This document shows positions 1 to 64,000 of a DNA stretch of 64,000 bases, one piece after another. Source of the stretch: Spinacia oleracea (Eukaryota > Streptophyta > Magnoliopsida > Caryophyllales > Amaranthaceae); assembly GCF_020520425.1 (NCBI RefSeq), contig NC_079491.1:35145449-35209448 (forward strand), in the 5' to 3' direction. Position 1 is the first letter of the stretch. Each line of letters opens with the position of its first letter. A program made the translations under genes and the position numbers. The notes under the pieces were generated by a model. It had not been told where the DNA came from. It did not search any database and saw only the letters and a program-made list of their open reading frames with translations.

Positions 1-2370
1 GGATAGAGTGGCCGTTTACGAAGGCCGTTTTGGAGGGGTTCGGCTTCGACTTTGGCTGGCGTGGTAGAGTCATGGAATGTGTTCGTAGTGTTACTTTCTC
101 GGTTTTGATTAATGGAAGGCCCTCGGAGGAGTTTTCGCCAGGCAGAGGCATTCGGAAGGGCGATCCTATTTCGCCATATCTTTTTATTTTGTGTGCGGAG
201 GTCTTGTCTTACCTTATTCGGAAAGCGGAGGAGGCTAATCTAATTCTTGGTATACGAATTGCGCCGAGTGCTCCTATTGTTAATCATCTGCTATTCGCAG
301 ACGATTGTATAATCTTTTCTAAGGCGGCAGGTCACGATGCTAGTGCTATCATGGACGTTCTTAATGTGTACGAACAGTCTTTGGGGCAACAGGTAAACTT
401 TGAGAAGACGCCTATTTCCTTTAGTCAGAGTGTGCCTGCCAATCGAAGGAGTGGGTTAGCGGAGTAGATGGGAGTGCGGGAAGTAGAGGTGCATGATCGA
501 TATCTAGGTCTCCCCACTATGGTGGGACGGTCTAAAAAAGGGATTACTAGAGGCGTGAAGGAAAAGCTGTGGAAGAAACTTCAAAGGTGGAAAGGGATGG
601 TACTTTCTAAGGCGGGTAGGGAGGTTATGATAAAGGCAGTGGCCCAATCTCTACCTACCTATGCGATGAGTGTGTTTAAGTTTCCATCTTCCTTTTGTGA
701 TGAGTTGCGGTCCCTTGTAGCTCAATTCTGGTGGGGTCAAAAGCAAGGGGAGAGGAAGATTCATTGGGTGTCCTGTAAGAAGTTGTGCAGACCAAAGGAG
801 GAGGGAGGACTAGGCTTCCGTGATTTTAAATTGTTCAATTGGGCATTGCTTGGGAAACAAGCTTGGCGCCTTATCCAGAAACCGGGTAGTCTCCTCGAAC
901 AACTGTTGAGAGCAAGGTACTACCCGAGTTCGTCTTTTATGGCGGCTGAATTGGGGACGCTCCCTAGCTATACTTGGCGTGGCATTTGGGAGGCTAAATG
1001 GGTGGTTAGACGAGGTATGAGGTGGAGGGTGGGGAATGGGAAAGAATTCGGGTTTGGTCGGATCCTTGGATCCCGAATACTCAATCGAGGCGGGTTTTAT
1101 CACCTAGGGGAAACTCAAACTTTAACTTGAAGGTGGGGGAGCTGATAAACCCCATTACTAGCTCTTGGAAGGTCGAGGAAGTAAACTAGGTTTTTGCGCC
1201 ATTTGAAAGGGAGAGGGTCTTGAGCATTCCCTTGAGTCGTCGGCTACCAAACGACACCCTATGTTGGGACCTTGAGAAGAGCGGGGAGTATAGTGTTCGA
1301 ACTACGTATAGAGCGTTATTTGGAGATGAATGGAGAAGGGAGGAGGTGGCGCCGTCAAATACAGGTTCACTTTGGAAACGGGTTTGGCAAACTAAGGTCT
1401 TACCACGAGTTAAACTCTTCGTGTGGAGGGCGTGCCTTAATGCATTGCCAACACGACTCGTTATTAGCAGGCGTGTCGCGGGCTACGTACGACGGGTATT
1501 GTGGTGTCTGCAATAGGGAGGACGAATCTATCCTCCATGCCCTTCGTGATTGTGTGATGGCCAGGGTAATATGGAGCAGAAGTGAGATGGAGCATCTGGC
1601 GTCATGGAGGTACTGCTCACTCCTTGATTGGTGGGAGGCCGCATTTGAGGAGATGGATGAGGAGGCGGTGAGTAAGTTCTTCACGCTATGCTGGGAGATT
1701 TGGGGGGCGCGAAACAAAGTTGTAGTAGCCAACGGGGTGTTCGAACCTGATGGTACGGTGGAATATGCGATGAAGGTTAGCAAGGAGTTCTGGGAGGAGT
1801 ACATGTCAGGCAAGTCGCGAGGTAGGGGGGTTGGGAGTAGTCACCAAACTGAATGGAAGCCACCTGATGAAGGATGGGTTAAGGTAAATGTCGATGCGGG
1901 TTTGCTGGGGGAAATGGGGTCAGGCTTGGGGGCGGTGGTTCGCAATGCCTCGGGAGGGGTGGAACGCTGTGCCGTGAGTCAAGGAGTAGAGAGGTGGGAT
2001 CCCCTAATAGCTGAGGCGAAGGCAGTGATGTTGGGGCCGCAGCTAGGTGCGGAGTTGGGGGCTCGGAAAATCATTGTGGAGAGTGATTGCTTGGTCTTGA
2101 TCAACGCATTACAAGAAGGAGCTCCAGGAGCTGGCAGCCTTGGTTTGATGCTCGAAGATATCTTTGATTCTTGTTCTTCTTTTGATAGTGTTAGATGGTC
2201 ATTTATTAAGCGTGTTGGCAACCAGATCACTCATAATCTTGCTCACCTTCAACCATGGAGTTGGGAGCTTAGAGTATGGGAGGATGAGTTCCCAAATTGT
2301 GTTTTGCTTGATGCTAGTTCTGATCTTTTAATATAATCTACCCCTGTGGGTTTCCTCAAAAAATAAATAA
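1..2370 (+). pseudogene. L1-type LINE remnant: reverse transcriptase C-terminal half, zinc-binding RT region and RNase H
   Basis: Degenerate ORF2 of a plant non-LTR retrotransposon, open at the left window edge. Visible in order: RT palm with the LLFADD catalytic motif (about 285-305), the YLGLPTMVG block (about 490-520), the tryptophan-rich zf-RVT region (about 1240-1560), and an RNase H-like RVT_3 domain (about 1880-2260) with the VNVDAG start and the IIVESDCLVL block. Coding is broken by an in-frame TAG at 465-467, a frameshift near 1060, a TAG at 1187-1189 and a frameshift near 1490, so no full product is possible. The frame then stays open to the stop at 2334-2336, followed by a short 3' tail ending in an A-rich stretch near 2357-2370. 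No TSD can be assigned because the 5' end is outside the window. Confidence 0.9.
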
Positions 2371-3659
2371 TGAAATACAGTAGTGATCAGTAGGCCGCTT
2401 GCTACTTCAAAAAATCAAACCTCACAAATGTCTTCATCAAATTTCATTAAATGATCAATATATAACCTGGATGACTTTCAATTATTTTTAACAACTTTTG
2501 AATCAAATCTACTTTTTAGGTTCACCCTTCATTTATTGATGACTAGAAAAGTAGCAAGTCTGGTTTTGGTGCGTATGTCTTCTACTCCCTTTATTGATAT
2601 CAGAGCGATTTCCGCAAAATGCTATAAGATGTAAAAAATTTCAAAATTATTTATCAAATATTCCAAAATAGGCCACTTTTAATCAAAAATCTCATTCTAC
2701 AGTCCACATTATTAGCAAGCAATTTTTTTTCCCAAAAAACAGTTATTCTCATTCAATTGGCGATTTAGCGCTGACTTATTAAAAAAAATAGGTTGATTTT
2801 CTTGATGACGTGGACGATATATAATTTTATTAAAAAGGGACATATTTTTGTAAATTTGACATCTTCTAGTATATTAGTCGGAAAATGATTACACATCCAG
2901 GAAGAAATATATAATCAAAACAGAGTAATACTCCGTATATAATTTGTATATCCATATATATGTTATTGTTCTATTTTTATGTGGATGACAATTGACTTAG
3001 TTGGTTAAAGCAATGTCATGGACCTGGTACCCATAACTTGGTAACGTATCTTATCTACAATTACATCATTTGCCATTTATAACTTTCTCTATATTCAAAA
3101 TAAATTATGTTTTTAAGATAATGTTCACCTTTTTTATACAGTTATTCTCATTTTATTGTCAACGTTAATGTTGGAAGTTCTAGTAGTAAAGAAAAAGAAA
3201 AGAGTACATAAGTGAAAATTTGAAATTGTCCATATCGGTAGAATACCAACTTCTTCCCTTTGTTTGTATATTGCGGTTGAGAGCATTATTTGTTTAAGTA
3301 AGTGAGAAGAGGGGTCATAGTGGACATACACACACGCGTACCGACTGGTTGGGTCTGAACGACCTTGGGACTTGGGATCTTGGGGAATGCGATGCGCGGG
3401 CGTGGAGTGCGTTGTAGTTCTACTTATTCTTTTCGAAAATCAGCTGTTTTTCTTAATTCTTTGTTACGGGAATCTTCCCCCGATTACGTAACGGTCATAA
3501 TTAATTAAGCTTAATGATGATTTATTCCATTTTCAATTACTTAGTTGTTTTATGTCTGTTGTGATTCCCAAACACTGATTATAATATCTTCTCGTTTTTC
3601 CAAAACACATTCTCACATAAACAAATAAACTCAAACCGACTTCTCTAAAAACTCTCTTC
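2371..3659. other. AT-rich non-coding stretch with a possible tRNA-derived fragment
   Basis: No gene is seen. Positions about 2993-3052 resemble the promoter part of a tRNA-derived SINE (TAGTTGGTTAAAGC resembles an A box), but no convincing B box or tail follows, so this is a weak call. The rest is ordinary AT-rich DNA. Confidence 0.3.
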
Positions 3660-4110
3660 CGCTTAGGGCAATATTATGGTCTTCAATCAAGTCTTGCGAG
3701 TGCATACAGGCATTGATGTCGTGTTAATCATGGAGGACAACCGAAATCGTTCTACTGCATCGGGGTAACGCATAATTGTATTTAGAATAGTGGTTCGACT
3801 ACGGCGCGACAATTATTATGTTCGTCAATAATCATAACATCGAGATAAGTTGTTCTAATTTCTTTATTTCAAAACAATCTAAGATAATTATTATGGCTTC
3901 AAATTTCCTGATTCCTGATAAGTCTAAGTTAGAACCTCTTGAAGGCAAGAATTATAAACGTTGGGTTGTTAGGATGCGGTTTTATTTAGAAAAAAATGAT
4001 GTTGCTTATATGATTGTGAGGGGGTCGAAAAAACAGAACAGACATTAAGAAAATGGCCCGGACGACTTTCCCCTCTGGATGTGGCCGACAATCATATTAA
4101 GTGAGGAACT
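3660..4110 (+). pseudogene. Fragment of a Ty1/copia gag start
   Basis: A short frame starting with ATG at 3893 encodes a gag N-terminus: it opens MASNFLIPDKSKLEPLEGKN and continues with a tryptophan-containing YKRWVVRMRFYLE block, typical of the UBN2/gag region of plant copia elements. The frame stops at 4046-4048 and no further gag or pol follows. The roughly 230 bases upstream look like element leader. It belongs to a different copia lineage from the nested elements at 21806-44690, whose gag starts differently. No LTR could be recognised on either side. Confidence 0.55.
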
Positions 4111-5346
4111 AACTATGGACGTGAGCCTCGTTTTAATAGTCTTTAGGAGTCGTCATTCAGTTTTACAACTACATTGAACAAAACTGCTGACAAAACCTAA
4201 TGATCAATTTACCACGACATAAATAGCAAATCCTTGTTTATACTTTTCGTGTGACCTTGAAAACTATATTCCTATCACTACGTACAATTGTACAAATCAT
4301 TAGCATAAACTAATGGAGAAGGTTACCCTTTTTTCCCCTTCTTATAATTAATTTGAGAAATTTATACGTACTATAAGAACATAAGTGATTATTTTGTCAC
4401 GTTACCCACTGAGTCACGAAGACACGAAACATGTCAAATGTCATTAAACAACATCTATTAACCACAAAACTACACAATTGTTATCGCATACTTGTATGAT
4501 TGAATATGTTTTTCACATATCATTATCATCTTAACAAAATAATTAACATTGTATTATTATTTTATTGTTATTATTATGTGAGACGTCAGTACGTTGTCCG
4601 TTGTCCGTTGTTTCACATACTAATGAACTAAAATAAGTACAATTTGTATGAAACAAATGGCTAGAATTCGGGTTCATTTTGAATTTTTGATTAATTAATT
4701 AATCGTATAGTACCAAAAAAACACAAGAGCCAAGATTCTTTTATGCGTTTGACTCATGATTTAATTTAGAAAAAAAATAGATGAATAAAACCAAAATCCA
4801 GGGAATTATAAAAATATGACATACGAGTGCAAATCAATTTATGCTAGAAAGGAATATATAGATGACATTGAATTCTTTGGTCTTGGGGGATTATCAATTT
4901 GACCATGTAAAAAAAATTATCAATTCGACGTACTAATATGCTAATCTGACTAAAGTATTAAGTGAAAATTAATTTAGGACCCGTTCTACTAAAATAATTT
5001 AGCATTTCAATAGTAACTAAATAAAAAACTTGTGATATTAGGAAAACGTGAAAGTGAAAGAGTATATGAAAAAGTATAAATTCAAAGTTGTGTAAAATAT
5101 ATTCAAATGAACTAAAATTGCATATTACAATACAAAGTTAAGGATTATAGTTGTGTACTTGTATATAGATCGATCTAACAAAGTTAACCAAACCCGAATG
5201 ATTTACCTAAGACTAATTTTCAAAAAGACCCGACCATAACTGAGTTAGTAAAATGCAACATAGTTTGAATTGAGTATAATTTTGATAAATGGACTTCTAA
5301 TGTTAGTCTACTTACCATGTATTAGTATTTTAATTAACATTTGTAC
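4111..5346. other. AT-rich intergenic DNA, no gene seen
   Basis: Low-complexity AT-rich sequence without a credible reading frame or identifiable repeat termini. Positions 5339-5346 are the left copy of the TSD of the following hAT MITE. Confidence 0.5.
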
Positions 5347-5664
5347 TAGACCTGATCAAAAGGCGGGTCGGACCGAGCCTAGGACATAAAAATATGCCCA
5401 TTATGTAGGGTCGGGCCAAGCTTTGGGCCATTTTTTTGTGCCCAAAACCCGCTATTTCTGACAAAAAATAGTGGGCTTTTCGGGCCGGGACAAATTTATA
5501 ACTAAAATTGTTGTTTTACGTTGTCCAATGCCGGCAAGTTTTTTAAAAAGTTCGGGGTGTGCCGGACCGGGCCCGAAAATCAGTCTAAATATTCTGCCCA
5601 AAACCCGGTAATTTTGGGTTGGTCGGGCCGGACCAGCGGGATGCGCTCATGTTGATCATCTCTA
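5347..5664. mobile_element. hAT-type MITE, 318 bp
   Basis: Begins TAGACCTGATCAA and ends TTGATCATCTCTA, an imperfect terminal inverted repeat. It is flanked by 8-bp duplications with one mismatch (ATTTGTAC at 5339-5346, ATTCGTAC at 5665-5672), the size expected for hAT transposition. The interior is rich in GGGTCGGGCC-type runs and their complements. No coding capacity; non-autonomous. It resembles the MITE at 33368-33916 in terminal sequence and GGGTCGG/CCGACCC interior, so the two may be relatives. Confidence 0.7.
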
Positions 5665-5682
5665 ATTCGTACTTACCATGTA

Positions 5683-5979
5683 CTACATCAGTTTCATAAA
5701 GATATTTACAGTTACTACTTGCAAAAATATTGAGACAAAAATGGAAAAGTGCGTTGAATATAATAAAATAAGAATAAAGTAAAAGAAATGTGTAAAAAGT
5801 GGTGAGTGTAAGAAAAAAAAATGAATAAAGTAAGAGAAAGTGAGTGGGGTATTGTAAATATTGTTGGGTAAGAAGGGTAAATTTTCATGTCCAAAAATAG
5901 AATAAAGCAAAGTGTAAATAACATTATGAAACAGACTAAAACATAAAGTGTAAGATCGATCAATTTGAAACGGAGGTAG
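5683..5979. mobile_element. Decayed MITE-like inverted-repeat element
   Basis: The left end CTACATCAGTTTCATAAAGAT pairs with the complement of the right end, CTACCTCCGTTTCAAATTGAT, at about 16 of 21 positions. The CCTCCGTTTCAAA terminus is typical of Stowaway-like MITEs in plants, but the expected TA duplication is not clear on both sides. The interior is AT-rich and has no gene. Confidence 0.45.
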
Positions 5980-6544
5980 CATTATATTATTTCCACTAAA
6001 AAAATGTATTATATTATTAACAGTAGAATAGCATTAGAAATATATTCATCAATGGAGTATTTAAATTTGTTATCGGATTAAAAAGTTATAATAATACAGA
6101 AATAAAATCTATCATAAATGAATAAATAATATTCATTCAGCTTTCCTCAAGTAATATAGTATGTAATAACATTTATAGTAATTGAATTATATTTTCATTT
6201 CATTTTTATCTTACTTTCCTAAAACAGGTAATGTAATTTTTTTTAAAGTAAAAAAAATAAAAACATATTTTGGCAGGAAAAAATTGTACCATGAAATGGC
6301 ACATGTCATTCCGGGTGTCTGTTTTAGTATAATGTAACAGATATATTTTCCACTAATCCATTATTAATGCAACGATTTGACTAAAATATTACGGAGTACC
6401 AAAAATAATATTTAGCAAACTATTATGTGACGTATGTTATTTTCATAATTTATAAACATAATTTTATTTTTTAAACATAAAAAGTAAATAAAACAGATAG
6501 AATATAAATAAAAAATGAATAAGTAGAGATTTATAGAAAAAAAA

Positions 6545-6656
6545 ATTAGCGGGAAAGTTTGCACCAAAAAGTGACACGTGTCACTTCTAGTGTTTGTTTT
6601 ATTATACTCAGTATAATGTAATAGGTAGATAGATTTTTTTTTTTTTTTGATGGGGA

Positions 6657-6705
<49 letters not shown>

Positions 6706-6832
6706 GGGCAGGTGGGGGGCCATTTCAGAAAATACTTATATATGGTAATAAATACTAGAATCTATTACTATATACAAAAACAGATACCAGGATTGACACG
6801 TGTCACTTCCTGGTGCGATTTTTTCCCGCCAA
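6545..6832. repeat. Inverted repeat around GACACGTGTCA, possibly Helitron-related ends
   Basis: The segment about 6547-6640 (GCGGGAAAGTTTGCACC followed by GTGACACGTGTCACTTC) recurs in reverse complement at about 6735-6832, where the same order reads GGCGGGAAAAAATCGCACC then GTGACACGTGTCA. A third, more diverged direct copy lies at about 6262-6345. The complement of the outer edge resembles the TATTACATTATA-type start of plant Helitrons, but no hairpin end was found, so the family is uncertain. Confidence 0.45.
6657..6705. repeat. (ATAG)n microsatellite
   Basis: About twelve perfect tandem copies of the tetranucleotide ATAG. Similar GATA/TATC arrays recur at 9315-9356 and 60661-60704. Confidence 0.95.
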
Positions 6833-8156
6833 AATCTTCTTTTCCTTTTTGTTTCCTCCTTAAAATTCTTTTAAGGAAAATAGAATATAAACGCAATAAA
6901 TCTGATAGAATTTCTTTGACTAAATTTGCATATCTTTTCCTCTAATAAATCAAAATATCTGCATATATCTACTTTCTCTAATTAACTTCATATTTCTTTT
7001 ACTCTTTTAATAAAAAGAATTCTGCTAATTTTCTTTTTTATTCAGTTATTTATTTAAATAAGTAAAAGAATACATAGTACATATTATTTTAAGGAGTTGA
7101 AAGAATCGTTTTCTTAATACTGATCGAGTACCTATTCATCGAATAATACCTACTTATGTTTTTTTATACACGCAATGAAACATAAACTACACATATCAAA
7201 AACAAAAAAAAGTCTAGAGTACTACCTAGCTAGATTAAGTAAATAGATTTTTTTCCTCAAAACAAAAATGCAAAGAAAATGGTAAATTCTTTTTATTTTA
7301 TAAGGAGCTATAATGACATTGTTTCTAAGTTTAATGGTATCTCTTAAATTGATTTTTTTAACATAGGAAAGTCATACATTCTAAACTAGAATAAACAACG
7401 TTTTTAACGTTTTCATCAATATTTTTATTCAATAAAATATATTTTTACATGACTATTATTATTCCGTACTTGATTCTTGCCTAATGTAATTTCACTATAA
7501 AATTATGGGGTTCACTTACTTTGAAAAGACATTGACGACAAACTATGATGAACTTTAATTATTAACTATGATTTTTTTTTACTATACTACTACTTCAGTT
7601 TCCAAATGATCTTATAAGAAAATAGGCTTTGTGTTGTTCACCTTATCTCCACCTATTTCAGGAAAAAGAAGTTTAGATAAATTCAAAAAAAAGTAAGAGT
7701 TTGACAAATACAATTTATAACTAAAATAAGTTTGTATAAGTTTTAATAAGAGGTAGCAATCAGGTAGTTCGTTCATTTTACTAATAAGTTATTCATATAA
7801 ATATTTGTAACTCGGGAATACTTTTGATTGGTTTCGTTTGGGTGAGAAGACTTTTTATTTGAGTATAAGTTCAAATATGTCCATTTGAATCCATTCAATT
7901 TCAGAACAATAAAAAATTTGAGAGCAAGTTTTTGTGGGAGACAAATAAAATTATTTTTGTTATATTTGATTTTGAATAGGTCAATTCTACAAAGCCACTT
8001 TCATTTTGACAATTTTCGGGTTACCCAAGTTTGAAACTGTTCGCTTTTTACTCAAGTAGATTCGGACTTTATGGTCATAAACGGGTATGGGGTTGAGTTA
8101 CGTTATCGGGGTTCAATAATTTTTGCCAAGATCTACATAAAACAATACTCTCCAAA

Positions 8157-9114
8157 TCTATACTACTTGGGATGCATTGTCTTCAAGTTATACACCTAGA
8201 CTTATATAAACGTATCTGAATGAAACTTATTTGAATATATGTAAACTTATAGGACCTGATTTCACGTATAGGATCTGCTTGGAACTTATCAGACCTTATC
8301 GGAACTTATAAAACCATACTAAGCCTGATTGGACCTTACTAGACCTTATTGGACCTTATTAGAACATATTGAATCTTATTATTATAACTTACTAGACCTT
8401 ATTATTTGAACCTTATTAGATATTGAAATATTTGTAATGTTACTAAACACTTGACCATTATTAATAACTATAAATTAATAAATGTAATCACTATTTAAAT
8501 TTTTCTATTAATAAATTTCATATTTTACTTAACTTTTCCATTAACATTATATTGATAGTAAATTAAATATAACATATGAAGTAGTAATTGATACTTCAAT
8601 TTCATTTATAATTATTAACCATAAATTACTCTAAATATAATTATCAACCATAAATTATTTTAAACTAACAATATAAATAAAAAAAATCAAAATAATATTG
8701 TAAATAGCTATAAATATATAATAATAAATAAATTATTAATAATATAATAATTATAATCATAATGGTACTAATAATCATATTAATTATTTTATTCATTGGA
8801 ACTTATTAGACCATATTGAAACTTAGCAGACCTTATTGGAACTTATAAGACCATAATGGAACTTATAGAACCTTATTTTAGCTTATTGAACTCATAAGAC
8901 CATAATTGAACTTATATGACCTAATTGGACTTTATCTAAACTTATCTGACCTTATTAGACATTGACTTATGTTATTTGTGTGATCATGTTCAATCAATCT
9001 CACATGTCAAAATTTATATCTATTTTACTCTATTAGATTTTTTTGTAAAAATGTAGTTGAAGTAATAGAAAAATAATTTAGGATCATCCGTGCGATGCAC
9101 GGGTCCTAAACTAA
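8157..9114 (+). mobile_element. Possible Helitron carrying a degenerate minisatellite
   Basis: The right end has the short hairpin CCGTGCGATGCACGG at about 9088-9102, then CTAA at 9111-9114 followed by T, matching the CTRR-end rule of Helitrons inserted between A and T. The left end is a guess: ATCTATACTAC at 8156-8166 supplies A followed by TC. Two blocks of the interior (about 8270-8410 and 8797-8960) are degenerate tandem copies of a roughly 13-base unit of the form GGAACTTATTAGA / CCTTATT. No helicase gene, so non-autonomous if real. Confidence 0.4.
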
Positions 9115-9313
9115 TATATCACTAAATGCTACTTGCTTTAGTGGTTATTTATAGTTTAATGACTCTTATGCATTCCTTGGTATAGGGGGGTTTAAATCCT
9201 TATATCCCATTTTTTTTCTTTTTAGTTGCATTTTTTTTCTCGCCCCCCACCCCCTCTTTTTAGTTTCACTTTTTTTATCGCCCCCAATGTTGAAGTTCTG
9301 GCTCCGCCACTGA

Positions 9314-9356
<43 letters not shown>

Positions 9357-10469
9357 TCGAAAACAATTGTAAAAAAAAAAATTAATAATAGAACAATTAC
9401 TTAGATAGATAGATAGATATTGTAAACAATTGCTTAGACATGCATTTTTATTGTAAACAATTGCTTAGACATGCATTTTTTCCTCTTCGGAAATAATGCA
9501 TTCAAGAAACTATGCAATGACTATATGATTAACATTAATAAATTCTAATTTAGATTCCAAAACTATGTAGTACTCTAAATCCCTAATCGGTACTCTAATA
9601 AATCACATGTCACCTTCATAATCGATCAATTTGGCACACACCACATACTTTATTGAAAGTGATTTTGGTACACCAAAAGAAAAACACAGCTTCATGTTCT
9701 CTCTTATATAGAAGGGCATAAGTCAACAAAATGATGCGCCAAAATTAGTTTTTAACATTATAACCTTTTAAGATCCCTACCCAAGCAGAAATTATGTGTC
9801 ACTTTCGATTTATTTCTTCATACAAAGAATGAATGATTAGAAAAGGTATACAAACAAGGAACAAAAAGTAATATCGACAAATTTTCAATTATTTTGGTTG
9901 TTAACCTGCAAAAGTATATCGGATATATCTATGTACGTAGTATTTATTTATTTTGAGAACTTTCCTGCAACTATGAGCTTGGTTTAATTTATTACAAAAG
10001 GTCTTGCGCGCACTAGGTGCACAATAAATTTATTGTACACCAATATAACTTTTACCCATTTTTTTGTAACTTTAACCTAGTTTTGATTAACTTTTATATT
10101 AGTAAAAAAAACGTTGATAGATAAACATTTTAAAGAGTTAAATGATTAATTTTATACATTATTAGTGATTTTGAAGAAATAAGTTTTATTAAAATGAAAA
10201 AAAAATTCACTAAAAAATGGATAACTTTTACGTATATAAGCTTAACTTTTAAACATTTTGAGTTAACTTTTACTATGGTGTATAATATTTATTGTACAAC
10301 CCTTATAATATTTATTGGAGAATAGAGGCAGTAGTTACTAAAACAATGTTAGGTGAACAACGTTTTGATAAGTCAATGCAACTAATTGGTAGAGGGGAAA
10401 AAAGGATGAAATGTATTACTCCGTACTTGAAAAGAAAAACATATGAACTTTCCCCTATATAATAATCAA
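9115..10469. other. AT-rich intergenic DNA
   Basis: No gene. A 36-base stretch ending TTGCTTAGACATGCATTTTT is present twice in tandem around 9419-9480. The rest shows no recognisable structure apart from the GATA array. Confidence 0.5.
9315..9356. repeat. (GATA)n microsatellite
   Basis: About ten tandem GATA units. Three further GATA units follow at about 9402-9418. Confidence 0.95.
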
Positions 10470-11120
10470 CTAGTGTGTGGCTCGGATGATGCCCCGATTG
10501 CTACTTTGAACGTTAAAATTTTAGATTTTTTTGAGCAAAATATTTGATAAGATACATGTATAACATTAAGTGAAAGCATTCATCAAGTTCGTCAACTACA
10601 CAAACACACTAAGACATTTATCATGAGAAATAATTTTTCAATTGCATCATCTTACAATTTGTATAATTTGTTTTCTAGTGGAAATAAGTGATTAAAAATT
10701 AACAAACACCAAATTAGACATATGCAGTCATGCAAGGCATTTTTGTAGTTGATGCTTATGAGACTTATGACATCATGTTTATTCATGGTTGTCCTAATTC
10801 TTTAATTATTATTTTTTTCCAAAATAGTCAATAGAAAATAAAAAGTCACATAAAAGTTTAGCTGTTGTAAACTTCATGTTAACATTCATTTATAAATTAA
10901 TGTGAAAAGATAAATCACAAATGGTTGTTGGTTAAGATGGTAATGAGAGTTATCCTCCACACTTGAGGTCTAGAATTCGAACCTCATTGTATGTATTGAT
11001 TTTTTCATTGTCCATGATATGACATATCATTTGGTGAGTGGATGATGTGGCGCAAAAGGAAGAGTACTACGTGCCACACAGACATTTTTCTCAACGCCTT
11101 TTAATATATTAGTATAGATA
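10470..11120 (-). mobile_element. Non-autonomous Helitron, about 651 bp
   Basis: Read on the minus strand it starts TCTATACTAATATATTAAAA at 11120, a classic plant Helitron 5' end, and finishes with a short stem (CGGGGCATCATCCG) some 12 bases before the terminal CTAG at 10470-10473. The flanking bases on that strand are A on the 5' side and T on the 3' side, as expected for insertion at an AT dinucleotide without duplication. The interior at about 10918-10985 contains a tRNA-like stretch with TGGTTAAGATGG and GAATTCGAACC, perhaps a captured SINE fragment. No Rep/helicase gene. Confidence 0.6.
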
Positions 11121-12171
11121 GTACTACCCTTATTCACAATTTAATTAATCAAATTGTATTAAATAAAGAAATTAATAATTACTGCTAAGATTTAGAAAAA
11201 GTTTAATGCAAATTTGTAACTTATGCTACTTTCCTAAGAAAATCAATCTGATTGGAAAAAAGAAGTCGAAGCAAGATTATTTAATGAAAACAAGTATTCG
11301 GTAAATAACGCAAATAATACACTTTTTCACTTTTCAAATATGAGTAAATATGATGTACTATTTTTTTTGATAAACAGATTAATTCATTAATAAAAAGTCA
11401 TACGACATCTACATAAAGATTTAAATCTAACAAATACATAACAATCGAATCAAATAAAAACTTTCTTTCACCATAGCTACGATCGCAGTATATCAAACAT
11501 TCTGTATATCCTCTTTTATATCACTATGATTTACAGCCTTCATTGACGAGGGGGTCTATAGATCTGTTGTAGCCGTGACAAATATGATTTCCGCCTGATT
11601 CGTCTGATTGTAGTCGAAAGATTGACATCTTCTTCGATCCCGCATAAATCTTTACCGAAGAAACAACCTGAACTAAACTAAACACACAAAACTTAACTAA
11701 AAACAAACCCACCATAGGGGTACTTACTAAACCGAAACAATTAAACCCACCATAGGGGTACTTACCCTACTGAAACTATGTAGTTTTATTGAGATCTAAC
11801 GCAAAAACACAACAGGATTGAAAGAGAAGGGGCGAAACTTCTAAATTAGGAATGACTCCTCAATTATTATATTGTCTCTCTCATCCCACTAAATATTTTT
11901 TTGTCCCCACCACTCTCATTCAATTGAAAAAATACCCACTAACTCCTATCACATCTACTTTTCAATAAAATAACAATTGATAACCAAACAACCACTTATC
12001 ACCTAAAACTTAGTGCAAATGTAAGTGTAACGACTATTCTAAGACGGGGGAGTAATATTTACTCAGTATTTTATTACATCCCCCCACATTATTACAAAAT
12101 CTACCATTTTTGTCTTAATATTTGTACAAATAGTACCCGTAAAGAACATATATTATAAAACAGATGTAATA
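11121..12171. other. AT-rich region with a possible LINE tail
   Basis: A T-run at about 11362-11369 followed by GATAAACAGATTAATTCATT resembles the complement of a LINE 3' end (compare the LINE at 16387). The sequence to about 11850 could be a strongly 5'-truncated LINE, but no coding remnant is recognisable. A 17-base string CCCACCATAGGGGTACTTAC occurs twice (about 11709 and 11746). The rest shows no gene. Confidence 0.25.
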
Positions 12172-12430
12172 CTCCATCCGTTTCGAAATAATGAGGACAA
12201 TTTACCTTTTTACGTTTGCCAATGTAAATGTTTGGACATTAATATCTCTAATTTTATATTCGTAAAAATTATAAAAAGTTAATAGTCTGAAAGTACATAT
12301 CGAGACGAATCAAATAAGACCCCACACGACTATATTTTTTTTTACCGATAAATCACAAATGATAGTCAAATTGAAATTTGTGAATAATGTCAAAAGTTAA
12401 AATGTCCCTATTATTTCAAAATGGGGATAG
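12172..12430. mobile_element. Stowaway-like MITE, about 259 bp
   Basis: Left end CTCCATCCGTTTCGAAATAA and the complement of the right end CTATCCCCATTTTGAAATAA form an imperfect inverted repeat extending about 30 bases. TA dinucleotides at 12170-12171 and 12431-12432 fit the TA target duplication of the Tc1/mariner superfamily. No coding sequence. Confidence 0.6.
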
Positions 12431-13256
12431 TATTATGTCCTCCGTATTTGTCAATTCATGAGTATTTACGGAGTAATACACATTGTGTTTCAAACACACT
12501 ATTGAATTCTTACACATTGTTGAAACCTAAGAAGATAATGATGAGAGTTTGTTTAAATTTTTGACAGAGAAAACTAATAAAATGAAGAAAAAAAATATTG
12601 AGCTGAAACTGAGACTGCTGTTACAGTTTGTGTTACTGTATACTAAAAAATTCATACATCATTCATTTCCCAAAAAGAAATGCAGTCAGAAGTTATCCCT
12701 ACTTTCTTTTTTTTACTATGTACTGTCAAGCCATTTATACTAGTATATTCCCATCAATATCAGACTTGTACTATAAATGATCTTTTTCCTCATTTGTTAC
12801 TCTATTGACTGCAATCCAATCTTCGAACTGACACTAAAGTAAAAACACAACCCATTTGCAGAGAAACACCTTACCTCTTTTCCAAATTTTTATCAACTAT
12901 TTTGGCAAATAAAATAAAGCAATTTTAAGATGTAGAAATACGAGTGAGAAGTTACCTCTGTTAGATTTTTTTTTCTAATTTGTTACTCCATTTACTAATG
13001 AAAAATCTTCAAACTTAAAGTGGGATTGGAGAAGAAAAAACAGAACCCTTTGCAAAACAAACCTTACCTCTTTTTTAAAATCTTTATTAAGGCAAGGAAT
13101 GAATTTAAGCGTGAATACGTGATACTCTTTAATAAAGAAACAATCTAACTAATTCCTACGAATATTGGTACGATAAAACATACCAGAAGTCGAGAACTAC
13201 ACATGGTTACAAAAAGATAATTCGATCTAATAATAATAAATTTATAATCTTGGTGA
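12431..13256. other. Intergenic DNA downstream of the MYB gene
   Basis: No gene seen. The first few hundred bases below 13257 must contain the MYB 3' untranslated region, but no poly(A) signal stands out among many AT-rich candidates. Confidence 0.4.
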
Positions 13257-15005
13257 TCAATAATAATAGTACATCACCTTGGTCATGTCTTTTTCCTCTT
13301 CTTTAGTTTCATGAAAGCTGTAATTAGTGGTAATTAGCTGCTTGATCTCCTCTAACCCATAATTCTCCAACAATGAAGTAGAAGTAGTAGTTTGACCATT
13401 TTGCCCCCATAATACAGCACTATCTCCTCTAACACAAGATGACTTCTCCTCCACCAACACCATCTTCCCTTGACCATCTTGTTGATGATTAACAACTTGA
13501 TTCGCGTAAAAACACCCATAATTATTCTGCTGATTATCTTCAATCTTTACTTGATTAGTGATCATCTGAGTAATACTCCCACTCCCATCAGAACTACAAC
13601 TACTTGGTTGTTGTTGATGATCGCCACCGAACTCGAGAAGGGTACTATTGTCTTTTACTTGCTGTTGATGATTTTGCATGAGAATTAGGGTATTACTATT
13701 ATTATTTGAACACCCTTCTGAAAAAGACATAGTTATAGGGTATGTGCTGGTACACTGGAAAGAAGGTGAGGATAACAGAGATGATGATGGTGATGAAGGG
13801 TAGAGATTATTTTGAAGCATAGGATAATAGTTAAGGGATTTTTTGTGATTACTAATATTTAAATTAGGGGAATTATTATTATTAGTAATAATGTTTCCCA
13901 TTAGCTTCTTCTTAAGCTTGGTATTCCAGTAATTCTTGATATCATTGTCTGTCCTTCCTGGTAATTGAGCGGCTATTATTGACCACCTACAACAATTATT
14001 AAAACCAAGAAAATGTGACCAAAAAAATGCATTAATTTTTATTTGATGCTCATTAATATATTTTTGACTCTCCAATAATTAACTACGAGTACTACATAAA
14101 ATTATCATTATTAAATTTATTATTATGGTTGAAGTAATACTATTAAACAAGGAAATAAAGAAACTGCGCAAAGTAAAACCTATGGAAGGATCTACTCATA
14201 ATTAATTAATAATTTGACATGCATGATATGAAATCCACTAATTCAAGATTTTATCTTTATGTGTTCCATAATCAGATCATTGTTTTCCCTTTTTAGTTGA
14301 TTTTCTTTTTTAATACACTCTCCATCGTATATAGAGGCAAAAGGTTACTATTTCAAATATATTTAATTTTGTAATAAACATACACAATGAAGTATCAAAA
14401 CGAAAAATAATTGGAAACATCAAATTAATTAAGTATCTTGAAAATATTATAGATTTGATTGTTTCATGAGACATGTAGGACTATCGAAAATTCAAGTGGC
14501 CGAAGCTGAAACAACTACTTTTTACTAGTTCAAGTAAAAGATCGATATCAATCAAAGATTAAAAAGAAAAATGAAGTTTCTTTTAAACATTTGGATTTTG
14601 AACAGGCTTAAAATTTAAAAATAAGATGAATAATAATAAAAAAGAAAGAAATTAGAAACCTGGTTCCAATAGTAGCATACAAGCTGCAAATGATCCTATC
14701 TTCATCATCAGAGAAGTCCCCATGTTTAATATTTGGTCTTAAGTAATTAAGCCATCTTAATCTGCAGCTTTTCCCACACCTCTTCAAACCTAAACCAAAT
14801 CCAAATTATTAAAAGTTGGATCTTAATTATATATATGTTGGTAGTGACTAGTGAAGTGGGTTTACTTACCAGCTTTTTGAGGAAGGGCAATCCAATTACC
14901 ACCAGTGCCAAATTTATGAATGTAATCTTTGAGTTTAACATCTTCTTCAGGAGACCATGGCCCTTTCTTCACATTTGCTTTATCACAACATGGTGCTCTT
15001 CCCAT
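13257..15005 (-). CDS. R2R3-MYB transcription factor, subgroup 14 (RAX-like)
   Basis: Nuclear DNA-binding regulator. Three exons on the minus strand give 331 residues: 15005-14870, 14789-14660 and 13986-13257, with GT/AG borders at both introns and frame preserved. The start opens [20 protein letters not shown], the hallmark MYB N-terminus. R2 spans about residues 12-63 and R3 about 65-115. R3 has the usual replacement of the first tryptophan (GDF) and ends [37 protein letters not shown] and the two intron positions match subgroup 14 (RAX1-3, MYB36/68/84/87), whose members act in axillary meristem formation and root endodermis. The C-terminal half is Asn/Gln/Ser-rich and carries LEEIKQLI about 30 residues from the end, a motif typical of RAX proteins. 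Which paralogue it represents cannot be told without a phylogeny. Confidence 0.93.
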
Positions 15006-15096
15006 TTTTTTTTTAATTAATATTTAGAGAGAGAAATTTAAAGTAGCTTTGTAGGAAGACTTTGGAAATAAACAGACAAAGTGGATATAATAGTTG

Positions 15097-15104
15097 TATA
15101 TATA
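15097..15104 (-). promoter_or_regulatory. Possible TATA box of the MYB gene
   Basis: TATATATA lies about 92 bases upstream of the ATG at 15005, a normal spacing for a short 5' leader. A GA/TC-rich stretch (15108-15170) lies just further upstream. The call rests on position only. Confidence 0.35.
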
Positions 15105-15752
15105 TTGAAGAGAGATAAAATAGAGAGAGAATGAAGAGGGGAAAGAAGTCAGAGGGAGGCAAAGAAGGTCTTCTACTTCATACAAAAATTTCAATGATGA
15201 CTTTGTAAAATGACTTTTTTGAGTTGTACTGCTGATTTGTGATTAGCTATATCAACTTTCAACATATTATTAATTTATTATTATTATTATTGTTTTATAA
15301 AATATGTAAATTCATATTGTGAATCTAACCATATCCATGCTGTCTAGTCTACTTACAAGACAAGAGCACAAGTGAACAACAAACAGTTCACTTATTAAAG
15401 ACTATACTAATTGCTTTTATTTTACTATACTTATTTGAACTTGTATCATTGTATGTGTCCCCTTTGCAAGAATCGTAAGTTGTATCCCGTATTTAGGTTC
15501 AATTTAAATGAGGCCTGCCTGTGCATCCGGACATTGTTCGTATCTTCATCCAAACATATAAGGGGAAAGAGAAAGGGATCATATATAGATATTATATACG
15601 TACTCGATCCGTGTATGTTATACGGAGTATATGTTATATACTTCGTATATGGTTGGAAAGTAGGGATCGGATATAGATACTGATTGGCTTACAAAACCTA
15701 AATGATCATGATCATTAATGGTCCTTAGCTAGTTTTAACACAAATTGGGACC

Positions 15753-15864
15753 AAGAAATTACAACGTCTAATGCTTCTTCAACATCTAAGAAGATTTTAT
15801 ACAATGACAAGAAATTACAACGTCTAATGCTTCTTCGACATCTAAGAAGATTTTATACAATGAC
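15753..15864. repeat. Tandem duplication, two 56-bp units
   Basis: 15753-15808 and 15809-15864 are head-to-tail copies of a 56-base unit starting AAGAAATTACAACGTC, differing at only about one position, so the duplication is recent. Confidence 0.95.
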
Positions 15865-15987
15865 AATTAGCTACAGTATATCTAATTTACCTTGCTAGTT
15901 TGTTTTTTCTTTTGAATTAAACGAGTCACTTCACCATTACCTACTTAAACTTACTTAGCTTCCTATGTATATGAATATTCATCTTGT

Positions 15988-16140
15988 ACCATGGTACATG
16001 CTTATGAATTTTTTCCATGGTACAAGTTTAAACGGCATAAGTCAATACCATGGTTGAAGCTAAAAACTCATAAGTATGTACCATGGTACAAGCTTAAAAT
16101 TCATAAGCATGTACCATGGTACAAGCTAAAAATGCATAAG
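15988..16140. repeat. Minisatellite built on GTACCATGGTAC palindromes
   Basis: Five CCATGG cores at roughly 30-bp spacing, each joined to a variant of ACAAGCTTAAAATTCATAAG; the first unit is in the opposite orientation. GTACCATGGTAC is itself a palindrome, so the array can form a series of hairpins. It happens to be open in one frame (62 residues), but the repeat nature makes a protein unlikely. Confidence 0.85.
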
Positions 16141-16570
16141 TTTCTAAAAAAAATTCCGGACAAAAAAAAGCTCTTGTGAAGACTCGGCCATTTTGTCGCC
16201 TACGACGTGATGGTAATGGCCCGCGATGATGGCCGGCGGTGGTGTGGTTAGATTTGAGGCGGATATATGGGTAAATATTGAATGAGGGGAGTAAATAAAG
16301 AAGGGTATATGGGTAAATGAATGGGGCCCGATTTTGAGTAATATGGGGCGGTAAATAGTAAGCCTCTTTTGTATATATCCTATGAATATATATTTTTTTT
16401 TTTTGGCAAATAGAGATTTATTATTCACCAAAGTATATGGTTACACAAGAACTCCAAGACACCAAACACACCAGAAACCAAATTGGGTGACCCAAAACAG
16501 AAGGCATCACCCTTACAAACTACAAAGAACAAACTGGGAGAGCCAAAACAGCAGGCATCACCCTAACACA

Positions 16571-19500
16571 CTACAGCAAGCAGGATTTCATTTCATCACT
16601 GCATCTACAAGCTATAGCAAACATAATTCTACTGATTACTGTATCACAACTCTCAAGCTTAGAATTGAACACATTAGCATTTCTCTGAAGCCATAAGGCA
16701 TAAACAATCTCCACAAATGCTATGGCTCCCACCTAGCTTGCTTTTCTTCCTAGTGCTTCTGCTGAGTTTATTATCCCACTCTATCTCCTCTTGCCATGTG
16801 AGAATAGGTTTAACAAAGCCACAATTGAGAAGAACTTGATTCCAAACTGCATTTGAAAATCCACACTCAAAGAACATATGAGATATACTTTCTCTATAAT
16901 TTTGACACTGCCCACACTGCTCAACCACATTAATGTTCCAGCTCAACAATCTTTCTCTGGTAGCTAGCCTATTCTGGATAGCTAGCCATGTTACAAAAGT
17001 ACTTTTAGGGCTAGCTTTGCTGTTACAAATAAGTCTTTTCCACAAGACTTGATTTCCAACTTGCCTCAACTGCTTATACACCTTCTGAATCCTGAATTTC
17101 TCCCCATGAGTGAAAAGATGAGGATTATTAGCATCCAACAAATCCCTAGCAGCCCACACTTTCCTCAAAGACCATGACAGACCATTTGGAATGTCCATGG
17201 TCCAAAAGTCTTTAGTTTTGACATAATAAATATGAACCCATCTGATCCACAACCTGTCTTGTTTTTGAGATAAAGCCCAACAATGCTTCAAAACAACAGC
17301 TTTATTCCAAACTATCATATCTTTTAAATTCCAATCTCCACATATCTTGAGAAGACACATGTGCTCCCAAGAAACAGGAGCTCTCCTTGAGTTTGTATCA
17401 TTACCAGTCCATAAGAAAACTCTGCAGATTCTAGGGATTTCTTTTATAACTTTTTTGGGCATGACAAAAATCTGGCACCAATAGAGCTGGATGCCAAATA
17501 ACACAGAACGAATTAGTTGAATTCTTCCAGCATAAGAGAGCATTTTAGTTGTCTAGCTTCTGATTCTAGCTACAGTTTTCTCAATGAGTGGTTCGCAGTC
17601 AGTAAAATTGAGCTTTCTGGTAGTAAGAGGAACTCCCAAATATTTAAAAGGGAAGGAACCCCTGGGAATACCTAAATCAGATACTATGAGATCAGCCACA
17701 TCACCAGAAACACCAGCAATATAAACCTCACTTTTATGGAGGTTTGCAGTTAACCCTGAAGCATTTGAAAATTTGGTGAAAGCATCAAACATTGTCTTCA
17801 CAGAATCCCTATCAGCCCTCACAAACATTAATAAATCATCAGCAAACATCATGTGAGTAAGGGAGAGCTTCTTACATTTAGGATGAAAATGAAAACCAGA
17901 AGAAGAGGCTGCATCATTTAGACACCTTGAGAGATATTCCATTCCAAGTGCAAAAAGGAAGGGAGACATAAGATCCCCTTGCCTTAGCCCCCTTTTTTTT
18001 TTTTTTTTTTTTTTTTTTTCTGGAATTGGATTAGTAGGATAACCATTGACTAAGATGGAGTAAGAGACAGTTGATAAGCATTGCATAATCCAGTTCATAA
18101 ATTTCTCAGGAAACCCTAGCTCACATAGCATAGCCTTCAAGAAGGGCCATTCCGAAGAGTCATAGGCCTTCTTCAAGTCCACTTTAATCATACACCTAGG
18201 AGAGATATACTTTCTAGAGTAGCACTTAATCAATTCAGTAGCAAGAAGTATGTTGTCTGCAATGGCTCTCCCAGGAATAAACCCAGATTGAGCCTCACTT
18301 ACCACATCACCAATTACCCCTTGCGTTCTAGATGTAAGAATCTTTGAAATCAACTTATAAACCACTGTACAACAAGCAATAGGCCTGAATTCTGTGATCT
18401 TTGAGGCATTAGGTACCTTAGGGATTAAGGTCACCACTGTATTGTTTATCTGTTTAGGCAGGTGCCCTGTTTCAAAGAATGATTTAACAACAGCATAAAT
18501 GTCATGTTTAATTACATCCCAAGCTTTGATAAAGAACAAGTTGTTAAAGCCATCCAACCCTGGAGCCTTATTCACATCAATACCCTTCAGAGCATCATCA
18601 ATTTCTTTGTTGGAGATTAGAAGAACCAATGATTCAGCAGCAGTGTGAGTGAGCTGTTTGCCTTTCCTTACCATATCAACATCAATACCAGAAAGAGTAG
18701 GGGCAGCAGTGCCAATTATCCCTGTGTAAAACCCCCTAATTTCCTCCTTGATTTCATCAGCCGTGTTTAACTTCTTTCCACCACTATCATACAGAACATC
18801 AATGCTATTCCTGGCATGTCTTTCCTTCATAGCACTAAAAAAGAACTTAGTGTTTGAATCCCCCAGTTGGAGCCATTGGATTCTTGATTTTTGCTTATAA
18901 GCACTTTCCTGCACTTTCAAAAATTTCTTCAATTTGTACTGGACCTCTCTTTCTCTATTATGCATATCCACATCAGAAGGTGTATTTTTGAGATGATCTT
19001 GAACAACATCCAACTCACTCCTTAAAGTGTCAATCATGTCATCCAATCTTGCAAACTCTTTAGAATGAAGAGCTGTAAGACTAGTTTTAACACCCTTCAA
19101 TTTCTGCCAGACTTGAAGCATGGCATTTCCAGGATACTCCTTAATCCACCCTTCCTTCACAACATCCAGAAAGTTATGATGGTCTGCCATATAGTTGAAA
19201 AATTTGAAAGGCCTGCCACCTCTTTGCATATTGAGTTTATATTGCAACAAGAGAGGGGAGTGATCCGAAATTCCTAGGTTCAAAACATCAACAATTGCAT
19301 CTGCATAGGATGTAAGCCAAGCAGAGTTGCCAAGAGCCCTATCAATCCTAGACCACACCCTATTGTCTCCATGCCCTTTATTATTCCAAGTGAACAAGTT
19401 ACCACAGCATTTAATCTCTCCCATATCAGAATTTGCCAAGCAGCTTTCAAAATCCCTAGTTTCTGCCTGGGTAATTGGATTTCCATTGATCCTATCACCA

Positions 19501-19939
19501 GAGTACAATACTGAATTAAAGTCACCCATTACTAGCCAAGGGCCAGTGGTATTAGAGTGAATATTCAGCAAATCCACCCACAGTGGCTTCCAACTTCAAT
19601 AGAGTGCAAACCATAAACTGCTGTGAATTCAGTAGTAAAACCCCCATTCTTTACAGTGATAAGGCCATTGATCAGCTGATCAGTTTTGTGAGTAATCTGG
19701 CAAGTCACCAAACTATGTTTCCACCCCAGCCACAATCTCCCCCTAGGTGAGTGAGCATAATTATCATCCCACCTCCACTCAGAACCCAATTTATTCTGAA
19801 TTTTACTACTATTGTGTTGCTTGACCCTGGTTTCTGCTAACACCATCACACTAACATTATTCCTACTAATGAACTTATTTATTTCTACTATCTTGGTGGG
19901 GTCATTCATGCCCCTTACATTCCAAGAGCATATATTCAT
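16571..19939 (-). pseudogene. LINE ORF2: endonuclease and reverse transcriptase, broken
   Basis: Starts at ATG 19939 with the apurinic-type endonuclease (MNICSWNVRGMNDPTK, then AETRV). A frameshift near 19570 separates this from the rest of the endonuclease (LVMGDFNSVL, DNRVWSRIDRALGN, SDHSPLLL) and the RT domain (VDLKKAYDS, GLRQGDLMSPFLFAL, MFADDLLMF, FKYLGVPLT). An in-frame TAG at 17553-17555 then interrupts the segment before MLSYAGRIQLI. The zf-RVT region follows, and a second frameshift near 16725 leads into the usual C-terminus containing AFVEIVYALWLQRNANVFN, ending at TAG 16571-16573. A run of 27 A residues sits in the RT without shifting the frame. At least three lesions make this copy inactive. 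Confidence 0.88.
17993..18019 (-). repeat. 27-base A run inside LINE reverse transcriptase
   Basis: Twenty-seven T on the plus strand (A on the coding strand) encode eight consecutive lysines just before RGLRQGD in the RT. The length is compatible with the reading frame on either side. Confidence 0.95.
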
Positions 19940-21354
19940 CTGTGAGGTAAGGAATCATTAGCATCTCCACCATCATTTCCCACACTCTCCTGTAGCACAG
20001 TCTGCACCTGAGCAAGCCCTCTATTTGGAGTTGAAACTCTATGGTCTCTAGATCTCCTAGTCACCACTCTCCACCCATCATCAGGTTCCACTGAGTGAAC
20101 CTCAACACCCATTGGCTGCTGGTCTGCAGGAACACTCTCGTCATTCTTCTCTGGATTAGGGGGGGGGGGAACTACTTTTTTGGGTCTCCAGACTTGTTGA
20201 ACTTTCTCAGTTGCTGGCTTGTATCTAGTAGTGTTATCCTTCCCACCATTACACACATGCCCCACTACCTTACAAATCTTACTATAGTGGGGTAACCACT
20301 CATACACCACCTTCTGTGTGAAGTTCACTCTTGAAGGATCTTGAATTAGCACAGTTTTAGGCATTTCCCTAGTCACATCCACCTCCACCAATATCCTAGC
20401 AAAGGACACTCTAAGCTGATTAGTGCTACACTCATCTGCAAAAAGAGGCACCCCCACTAAGCTTCCTATCCTACTCAAAGAGTCAGCACCCCAGCATGTC
20501 AAAGGCAAATTAAGAAATTTGATCCATATAGGGATGACTCTAAGAATTTCAGCTTGGAAATCAAAATTTGCAGCCCAAGGTTTGACTATCATTGGCCTAC
20601 CAAAGAAAGAAAAGGGTCCTGCCATCAACACTGACTCCTTCTCCTTCACAGATGCAAACCTCACTACAAAATACCCCTCATCATCTAGAAAAACAACAGG
20701 TTTGCCAACCTGTGGCCATTCTTTAGCAATAAATCTATATATAGCACCAATAGAAGCCATATCTCCTACCACATACAACACAATAGAGCATTTCCACACA
20801 GCAGTCATTCTATCAAGTTCATTCTGATCTAAAATAGCTACAGGTTTACCATCTGATAACGTGGGTGCAATGAAGGTGAGAGAAGTACCTTTCTCTGTGA
20901 GTTTCTTACCCTTGAACAGCCCAGCCCAAGATGGGTTCATCCTTACTGGTTCAACACTGTTTTCCAGAAGCACCTCATTGCTCTGTTCCTGCTCTGTTCT
21001 TCTCAAACTGGTGCTAGCAGTAGCACCTCCATCTAGACCACCAATAGGTAGGCCCAAAACCTTGTGGACACTCTGCATTATTGCCGTCAATCGACTGTGC
21101 GAAACATTACTTCCTTGCTCTTGTTGGTCAGCAATGGCACGCATCAAAGATTCACCACCATTGTTAGACCCTAGTGTCACCTGGGATGGATGTGGTTGAT
21201 AAATGGAGTTATGATAGGCACGAATAACCTCCATTAATTCAGGCGACGACGGACCATTGCTCGGATGAGGCAGCACAGGCGATGGGAAAGGTGGATCTAC
21301 TATTTCATCGGGTTGCGAACTGGGTTTCGACGCACGCGTGTGATATTGATTCAT
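19936..21354 (-). CDS. LINE ORF1 (DUF4283 / zinc-knuckle nucleic-acid-binding protein)
   Basis: Open frame of 472 residues from the ATG at 21354. The frame is open for a further 33 bases upstream, from a TTG at 21387, but that triplet is not a plausible start. The product is the LINE RNA-binding protein. A DUF4283 domain lies in the middle, with AKEWPQVGKPVVFLDDEGYF, AGPFSFFGRPMIVKPW and the IPIWIKFLNLP strand. A degenerate zinc knuckle follows, HYSKICKVVGHVC, in which the first cysteine of the usual CX2C is serine. The stop TGA overlaps the ORF2 start as ATGA. The frame is intact. Confidence 0.85.
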   Translation of the reverse strand: MNQYHTRASKPSSQPDEIVDPPFPSPVLPHPSNGPSSPELMEVIRAYHNSIYQPHPSQVTLGSNNGGESLMRAIADQQEQGSNVSHSRLTAIMQSVHKVLGLPIGGLDGGATASTSLRRTEQEQSNEVLLENSVEPVRMNPSWAGLFKGKKLTEKGTSLTFIAPTLSDGKPVAILDQNELDRMTAVWKCSIVLYVVGDMASIGAIYRFIAKEWPQVGKPVVFLDDEGYFVVRFASVKEKESVLMAGPFSFFGRPMIVKPWAANFDFQAEILRVIPIWIKFLNLPLTCWGADSLSRIGSLVGVPLFADECSTNQLRVSFARILVEVDVTREMPKTVLIQDPSRVNFTQKVVYEWLPHYSKICKVVGHVCNGGKDNTTRYKPATEKVQQVWRPKKVVPPPPNPEKNDESVPADQQPMGVEVHSVEPDDGWRVVTRRSRDHRVSTPNRGLAQVQTVLQESVGNDGGDANDSLPHR

Positions 21355-21539
21355 TGGCCTCACTGACTGCACCAAGGTGGGAGACAAAGCTTGCGCAGCA
21401 ATCTCACGGCGTCAGCTTTCTGAACCTTCTTCTTTCAAACCATGGAGGAAGGGTGCGCACGATAGAACAGTACCTTAACATGTGCTCACAATCGCCATTT
21501 TCGAGAGAATATTTGTGATTCCTGTTTATATCCTATGAA

Positions 21540-21805
21540 ATTAAACAGGTCCTAGTAGTAGAAAATAATATTCCATTTAAGTAGTAATAATCTTTCTATA
21601 AAAGTGAAACTTGTTCCCACGAAAACAATAAGGACCACCCTTGAAGCAAGAATAGAGAAAAATGCTAGAGGTAGCGGTCGAACACTGAACCACCATCCCC
21701 CACAACAAGCCTTAGTCTCCGCTTCCGCTAACACTGAGTCAAGCGTGCATTTTACTGTCTAATCAGTATTTTTTCCTGTCGTGGACTCCTGGGAATGGGG
21801 GTATA
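21540..21805. other. Short host stretch between LINE and copia nest
   Basis: About 270 bases with no recognised gene or repeat; the sequence immediately left of the outermost copia LTR. Confidence 0.4.
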
Positions 21806-23063
21806 TGAAGAAAATATGTCCTTGCTCCAAATTTTCATTTAATGAAAAGTCTAATAAATGCGTTCAGTATTAATTAAACAAGTTAATTATTCAGTGAGAT
21901 CAAGCGATCTGAATGTCTAGCTAGAGGCCGCTTTAGATCAAGTGGAATTAATATTATTAATGCCACAACTTACTCTTGACTGAACCCTTAGGGTCACACA
22001 AATAGTACGTGAACGGATCAAGTATTTAGGTGAATATAATAGTCAGTAAATACTCTAATGATGGATATTTGGAAATGATGGATCTTGGTTTCAGTGGGAG
22101 CTAAACTAAACAAAAAAAAAAACCAAAACCAATAATATTGTCGGAAACGAAGATATTACCAGAAACGAAAATATGGTTCAACATTATCGAATATATATAT
22201 GTATATATATATATATAAATATATAATGAAGATATTGCAGAAACGAAAATATGGTTCATACCGAAAATATAAGTATTACCAGAAACGGAAATATGGTTCG
22301 AATCGGAAATATTATTGGAAATATAAATATTGCCGGAAACGAAAATATTGAATCGGAAATATTATCAGAATCGGAACACGGATCAGAAAATGAATCGGAA
22401 ACGCGAAGCTCGAGGCAAATTGGCCGCAAGGCCAAGCCCATGGGCGTGCCACAAACCAGCGTGCAAGAGCCAGCCCATCGCCCAACGCGCGCCATCCCAC
22501 TAGTGAGCGCGAGCGCACATGCACATTCCCAACGCCAGGCGCGCGCACTAGGCCATCACACATTAAGCTGGGCTGTGCACAAGGCTTGGGCGCCAAGTTT
22601 ACTTGCACGGAAAGTAACTTGGGCCACAAGTCATTGTTGGTCGGCCGATTATAACCTAGGTTTTAGGAAGTTTCCTTAAAACTTCCTAAACCTAAATTAG
22701 TGTTTTGGCATCCTAGGGTTTCTATATTTCCTATAAACACGTGTCCCATGGACATAATCATACACGTGAGTTCTCACACATTGCCTTTCACCCAAAATGA
22801 GATCCCGATAATCTTAAAACCTTATATTAAGATTCTAGTTTGGTGGAATTTAAGGTGGATCTGAACTTTGTGTGGACTATCTACGGAGGGGCGACATTTG
22901 GAGCCCTAAACTCGTTCTTGTTCGGTTCGGGAAAACTAGGGAAGGCACGCATTATTGATTGTATGTATACTCAATTATGCTAATTGATTATGTGAATGTA
23001 CTTGGATTCTGGAAATTATGATTTTTCCGCATGTCAATTAGATTGTTCATATATAGCCTAACA
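21806..23063 (+). repeat. 5' LTR of the old host copia element
   Basis: Starts TGAAGAAAATATGTCC and ends ATATAGCCTAACA, matching in order the complement of the young copia LTR (TGAAGG ... CCTAACA). It contains the family's hallmarks: a CGGAAAC/GGAAATATT minisatellite at about 22140-22400, a GC-rich segment at about 22400-22600, and the GGAGGGGCGACATT block near 22890. The next bases GTGGTACCACGTGCC are a decayed primer-binding site. It is clearly diverged from the other three LTRs of the family in the window, so it is an old copy. Confidence 0.85.
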
Positions 23064-24699
23064 GTGGTACCACGTGCCTCTAGTATAATTGCATAATCAA
23101 TTTCTTGTTTGGTTAAAAACATTATTTTATCCTAGATTAGATCCTTATTTCCTTATGATTAAAAACTTGATTAGAACTAATAAAGTCAAATAATTGGTAG
23201 ATTCTTCAACCTTAAGTAGTTGTTGCAAATATTATGTGATGCTTTTTATGCTAACTTGCCAAGTGGACCATTCTTTGATAAATGAATGAAAGATATATAT
23301 TGTATATATTGTTTTGCAGGTTGTGAAAAGTGACTAGTATGCATGTCCCAATTAGGATAGAAATTATTATATGTGAACCATTAATGTGAATGTAAAATAT
23401 GGTCTAATGCACCATAAGTTTAATTTAAATACGGTATATGTGTACGGTTAGCATATTGTAATAATTAGTATAGTTATTTCAATTTTGCAATTCCTATTTG
23501 GTTAAAGTGGCGCCTCCCAAATTGAAGTTTAAGTAAGATGGTTCAATTCCATTTTCAAGACAAAGTTTGAAGTTGAAGTTTCAAGATGAAGTCGAGCCAT
23601 ACTAGATCACATTTATTTCTTATACATGCTTTAAGATATTTATTGATTTTAAATATGTCTTGAATGATGCATGAGAATATGGTTTCAATAGGTTGCATGA
23701 TTAAGGATTTTATTTAACTTAAAATCTAACCAACATAGTAAAGCCTTAAGTTCCAAAGTTTAAAATTGAGTTAAAAGATGCCTTTTAAAAAAAACACTTA
23801 TTCACCATTCGATTGATTAGTGATAGTTTTCCGCCAAAGCGAGGTATCACTTCTTGATCCCAAAGAAATAAGATACACATTAGTTGTGAGTACATGTTGA
23901 TCTTGGTTGAGCTCGACGATATAAATAAGGATTACCTTATGTCGTGGAAAATTGGATCGATATGTTTTCCTAATAAGTTCTCAGACGTACCTATCAACCA
24001 AGAGTAGTTTCTAGACTATTAACAACAGATTTGTTTACCTAAAATGTTTTATACTTAAGACAAGCCAAAGCATGCTTTATTCTTTAATGATTTCGAGGGT
24101 CTTGGATTAATTTTATTCACACCTTCTGGAACACATAACTCATATAAAATGCTTAATAATTATAATTATGCATGATTGCTTGAATTTAAATTATTAAGAG
24201 CATGTATGAATGGTTATTTATTTGTTTCAATTGTAATTTTCATTATTGAAAACAACAATTCGTTCAACATTTGTGTCAATTCGTGAAAAAGAGAAGTTGA
24301 ACCGGAATAGCTTCCTCGACTGGCAAAGGAACTTGCACATAGTTCTAATGCCGGAAGAAAAGGAGCATGTTCTAGAAGAGGAGATTCCTGAAGCCACTAG
24401 CGACGGGGTCACTCGGGCTGCCCTCGATTGTTTGATTGGTGCCAAAAAGGATTTGAATGTCTAATGCTTTCTCCCATAAGTGCGGATCTACATAAAACGT
24501 CATTAACTCAGTTGTTTTCACGATCATCAGTTAGTTGAAGAGCATGTTACAATATCTTGCACGAACTGAAAGGTTCGAAACTCATTGGCAGATCCTTGAG
24601 ACTAAGCTCAAGAAAGGAGAGCCTGTAAGCCCACATGTTCTCAAGATATGATCAGTTCAAACTGAATACAACATGAACAGTTTGGACAATACGCTCATT
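23064..24699 (+). pseudogene. Leader and gag start of the old copia element
   Basis: The leader (about 23064-24240) matches the complement of the young element's leader at about 30950-32010. The gag begins near 24241, where the start codon has become ATT (ATTGAAAACAACAATTCG). A frameshift follows within ten codons. A readable gag piece remains at about 24277-24463, including EKEKLNRNSFLDWQRNLHIV. Further gag continues to 24699, where the young copia is inserted. The gag resumes at 35523. Confidence 0.8.
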
Positions 24700-26109
24700 T
24701 GTTAGGTTATGATACATATGACAATTCATAAATCATGCGGAAAAACCATTTAGCCAGGAATACATATTATTTACACATAATCATATAGCATAGTTTAGAT
24801 GCATACTCTTTGTTGCGTGCCTTCCCTAGCTGCGCCCGAACCGAACAAGAACAAGTCTTTAGGACTCCAAGTGTCGTCCCTCCGTAGATAGTCCACAGCA
24901 CGTCCGGATCCGCCTTAAGATTGACCAACTAGAATCGCCCTTAAGGTACTAAAAAATTTCGGCACTTTTAGGCAAGGTATGTGACTGAATTTTTCTCTCA
25001 AAAACTCACTTTGAATACTTGAAAACTTATTATAAATTGTGAACCCAGGCCACATATTTATAGGGGTATGGAAAGAGAATTGGAATCCTATTAGGATACG
25101 AATTAATTAAATTAGAATCCTAATGAAACTCTTATTTAATTAATTTATCAAATAGGATTAGGAATTTAATCATTAAACGAATCCTGTATGTTTTAGGTTT
25201 CGTATGTGAACACAAACACACACGCACGCACAACAGCCCACGAGGGGCCCCATGCGCGCGCGCGCACAGCCCGAGCAACGCAGCCCACGACTGCCGCAGC
25301 CTTGGGCGCGCGCTGGGCCTGCCTTGCGGTGGGCCTGGCGCAGCCTTGGGCTGGCGTGTTGTGGCGCGCGTTTCCCTTGCTGGACGTGGGCCTGGCTTCG
25401 TGCTGGGCCTTCGTCTAGTAAGCTCGTCCGATGCTAATTCGTACGACGCGCTTCCGATTAATTTTCCGATTCCGGAATTCATTTCCGATACGAACAATAT
25501 TTAATATTTCCGATTCCGGAATTAATTTCCGTTTCGAACAAATATTTAATATTTCCGTTTCCGGAATTATTTTCCGATTCCGATAATATTTCCGATTCAG
25601 ACAACATTTCCGTTTCCGGTAATATTTCCGATTCCGGCAATATTTCTATTTCCGATTCCGGCAATATTTCTATTTCCGATAATATTTCCCGATACGTACC
25701 ATGTTTCCGTTTCCGGCAACATCTACGACTTGGATAATGTTTATATTTCCGATACGATCCATATTTCCGTTTCCGGCAATATCATCGTTTCCGGAGTATT
25801 CATTTCTTGCCTGTGACGATCTCAGCTCCCACTGAAACCAAGATCCGTCGATTCCGAATATCCATAGATGGAGTATCTAATGCCATTAAATACTTGATCC
25901 GTTTACGTACTATTTGTGTGACCCTACGGGTTCAGTCAAGAGTAAGCTGTGGATTAATATAATTAATTCCACTTGAACTGAAGCGGCCTCTAGCTAGGCA
26001 TTCAGCTCACTTGATCTCACTGAATTATTAACTTGTTAATTAATACTGAACCGCATTTATTAGACTTAACATTGAATGCATACTTGGACCAAGGGCATTA
26101 TTTCCTTCA
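24700..26109 (-). repeat. 3' LTR of the young copia (1410 bp)
   Basis: Nearly identical to 34132-35517. It carries one extra unit of the TTTCCGATTCCGGCAATA-type minisatellite (about 25620-25680) relative to its partner. It also has a GC-rich block (about 25215-25430) in otherwise AT-rich sequence. Confidence 0.96.
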
Positions 26110-26121
26110 GTCTCCCACTTG
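26110..26121 (-). promoter_or_regulatory. Polypurine tract of the young copia
   Basis: CAAGTGGGAGAC on the minus strand abuts the LTR and is the plus-strand DNA priming site. It overlaps one arm of a near-perfect inverted repeat (CACTTGTCC / GGACAAGTG, about 26117-26138). Confidence 0.8.
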
Positions 26122-26974
26122 TCCTTAGGGACAAGTGTGCATTTCCTAATTCCTTTGTCGCTCGATGCTTGCTCTTGAACATAAGGTAAGAGTTGTCATC
26201 CTTATTATGTCCAGAGGTGTTCCTCGGTTTCAGAGTTCAACTGATCAAATAAACAGATAATCATAGCCTATGATTCATCCGAGCACGGCCATGCATTTCA
26301 CAGTTTCTAGCTCTCCGAGTGGCCTTGTACAACTTTTACGCATCTCATCCCGATTTATGGGAGGACAATCCCAATCTTGCGATCTTGAGATTAGACTTCG
26401 TTTGATAGGTGATTACCTGAGCGTTGCCTTTATAGCCTCCTTTTACGGTGCGACGGTTGGTCAACGTCAAAGCAACCAGTTCTCAAACAAGTAATCTCAA
26501 ATCACTCAGGTATTGAGGATTTAGTGTCTAATAATTTTAATGAAATTTACTTATGACAGATTTTCATCTCTTACAGTAAAGTTTCATAGGTCTTGTCCGA
26601 TACTAGTCTTCCCAAAGTAAGTATCTATGCAAATGATTATGACATTGCCATGTCCACATAGTTCAAGAAACAGAACTACTGGTCATCTTGCATTCTAATC
26701 GTCTAACGTTTTCTATGCGTCCAATTTTATAGAAAACTCCGACTAGGGACCATTTTCAACCTTTGACATTCAAGTTCACTTGATAGACATTTCTTAGTCA
26801 CAGGACTGGTCCTGACAGTCTATCTTGAATATATCGTCAAATTGAAAGGACTCATCATTTAATAAACCACAAATTAAATGGAAAAATGAATTCTTTTCAT
26901 TTATTGTGAATGATTAACCAATAATGTTTTACAAAGATTTAAACTCTAAAACTTTAAAACATTAAACAGAGACA

Positions 26975-29900
26975 TCAAAGCCATTCTCCAATATGCTTGA
27001 TTCCCATAGCTGCAGTGTGCGAGTTGTGCTTCGCCTGCGGCAGAGGTTTAGTCAATGGATCTGATATGTTGTCATCAGTTCCAATTTTGCTTATCTCGAC
27101 TTCTTTTCTTTCAAAGAACTCTCGTAGAAGGTGAAATCTACGAAGTACATGCTTGACTCTCTGGTGGTGTCTAGGCTCCTTTGCCTGTGCAATAGCTCCG
27201 TTATTGTCACAATACAGGGCTATTGGTCCTTTAATGGAGGGGACTACACCAAGTTCACCTATGAACTTCCTTAGCCATATAGTTTCCTTTGCTGCTTCAT
27301 GTGCAGCAATGTACTCCGCTTCAGTTGTAGAATCCGCAATGGTGCTTTGCTTAGCACTTTTCCAGCTTACTGCTCCTCCGTTGAGGCAGAAGACAAACCC
27401 AGACTGTGATCTGAAATCATCTTTGTCGGTTTGGAAACTTGCGTCCGTATAGCCTTTAACAATTAATTCATCATCTCCACCATAGACCAGGAAGTCATCT
27501 TTGTGCCTTTTCAGGTACTTCAGAATATTCTTGGCAGCAGTCCAATGCGCCTCTCCTGGGTCTGACTGGTATCTGCTCGTAGCACTGAGTGCGTACGCAA
27601 CATCCGGGCGTGTACATATCATAGCATACATTATTGAACCAATCAATGATGCATATGGAATCCCATTCATTCGTCTACGCTCATCAAGTGTTTTTGGGCA
27701 CTGAGTCTTGCTTAGAGTCATTCCATGAGACATGGGTAGGTAGCCTCGCTTGGAGTCCGCCATTTTGAACCTATCAAGCACCTTATTGATATAAGTGCAT
27801 TGGCTAAGTCCAATCATCCTTTTAGATCTATCTGTGTAAATCTTGATGCCCAATATGTACTGTGCTTCTCCTAGATCTTTCATCGAAAAACATTTCCCAA
27901 GCCAAATCTTGACAGAGTTCAACATAGGAATGTCATTTCCGATAAGTAATATGTCGTCGACATATAATACTAGGAAAGCAATTTTGCTCCCACTGACCTT
28001 CTTGTATACACAAGATTCGTCTGCGTTCTTGATGAAACCAAAGTCACTGACTGCTTCATCAAAACGTATATTCCAGCTCCTGGATGCCTGCTTCAATCCG
28101 TAGATTGACTTCTTTAGCTTGCATACCTTTTTAGCATTCTTTGGATCCTCAAAACCTTCAGGCTGTGTCATAAACACAGTTTCTGTTAAAACGCCGTTTA
28201 AGAAAGCAGTTTTGACATCCATCTGCCATATTTCGTAATCGTAATATGCAGCGATTGCTAACATTATCCGAATAGACTTTAGCATTGCAACTGGTGAAAA
28301 GGTTTCATCGTAATCCACACCGTGGACTTGCCTGTAACCTTTTGCAACCAATCTAGCTTTGAAAACTTCAAGTTTCCCATCCTTGTCCTTTTTCAGTTTG
28401 AAAACCCATTTGCTTCCAATGGCTTGGTAGCCATCTGGCAAATCGACCAAATCCCATACTTGGTTTTCAGACATGGAGTCTAATTCAGATTGCATGGCTT
28501 CTTGCCATTGCTTGGAGCTAGGGCTCGTCATAGCTTGTTTGTAAGTCGCAGGTTCATCACTTTCAAGTAATAGAACGTCATAGCTCTCGTTCGTCAAAAT
28601 ACCTAAGTACCTTTCCGGTTGAGATCTATATCTTTGCGATCTACGCGGGGTAACATTTCTAGTTTGACCATGATTCTCACCAGATTTTTCTAAAGATCTC
28701 TGAGTTTCATCCTGAATGTCATCTTGAGCATTCTCTAGAGTTTGTTGTTCGACTCGAATTTCTTCGAGGTCTACTTTTCTCCCACTTGTCATTTTGGAAA
28801 TGTGATCTTTCTCCAAAAAGACACCATCTCGAGCAACAAACACTTTGTTCTCAGATGTATCGTAGAAGTAATACCCCTTTGTTTCCTTTGGATAGCCCAC
28901 AAGGATACATTTGTCAGATTTTGGATGAAGTTTGTCTGAAATTAATCGTTTGACGTATACTTCACATCCCGAAATCTTAAGAAAAGACACATTTGGAGGC
29001 TTTCCAAACCATAATTCGTATGGAGTTTTTTCGACAGCTTTAGACGGAGCTCTATTTATAGTGAGTGCAGCTGTATTTAGTGCATGTCCCCAAAATTCTA
29101 ATGGAAGTTTGGCCTGACCCATCATTGACCTGACCATGTCTAGCAAGGTTCTGTTCCTCCGTTCCGACACACCGTTCCATTGTGGTGTTCCAGGAGGAGT
29201 CAATTCTGATAGAATTCCACATTCTTTCAGATGGTCATCAAATTCATAGCTCAGATATTCACCGCCTCTATCAGACCGCAGTGCCTTAATCTTCTTGCCT
29301 AATTGATTCTCTACTTCACTCTGAAATTCCTTGAATTTGTCAAAGGATTCAGACTTATGCTTCATTAGGTAGACATAACCATACCTACTGAAGTCATCAG
29401 TGAAAGTGATAAAGTAGCTGAAACCACCTCTAGCATTTGTACTCATTGGTCCACATACATCTGTATGGATTAAACCCAATAGTTCATTTGCTCTTTCTCC
29501 AACTTTAGAGAAAGGTTGCTTTGTCATTTTGCCAAGTAAACATAATTCGCATTTACCATAATCCTCTAAGTCAAATGGTTCTAGAATTCCTTCCTTTTGA
29601 AGTATTTCTAAGCGTTTCAAGTTTATATGGCCTAATCGACAATGCCACAGATAGGTGAGATCTGAATCATCCTTTTTGGCCTTTTTGGTATTTATGTTAT
29701 ATACTTGTTTGTCGTGATCTAATAAATAAAGTCCATTGACTAATCTAGCAGATCCATAAAACATCTCTTTAAAATAAAACGAATAACTATTGTCTTTTAT
29801 TAAAAAGGAAAATCCCTTAGCATCTAAGCAAGAAACTGAAATGATGTTTTTAGTAAGACTTGGAACATGGAAACATTCTTCCAGTTCCAAAACTAGCCCG

Positions 29901-30940
29901 GAGGGCAACGACAAATAGTAAGTTCCTACAGCTAATGCAGCAATCCGTGCTCCATTTCCCACTCGTAGGTCGACTTCACCCTTGCTTAACTTTCTACTTC
30001 TTCTTAGTCCCTGTGGATTGGAACATAAGTGTGAGCCACAACCTGTATCTAATACCCAAGAAGTTGAATTAGCAAGTATACAGTCTATAACGAAAATACC
30101 TGAAGATGGAACGACTGTTCCGTTCTTCTGATCTTCCTTTAGCTTCAAGCAATCTCTCTTCCAATTCCCCTTCTTCTTGCAGTAGAAGCATTCGGATTCA
30201 GAAGTGGGTTGACTGACCTTCCTCTTTACAGATTTGGCGCCAGTTTGCTTAGTTGGGCTGGCCTTGTTGCCACCTTTCTTAGCATTCCTCTTCTTTCCAG
30301 ATTTCTTGAACTTGCCCCCACGCACCATAAGCACATCCTGCTTATCACTTTTGAGCGTCTTTTCAGCGGTCTTTAGCATACCGTGAAGCTCAGTGAGCGT
30401 TTTGTCCAGACTATTCATACTGTAGTTCAGTTTGAACTGATCATACCCGCTATGAAGAGAATGGAGGATGGTGTCTATAGCCATTTCCTGAGAAAATTGC
30501 TGATCCAGCCGACTCATATTCTCAATGAGTCCAATCATTTTGAGAACATGTGGACTTACGGGCTCGCCTTTCTTAAGCTTGGTCTCAAGAATTTGCCTAT
30601 GAGTCTCGAATCTTTCGACTCGAGCCAGATCTTGGAACATGTTCTTCAACTCACTGATGATTGTGAAAGCATCTGAGTTGATGAACGTTTTCTGCAGACC
30701 CGCACTCATGGTGGCGAGCATTAGACATTTCACATCCTTGTTGGCATCAATCCAACGATTGAGGGCTGCCTGAGTGACCCCGTCACCTGCGGCTTCGGGC
30801 ATCGCCTCTTCTAGGACATACTCCTTTTCTTCCTGCATAAGAACTATTTGCAAGTTCCTTTGCCAGTCAAGGAAGTTTTTCCCGTTCAACTTCTCCTTTT
30901 CGAGAATTGATCGAATGTTGAATGAATTGTTGTTTGCCAT
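26975..30940 (-). CDS. Copia gag-pol polyprotein, intact
   Basis: A single frame of 1321 residues from ATG 30940 (MANNNSFNIRSILEKEKL); an in-frame ATG 39 bases upstream at 30979 is possible, but the internal start matches the gag N-terminus better. Domains in order: UBN2 gag; zinc knuckle CFYCKKKGNWKRDC (His replaced by Asn at 30164-30166); aspartic protease WVLDTGCGSHLC; integrase with the HCRLGH and CELC zinc-binding pairs, then HTDVCGP, LRSDRGGEY and the GTPQWNGVSERRNRT block; reverse transcriptase with KARLVAKGYRQ, QMDVKTAFLNG and YVDDILL; RNase H with YTDASFQTDKDD and STTEAEYIA. The order protease-integrase-RT-RNase H defines Ty1/copia. All catalytic signatures seem present; only the knuckle residue is abnormal. 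Confidence 0.97.
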   Translation of the reverse strand: MANNNSFNIRSILEKEKLNGKNFLDWQRNLQIVLMQEEKEYVLEEAMPEAAGDGVTQAALNRWIDANKDVKCLMLATMSAGLQKTFINSDAFTIISELKNMFQDLARVERFETHRQILETKLKKGEPVSPHVLKMIGLIENMSRLDQQFSQEMAIDTILHSLHSGYDQFKLNYSMNSLDKTLTELHGMLKTAEKTLKSDKQDVLMVRGGKFKKSGKKRNAKKGGNKASPTKQTGAKSVKRKVSQPTSESECFYCKKKGNWKRDCLKLKEDQKNGTVVPSSGIFVIDCILANSTSWVLDTGCGSHLCSNPQGLRRSRKLSKGEVDLRVGNGARIAALAVGTYYLSLPSGLVLELEECFHVPSLTKNIISVSCLDAKGFSFLIKDNSYSFYFKEMFYGSARLVNGLYLLDHDKQVYNINTKKAKKDDSDLTYLWHCRLGHINLKRLEILQKEGILEPFDLEDYGKCELCLLGKMTKQPFSKVGERANELLGLIHTDVCGPMSTNARGGFSYFITFTDDFSRYGYVYLMKHKSESFDKFKEFQSEVENQLGKKIKALRSDRGGEYLSYEFDDHLKECGILSELTPPGTPQWNGVSERRNRTLLDMVRSMMGQAKLPLEFWGHALNTAALTINRAPSKAVEKTPYELWFGKPPNVSFLKISGCEVYVKRLISDKLHPKSDKCILVGYPKETKGYYFYDTSENKVFVARDGVFLEKDHISKMTSGRKVDLEEIRVEQQTLENAQDDIQDETQRSLEKSGENHGQTRNVTPRRSQRYRSQPERYLGILTNESYDVLLLESDEPATYKQAMTSPSSKQWQEAMQSELDSMSENQVWDLVDLPDGYQAIGSKWVFKLKKDKDGKLEVFKARLVAKGYRQVHGVDYDETFSPVAMLKSIRIMLAIAAYYDYEIWQMDVKTAFLNGVLTETVFMTQPEGFEDPKNAKKVCKLKKSIYGLKQASRSWNIRFDEAVSDFGFIKNADESCVYKKVSGSKIAFLVLYVDDILLIGNDIPMLNSVKIWLGKCFSMKDLGEAQYILGIKIYTDRSKRMIGLSQCTYINKVLDRFKMADSKRGYLPMSHGMTLSKTQCPKTLDERRRMNGIPYASLIGSIMYAMICTRPDVAYALSATSRYQSDPGEAHWTAAKNILKYLKRHKDDFLVYGGDDELIVKGYTDASFQTDKDDFRSQSGFVFCLNGGAVSWKSAKQSTIADSTTEAEYIAAHEAAKETIWLRKFIGELGVVPSIKGPIALYCDNNGAIAQAKEPRHHQRVKHVLRRFHLLREFFERKEVEISKIGTDDNISDPLTKPLPQAKHNSHTAAMGIKHIGEWL

Positions 30941-32369
30941 ATTAAAAACTACAATTGAAATAAACAAATAAATAACCATTCACAGTTTCTCTTAATAAAC
31001 TTAAATTCTAGCATACATGCATAATTCAATGTTTATTAAGCATTTTATTCAAGTTATGTGTTCCGGCAGGTGTGAATAAAATGATTTAAAGATCCTAAAA
31101 TCATTGAAGAACTAAGCACAGTTTGTCGACTTAATCCTAAAACATCTTAGGTAAGCAAAAGCCTTTTGCTAATAGTCTAGAAACTATTCTTGGTTGATAG
31201 GTACGTCTAAGAACTTATTAGGTAAACCTATCGATTTTTCCACGACATAAAAGGACTCCTTACTTATATCGTTGAGTTTCACCAAAACTAACATGTACTC
31301 ACAATTATTTGTGTACCTTGCCCCTTTAGGACCAATAAGTAACACCTCGCTGAGCGAAAACTATTACTAGATTGATGTAAAGGATATCCAAGCAAGTGTA
31401 TATTTTGGCATGACACCTTATAACTCAATTTTTAAGTTTGGAACTTAAGGCTCTTACTATGTTGGTTAGATTTTAAGTGAACTAAAATCCTTAATCATGC
31501 AACATAATCAAGCCACAATCTCATGCATAATTAAGACATATTTAAAGCAATAAATAACTTAAAGCATGCATAAGATAAATGTGATCTAGTATGGCCCGAC
31601 TTCATCTTGAAGCTTTAACTTCAAAGTCCGTCTCGAAAATCTCCGTGGGAGGCACCATTTTCTTCAAATAGGATAAGCTATAATTAAAACTAATTACAAC
31701 TATTTGATGGTACGCAGACCATATTTGAATTGAAAAACGACTTTGGTATTTTAGACCAATTACATTCAAATTAATGGTACGCAGACCATATTTTCTATCC
31801 TATTTGGGCCATACTAGTCACTTCATAACCTGCAAAACAGTACATTCACCCATTCATTATCATGAATGGCCCACATAGCTGGTTAGTAAAACACATTATG
31901 CATCACGTAAACATTTGCAGCAATTAATCAAGGGCACCAATAATCTACCAATTATTCAGTCCTTATTAATTCTAATCAAGTTGTTTTAACCTTAAGGATT
32001 TGTAGACCTAATCAAGAGTTTATGACTAAAAGCGCTCCCACTTAAACCAATAAATTCATATGCTTTACTAATTTTAAACATAAAAATGTATTTCTAGTCT
32101 AACCGGAAACATACAAATTTAATTAAAATTTAAAGCTCATATAAATTTATAATTGAATCCAAAAATTTAATTTAATTTCAGTCGTGTTTAAATTAATTCA
32201 AGATTTAAATTTTAGTAAAATAATTAGAATAAATAAAATTTATTATAATTATAATATTCAAAATTAAAATCCAAGAAAATAATTTAAATTATTAATTTTA
32301 AAATTAATTAAAATTACGTAAACTGAAAATTTCAAATTAAAATTTCAAAACGATCTAATCGTAACGCAA

Positions 32370-32830
32370 TAACCTTACGCATCGCACGCCCATGGGCCAC
32401 ACGCACACAGCCATCGCTGGCCATGTGCGCGCAGCCCATGCGCTGCGTCGCATAGCTGCTGCTTCTACCCTTCGCAAGCCATCGCGCGAGCTGGTGCTCG
32501 CTGCGCGCGCGCCAGCGCTCGATGCACGCGAGCTGGGCGTAGCACTCGTGGCACGCGAGCTTGCGCGCGCTTGCGCGAGGCAGTGCGCGTTGTGGCGCAG
32601 CTCGCTTGCTGCCCACACGCGACTGCCGTGCCTTGCCTTCGCCCATGCCCATTCGTCCATTGCTCATAGCCCACGACACAAGGCAGGGCTGCTGCCTTGT
32701 GCTCGTGCACCATGCCCTTTGCTCATTGCATTCGTGCCGCATGGGCGACGAGCTCCCTTGCTCGTCGTCACATGCCCGCACTATACAACACCCCTTAAGG
32801 GTAACACGTAGCGTCCATTGCTTTGTGCGT
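32370..32830. other. GC-rich island inside the copia leader
   Basis: Abrupt change from AT-rich sequence to a block of GCGCGC/GCTGCGCGCGCGCC-type sequence about 460 bases long, then an abrupt return. It has no recognisable protein on either strand. The style resembles the GC-rich blocks within the LTRs (25215-25430). Confidence 0.7.
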
Positions 32831-33367
32831 GCAAGTTATATGAACGAATCGCATAAAATTTAAAAAATTTATATTTAAAATTAATGACAAATTAATAAAT
32901 TTATTAATTTCATAATTTTAGGGAGAAAAATCGAAAATTTATTATTCAATTGATTTCCGATTAACATGGATTCAAGTCTAGGTCATAAAAATTTAAAATT
33001 TATCATAAATTTACAATTTTTATGGTGGTTTTTAATCATAGGTATCTAATTAAATTATAATTAATTATGAAAATCAAATTAATTCTAAATTATTCTAATT
33101 TTCAACAAATTAATCATAATTACAAATTAGATTGCATAATTAACAAGGCTAGGCATTCAAACTTGTTAAACATATACAGTAGGTCAATCAAAAATTCAAG
33201 ATTTATCAACAAGAATCGCAAATATTTAATTTAACATCTTAAATTTACGAAATTTTGCATTCGAAAAACTAAAACCTTCGAAAAGTCATAGTTAGGCTTC
33301 GAATTTGAGAATTCTGGGTTCGGCAGAAAAATATTATTTTTGTCAAAATTTTAGAATGCCTTTTACA

Positions 33368-33916
33368 TAGACCTGTCAAAAATCGACCCGACCCGAAAAC
33401 CGACCCGAACCCGACCCGAAAATACTGGGTCCTGAACAAGATTTTGCGACCCGTAACCCGATTTTATCCGAACCCGAGCAACCCGAAAAGTAATGGGTCA
33501 AAACCCGACCGAACCCGTTTTGGACCCGACCGATTGAAAATCGTTGTATTTATAGTAATAAATGCGATTATGAGAAAATTTAAGCAAAATAAACACGGTG
33601 TTTTTTACTATTATTGTGTGTAATATGATTTTAATTTGAATTATACGCCATTTTACGGTTGAATTTGACTAAATATAAACTTATGTAGGAAAATTTGTTA
33701 ATTTGTGCCCATATTTTGTATATTTATCACCTAAATTAATGAAAATATAATGCGCGTTTTAAAATCTCTCAACCCGTTGGGTCGACCCGAACCCGAAAGT
33801 TCTGGGTCTTGAACAAGCATTTGTAAACCCGAACCCGAAAGTGACCGACCCGATCTAACCCGAACCCGAAAATAATTTTTTACAACCCGACCCGACCGAC
33901 CCGTTTGACAGGTCTA
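33368..33916. mobile_element. hAT-type MITE inside the young copia leader, 549 bp
   Basis: Begins TAGACCTGTCAAA and ends TTTGACAGGTCTA, a perfect 13-base terminal inverted repeat. It is flanked by an exact 8-bp duplication CTTTTACA (33360-33367, 33917-33924). Both ends are rich in CCGACCCGAACCC repeats. As it sits inside the youngest retrotransposon of the nest, it is either the most recent insertion here or was carried by the copia before it moved. Confidence 0.9.
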
Positions 33917-34117
33917 CTTTTACATGCGGAATTGACACAAAAATCACTCGATTTGGATGAGTAACGAAGAAACTGCCGAAAAACTGCGTACGTATAATTA
34001 AATAAACGCAATTTGCAATTAATTAACAATTACGAAAATTAATCACCCCTTTTAATTCTTGCAAATTTGTAATATTTAACCATGTTCATGCAATTTAGAT
34101 TATGAAAATAATAAGAG

Positions 34118-34130
34118 GCTCGTGATACCA
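34118..34130 (-). promoter_or_regulatory. Primer-binding site of the young copia
   Basis: One base inside the 5' LTR, the minus strand reads TGGTATCACGAGCC. This equals the usual plant copia site for initiator tRNA-Met (TGGTATCAGAGCC) with one extra C. The related leader at 44512 has TGTTACCACGAGCC at the same place. Confidence 0.75.
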
Positions 34131-34131
34131 C

Positions 34132-35517
34132 TGTTAGGTTATGATACATATGACAATTCATAAATCATGCGGAAAAACCATTTAGCCAGGAATACATATT
34201 ATTTACACATAATCATATAGCATAGTTTAGATGCATACTCTTTGTTGCGTGCCTTCCCTAGCTGCGCCCGAACCGAACAAGAACAAGTCTTTAGGACTCC
34301 ACGTGTCGTCCCTTCGTAGATAGTCCACAGCACGTCCGGATCCGCCTTAAGATTGACCAACTAGAATCGCCCTTAAGGTACTAAAAAATTTCGGCACTTT
34401 TAGGCAAGGTATGTGACTGAATTTTTCTCTCAAAAACTCACTTTGAATACTTGAAAACTTATTATAAATTGTGAACCCAGGCCACATATTTATAGGGGTA
34501 TGGAAAGAGAATTGGAATCCTATTAGGATACGAATTAATTAAATTAGAATCCTAATGAAACTCTTATTTAATTAATTTATCAAATAGGATTAGGAATTTA
34601 ATCATTAAACGAATCCTGTATGTTTTAGGTTTCGTATGTGAACACAAACACACACGCACGCACAACAGCCCACGAGGGGCCCCATGCGCGCGCGCGCACA
34701 GCCCGAGCAACGCAGCCCACGACTGCCGCAGCCTTGGGCGCACGCTGGGCCTGCCTTGCGGTGGGCCTGGCGCAGCCTTGGGCTGGCGTGTTGTGGCGCG
34801 CGTTTCCCTTGCTGGACGTGGGCCTGGCTTCGTGCTGGGCCTTCGTCTAGTAAGCTCATCCGATGCTAATTCGTACGACGCGCTTCCGATTAATTTTCCG
34901 ATTCCGGAATTCATTTCCGATACGAACAATATTTAATATTTCCGATTCCGGAATTAATTTCCGTTTCGAACAAATATTTAATATTTCCGTTTCCGGAATT
35001 ATTTTCCGATTCCGATAATATTTCCGATTCAGACAATATTTCCGTTTCCGGCAATATTTCCGATTCCGGCAATATTTCTATTTCCGATAATATTTCCCGA
35101 TACGTACCATGTTTCCGTTTCCGGCAACATCTACGACTTGGATAATATTTATATTTCCGATACGATCCATATTTCTGTTTCCGACAATATCATCGTTTCC
35201 GGAGTATTCATTTCTTGCCTGTGACGATCTCAGCTCCCACTGAAACCAAGATCCGTCGATTCCGAATATCCATAGATGGAGTATCTAATGCCATTAAATA
35301 CTTGATCCGTTTACGTACTATTTGTGTGACCCTACGGGTTCAGTCAAGAGTAAGCTGTGGATTAATATCATTAATTCCACTTGAACTGAAGCGGCCTCTA
35401 GCTAGACATTCAGCTCACTTGATCTCACTGAATTATTAACTTGTTAATTAATACTGAACCGCATTTATTAGACTTAACATTGAATGCATACTTGGACCAA
35501 GGGCATTATTTCCTTCA
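34132..35517 (-). repeat. 5' LTR of the young copia (1386 bp)
   Basis: Pairs with 24700-26109. In the element's sense it ends ...CCTAACA next to the primer-binding site. It shares the tandem TTTCCG/CGGAAA minisatellite (about 34890-35210) and the GC-rich block (34645-34860). Confidence 0.96.
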
Positions 35518-35784
35518 TCATTAAGCTTCATGGTATGCTAAAAACCGTTGAAAAGATGCTCAAAAGTGATAAGTAGGATGTGCTTATGGTGCGTGGGGGC
35601 AAGTTCAATAAATCTAACAAGAAGCGGAATGCTAAGAAGGGTAGAAATCTAGCACGTCTAAGCAAAAGATCGGCACCAATTCTGAAAAAGAAGAAGGTGA
35701 GAAAACCCACTTTTAAGTCTGAATGCTTCTACTGTAAGCAGAAGGGGCATTGGAAGAGAGATTGCTTGAAGCTTAAGGAAGATC

Positions 35785-35981
35785 AGAAGAATGGAAAAAT
35801 TGTTCCCTCTTCGGGTACTTTGGTTATAGAGTGTAACCTTTCTTTTTCAACTTCTTGGGTATTAGATACAGATTGTGGCTCATACTTATGTTCCAATCCA
35901 CAGGGACTAAGAATAAGTAGAAGAAGAATGGAACAATTGTTCCCTCTTCGGGTACTTTGGTTATAGAGTGTAACCTTTCTT
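35785..35981 (+). repeat. 137-bp tandem duplication in the protease region of the old copia
   Basis: AGAAGAATGG at 35785 recurs at 35922. The following sequence through GTGTAACCTTTCTT is almost identical in both copies, so the unit is 137 bp, not a multiple of three. The second copy is interrupted by the hAT element at 35982 and continues at 37072. Confidence 0.9.
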
Positions 35982-37063
35982 CAGGCCCGACCCTAGGGGT
36001 AGGCGGGGAGTGCGACCGCCTAGGGCCCAAAAGGGGGCCCAAAAAAAGAGTTTTAAGTTATTAGGTTCCTGTATTTAGGGTAATGGGAAAGGAGAAAGTC
36101 ACGGAAAGGTCAAGGAAAGACCACGAAAATATCAGTTACCATTTTCCAATGCTAAAATCATGGAAAATCTCTTCGATTCTTCCGTCTTTCCTAAATTCCT
36201 TTATGTTCCTCTTCTTATCTTTTGTTCTTCCTTAATTCCTTTCATAACTTTGGAAATTTCAAGATTTTAAACAGCTAAAATCATAAATCGAATCAATTAT
36301 TGATTCACTTTATTCTCCAAATTCATAGTTTTAATTTTCAAGCTTTCTAATTAAAACAATGGCAATTGGATTTTTTTCTTTGGATCAATAATCAATCATT
36401 ATCCCCTCTCTTAAATCTAGTTGTTAACTATCAAAATTGTCTATCTTTTATCAATTACTACATGTCTACTCGCGCGGCGGCGACGCGGAGGTGCGAAGCG
36501 GAGGTGCAAAGCGGAGGCGGAAGGCGTCAAGGCAGCACCGCGAGCAGATTTCCAGATCTTTTGTTCGATTCCAGTTTTATAGAAGCAATCGGGTATTATT
36601 CTCTTAATTTTAATTTTGATTCTTTTAATTTCAAATAAAAAATTAATCATTTTGATTCTTTTAATTTTAATTCTAATCTAGGAGTTCAAGCATTGAGTAT
36701 TTGGGAATTTTGATGTTGTATTGGCAGTTATTCATGATCTAATTTTTTTCAATTTGTATATTTTGTAACAGATTGAGAATTAGTTATCCAATTGAATTTT
36801 GGAGATTTGATTTTGGGGTGTTCTATCCAAATGATTTTGCATTCCAAAATGCTCCCAGAAATCAGTTTTATGTTTTGATAAGAGTTGAATGAGGAAAAAA
36901 AGTTGTAATTTTCATTTTTGGGAGTATTTTGCAACTAATTAAGTTTATTACGGAGTATGTAGTATAATGTTGATTGGGAAAAAAATTGGTCTTCTTTTTT
37001 ATATAAAGGGGGCCCTTTTCTCCAATTTCGCCCAGGGCCCTTAAATTCTAAGGACCGGGGCTG
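35982..37063. mobile_element. Non-autonomous hAT element, 1082 bp
   Basis: Left end CAGGCCCGACCCTAG and complement of the right end CAGCCCCGGTCCTTAG form an imperfect terminal repeat beginning CAG, as is common for plant hATs. An exact 8-bp duplication CCTTTCTT lies at 35974-35981 and 37064-37071. No transposase frame. Around 36470-36535 there is a small GC-rich tandem repeat of GCGGAGGTGC. Confidence 0.92.
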
Positions 37064-37448
37064 CCTTTCTTTGTCAACTTCTTGGGTATTAAATACAGGT
37101 TGTGGCCCACACTTATGTTCCAATCCACAGGGACTAAGAATAAGTATAAGTTTAAGCAAGGGTGAAGTCGACCTACGAGTGGGAAATGGAGCAAGGATTG
37201 CTGCATTAGCTGTAGGACTTATTATTTGTCGTTGCCCTCTAGGCTAGTTTTGGAACTGGAAGAATGTTTCCATGTTCCAAGTATTACTAAAAACATCATT
37301 TCTGTTCTTGCTTAGATGCTAAGGGATTTAACTTTGAAATAAAAGACAATAGTTGCTCATTTTATTTTAAAGAGATGTTTTATGGATCTTCTAAATTAGT
37401 CAATGGCCTTTATGTGCTAGATCATGACAAACAAATTTATAACATAAA

Positions 37449-37809
37449 GGAAAATTTGATAATAAAAGTCCCAACTATCGTCACTTCACTTTAAAAGGTC
37501 ACAACTTTTGATTATTCTAGAGCTGTATCAACTTTGAGGTGTGTTTTCCCAAAATGCCCCTTTAGCTTAATTAAACTATTAATTAAGTTGATTTATGCAT
37601 ATCATACTATTTTATTAACTCATTTAATTAAAAATATGATTATTGCATGAGATATACGAGTCTTAATTAAGTTATATAGCACTTAATTTTAATTAAGGGA
37701 CCATTTTTGGAAAGGACTCGCTATAGTTGGGACCACTCAGAGATAATCAAAAGTTAGGATCTTTTAAAGTAAATCGACCATAGTTGGGACCGATAATATC
37801 AAGTTTTCC
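37449..37809. mobile_element. Mutator-type MITE, 361 bp
   Basis: Left end GGAAAATTTGATAATAAAAG and complement of the right end GGAAAACTTGATATTATCGG begin a long imperfect inverted repeat of roughly 70 bases. The exact 9-bp duplication TAACATAAA (37440-37448, 37810-37818) is the size typical of Mutator-like elements. No coding sequence. Confidence 0.9.
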
Positions 37810-38459
37810 TAACATAAATGCTAAAAAGGCCAAAATAAAATATTCAAGATCTCACGTATATGTTGCATTGTCGATTAGGCCTTGTTAACATGAACCACTA
37901 GAAGAAAAAAGCTCAAGTGCGGGCTCATTTTAAGGGGTTAAGTGCGGGCTTTTACATGCGCAGCACATGGCTTGCCCGCACTTGATGTTTCTCAAGTGCT
38001 GCCAAAATATTGGCAGCACTTGATACTTCAAGTGCTGCCAATTTACAAAATGAGCCCGCACTTGACAAATTTGGTGCTGCCAATTTTGCAATATGAGCCC
38101 GCACTTGACAAACTTTGTGCTGCCAATTTTGAAAATGAGCCCGCACTTGACAAATTTTGTGCTGTCAATTTTTGAAATTAGCCCGCACTTGACATAAAAA
38201 TGGGCAGCACAAGCATAAAAAAGAGCCGCACTTGATATATAAATGAGCCGCAATTGATCTAGAAATTTGTTATATAACTGATATCCCTGCTACATATATT
38301 ATACAATTAGACCACGCCCACTAGTTAACCTCCATGCATTACATAAAAAAAGTATCCAATTATATAGATAATTAAATTGAATAGTATACAATTATAAATA
38401 TAAAAATCGATTACATTACAATCCTATGAAAAACTAGCATCTATAATCTAAGATTCACT

Positions 38460-38590
38460 ACAAAAGAAAATATCAAAGACAATAAATGGTAATGAACTTT
38501 GCCAACTTTTCTCGAACTTCATTTATCTACTCAATGGTAAAAGGCTGCTCCCTCGGATTGTTGAATACCTAAAGAAGATCGATCATCGAG
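38460..38590 (-). other. Possible third captured exon of unknown origin
   Basis: On the minus strand, after a TTTAG acceptor, the frame reads VFNNPREQPFTIE, a stop, then INEVREKLAKFITIYCL. The codon-like flow and charged helix look protein-derived, but I do not recognise the family. It is broken by one TAG. Confidence 0.3.
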
Positions 38591-39489
38591 AAAAAAAAAT
38601 ATGTTAGTTATATTATAAATATTGTATGGTACATTAAAGTAAGACATAATTTGCTCACAACAATGAAATAATGAACCTTATAATAATAAAAATGGTTCAT
38701 TTCTCTCCTAACTTTCAACCAATGAACCTAAATAAGTATTTTAAACCTTTGGATGTTTTATATACTTAGTTTAATGTTTCATACACTCATTCTCACCTAC
38801 TTTGGTCACGTTATGCACATTTAAGGCTCGTTTGTTCATTATAGTTCAAATTTTGACTAAAATGACTTATTTCGCTCCTAACTTTCAACTAATGAACTTA
38901 AATAAGTATTTGAAACCATTTACATGTTCATTAGACTTAGTATAACATTCAAAGACTTATTGTGGAACCGGGCATAGTCTACACTCCCCTTGTACCATCA
39001 ATGTATGATCCTTTCTCCTAACACTGTCTATTCATTTCCCTGCATTAACTTAAAGATACAAGAATGATTGTTTGCTTTCATATAGGAGTACTTAGCATGA
39101 GGTTTAGTAATTTGACAGTATCGATATTACTTAATTGCAACTTCAGAATTAGTGTTAATATCTGGTGGTTGATACACTTGCAAGTTAATAATTTGTGCTG
39201 GGATTCTTTACTATGTCTGCTAAAAAAAGACACCAAAGATAAAGAACGAATCAAAACAGAAAACCTGTTTTTACTCTTCTACTGAGATTCTTCTTCTATC
39301 ACACTCCCCTCTCCTTTTCCTGCTTTTCTCTTTCTTGGGTAAAGAAGGTTTCAGGTCTGAGAAATTCCTATTCAGTAACCATTTTAAGTCCTTTTCTGTG
39401 TTCATACAAATACCTCACAACGTTTAACCCCTCCCCCTATTAGCAAATACAAATACAAATATTTCAAAGACTTATTCTCACCTACTTCG

Positions 39490-40040
39490 GTCAACCCCTA
39501 TTAGCAAGAATTTCAGGAGCAACGTAGTCTGGGCTCCCATAGGTTGTATGTAGCAAGCCATCACTCTAGAAAAACAAAATGAAAAAACTACCAGAGATTC
39601 AAAAGCTGAATACAGTAAAAGAGACTTTTACTCTAGTATTTTCTATACATACCCGAAATGCTGGGGTAGTGCACTAAGGCCAAAGTCGGATACTTTATGT
39701 TTCCTTTTCCGTCTACAAGGATATTCTCTAGCTGCAAATTTGAGAAGAAAATGTCAGAAGACCATATAATAGCAATGTCATACTCAAGCATCTGCTCCAA
39801 CAAAAACCTTCATAGTTGACAGTTAAATAAATACACATACACAAATAAAAATTCTAATCACAACTCACAAGAGAAGAGTAAATTGCAATAACATCAATTT
39901 CACTATTGTGATTGTTTATCCAGTACCTAACCTTAAGGTCTCGGTGAAAGACACCCTGTCATGACAATAATTCATACAGTCAATTAGTTGTTGAATAAGC
40001 CTTCGACCTTCCTTCTCTGAGAGTTTCCTTCAGGGTGCCT
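39490..40040 (-). pseudogene. Captured CIPK/SnRK3-type kinase exon fragments
   Basis: Three exon-like pieces read in gene order on the minus strand. About 40040-39926: a helix and catalytic loop (RRLIQQLIDCMNYCHDR, then VFHRDLK after a one-base deletion), ending at a GT. About 39733-39655: LENILVDGKGNIK followed, after another one-base deletion, by SDFGLSALPQHFR and a GTATG donor. About 39565-39490: after a TTTCTAG acceptor, SDGLLHTTYGSPDYVAPEIL. These are kinase subdomains VIb to VIII in collinear order; SDFGLSALPQHFR and the DGLLHTT activation loop are typical of CBL-interacting protein kinases. The ATP-binding lobe and the NAF/FISL regulatory part are absent. Introns are retained, so capture was from DNA, not mRNA. 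Confidence 0.82.
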
Positions 40041-41090
40041 ATAAAATTATTAGTTGCTTCAGTAATAGAAAACAATTTAAAGTTGAAAATATACATTGGT
40101 TGGGGTGTCAGTTTGAGTTAGAGTGATACTTTATGTGTAGAAATTACTTATAATTTTACCAGACAATACTACTCCATATAAAATTGTACATACTCTAGGA
40201 CCATGTATATATTTGTTTTTCTTGCTAAGATCTGCAATAAGTCACCAAAGTTTGATACTTTGATTGCTCGGTCTACTTTTGATATGGCTCAAAACTGATT
40301 CTTTCTTCTAAAGACCGTGATTTGAACAAACCAAACCCGTGCACAAATGTAAATTATATCATACATCAAAGAGCTAGCACAATGCAAGTGATGGTCCAAA
40401 TATATATGATCCCGTTTTTTAAAATGAATATGATCAAGTTCTGACTGAAAATGAGCATCTATATGTTCGTTCTGCATGAAGTGATAAGGGTCAAACTTCA
40501 AATATGGTGCATATACATTTAGAACACCATGCACACATTACTCGTTGGAGCACCGTCTATCGAATCATAAACTGGTCTAATCCATATGAGCCTAGATACT
40601 ATCGGCCCACGCCCATTGCGAACCCCATCCAAACCCCATCCAAAGAAACCAAAAATAACAAAATAAAGAATGGATAAACAAGAATTCTACTTTACATTAT
40701 AAAAATAGATTTAGATTCCTAAGATCTCAACGTTTTTATTACTATAATTCTAAAATCTGATGCAGTTTGTAAGTTGTAGTATAAATGGGTCCCATTCAAT
40801 AACTCACACCATCTTTCACTTTTCCTGTCATTATGATTTGTATGCTCTTTAATTATTTATTTGGATGGTAGCCATGCCATATAAAGCTTCCCCAGGTAGG
40901 ACATTTCAGTTTACACCAATAAGTTCAAAGAGTATTTGAGATAGCAATGCATATTCGACGTGATATCCTGCTAAGTTTCAACAATTTACATTTCAAAAGA
41001 AAAAAGTTCTTCACAGAAGTTCAACAATAACATCACATTATTAAAGCAACATATTGGTAAACATAGATATGGAAAAACCAGAATATATAC

Positions 41091-41191
41091 CCGGAGCTGG
41101 CCAGACATTTGGCCCATAAAATGGCTTCTCTACTTCAGGATCATCCTCAAGTACTTCAACACCAATACAATACCCCCTCCTTGTAATCTCC
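41091..41191 (-). pseudogene. Captured exon fragment, probably a 2-oxoglutarate/Fe(II) dioxygenase
   Basis: One exon-like piece with AG acceptor (GCTGTAG) and GT donor reads ITRRGYCIGVEVLEDDPEVE followed by KPFYGPNVWPAP on the minus strand. The KPFYGPNVWP block before a GW-containing region is typical of plant 2-oxoglutarate-dependent dioxygenases of the flavanone-hydroxylase-like fold. The iron-binding histidines lie further downstream in such proteins and are not seen. The assignment rests on one exon. Confidence 0.5.
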
Positions 41192-43179
41192 TACAGCTAG
41201 AAGATGGACAATTAGTACAATATCTGAATTGTACAAAGCAACTTTAGTTAGAGTTAAGCAATCAATTCTCAGTTAACATCATCATTCATCATTATCATTA
41301 CCCCCATTGCCTCAATTCTCAGTTAACTCGTAAGGTGATTCCTTGTAATACCCTATTCAGTTTATTAATGTATTCGGAAAACACGTAACACTGAGCTAAT
41401 GCAGAATATCATGTTCAGCGGTTATTAGGTATTATATATAATCAGACACCATATAGAAAGTCCAACTGATTCTCAATTTCCGATGCCCCCATATAACATA
41501 CCTATTTGTAATCTCCCACAACTGTTAGAAACAATACATAAGCTAAAACAGTACAAAAGTCACTCCCCTAGTACATCCCTATAAACTGTGATGCTTAGAC
41601 TCAGATATGAAGTTAGGGTTTGTAAATTGGGGGTTTTGATTTTATTCAAATTCAACTTAATTAATGAAGGGAAATAGGAAATTACCGATAGATTGGGTAG
41701 CAAGGATGACAAACCCTCAGCCAATAGCCTCGGCCACCGTTGGCGGTGAAGGGTAGCGACGAGAGAAGAGCAGACGAGAAAGAGCATTGCTTCGTCATAG
41801 ACAGGCTATTTTTACTTGCATTCAAGACGTATTAGGTGGTTTTGGACAAAAATTAGGGCAACGCGATAACGAAAAAACTAAGACATAAGCAGCCGTGCCG
41901 CCGGCAAGAGAAATGGCGGTGGCAGGTTATCGACGGAGAAGCAGCAGAGGGGAGAAAGAGAGGGTTTGAGGTGAAAAGTGAATGAGATTCATTTGGCTGA
42001 AAGAGAGAGAAAGCGCGAAAGGAGAATGTCACTTTTGTGTGGCTCATTTGTAAAATGAGCCCGCACTTGAGTTTGAAGCCCGCACTTGAACTTAAGTGCT
42101 GCCAATTTTCTAAAATGAGCCCGCACTTGTAAAAATATTTTTTTTTTATTTTTTTTAATCTTCTCAAGTGCTGCCAATTTACTAAATGAGCCGCACTTGA
42201 AGGGAAGCACATGACGATTTTTCTACTAGTGAACCGCATGGAAAAGCTTCAGAAAGAAGGAATTATAAAACCATTTGACTTAGAGGATTTGGTTAATGCA
42301 AATCATGTTTAATTGGAAAAATGACAAAACAACCTTTCTCTAAAGTTAGAGAAAGAGTAAGTTATCTATTAGGACTAAACTACACAAATGTGTGCGGCCC
42401 AATGAGTTCAAATCCTAGAGGTGGTTTCAGCTACTTTATAACTTTCACTGATGACTTCAATAAATATGGTATGTCTACCTAATGATGCATAAGTCTGAAT
42501 CCTTTACCAAATTCAAAGAATTTCAGAGTGAAGTAGAGAATCAACTAGTCAAGAAGATTAAAGCACTGCAGTCTGATAAAGGCGATGCATATTTGAGCTA
42601 TGAATTTGATGACTATCTGAAAGATTGTGGAATATTGTCAAAATTGACTCCTCTTGGAACACCACAATCGAATGGTGTGTCAGATTGGAGGAATAAAACC
42701 TTGCTTAAAATGGTTCGATCAATGATGGGTCAGGTCAAACTTCCAATAGAATTTTAGGGACATGCACTAAACATAGCAGCACTCACACTAAATAGAGGTC
42801 TGTCAAAAGCTATCGAAAAAACTCCACGTGAGTTATGGACTAGAAAGCCTCCAAAAGTGTCTTTTCTTAAGATTTAGGGTTGTGAAGTATACGTCAAAAG
42901 ATCAATTTCTGACAAACTTCAACCGAAATCTGACAAATGTATCCTTGTGGGCTACCCAAAGGAAACAAAGGAGTATTACTTATACAATACATCTGAGAAC
43001 AAGGTGTTTGCTGCTCGAGATGATATCTTTTTGGAAAGACGACACATTTCCAAAATGACAAGTGGGAGAAAAGTAGACCTTAAAAAACTTCGAGTCGAAC
43101 AACAAACTCTTGAGAATGATCAAAATGATATCCAGGTTGAAACTCAGAGGACTTTAGAAGTGTCTGGTGAGGATCAAGA

Positions 43180-44690
43180 TGAAAGAAATAATGCCCTTGG
43201 TCCAAGTTTGCATTTAATGCTAATTCTAATAAATGCGGTTCAATATTTATTAACAAGATAATAATTCAGTGAGATCAAGTGATCCGAATGCCTGGCTAGA
43301 GGCCGCTTCAGTTCAAGTGGAATTAATAATATGAATCCACAACTTACTCTTGACTGAACCCGTAGGGTCACATAAATAATGTGTAAACTGATCAAGTATT
43401 TAAGTGAATATAATATTCATTAAGTACCCTATTTATGGTCTTTCAGAAATGATGGATCTTGGTTCTAGTGGGAGCTAAAATCATCACAAGGCAAAGAAAG
43501 AGTATTATCGGAAATGAAGATATTACCCGAAACAGAAATATGGTTCGTAACGGAAATATAAATATTATGCAAGACGAAGATATTTTCGAAAACGAAAATA
43601 TGGTTTGTATCGTAAAATATTATCGGAAATAGAAATATTCCCGGAATCAGAAATATTGCGGGAAACGAAAATATTTTGGGAATCATAAATATTATCGGAA
43701 ACGTAAATATTGTTCGAATCGAAAATAAATTCCGAAATCGGAAAACGAATCGAAGGCACGACGAGCAAGCCTGCGAGACACAACGCCCAACGACTAGCAG
43801 GCCTGCGCGCGCAGAGCAGCAGCCATGGGCTAGCAGCCACAACTTGGCCTGCAAGGCAGCATGGGCGGCTAGCACACACAACCACAACCGTTGGCCTACA
43901 ATGCGCGCCAAGGCTCCAAGGGCATGCGAGGGAGCCTGGGCGGCAAGCAAGCCTTGCGCACCAAGGTCCGAGCCCACACACATGCCATAAATTAGGCGCC
44001 AAGTTACTTGGGCCATAAGTTGTTTGTTTTCCTACTCTTACAATAATTAGACTTCTAGGTGCATGTTTGATAATTCCTAGAGTTCTAATAAATATAATTA
44101 ACTAGAATCCTAATGGGCTTAGTTATTTCATTCCTAGTAGGATTATACTTCTCTATTTCCACCCTATAAATATGTGGTTCATGAATACAATTTATACAAC
44201 ATACAATACATTAAATTCAAGTGAGAGTTTAATATTTGCCTATCACCTTTATGAGTTTCCCCGGTTCATAAAACCTTAGAGAATATTCTAGTTGGTTGAA
44301 TCTAAGGCGGATACGGACGTGCTGTGGACTTTCTACGGAGGGGCGACATTCGGAGTCATTTACTTGTTCTTGTTCGGTTCGGGAGCAGTTAGGGAAGACA
44401 CGCATCACACAGTATGTATACTAAATTATGCTAATTGACTATGTGTCAATTAATTTGGATTCCTGGCTTTTATGGTTTTCCCGCATGGATTATATTGTTC
44501 ATAACCAAACAGTGTTACCACGAGCCTCTAATTAACTCCACAATCAATTATAGTTAATATTGATTAAATTTAATAAATTTGCAATGAATTAAAGGGGTGA
44601 TTAATTTCGTGATTGTAATTAATTGCAAATTCGTGTGATTATTTAATTATATGTTCGCAGGATTTTCGGAAGTTTTGTCAATAATGGCGA
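43180..44690 (+). repeat. LTR plus leader of another copia family member, truncating the old element
   Basis: 43180-44511 is a complete LTR (TGAAAGAAATAATGCCC ... AACCAAACA, 1332 bp) in plus orientation. It is followed by the primer-binding-site-like GTGTTACCACGAGCC and about 180 bases of leader resembling the complement of 33930-34131. It is thus a 5' LTR, not the 3' LTR of the element to its left. By eye it is closer to the young copia LTRs than to the LTR at 21806. The leader resemblance fades near 44690 and no gag follows. Confidence 0.85.
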
Positions 44691-45841
44691 AATCTTATGT
44701 TTTTATAGTGAAAAAATATTCAGTTAGAAAATTAAATAAATTCAAATCATTAATGTGATAATTATTATGGTAACCATGCTTAAATATTAAAGTAATATAT
44801 GGAAGCAATGACTTCATACCCATATCTAAAGGATGATAGATAGTGCAAGCAAAAAATCATCAAAGGAACGAACAACCCAAATGATCGTACACGTAAAGCC
44901 TTTCAAAAGAAATTTATGTACATTAACATTGCAGATGCCTTGCACAAAATGATCAAATAACCAATATATCCCACAACCATTGCGAGATAGTCCAATTGTA
45001 ACAACACGCATGTGGCTATGACATATAGATGCTAGTTAAATCGAGTTCTTCAATTGTTCAGCATTAACCATCAACAAAGTAATGGGTAAACCATTAAATC
45101 AATGTTTAACTGCAACATTTAACACCGAAAAAGCAAAATTATCAATCTTCTCATATTGCGTATACTATAAACCTCAAATGGAAGCAAACCAAAGTTACAA
45201 ATTCTATCCCTCTTCTTCGACACAAAAACTGCTAGAAAAATAATACATACAATAGAAAATTAAATCAATTTATATGGACAAAGAAAAGAAAAAAAAAAGA
45301 GAGAAAGAGGAAATACATGAAGAGGAGATTAGAGAGATGGATGATAGAAGAATTTTAATGGAGATGGTGGAGTTGCAGAGGAGATGGGGGATTTTGGAGA
45401 TGGAACGACGTGATGTACGTGAAATATGATGAAAATAACTTGTAATGCTACTTATTAGGATGAAACGTTAATATTTCTAACTTCTGATGAAAGCTACTCA
45501 ACCTCTAACCTTTAACCTATAACCTCTACGGCTCTATCTAACACACTATCTTGTCAAACACTCACAATTTTTCCAATTAATGTTTTGATTAGGCTCAAAC
45601 ACTACCTGCTATTCTAAAAGCTACTGCCGGACAAAGCCTTAATATTATTATTACTGTGGGTAGAATTTTATAAGGACAAAACTGTCTTTTCATATAAAAC
45701 ATGCGGGCGATTTTAACGTACGCGAACGTCCATACAATTGATCAAGGGGACGGTTCGAAATTAAGGGGGTGGGGTTACACTCTCAAAATTCCCCCAATTC
45801 GAAAGTGCTGAACCAAACTTTCTCTCTCCTATTTCTTGGAA
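44691..45841. other. Intergenic DNA upstream of the PTST-like gene
   Basis: About 1.15 kb without recognised genes. It includes a purine-rich stretch (about 45280-45410). The promoter and 5' leader of the gene starting at 45842 must lie at its right end; a clear TATA box was not identified. Confidence 0.4.
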
Positions 45842-48800
45842 ATGGCGGCCCTCTCAAGCTTCCCGCCTCACTTTCTCTCTCTATCCTCTCACTATTATTC
45901 GCAAACTTCAACTTCTACTTCCTTTTCCTTCTTCTATCATCATCATCACTCTTACTTCCACTCAAATCGCCGCTTCTGCAATGGCCAATTTTCAATCGCC
46001 TGTCTTGCTTCTATGCCTTCTACTAAGAAACCTAGGTATTTTAGTTTCTTATTTGTCCATAGAAATTGTGATTTTCTTTTTTCAGAATTTCGATCAGTGA
46101 TAAATATTTTGGAGTTGCAGACCGAGTAGAAAGCTGATGAGTGATGAGGAACTCCGTAATGTTCTTAGGGAGTTCGTCGCGTCAGTTGGATTGCCCGAGG
46201 GTCATGTTCCGTCTATAAAGGAGCTTTCGCATCATGGAAGGTACTAGAATTTCCATTTCCATTGAATTCTTTAGTTGAATTGTTCAATTTTAAAATAAAT
46301 AAATTGTGTTATGTTTATTGAAATGGTTGAATTATGTGGTTTAATTCAATCCGTGGACTATGGACCGTGGTGCACGTAGAGTATGGTGCACCAAAAGAAC
46401 ATGTGTGCATAAGCAAAAGAACATGATACTACGGCAAAAGAACATGCAATATAATATTTCACTTTTTTGTTATAAAAATAATATATTATTTTACTATTTA
46501 TTAAAAACCTAAATAAAAAAAATTACTCATGTTCTTTTCTCGTAACCAGATGTTCTTTCAATTATATACTAGTGTTCTTTAGGTGCACCATGCTCTATGT
46601 ACACCATGGTCCACCTTCTAAATTGCGGGTTTAATTGTATTGTTGATTTTTTGAAGGATGTTGGGTGCTGTTGGTTTTTTGAGGATGAAATTCCTGTTGC
46701 GAATTTTACGATGGGTTGAAATGTTTTATTTCATTGTATTATTTGTACAATTTTAGGCGACTTCTAGTGGGGGACAAACTATGAAATGAATCATATTTTG
46801 TTAAATATTGGATGTCAAATGAGTTACATGTTCTCTTTACTTGTGTATGTTCAATTGATTGGGACCTTCCAATGTAAATAGGTAAACAACTTTTGTTTCT
46901 AGTTTTGAATGTCTTGGAAGAGGTTTTAAAATTTAGTATTCGGATTGGTAAGATGATAGCTGATTTTACGGAGCGGACAAGGAAAGTTCAGATGAAGAAT
47001 GGCTTGGTATGGTTGGAAAAACCGAAATGGAATCGCGTTAGAGAGGGAAAGGGTATTGATAGTCATTACTACTATGGATTATATGGTATCCAAGAGGAAT
47101 CAAGTGGAATTAAATGATAGGGATGAGGAGACCTGAGGCGGGTGACATGATTTATTATAAACTGGGTTGGGGTCTAAGCGAGAGTAACAGCTATGTGGAT
47201 CCTCAATCACCCTCATGTTAGGGAATTTGCTTCCATACCTCACAAACCAAACAACTTATAATAGAAGTACTTAAGTGACTTCGTTTCCAACCCAAAAGTC
47301 CTTCATACCAAACATGAATTAAGAATTATACTACGTATTAAGAATTCAGAATTCACGTCATGGAATCTATAATAATTCCGTTCACTAACCATCCATTATC
47401 CCTCTTCTTCCACCACAAGTCAAAATAATTTTGATAGGGATACAGTCATACAGATTTAGTTACGAAGTGCAGCTATACCGTTGAATGAAGGGGAGGGAGT
47501 ATCTTGAAGTTATTTCTTTCATATTTCAAGGATTTGTCGGCCACAAAATGCTATAGCCATTTTACATGGATGGTTTATCGTATGGCATTAATAGAAGGAA
47601 GATCATCACTAATGTTTGCGAGAGTTGATTCGATGTTCCTGTACAAAGTGATAAGATCTACCTCCTACATAGTGAAAATACTAATAATTAACAATAAACC
47701 CTTAACAAAAGATAATTCTAAGAAGTTTTGGCTGTCATGAATGTTATATTATCACTTTTTTTTTTAGGTACCTACTAAGCTTTTACCTGTTGAGGTTCCT
47801 TGTCACTTCTCTATCTTTACTCGTTACCTTTTTATTTTTTTTGTATATCATTTATTGAAATTTGTACACTTGTGAAAGAACTATAATGTTTTTACCGTTT
47901 CATTTTTAACATACAACAACAACAAAGCCTTAGTCCCAAAATGATTTGGGATCGGCTAACATGAATCATCGTAGGAGATCTTCATTGTCACCAATCAAAC
48001 AAGAAAGGAGCAGGAAGTAAAAAAAGAAAAAACAAGGAAGAGAAAGTGGAATAAATGAAAGTAAGAGAAGAGAAAAATGTATATATATATATTATAGAAG
48101 AAATATTGTAAGATATAATAAAAAATAATTAAAGTTTAAAATAAATGAATAAGTAAAATAAGTACATTTCAAAATAGCATGTAAAATTTAAAAAAATTTA
48201 ATTTTTTTTTAAAATAAAAATAAAAAATATAAATAAAATAGAAAGAAACAGAAACATGGAAGCTGTATAAGTCAAATGAAGTCATCAATGTATATTCTCT
48301 CCCTCCACTCTGTCCTATCCAACGCCATATTTTCCTCAATCCCAAGAAAGCTCATATCGTGCTCAATCACCTTCCTCCAAGTTTTCTTAGGTCTTCCCCT
48401 ACCCCTTGCAATTCTATCCCTTTGTCACCCTTCTAACCTCCTAACCGGGGCATCACTTGATCTTCTGCTTACATGTCCAAACCATCTTAAACGATTTTCC
48501 ATCATCTTAAACTCAATCGGTGCAACCCCTACTTTCTTCCTAATAATCTCATTCCTCAAACGATCCTTTCTTGTATGCCCACACATCCAACGTAACATGC
48601 GCATCTCCGCCACATTCATCTTGTGCAAGTGACAATGTTTCACTGCCTAGCATTCCGTGCCGTATACCAAAGCCGGTCGAATTGCGTGTGGTAAAATTTT
48701 CCCTTCAATCTTTGGGGCATGCCTGAATCACATAGGAATCCCGTGGCACATTTCCACTTCAACCAACCTGCTTTGATTCTAAGGGCCAAATCGCCATCCA

Positions 48801-51800
48801 ATTTTCCATCCTTTTGGATAATAGATCCTAAATAACGGAATATTTTAGAGCCTTGGACAATTTTCTCATCTAAGGTAATTGCCCCTGTCTCTCTATCTTG
48901 GACTCCACTAAACTTACACTTCATATATTCCGTCTTGTTTCTACCCAGCCGAAAACCCCGAGATTCCAAAGTTTGTCTCCATAACTCCAACTTACTTTCC
49001 ACTCCTTCTTTTATTTCATCAATCAACACAATATCATCTGCAAACATCATGCACCAGGATATACCATCTTGGATTGACCTCGTCAATTCATTCATGACTA
49101 TAGCAAAAAGAAACGGGCTAAGTGCGGAACCTTGATGCACTCCAATCGTAATGGGGAATTCTTCGGTCTTACCAACACTAGTTCTCACACTCGTGCTAAC
49201 TCCCTCATACATGTCCTTGATGATATCAATATACTTCCTCTGAATTCCTTTCCTACTTAATGCCCACCAAAGAATTTCCCTTGGTACCTTATCATACGTC
49301 TTCTCCAAATCAATGAAAACCATTTGTAAATCCTTCTTCTTATCCCTTTAGTTCGCCATTAGGTGCCTTATAAGATGAATGACCTCCATAGTCGATCTCC
49401 CAGGCATAAATCCAAACTGGTTCTCCGAAATTTTCACAGTTCTCCTCAATCTTTGCTCAATAATCCGCTCCCAAAGTTTCATAGTATGACTCATTAGTTT
49501 GATTCCTCGATAGGTGGCACAACCCTGGACATCACCCTTATTCTTGTACAAGGGGATGATAGTACTTTTCCTCCACTCTAATGGCATCCTATTACTTCCT
49601 CAAATCTTGTTGAAAAGAGTTGTTAACCATACAACCCCTCTCTCCCCCAAGCATCTCCAGACTTCGATAGGTATACCATCGGGCCCCACTGCCCTCTTGC
49701 GTCCCATCTTTTTCAGTGCCATTTCGACTTCTCCCTTTTGAATTTTTCGCATAAAGTCTAGGTTAACCATATCCCGAGGGATATTTGTATCCCCAATATC
49801 GCGCTCTTGATCCCTGTTGAACAAGTTATCAAAGTAGAACCTCCATCTATCATTTAAAATTTATTTTTCATGTCATTTGTTAAAATATGGTAGCATTTAT
49901 GTTAAAAAACAGTCTCTCTATGGTGGATATTTACTCCTTTAGCTATTCCTACATCTTTGTTTTATGGGGATGGGGCCATGGGGCAGAGACGGTATTAGTG
50001 TGTAATTTTTGAGGATACACATTGCTCTTGGAATCTTAAGATATGGCATACATTTAATATTTAGTTTCATTGTGAGTCCCCCTACCTTGGGTGGTATTTT
50101 GGTTGTTGCTGAGACTTTCGTGGTTCTAGTTCCTTGTCGATGCCTATTGACGTGCGTAACATTAACTCGCCGCATTGTCTGTTACGTAACCGGTGAACTT
50201 TCGCGTCATTAGCTAGTTAATGATTTCAATGTAGAAGTATTTTTGTCCAAAGTTGGGTTTTCTAGTTACATCTCATAGAGGTTATCCATTAAAATAATTG
50301 GCCGACTGTATTTGATCAATTGAGGAGGAAATTAAGAAATTTCTTTAAAAAGAAAACAAAAAGAATGTTCTTCAAATCATCAGCTTGAGTATCATGTATT
50401 TGTAGATAATTCATTTTTGTTATTCTGGGCTTGTACCTAAATTTCAGAGGTTCCTTGTCATGTTTATGACACTGAATTGAAATTTATGGCCATGACTTTC
50501 TTTGCAGAGAGTCAGAGACTAGGGCTGGCCACATGTATTGGCTCACTAATCAAATATTGGGGGAGCTCCTCTCTCCCGAATAAGCTTTAACTCATAGCTT
50601 AAGCTCAAGTCCTTAACTGCCAATCGTTGCCGCATGATGTCTCAGTTGGTGCCAGACGCGTCTCACTTTTTCCCTTATGTTCCTCTTGCTCCACTGTGCA
50701 TTCTAGGTTTTACTTGCAAGAGAAAATGTACTCAATATACAGAGATGGTAATATCTTTTTTTTCTCTTCGTATTCCTCTTTAAATTTACAGGAAAGAACT
50801 TGCAAACATCGTTCGAAGGAGAGGGCACAAACTTATTAAAGAGCTTCTTGCTAACTCTGTCAATATAGCAACGGATGGGTTTGATACATTCAGAAACATA
50901 AACGGTGAATCAGACGAACATAGTGACTACGGGACAACAGGTCAATTTGGCAGCTTCCTGCATTAAGTATGATTTTTGAATGTATACCATCCAAAGTATT
51001 TATTGATTTCTTATCCAATTTAAAAGGTCAGGGGGAGCAGCTGGATTCTACGGTAGAAGAGCCGACAGATTTTCCCATGGCCGACGATGATTTTTTTACT
51101 GGAACCAGATTGGTGGCACATTATGAATCATCTTTCATTGCTAATGATGAAAGAGCTGTATCTAAAGAACCTCCATTGTCCTTGCAGGATAAGGTGGAAA
51201 ATTTCATGAAATATGGACAATTGGATGCAGTTGAAGGTAAGCCAGTTAAATGTAATTGCATATTCTGTTGTATCAGATGAAACTTTCGTATTTTCACAGA
51301 TATTTAATTTGCACATATTTTCCTGCCAAACTTTTGCAATTGATTTGATATAAGACTCCCACCATGTGTGTTTGGCCTTAGTTGAACGTGAACCGGTGAT
51401 CCATAATGAAGCGGACACGAGACATTTGACCCATGAAAGAAACATAAATGTTGGACAAAATGGCACCCTATTGTTGCCAAGTTTGACTTGTCCTCCTGCA
51501 ATGGAAGACAAATTTAAAAGGTACCCTTTTGTTTGTTGTCTTCCCTCGCTTCTTTTCTGTCTCATACTTAGATCACGAGATTTTGCATTTTTGAGAGTGT
51601 TGCTAATTACTTTTGAGAATATTTTATTTGTTTACCACTGTTCATTTTATTTTGTTTTGTTGCTTAGCGTGTACCCTTCCTTAAGCTTTTAGGTTAATTC
51701 TTGAAAATGCTATGATTCTTTTAAGTATGATAAATTGCAGTTGATGCCATGACGTCTGTTTATGAATTTGACTGGTGGTGTATGACATCCTTGTAGTTCC

Positions 51801-54800
51801 ATATGAACGTATGAGGTTCTTTTGATACATTTGGGCATTTTCAGTGAGTCTAGTATTTTGAATTTGGAAGTACTTCATTAATTTAGGTCTGTTTTTCCTT
51901 CAACATTTTAGTTCTAGGTTAGGAGTTTTCAAATGCTGTAGATAATATCGTGTGATCGCGATATTTGATTTAGAAGAAATGGGCGGAAAAGGACATGAAA
52001 GATTGGGCCTCCATGATAATAGTACACTGGACAGAATTGAGTAGAGAAGAACTCATTAAGATGACATGGCTCATGTAGCTGATCGATACTTTGGGGATTA
52101 AACCTATAATATTGTTGCCAGTTTTAAACTTTTAACTACTATCCTTGAATTTGGAATTGTTTCTGCTGTTAGACATTCTGTAGGTGCAGTTGCACTTGTG
52201 ACTGTTGTGAGCAAAAGATTAGAATTGCACAAGTGTACTTTGAATAAGGGGTTTGATGGTGATAGAGCCTGATTTTGGGGGTAATAATAATATGTTTTTT
52301 ACTCAACCAAATGCCACACATGGGTTTTGGCTAAATTTTCAAGAGAAAAGAAAATTAACAAAACCAAATTAAGTGTAGAAGGACTAGAAGAAAGAGTATA
52401 ATAACCAAAAATTAAATTGCAGCACATGAGAATCGAACTTGGATTGAGAATATCAAACCAAAGGTCTACAACCTTGGCAACACTACCCTGGGCCAAGGCA
52501 AAGTTTGTATAGACTTGTCTAAGGAACACTTACATATAGAGTTTCCCTGTTCTTGTGGGAGAGGCTTTTCTTCCCGGGCTCTGACCTTGGTATGCTAGCT
52601 GACATCTTAAAGCGTGTGATGTTGTGATCTGATTTTTGAGAAGGTGTACATGTATACATGCTAAAGCTGGTAATTATTGGTCAGTCTATTAGGTTTTTGT
52701 GTAATTGCATTATGCTGTGTTCTTTGGGTTAGTGATGGGGCTTCACTAGTAACTAAGCTTTTGCACCTCATTTAAAGTATGTTACTAATACATTCCCCCC
52801 CCCCCCCCCCACCAATACACGGACGCCAACAAATATAGAAACAAAACGGATTGGGTTATGCACCAGTTCATATGCTGGAACTTTGCTGGATGGAAATATT
52901 TAAAGGGCTAGTTGTCCCCCCCCCAAACAGCAAGGAAAAGGTTCTGAATGCTTTAGTGCATATGTCAAGCTCCAAGGACATTTAGGTGGATGAAAAATAT
53001 TAAAAGGGTGAGTTGTATGTTGTTGGGCTCGCTGTAGAGATCTAATATCAACTAGAGGAGAAGAGTATACAAGGAGAGAGTTCAAAAGGTTGAGTAAAGG
53101 AATAAGAAATGAAGATGGAATTGATATGTCAGATTTTCAGAAATGGAACCCAACCTGTCACTAAGAGATCCTACATATTCCAGTTGAAGTTTGACCTTTA
53201 TTTTGAGTGTGTATCAAGTCCAGAGCCTTTAATCCTTCTTTCTTTGAAGCCCATAAATGAGGGGAGAATTATTCAGAATACAAGCAAGAATAGTTGTTGG
53301 ACGGTCTTGATAACTGGGTGGAAGTATTTATTTTACTCAATGGTAATTGCATCTATTTGAACTTTCTTCTTCTCGTATTAATCAGGTAGTTAATTGAAAA
53401 AACTATCTCGGTATTATGCATGTAGCTGCTTTAAGTATCCCTTTCTTTTTTATGTTACCTTTAGAATTCGGAATATTTTAGTTGTTGGTGCTAGAGTGAT
53501 TAAAGGAATGTGAAGAAGTTATAGAAGCACTGTTAAAACATAGTCCAAAGACTCCTCTCTTTGTTGGCTGTTGATTTTCTAGCCACTATACTGGCTTTCA
53601 TTCCTCTTTTCTATTAAAACCTGGCTGCAAAGATAGTATAGGCTGCATTTTTCTACAGATTGTTTTGTATTATATTGAAGTTGCTTTTGAACTTACAATG
53701 TCTTTAAGGGACACCAATGTGCAATGGTACATTTATGATTTCTCCTTTCTACCCTTCTTTTGATGCAAAACTAAGATGAAGTGAAAAATTCTTCTTTCTA
53801 GTTTCTACAGGTTGGCTTATCTTTACCAAATGGCTAGTGCCCTTTCATGGTTTTTTTTATGCGACACCATAATACATTTATGATTTCCCCATTTTACCCT
53901 ATTTTTAATGCAAAATTAAGATGCAGAAGAGAAACTCCAGGATTCTTTTCTCTACTGGCTGCCTTTATTTCTACAAAATGTCTACCTGTTGTCTTCTATG
54001 GGACACTGATGACTCATTTAATTTCCCTTTGATGTTGTAGGGATTTTAATTCGTCTGCTCAAGGGCTTCAAGGCACTGATTTTGACAATGAGGTGCCCGT
54101 TGAAGCTAACTTCATTTTCTTTTAAGGAGTCATTTGAATGGTTAAAATGTCTTTCTGATAGGACTTATCGTTTTCTGTCAATGCACCACATAGGCTGGCA
54201 TAATGGACAATGAAGCTGAGATTAATCATCTCAAACACATGCTGGTATAACTGTTAGCCTGTTTTTGACTTCATCCAAATTACTTGATTGTGTTTTCTTA
54301 ATGATAAGAACATGGATGTATGTGTGTGCTCTGTATTATTTAGAGCTGGTTTTGCATTTACTTCCCCTTGCCCCACCTTACTTGACTTGCTTTCCTCATT
54401 GTGCCTGTGTTATATGCAGCGTCAAAAGGAGGTGGAGTTATCTCGGCTCAAAGAAGAGATTGAGAGGGAAAAGGTAGTGTCCTCCAATTGAAGACTCAGC
54501 GGATCTACTCAGTCAGTAAATTTGAGAGAAGCCTTTTTCTTTCTTTTTTTAAATTTGTTTTCTATTTCGAGGAACTGCTTCAGTTGTCTAAGGTGTAACA
54601 GTCAAGTGGACTATTCACTATTCCATATATTTACTTTTTCTCCTTTCTTTGATTGGCTACTCGCTACTGATAGATGTCTGTTCTAGGTTACATATGGAAA
54701 ATGGATTAGTTGACGTTGATAAAGTAGGAGAAAAGAAGTAGAGCTATGAACTGAGAGAGAAAGTATGGACTATGGAGATATTGTTTCCATTGTGCCTCTC

Positions 54801-57800
54801 GTAAGTCAACTGCTACAGCCCCTGGTATAAGGGGTCTTGTGCTTGAAGAGTCAATCCATTCCAAACATGCTGCCCATTTCCTAACTTTAGTATCTCTGGT
54901 TTTATCTGAATTCTCAAGGAAGTCTGTTGTTTTACATTCATTCTCTTCTTTTAATTTGACACAGTTCAATGTCTGTTAAAGGTTGAATTTGGATGAAGGG
55001 GGGGGGGGGGGGGAGTCAAAAGAGGATACCGCAGTGGTAAGCTATTCCAGTGTCCACTAGCTTCCTAATCACAGTACCATAACTCTAGGGTCTGTCCCTA
55101 GATGTCTGCCTACAACGTGGTATAACCGTATAGGAGGTCATATGCTGGCGAACTTAACCAAAAGAGGTTGTTTATTTTCTAATTACGTCAATACCAAGAG
55201 AAACTTGTGCTTGTATAAAAGGTTTATAGCTTTTGTGTGAGTTTTATACTATAGAAATGTAGAATAGCTTGCAGCACCGCCCTTGGAGAAAAGAAATTTA
55301 TGTCGGAGCGGGATCAAAGAGGTAATGACTTTGAGCAGGATAAAGTATAGTTACTGAGTGAACTTTGATTAATAGTACTACATATGTTGGTATTGTAGTA
55401 TTATATAAAATGATTGGATAGATAGGTGTCAATTAGTTAAGAGGACAGCTTAAAACAATAAGAAGGAGAACCTCTGTGAGACAAGGTTGTAATAATAAGT
55501 CTGAAGTTCTGAACCTGCAAGTTGGTGAAAGTATTTGAATATCTTATGCCAATCATGAGTATAAAAACATGGCATAGTTGAACTTGTGACTACCAAGTAG
55601 TAGACCATTTTTTCATAATTGAATAATACTACAGTGATTTATCTGGAGGCACTGGGATAATGGTGTTTGGTGATATTGAATTGGATATTTCCCAAATGAG
55701 TTAGTTGTAGTTATGTTGACCTATTTGATCAGTTGGAAAGTTTTAATCAATATCATTTTTTTGTGCAGATGCTAAGCCTGTCGTGGACTAACCTTTAGCA
55801 CCTTAGTTTAGGAGATAAACATTTTACTTTCAGCTCCTGTATTAGGCCCTTCATCTCCCCCTTATTTTAAAAATGTTAGTTGTAAGATATTACTTTTTGT
55901 TTGTGTGTACTTCTGTTACTAAGTGAATTGAACCGAGTTAGTAAAACTGGTTTAAGACATGTACCTTCTCATAAAATGTGAGAAGTAACTCATCAGAACC
56001 TTAGGAAAGTTCTAGCAAATCACACTCCCTGGGAGAAAATATCTTTGTTGTAAATCAGACAAGATCCATTTAAGTCTAGATTTGTCCATAATAAAAATAG
56101 AGCTCAGAAACTGTCAACTGTGTCACAGGGATGTGCTTAATGAATAATGAGGATCAATGTGGTTGCTCTTATTTTACTTCAATTCCAATTTTAAGTATCC
56201 TTCAAACTTACGTGAAATAGCGTTTTTGCAGCAAGCACTGTCAATTTTGCAAACAAAAGCAGAAATTGAGATCAGCAAAGCTCAAAAGCTTTTATCAGAC
56301 AAGGATGCAGAGCTCGATGCTGCTGAAGAGAGCCTCTCTGGACTTCTGGAGGTAACAAAATTATGATACCATTTTTATCCGCATTAACTGTAGCAATATT
56401 ATTGTCTTGTTGGATGGTATTTGACGTGTTCCCTTCCTTATTTTCTGTCATTTTTTATGCGGGGTAGTGAACTTTATTTTGTTTGTCAGGTTCCTCGTGG
56501 TTTAAGAAGTATAGGTGAAATACGATTTGCTTTTTTATTTATCTGTCGGTGATAATGGTTTGCTTTTATAATTGTAAATTTTAGGTCAGTCGGTGACTCT
56601 GATGGATATTCTCTTTTTGGTGTATTAGGCGAAACTTCAGTACTCAGGAGAAGGGGAACTGGTAGAGGTAGCAGGTAGTTTCAATGGATGGCATCAAAGA
56701 GTCAAAATGGACCCACAGCCATCTGCTATAGTGGACCCTGTTGGATCAAGGTATGAGTATCTTTCTACTGATTCCTTGCTGTGATGAATCTTTGAATCTC
56801 CCTTGAACGATGTGGAACCTTTCTTACTATCATTGAAATTTTAAATCCTCTCGTTATCTTTCCCTTGTATTTTTTCTTAGTTGGCTTGAAGCATAGGTTC
56901 TAATCTTTGTTTCCATGGAAATGATTTTGTCTTTTGCATGTAAGTTCAATACTTTTCAATTCCTGAAGATCTTTTTGTTTGAGACTTACTGGCAACTGTT
57001 GGAATGACTTCTTAGTTGGAGTTCGTAGTGAAACTGTTGTACTGGCTAATGTGAGTCTGGCAGTTTATAAGGTTTGAGTTGAGCTTAACCTTTGAGCGAC
57101 GTACACCGAGTGACCGGTTAGGAGATAACCACCAGCATCATACTTCCCCTGACCCGGCTGAGAACTTGCAAGCTGTGGCAGTCTCTTTGGGTGCTCTTGT
57201 TTGTGTTTAGGTTGTGACCTGCAGACCTTCAACGTTTAGCTAACATATCCCAAGATATAACCATTGGGTTGTGAAGTAGACAAAATTATCTGTGAACTTT
57301 TGTTGGCTAAGCAATAATTTGTCACACTTTATTATTTTCTTACTTGATTTCCGTTTTTTCTGTCTTTGGTAATTACAAGTATAATTTTACTAATAGAAAA
57401 ATGGAACTATGTACAAGGCGGGACCAACACATCTTCCAATGTGGAAGATGTAACAGATATTGATTTCTTACTTCTCGGGACTTGGACTACTTGATGCTTC
57501 TGTGACAGTGTGACTAGGTTTTGATATTGCTCAATGTGCAGAGTTAGAAGTTTATAAGATATTTTCCAATTCAGGTGATTGTTGACCTAAGTTTATTTCC
57601 TTTGCAATGCTTATACAAGAAAACTTACCTCAATTCAGGTGATTGTTGACCTAAGTGTTATGTGGTGCTGTTTCTTATTCTGAATTTGTCCGAGTATAGG
57701 TTCATGCTTTCTGCTGATTTTCTGTCCTTCGTATTTTGATTATCTCTGCATTTTATGTGCTATTATTTTTTATTTCTGTTAACCTTTTAACGTCTTTTTC

Positions 57801-58206
57801 TTCTCACTCAAGAACCATCAAAGAGTTCACCATGATGATTGTTGTTGACAGGAATTCTAAGCTCTGGTCCACAACCTTGTGGCTTTATCCTGGGGTGTAT
57901 GAGGTGAGAGTCTTGTGCTATAGGGAAAAAAAACACTTCAATGTTTTTCTGGCTAATTTGTAATGTTTAATTGCTTTTACTTAATAGTAAAAGTAAACTG
58001 AATTGAATTTATTGAGCTGCAAATAAGAGCACATTGTTGCATGGAGTCCTCCCTGTCCCATGAGCTTACTCAGCAATATTTTGTGACTCTCCCTTGACAA
58101 CATGCAGATAAAATTCGTTGTTGATGGGCATTGGAAAATTGATCCCCAAAGAGAATCGACTATCAAGGGTGGTGTAGAGAACAACATTCTCCGAGTCGAT
58201 CGATAA
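45842..58206 (+). CDS. PTST2/PTST3-like protein: coiled coil plus C-terminal CBM48, plastid starch-granule initiation type
   Basis: Twelve exons with GT/AG borders give 450 residues in one frame: 45842-46035, 46130-46240, 50792-50940, 51027-51236, 51382-51520, 54041-54092, 54194-54244, 54420-54473, 56232-56351, 56629-56750, 57852-57903, 58108-58206. The N-terminus is Ser/Phe/His-rich with few acidic residues, like a chloroplast transit peptide. Residues about 66-120 hold [20 protein letters not shown] and the [18 protein letters not shown] block. A coiled coil covers about 286-360 ([35 protein letters not shown]). The last 90 residues are a CBM48 with [30 protein letters not shown] and ENNILRVD. 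Relatives bind glucans and help start starch granules. Arabidopsis PTST2 and PTST3 are somewhat longer, so an exon may be missed; the exon 4 acceptor (TAAAAG) is weak. Confidence 0.85.
46361..46613. mobile_element. MITE in intron 2 of the PTST-like gene, about 253 bp
   Basis: Left arm TGGACCGTGGTGCACGTAGA and the complement of the right arm TGGACCATGGTGTACATAGA start a terminal inverted repeat of about 45 bases that continues into GCATGGTGCACC and AAAGAACA. The TSD is not clear, so the superfamily is left open. No coding sequence. Confidence 0.75.
46880..47117 (+). other. Orphan open frame in intron 2, possible lost exon or gene scrap
   Basis: After a TTTCTAG acceptor-like site at about 46902 the frame reads [16 protein letters not shown] and continues with many charged and aromatic residues ([17 protein letters not shown]) to a stop at 47115-47117. 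The composition looks like real protein, but the reading phase does not fit between exons 2 and 3 (exon 2 leaves two bases, this frame needs one) and I do not recognise the family. Confidence 0.3.
47905..49850 (-). pseudogene. RTE-clade LINE remnant in intron 2 of the PTST-like gene
   Basis: Minus-strand non-LTR retrotransposon, 5'-truncated. RT pieces in order: 49824-49600 ([20 protein letters not shown]), 49587-49348 ([35 protein letters not shown]), 49323-48640 ([51 protein letters not shown]) and 48643-48425 ([33 protein letters not shown]). The pieces are separated by stops and frameshifts. The 3' end (plus-strand CAACAACAACAAAGCCTTAG and the GATTTGGGATCGGCTAACATG block at about 47911-47970) is the hallmark of plant RTE elements with a TTG-repeat tail. 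It lies antisense to the host gene. No clear TSD. Confidence 0.9.
52795..52810. repeat. C16 homopolymer in intron 5
   Basis: Sixteen consecutive C in an AT-rich intron; another run of nine C lies at about 52916-52924. Confidence 0.95.
53700..53990 (+). repeat. Diverged tandem duplication in intron 5
   Basis: The segment about 53708-53800 (GGGACACCA, then ACATTTATGATTTC and TTTGATGCAAAACTAAGATG) recurs at about 53860-53950 (GCGACACCA, ACATTTATGATTTC, TTTAATGCAAAATTAAGATG). Period about 155 bp, moderately diverged. Confidence 0.75.
54998..55013. repeat. G16 homopolymer in intron 8
   Basis: Sixteen consecutive G on the plus strand, within the intron between exons 8 and 9 of the PTST-like gene. 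Confidence 0.95.
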
Positions 58207-59143
58207 TGTGGCTTTGATTGGATTTAATATAATACTGATATGGTTAGATTATCGTTACCCGTCAGTGTAGAATTGTTATTCGTAGTAAAGCACTAGGGAA
58301 TGCAATGAAATCCAGTTTTGGACCTGCGTGCCATGATTTTGCCTCTTGTAGTCAAAGTTATTGTCGAATTAGTTTTTGCTACCATTGCAGTGGCTGTTAT
58401 GCATGAAGGTTGTTGAAGTAATCGGATGGGGCATCCATCGTCCGAACTGGTCTATGAGTAATAAGCCTCTTAATATGCTGTTGGATTTACGGGGTGAATA
58501 TTTTTTCTCTTAAGCTTGTTTAGGTTCTCCCTGTTGTTGTTTGTTTGTTTTTTCTTTCTTCAGTATCTAGTTGTATTTGAAGCAATAATGCATACAGAAT
58601 TATATGTACAGATTAAACCAGCTTTTTGTTATTCTTAGCTGAGTTTTGTTATATAGTTTTATAAAATACTTGAATGTTGAGATCATTTAAAAAAAAAAAA
58701 TGTAAGTATTAAGAATCTGGTTGGAGGGATCTACATGATCTAATCTCTGTTCTACCAAGTGCATGGTGTGTTTTTCCGGTTAGAAGAAACACATTATATC
58801 TGAAAGTGCTTATCAGGAATGTGTGATTACTCATTATTTGGTGATCATCTTTCATTACATCTGAAAGTCCTAACCTAAGCAGGATAAGCAAGGTAGTTAG
58901 TCTTACCTACCAAAAAAAAGAGAGCACGTAGAACTTTTGTCCAATTGCAAAAAGAAAACAAAGGAATATGATATGATATGATATGATATGATATGATATG
59001 GTGATAAATTATTGGTAGGCCAAAAAGGGCGTGTGGCGTGTCCACTCCTTTGCCATTCTTTCTGTCGTTCTGGTTGTTTCTCTTCTACTCATATCTTATT
59101 GCCACTTCACTTGGTAACAACAAACTTGAATACCAAAAAAAAA
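58207..59143. other. Region between the PTST-like and DUF4079 genes
   Basis: Contains the 3' untranslated region of the PTST-like gene (extent unknown) and the promoter of the next gene. A (GATAT)n-type pentanucleotide array (about 58967-59000) lies roughly 150 bases upstream of the DUF4079 start codon. No further gene seen. Confidence 0.5.
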
Positions 59144-60370
59144 ATGGCAACAATGCTGAATACATTTGCAGCATTGCCATTGAGAAGTCTTTCCACTTGT
59201 CAATCTCCTTATCCTTTATTATTATTTTCAACAACCACCATTACGCCTAATTCTCTGTCCAAATTATCAATCGAGTGTATGTCTCAGGCTTCTTTGTCAA
59301 CTAACAGTAGCAAAAGAAGAAGAAGAATTATCTGCTTTGGTGTTGGCAAGAATAACAACCAAGACATTATAGATTTCAATCATGAATCTGATGAACTGGA
59401 TTTGGAGACTGAAACTATGCTTTATTCCTTCAATCCTCTGTCATTCATGTTATTGGCTGCCCTTCCTGGAGGTACCAAAACTTACATTATTTTTTGTACC
59501 CAATTTCATTTATTCTTCACACTAATTTTTTATCCCTAACATTTTAAGCTTATGATAAAACTAAACCAAAAAAATCAAGTGTGCAAGTTAATTGTGTGAA
59601 TGACAGCTGAAACAGTGAAGTCAGTGTTTGCACCATTTGTAGAAATAGTAAAGTCATTCGACCTTCCAGATTGGCTTGTTCATTGGGGTCATCCTGGCAA
59701 CATGGTAATTATTAAACATTGTGTTTGTATTTCTAAGTTGATTATATTATATTATATTATATTATATTATGCATTCTAATTAATTTCAAATTAATTTATA
59801 GGCAGTGGTGCTGTTGGCCATGGGTGGATATGGTACTTATTTGGGTTTTCGCATACGATTCTCAGATGATTTGGAAGAGAAGGCTAAAGCCAAAGACTTG
59901 CACCCAAAACTGTTAGCAGGAATGTTTATCTTCTTCGGTCTTGGTGCTACTGGTGGCGTCACATCTTTGCTCACCTCAGATAGACCCATCTTCGACAGGT
60001 ACACGAGTAATCATAATATCTTCTTCTTCTTGTTGTAAATTAATATATTAGTTCTATCTAACGTCTGGTATGGGTAATGCACTAATGCCCTAATGGGTTT
60101 GTTCCAGTCCTCATGCTGTTACTGGTTTAATTGGCCTAGCTCTTTTGACAATACAAACTACCTTACCAACATTATTTGAGGTTAGTATATTATATATAAT
60201 ACAACTGTTGTTGCTTTTAGATCATGAAAACATAAACACGTACTGTTGTTGTTCAATTTGGTCAGGGAAATCCTGGTCTGAGGAATGTTCATGGTATCTT
60301 AGGCAGTGGGATCATGACACTATTTGTTGTCCATGCCGCGTTAGGACTTCAACTCGGCTTCAGCTACTAA
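59144..60370 (+). CDS. DUF4079-family membrane protein, probably plastid-targeted
   Basis: Five exons with GT/AG borders give 266 residues: 59144-59471, 59607-59704, 59802-59998, 60108-60180, 60266-60370. The start MATMLNTFAALPLRSL is chosen as the first ATG after the in-frame upstream stretch and opens a Ser/Thr/Arg-rich transit-like peptide (about 1-65). Hydrophobic segments follow: LSFMLLAALPG, AVVLLAMGGYGTYLGF, LLAGMFIFFGLGATGGV, GLIGLALLTIQTTLPTLF and GIMTLFVVHAALGLQLGF. The HPKL, SPHAVTGLIGL and LRNVHGILG blocks, with conserved histidines among the helices, match the DUF4079 family shared by cyanobacteria and plastids and suggest a cytochrome b561-like heme fold, but the biochemical role is not established. 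Plastid membrane location is inferred. Confidence 0.85.
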
Positions 60371-60659
60371 ACCAAAATACAGATTACAGGAGATATGATG
60401 GTCATGTCACATTTCACCAATAATATAATGCTAGCTTTTGAGTTTTTGAGTAACAACAGGAAGCGTTAAGTTTATATAGATATATCAAGTACGCTGTACG
60501 TAGTAGATGTTATTTTACCACCAATGTTGATATGATATAAACATCAAACAACCATGGATATTTACTACTAGGGGCTGTCTAATATTATATACAGTACAAT
60601 TACATCCGTAATTTATCAGTCAACTACGCATGCCCTCCTTCCCCCTCTTTTTGGTGTTC

Positions 60660-60660
<1 letters not shown>

Positions 60661-60695
<35 letters not shown>

Positions 60696-60704
60696 CTCTA
60701 TCTA
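60661..60704. repeat. (TCTA)n microsatellite
   Basis: About ten TCTA units with one interruption, directly abutting the proposed Helitron 5' end at 60701. Confidence 0.95.
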
Positions 60705-63599
60705 TATGCTATATTAAAAGTGAGTAAATCAATATGCTGTGGTGATGACAAATGTTTCGCCTCTTTTCTAATTAGAAAAATATTATTGATTTTCGTTATA
60801 AATCCTAAAGATTCTGTTGAGAATAAACATCCTAAATAAGTTTTCCGGCTCTTTTCCTTCCTAATTAAACAAATGAGTATATACTTCAGTTCAAAACCGT
60901 ATTACGAAGTACTCCATATGTTTTAGCTTATAGTTCAACTAGCTTTATATGCTACGAGATTATGTAATGAAAATTAATCACCACAAATATACAATAGACA
61001 TATTATGAAAAATTAGACAATTTCTCTATTTAAAAACATCTAAATAGTGAAACAATGTAATATGCATGACCTTATCAAACGATAAATCTAATCATAGTAC
61101 TAAAAAAAAATTAAACATAAAACAACATGTTACACTTTTTTTTTTTTTAATTTTGCTCCACTACTTGCCTAGCCACATGCACTCCTCCTCCTAATCGATT
61201 TGCAGCATATAGTAACATTATAAGAGTATATGTTCTAGATTGAAATCTTTAAATATTGGTGGAGGTAGCACCCACGAAAAAAACTTTGTGTTTAGAAGGT
61301 TGAGAATATTTTTTCCATGTAAACTATTTCCTTTTTGATTTCAAATACAATATGAGCTAATTATTATACGGAGTAGCCTTTTTATTGAGGGAAACATTAT
61401 TATAACCTTATTAATACGGAGTATATGTTTCACCAAATTACTTATAAACCAAAATTTGCATAAAAAATTATCTATTATAAAAAACTAAGTGACCATATAT
61501 ACCCGATTCCCCGCACACTCAATTTGACAACTCTCCTGAGGAAAGGCTTAAGGGTCATAACTCATAAGGCCCAACACTTGTAACCTATTTAAGGTAGTCA
61601 ATAAGTCAAGCCCACTAAAAAGATTGATAGTAGATTCCCTTTTGGTTGTTTTACTTAGCGAGGAAGAAATTAAGGAAATTGTCTTGATGGGTAATTGGAT
61701 ATTGCTGTATTAATATATTTGACATGGTTTTTTATACTCGTGACTTGTGGAGCACAAAATTAATTATCAATATTACATTAGAAGTTCCACCTTAACACCC
61801 AAAACAGGCCATAACAGCTAATTAGGTAGAGCTCTGCTATCCTTTTTTCCATTACTGATTGACTTTATTAGAATCAAGAGTATATCTATTTTTATTTTGT
61901 TTGTTTGTGCACTGGTGTAGGAGAACAATATACTTAATTACATGTACCAGCGTGCCTCCACCCTCTAGGATAAACGGTAATGGTGTTTTTGAGGATGGAT
62001 GAGATATTATGTTTATTTGATTTAGAGTAATATTACATTTATGTGTGGCAATTATCAATTAGGCCAAATTCAGTAAATTAAATGGAAAAAAGTCAATTGA
62101 GTAATTTTAGTTTTCCATATTAAGTTCTTTAGATATGGTAATTGTACGTAGTAATTTTGGAAATATTATTTGATTTTTTATGTCAATAATTGACTTTTAT
62201 TGAGAGATTTAAACCAGAGGAATTATCGTGAGATTGACAATATCATTGCAGCCTTGATTTTGACGTTTTTTTATTGATTAATTTTGATTTTGTTGACTTA
62301 ATTCTTTCATGTTTGCTGCGGCCTATGGAGATTAAACAATTGTGTAAGTTAGGATTTGCATTTCAATTAAATTGTGAAGTTGCCGAGGGTAATATAGTTG
62401 TTTTGATTGGGGACACCAAAAATGGTGTTACCGAAATGTCTCTTCCCTCTTGGCTTATATAATAGAGATACTTCGTAACTTATTACAAAGTATGTTTTCA
62501 AAAAAATTATTTCCAAACTAAAGAATATCTTGTAGAATTTATGGTTTAGTAAAGTACATAGTAAACATAATTGGTATTACTACGACATATCTCTATTCTG
62601 TAAGAGAAATCCTGAGGCCATTTTAGTAAATATCCTTTTGGCGTCCCTGTATAGAATAGACTATAATGCCCCTTAGTAAGTTCGCTATTTTACTAAATGA
62701 ATTAAAAAAAACTAAATTGTAATTATTCAAAAAACTAATAATTTAATGCCATATTGCAAATAAGGAAATAAAATCTTTCATATTTTAGTACATGAAAAAC
62801 ATTTGCAATTTGACAGCCAAAAGTGAACATCAAATTTAAAATAATGTTCAACCATCTTAAATTTTGTTGAAAACTTCTTCAAAAGCCGGTTTCAAGAAGA
62901 TTCATTTATATACGGAAGTAGATTTAAAGTTTTATTTCTTATTAATGTTAGTGCATTCTTACTTTCACTAAATATTTCATTACGAAATATTAGTCGTGTT
63001 TCTAAGTACTTCATTAAATTTTATTTTAAATACATACTTTACAATAATATCGCGTGCAAACTGCTACTTTAGGCATTAATTTTTTGTCATTGCAATTAAA
63101 TTTATTCAACTTCGTAACTTATTTTTATGTGATATTTATATATTGTGTAATTTTATGTAATTCTGCTTTTATTCTAAAATATTGGTATATGATGACGCAG
63201 TACCATTATCCATCCTTTATGCATTTATTTCCTAGCGACATACGAGCTCAATCGATTAGTAATTATGATGTTTTCAATTTGGTAAATGTGGTAAATATTT
63301 TTTGGATGTCGAAGTAAATGTTTAATATTAGTCAATTTTATTATGTTAATTTTCTATAACATAACTTTTTTGTCTTTTTTTGTATTTTTTGGTAGGGTGA
63401 GGGCGTACAATATACTATTTTCTCGCCTCATGTTGAAAAGTTCATCAAAAGGTTTCAAGAGGGTTCATTTATATACGGAAGTTTTTTCTTTTGATGATCA
63501 AACTTTGTATACTATTTTTGTTATTATTATTGATTAGTTGTAATAAAACAATTTTAATTTATGTATAATCTCGCACGCATCGCGTGCATATAAGACTAG
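60701..63599 (+). mobile_element. Helitron candidate, about 2.9 kb, non-autonomous
   Basis: The 5' end TCTATATGCTATATTAAAAG follows an A, and the 3' end has a GC-rich hairpin GCACGCATCGCGTGC (63572-63586) some ten bases before CTAG at 63596-63599, followed by T. These are the three diagnostic Helitron marks. The interior is AT-rich with no helicase gene or other recognised gene; small frames such as 62274-62462 show no family features. The left border is less certain because TC-A sites abound in the adjoining TCTA array, and the element could be shorter. Confidence 0.5.
62467..62860 (+). repeat. Direct repeat, copy 1
   Basis: Starts at ATACTTCGTA and is almost identical to 63612-64000 over about 390 bases, for example at GGCGTCCCTGTATAGAATAG. 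Offset between copies is about 1146 bp. Confidence 0.9.
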
Positions 63600-63611
63600 T
63601 ATATAGTTCAA

Positions 63612-64000
63612 TACTTCGTACCACATGCATATTACAAAGTATGTTTTCAAAAGAATTATTTCCAAACTAAAGAATATCTTGTATAATTTATGTTTTAGTA
63701 AAGTACATAGTAAACATTAGTTGGTATTACTACGACATATCTCTATTATGTAAGAGAAATCCTGAGGTCATTTTAGTAAATACCCTTTTGGCGTCCCTGT
63801 ATAGAATAGGTTATAATGCCCCTTACTAAGTTCACTATTTAACTAAATTAATTAATAAAACTGAATTGTAATCATTCAAAAAACTAATAATTTAATGCCA
63901 TATTACAAATAAGGAAATAAAGTCTTTCATATTTTAGTACATTAAAAACATTTGCAAATTGACAGCCAAAAGTGAACATCAAATTTAAAATAATGTTCAA
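63612..64000 (+). repeat. Direct repeat, copy 2, cut by the window end
   Basis: Second copy of 62467-62860, starting 13 bases past the proposed Helitron 3' end and still matching at the last base of the window. Only scattered substitutions and small indels separate the copies. Confidence 0.9.

Follow-up and report, generated by a model that had tools for sequence, protein, structure and literature searches.

A transposase-less CACTA element in spinach that very probably combines genomic DNA of three unrelated host genes

What is the DNA between positions 37896 and 42231 of this window: one mobile element that has picked up parts of host genes, a newly assembled gene, or broken gene copies with CACTA-like words on either side by chance? 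The window, the whole 64-kb stretch analyzed here, corresponds to C5:35145449-35209448 of spinach, and the genome searched comprises 894 Mb. We conclude, with a probability of roughly 0.92, that 37896-42231 is a Pack-CACTA, that is, a CACTA element without a transposase that holds genomic DNA of three unrelated host genes. Its parts are the following.

37896..42231, no strand: Pack-CACTA element, complete and non-autonomous, 4336 bp, flanked by AAC on both sides
37896..37909, plus strand: left terminal inverted repeat, CACTAGAAGAAAAA
37896..38961, no strand: left end of the CACTA family, containing subterminal repeats and an incomplete array of a tandem repeat of ~170 bp
38958..39425, plus strand: aspartyl-protease piece; donor C4:182542300-182542747, 91% by BLAST
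39435..39446, minus strand: 12 bp repeating the edge of the kinase fragment, placed outside the main fragment (the same 12 bases stand at 39496)
39458..39495, no strand: 38 bp of tandem repeat from the CACTA family itself, located between the protease and kinase pieces
39495..40949, minus strand: CIPK piece with introns kept; donor C3:21460396-21461701, K2P 0.087
39495..39565, minus strand: truncated kinase exon, SDGLLHTTYGSPDYVAPEILANRG
39653..39731, minus strand: kinase exon, LENILVDGKGNIK.SDFGLSALPQHF, with a 1-bp deletion at ~39697/39696 and 2 bp lost at the splice donor
39932..40038, minus strand: kinase exon, ...YCHDR.VFHRDLK, with a 1-bp deletion in a G run at ~39957/39956; GT donor kept
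40152..40231, minus strand: kinase exon, ...KTNIYMVLEYV, with an 8-bp insertion at 40178-40185 and the splice donor changed from GT to AT after 40152
40976..41501, minus strand: 2OG-Fe(II) dioxygenase piece; donor C2:69104756-69105626
41091..41190, minus strand: dioxygenase exon, ...GYCIGVEVLEDDPEVEKPFYGPNVWPAPG; its splice borders are preserved, and a G run within 41174-41178 has a 1-bp insertion
41605..42231, minus strand: CACTA-family right (5') end, with subterminal repeats at 42033-42231 and a GC-richer leader at ~41690-42030
41685-41684, minus strand: GT, putative donor of a first intron
42218..42231, minus strand: right terminal inverted repeat, CACTAGTAGAAAAA (reverse strand)

A sequence-only reading had proposed a single non-autonomous CACTA element here, with an AAC duplication and dense subterminal repeats, and this proposal held. 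The terminal inverted repeats begin with CACTA, 13 of the 14 end bases agree between CACTAGAAGAAAAA and CACTAGTAGAAAAA, and a 3-bp AAC target duplication lies on either side. The window contains 554 pairs of CACTA and TAGTG placed 0.5-15 kb apart, seven of which, the 37896/42231 pair included, have matching 3-bp flanks; only this pair combines a matching flank with an end match of at least 10 (13/14). Eight other pairs reach an end match of 11/14, none of them with a matching flank. All 14 occurrences of the subterminal motif TCAAGTGC in the window fall inside the element, and the repeat table confirms dense direct and inverted subterminal repeats. A six-frame Pfam scan of the raw element, with stops read as X, returned no family at E ≤1, Transposase_21 included. 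The CACTA ends, the 3-bp duplication and the subterminal repeats place the element in the CACTA (En/Spm) superfamily, and the combination of host coding DNA with identifiable donors and no transposase inside is that of a Pack-CACTA. Pack-MULEs have Mutator ends and 9-bp duplications, and Helitrons likewise differ in their ends and duplication length, so the CACTA ends and 3-bp duplications rule out both.

The element sits within a copia retrotransposon, for which the window itself supplies a related empty site: an intact copia copy ~8 kb away, at ~29.6 kb (open frame 26975-30979). Joining the flanks with one AAC removed gives an ungapped alignment to this copy at the joint, and keeping both AAC gives a 3-base gap there. 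Further copies with the same ends, which the sequence-only reading had suggested looking for, exist: two more full-length copies lie on C5, one at 50.42 Mb and one at 110.39 Mb, so that the element occupies at least three places; the 3-bp duplications flanking these two copies are TAT and AAT. With three sites, exact ends and separate duplications, the element has transposed as a unit. Pairwise K2P distances among the three copies are 0.0081, 0.0105, and 0.0107 (4333-4336 sites), which at an assumed rate of 7e-9 per site per year corresponds to roughly 0.6-0.8 million years.

The ends of the element are part of a large family. The left 1066 bases have 88-96% identity to dozens of places genome-wide, a lower bound taken from the best 40 of 2155 candidates, and a 27-bp right-end pattern, allowing at most one mismatch, has 302 genomic matches where the reversed control pattern has none. 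GC content is 43-49% across ~41600-42100 and 25-39% in the interior, and positions 41621-41680 are on average 92-98% conserved across 18 aligned loci from 14 distinct places. Together with the GT at 41685, this conserved stretch and the GC-rich leader give the right end a likeness to the promoter and leader end of Spm. A possible third minus-strand gene near 41700 (41690-41790) was rejected, as 41605-42231 is CACTA-family DNA. The right end is more diverged than the left in comparison with all seven family members examined; the same trend holds in 20 of the 21 pairs among those seven members (the exception being L044-L045), and we therefore dropped this gap as proof of a fusion of two elements.

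Between these ends lie pieces with three donor loci on three chromosomes: a protease gene on C4, a CIPK gene on C3, and a dioxygenase gene on C2. Parental CIPK and dioxygenase genes with introns had been expected elsewhere in the genome. Since fragments standing at intact parental positions are what capture predicts, finding the donors supports capture. Two minus-strand genes had been recognized correctly from the letters, with perhaps a third; the third piece in fact lies on the plus strand at 38958-39425 and had been missed. The retained introns rule out a retroposed copy, and capture took place at the DNA level. Piece-by-piece searches gave no closer source than these three donors (for the dioxygenase, among the best 40 of 67 candidates).

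The protease piece consists of the end of one exon (38958-39002) and most of the next intron, with its sense on the plus strand, opposite to the kinase and dioxygenase pieces. Domain matches and exons identify its donor (TAXi_N 2.9e-27, TAXi_C 1.7e-9), the captured part lying in the interval that separates the TAXi_C match from the best TAXi_N stretch. Searched alone, it gave four scored candidates, namely the three element copies and the donor at C4:182.5 Mb.

The kinase piece contains four exons with their introns and is broken off inside an exon at 39495. Its C3 donor locus has matches to both Pkinase (8e-32) and NAF (2.5e-8), from domain matches and exons, and is therefore a CIPK; the captured part ends short of NAF. 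Given that the raw six-frame scan returned nothing, Pfam alone does not recognize kinase pieces this short and broken. The peptide joined from the exons, with lesions and unread stretches masked as X, matched CIPK23 (E 1e-36) and CIPK24 (2e-30) in PDB. The assignment to a CIPK-type kinase made from the letters was thus borne out. That assignment had named kinase subdomains VIb-VIII and had overlooked the fourth exon (40231-40152), which lies before them. All seven candidates scored for the kinase piece alone are accounted for: the three copies, the C3 donor, another CACTA element on C4, and two matches only 40 and 62 bp long.

The dioxygenase piece matches its donor at 90% over 40976-41277 and 82% over 41331-41501, with a short MITE-like remnant between. 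Alone it is weak, both in Pfam (DIOX_N E 0.17) and against PDB, where tropC came second (E 0.75) behind an unrelated antibody chain (E 0.2). At the C2 donor locus, domain matches and exons show DIOX_N (1.4e-26); 2OG-FeII_Oxy also matches there, but weakly (0.0018) and without reaching its cut-off. This upholds the earlier suggestion of a probable dioxygenase. Besides the three element copies and the C2 donor, the best 40 of 67 candidates scored in its search are short matches to repeats. No source was found for the gaps 39426-39434, 39447-39457, 40542-40631, 40950-40975, and 41502-41604; 40542-40631, inside the CIPK piece, has no match in the C3 donor.

The pieces appear to differ in age. Differences from the donor occupy 106 of 1289 sites in the kinase piece, 43 of 464 in the dioxygenase piece and 21 of 446 in the protease piece, or 11 of 425 in the last when an indel-rich block (39060-39096) is set aside. 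The protease and kinase divergences differ at p 0.015 with this block and 2e-5 without it. Assuming comparable mutation rates in these genes, the protease piece is probably the more recent of the two. The 38-bp tandem-repeat filler and the 12-bp echo between these two pieces look like products of template-switching repair synthesis, or like the seam of two joined elements.

How the kinase piece was acquired can be approached through the CACTA element on C4 noted above (L040, C4:67525990-67532887), which has AAT on both flanks and clearly different ends. It holds the part of the kinase fragment corresponding to 39622-40145, at 91% identity. The two elements share, against the donor, the 1-bp deletion at ~39957/39956 and two amino-acid-changing differences in one short exon (Gly to Arg before KL, and Gly to Cys before V/M); L040 is without the second deletion (~39697/39696) and without the splice-donor loss of the third exon. 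Between the elements, K2P is 0.153 for the left end and 0.076 for the cargo (97 of 703 and 37 of 515 differing sites; Fisher p 3e-4). Had end and cargo descended together, equal divergence would be expected, and the two are unequal. These comparisons suggest that a kinase cargo captured once may now reside in two CACTA backbones. We tentatively propose, at somewhat short of an even chance, that the kinase cargo moved between two CACTA backbones and was later joined by the younger protease piece, so that the cargo was layered by exchange between elements. If true, Pack-CACTA elements gain host-gene cargo by exchange with one another, beyond capture from genes.

The kinase pieces of the two elements could also have been captured independently from one donor with no exchange of cargo, which we regard as less likely. 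Three-way site patterns are near star-like: the two elements agree against the donor at 14 sites, and the other two groupings have 16 and 13, as independent capture would have it, and the shared deletion falls in a run of G. Yet that deletion and two amino-acid changes are common to both elements within one short exon, and it would be a coincidence for the same part of a single gene to be hit twice independently. The first changed site is Gly in CIPK23 and CIPK24 too. At the second site these two kinases have Ala and the donor has Gly; the direction of that change, Gly to Cys, is presumed.

Returning to the Pack-CACTA with its possibly exchanged cargo, we considered whether the assembled pieces could encode anything. 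The lesions of the kinase and dioxygenase pieces listed above are present in all three copies and are thus older than the spread of the element; base 40181, inside the 8-bp insertion, varies between copies. The two single-base kinase deletions recognized earlier are real, and formed an incomplete list to which the 8-bp insertion, the change of GT to AT and the 2-bp splice-donor loss must be added. Splice borders had likewise been described as retained: several are, including those of the dioxygenase exon, and two kinase splice donors are damaged. With the kinase frame lesions in all three copies no working kinase is expected, in agreement with the sequence-only reading. Kinase K2P from the donor is 0.076 in exons (332 sites) and 0.091 in introns (957 sites), so the pieces are without sign of upkeep for coding. 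Judged by these lesions and distances, the element most likely encodes no working protein.

It is correspondingly very improbable that the pieces form a newly assembled chimeric gene making a functional or regulatory protein. Such a gene would fit exons of two genes standing in the same orientation downstream of a CACTA leader with several intact splice borders, but frame-breaking changes affect three of the four kinase exons, a splice donor and a dioxygenase exon are damaged as well, every one of these lesions recurs in each copy, and the exon and intron distances reveal no constraint on the element's side. Ordinary pseudogenes or segmental duplications caught by chance between CACTA-like words would account for captured pieces that are broken gene parts, but are refuted by the recurrence of one three-gene combination at three sites, with exact ends and a separate duplication each, and by the related empty site.

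The Pack-CACTA would be moved in trans by a CACTA transposase made elsewhere. Transposase_21 matches are abundant in the genome, and most of the best 150 of 1375 candidates are without stops and have long open frames. No autonomous partner was found when 149 of these 150 matches were compared with 178 listed family-end places, none lying within 15 kb; the nearest, among the matches listed, are 17 and 30 kb away. The family member L051 (4.4 kb) has no Pfam transposase, and scans of the non-repeat parts of L040 and L044 found no autonomous partner. The pieces would have been added at different times, as DNA and not via RNA, by fusion of elements or by template-switching repair synthesis. The right-end leader has the dioxygenase and kinase pieces downstream of it, in sense orientation. 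A chimeric RNA of the kind made by soybean Tgm-Express1 is possible in view of this placement, the Spm-like right end and the GT at 41685: a transcript running through the dioxygenase and kinase exons could start from a leader and splice donor supplied by the right end. Chimeric transcripts occur in some Pack-CACTA elements but do not define the class. The protease piece would be antisense in such an RNA. If transcribed, the element could also feed small RNAs against its donor genes.

The locus documents fragment capture unusually well, since a single genome supplies the ends, an empty site, three copies of the element and the three donor loci. The different ages of its pieces, together with the shared kinase cargo, offer a concrete test, open to dating, of how host DNA is taken up by CACTA elements and perhaps traded among them. 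A search by title and start of abstract, with most subscription journals outside it, found no report of CIPK cargo in a CACTA element.

Among known systems, Pack-MULEs are also mobile with gene fragments, and differ from the spinach element in its CACTA ends and 3-bp duplications. The Pack-CACTA elements of Arabidopsis, as relayed in PMC8903248 and PMC13317346, are non-autonomous, have CACTA ends and carry captured coding DNA, partly from multiple loci (Catoni et al., 2019); their end sequence and family are different, and the spinach case has three donors and a second backbone identified. Tgm-Express1 of soybean, a 5.7 kb CACTA, is described as containing genomic fragments of five host genes with chimeric spliced RNAs demonstrated (PMC1947982); there too the fragments come from unrelated host genes and keep introns and splice sites, but the five genes are other ones. 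CACTA elements of Chenopodium are similar by their description, with captured gene fragments and, in the family, arrays of a ~171-bp tandem repeat, and differ in being described with a transposase domain (PMC8978399). Pack-CACTAs that combine parts of several loci are already on record, and the spinach element clearly adds a new instance of this established process.

Near the 5' end of the Pack-CACTA element we identified a short block (window 41611-41700, including AAACCCTAA on the minus strand), the core of which (41621-41680) is 92-98% conserved (18 aligned loci, 14 places); the stretches adjoining the block are less alike among the aligned loci. Among the genome matches listed, an identical score and a 1092-codon open frame are common to many Transposase_21 loci, a uniformity that would fit the recent expansion of a single CACTA lineage.

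A second Pack-CACTA of 6.9 kb is present at C4:67525990-67532887 (L040:2690-9587). Part of the kinase fragment of the first element also occurs inside it, and the ends of the two elements differ. The intron of the donor dioxygenase gene holds a stretch of about 400 bp with inverted ends (L042:4922-5321, the donor locus), of which a short remnant seems to be retained in the main element at 41277-41315. This remnant is also similar to many places in the genome, among the matches listed.

Other repeats in the window are:
37448-37810, palindromic MITE-like stretch of 363 bp (self-inverted match), within the copia element that hosts the Pack-CACTA
38689-38945, tandem repeat with a unit of about 170-171 bp, fewer than two copies in the Pack-CACTA
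62481-62851 and 63630-64000, two units of a direct repeat with 94% identity, the second truncated by the window end

Many copies of the tandem repeat of about 170-171 bp are found in family members, for example at loci L043 and L047. A quinoa CACTA is described as carrying a 171-bp satellite (PMC8978399), which in unit length is close to the 170-171-bp repeat of the spinach family.
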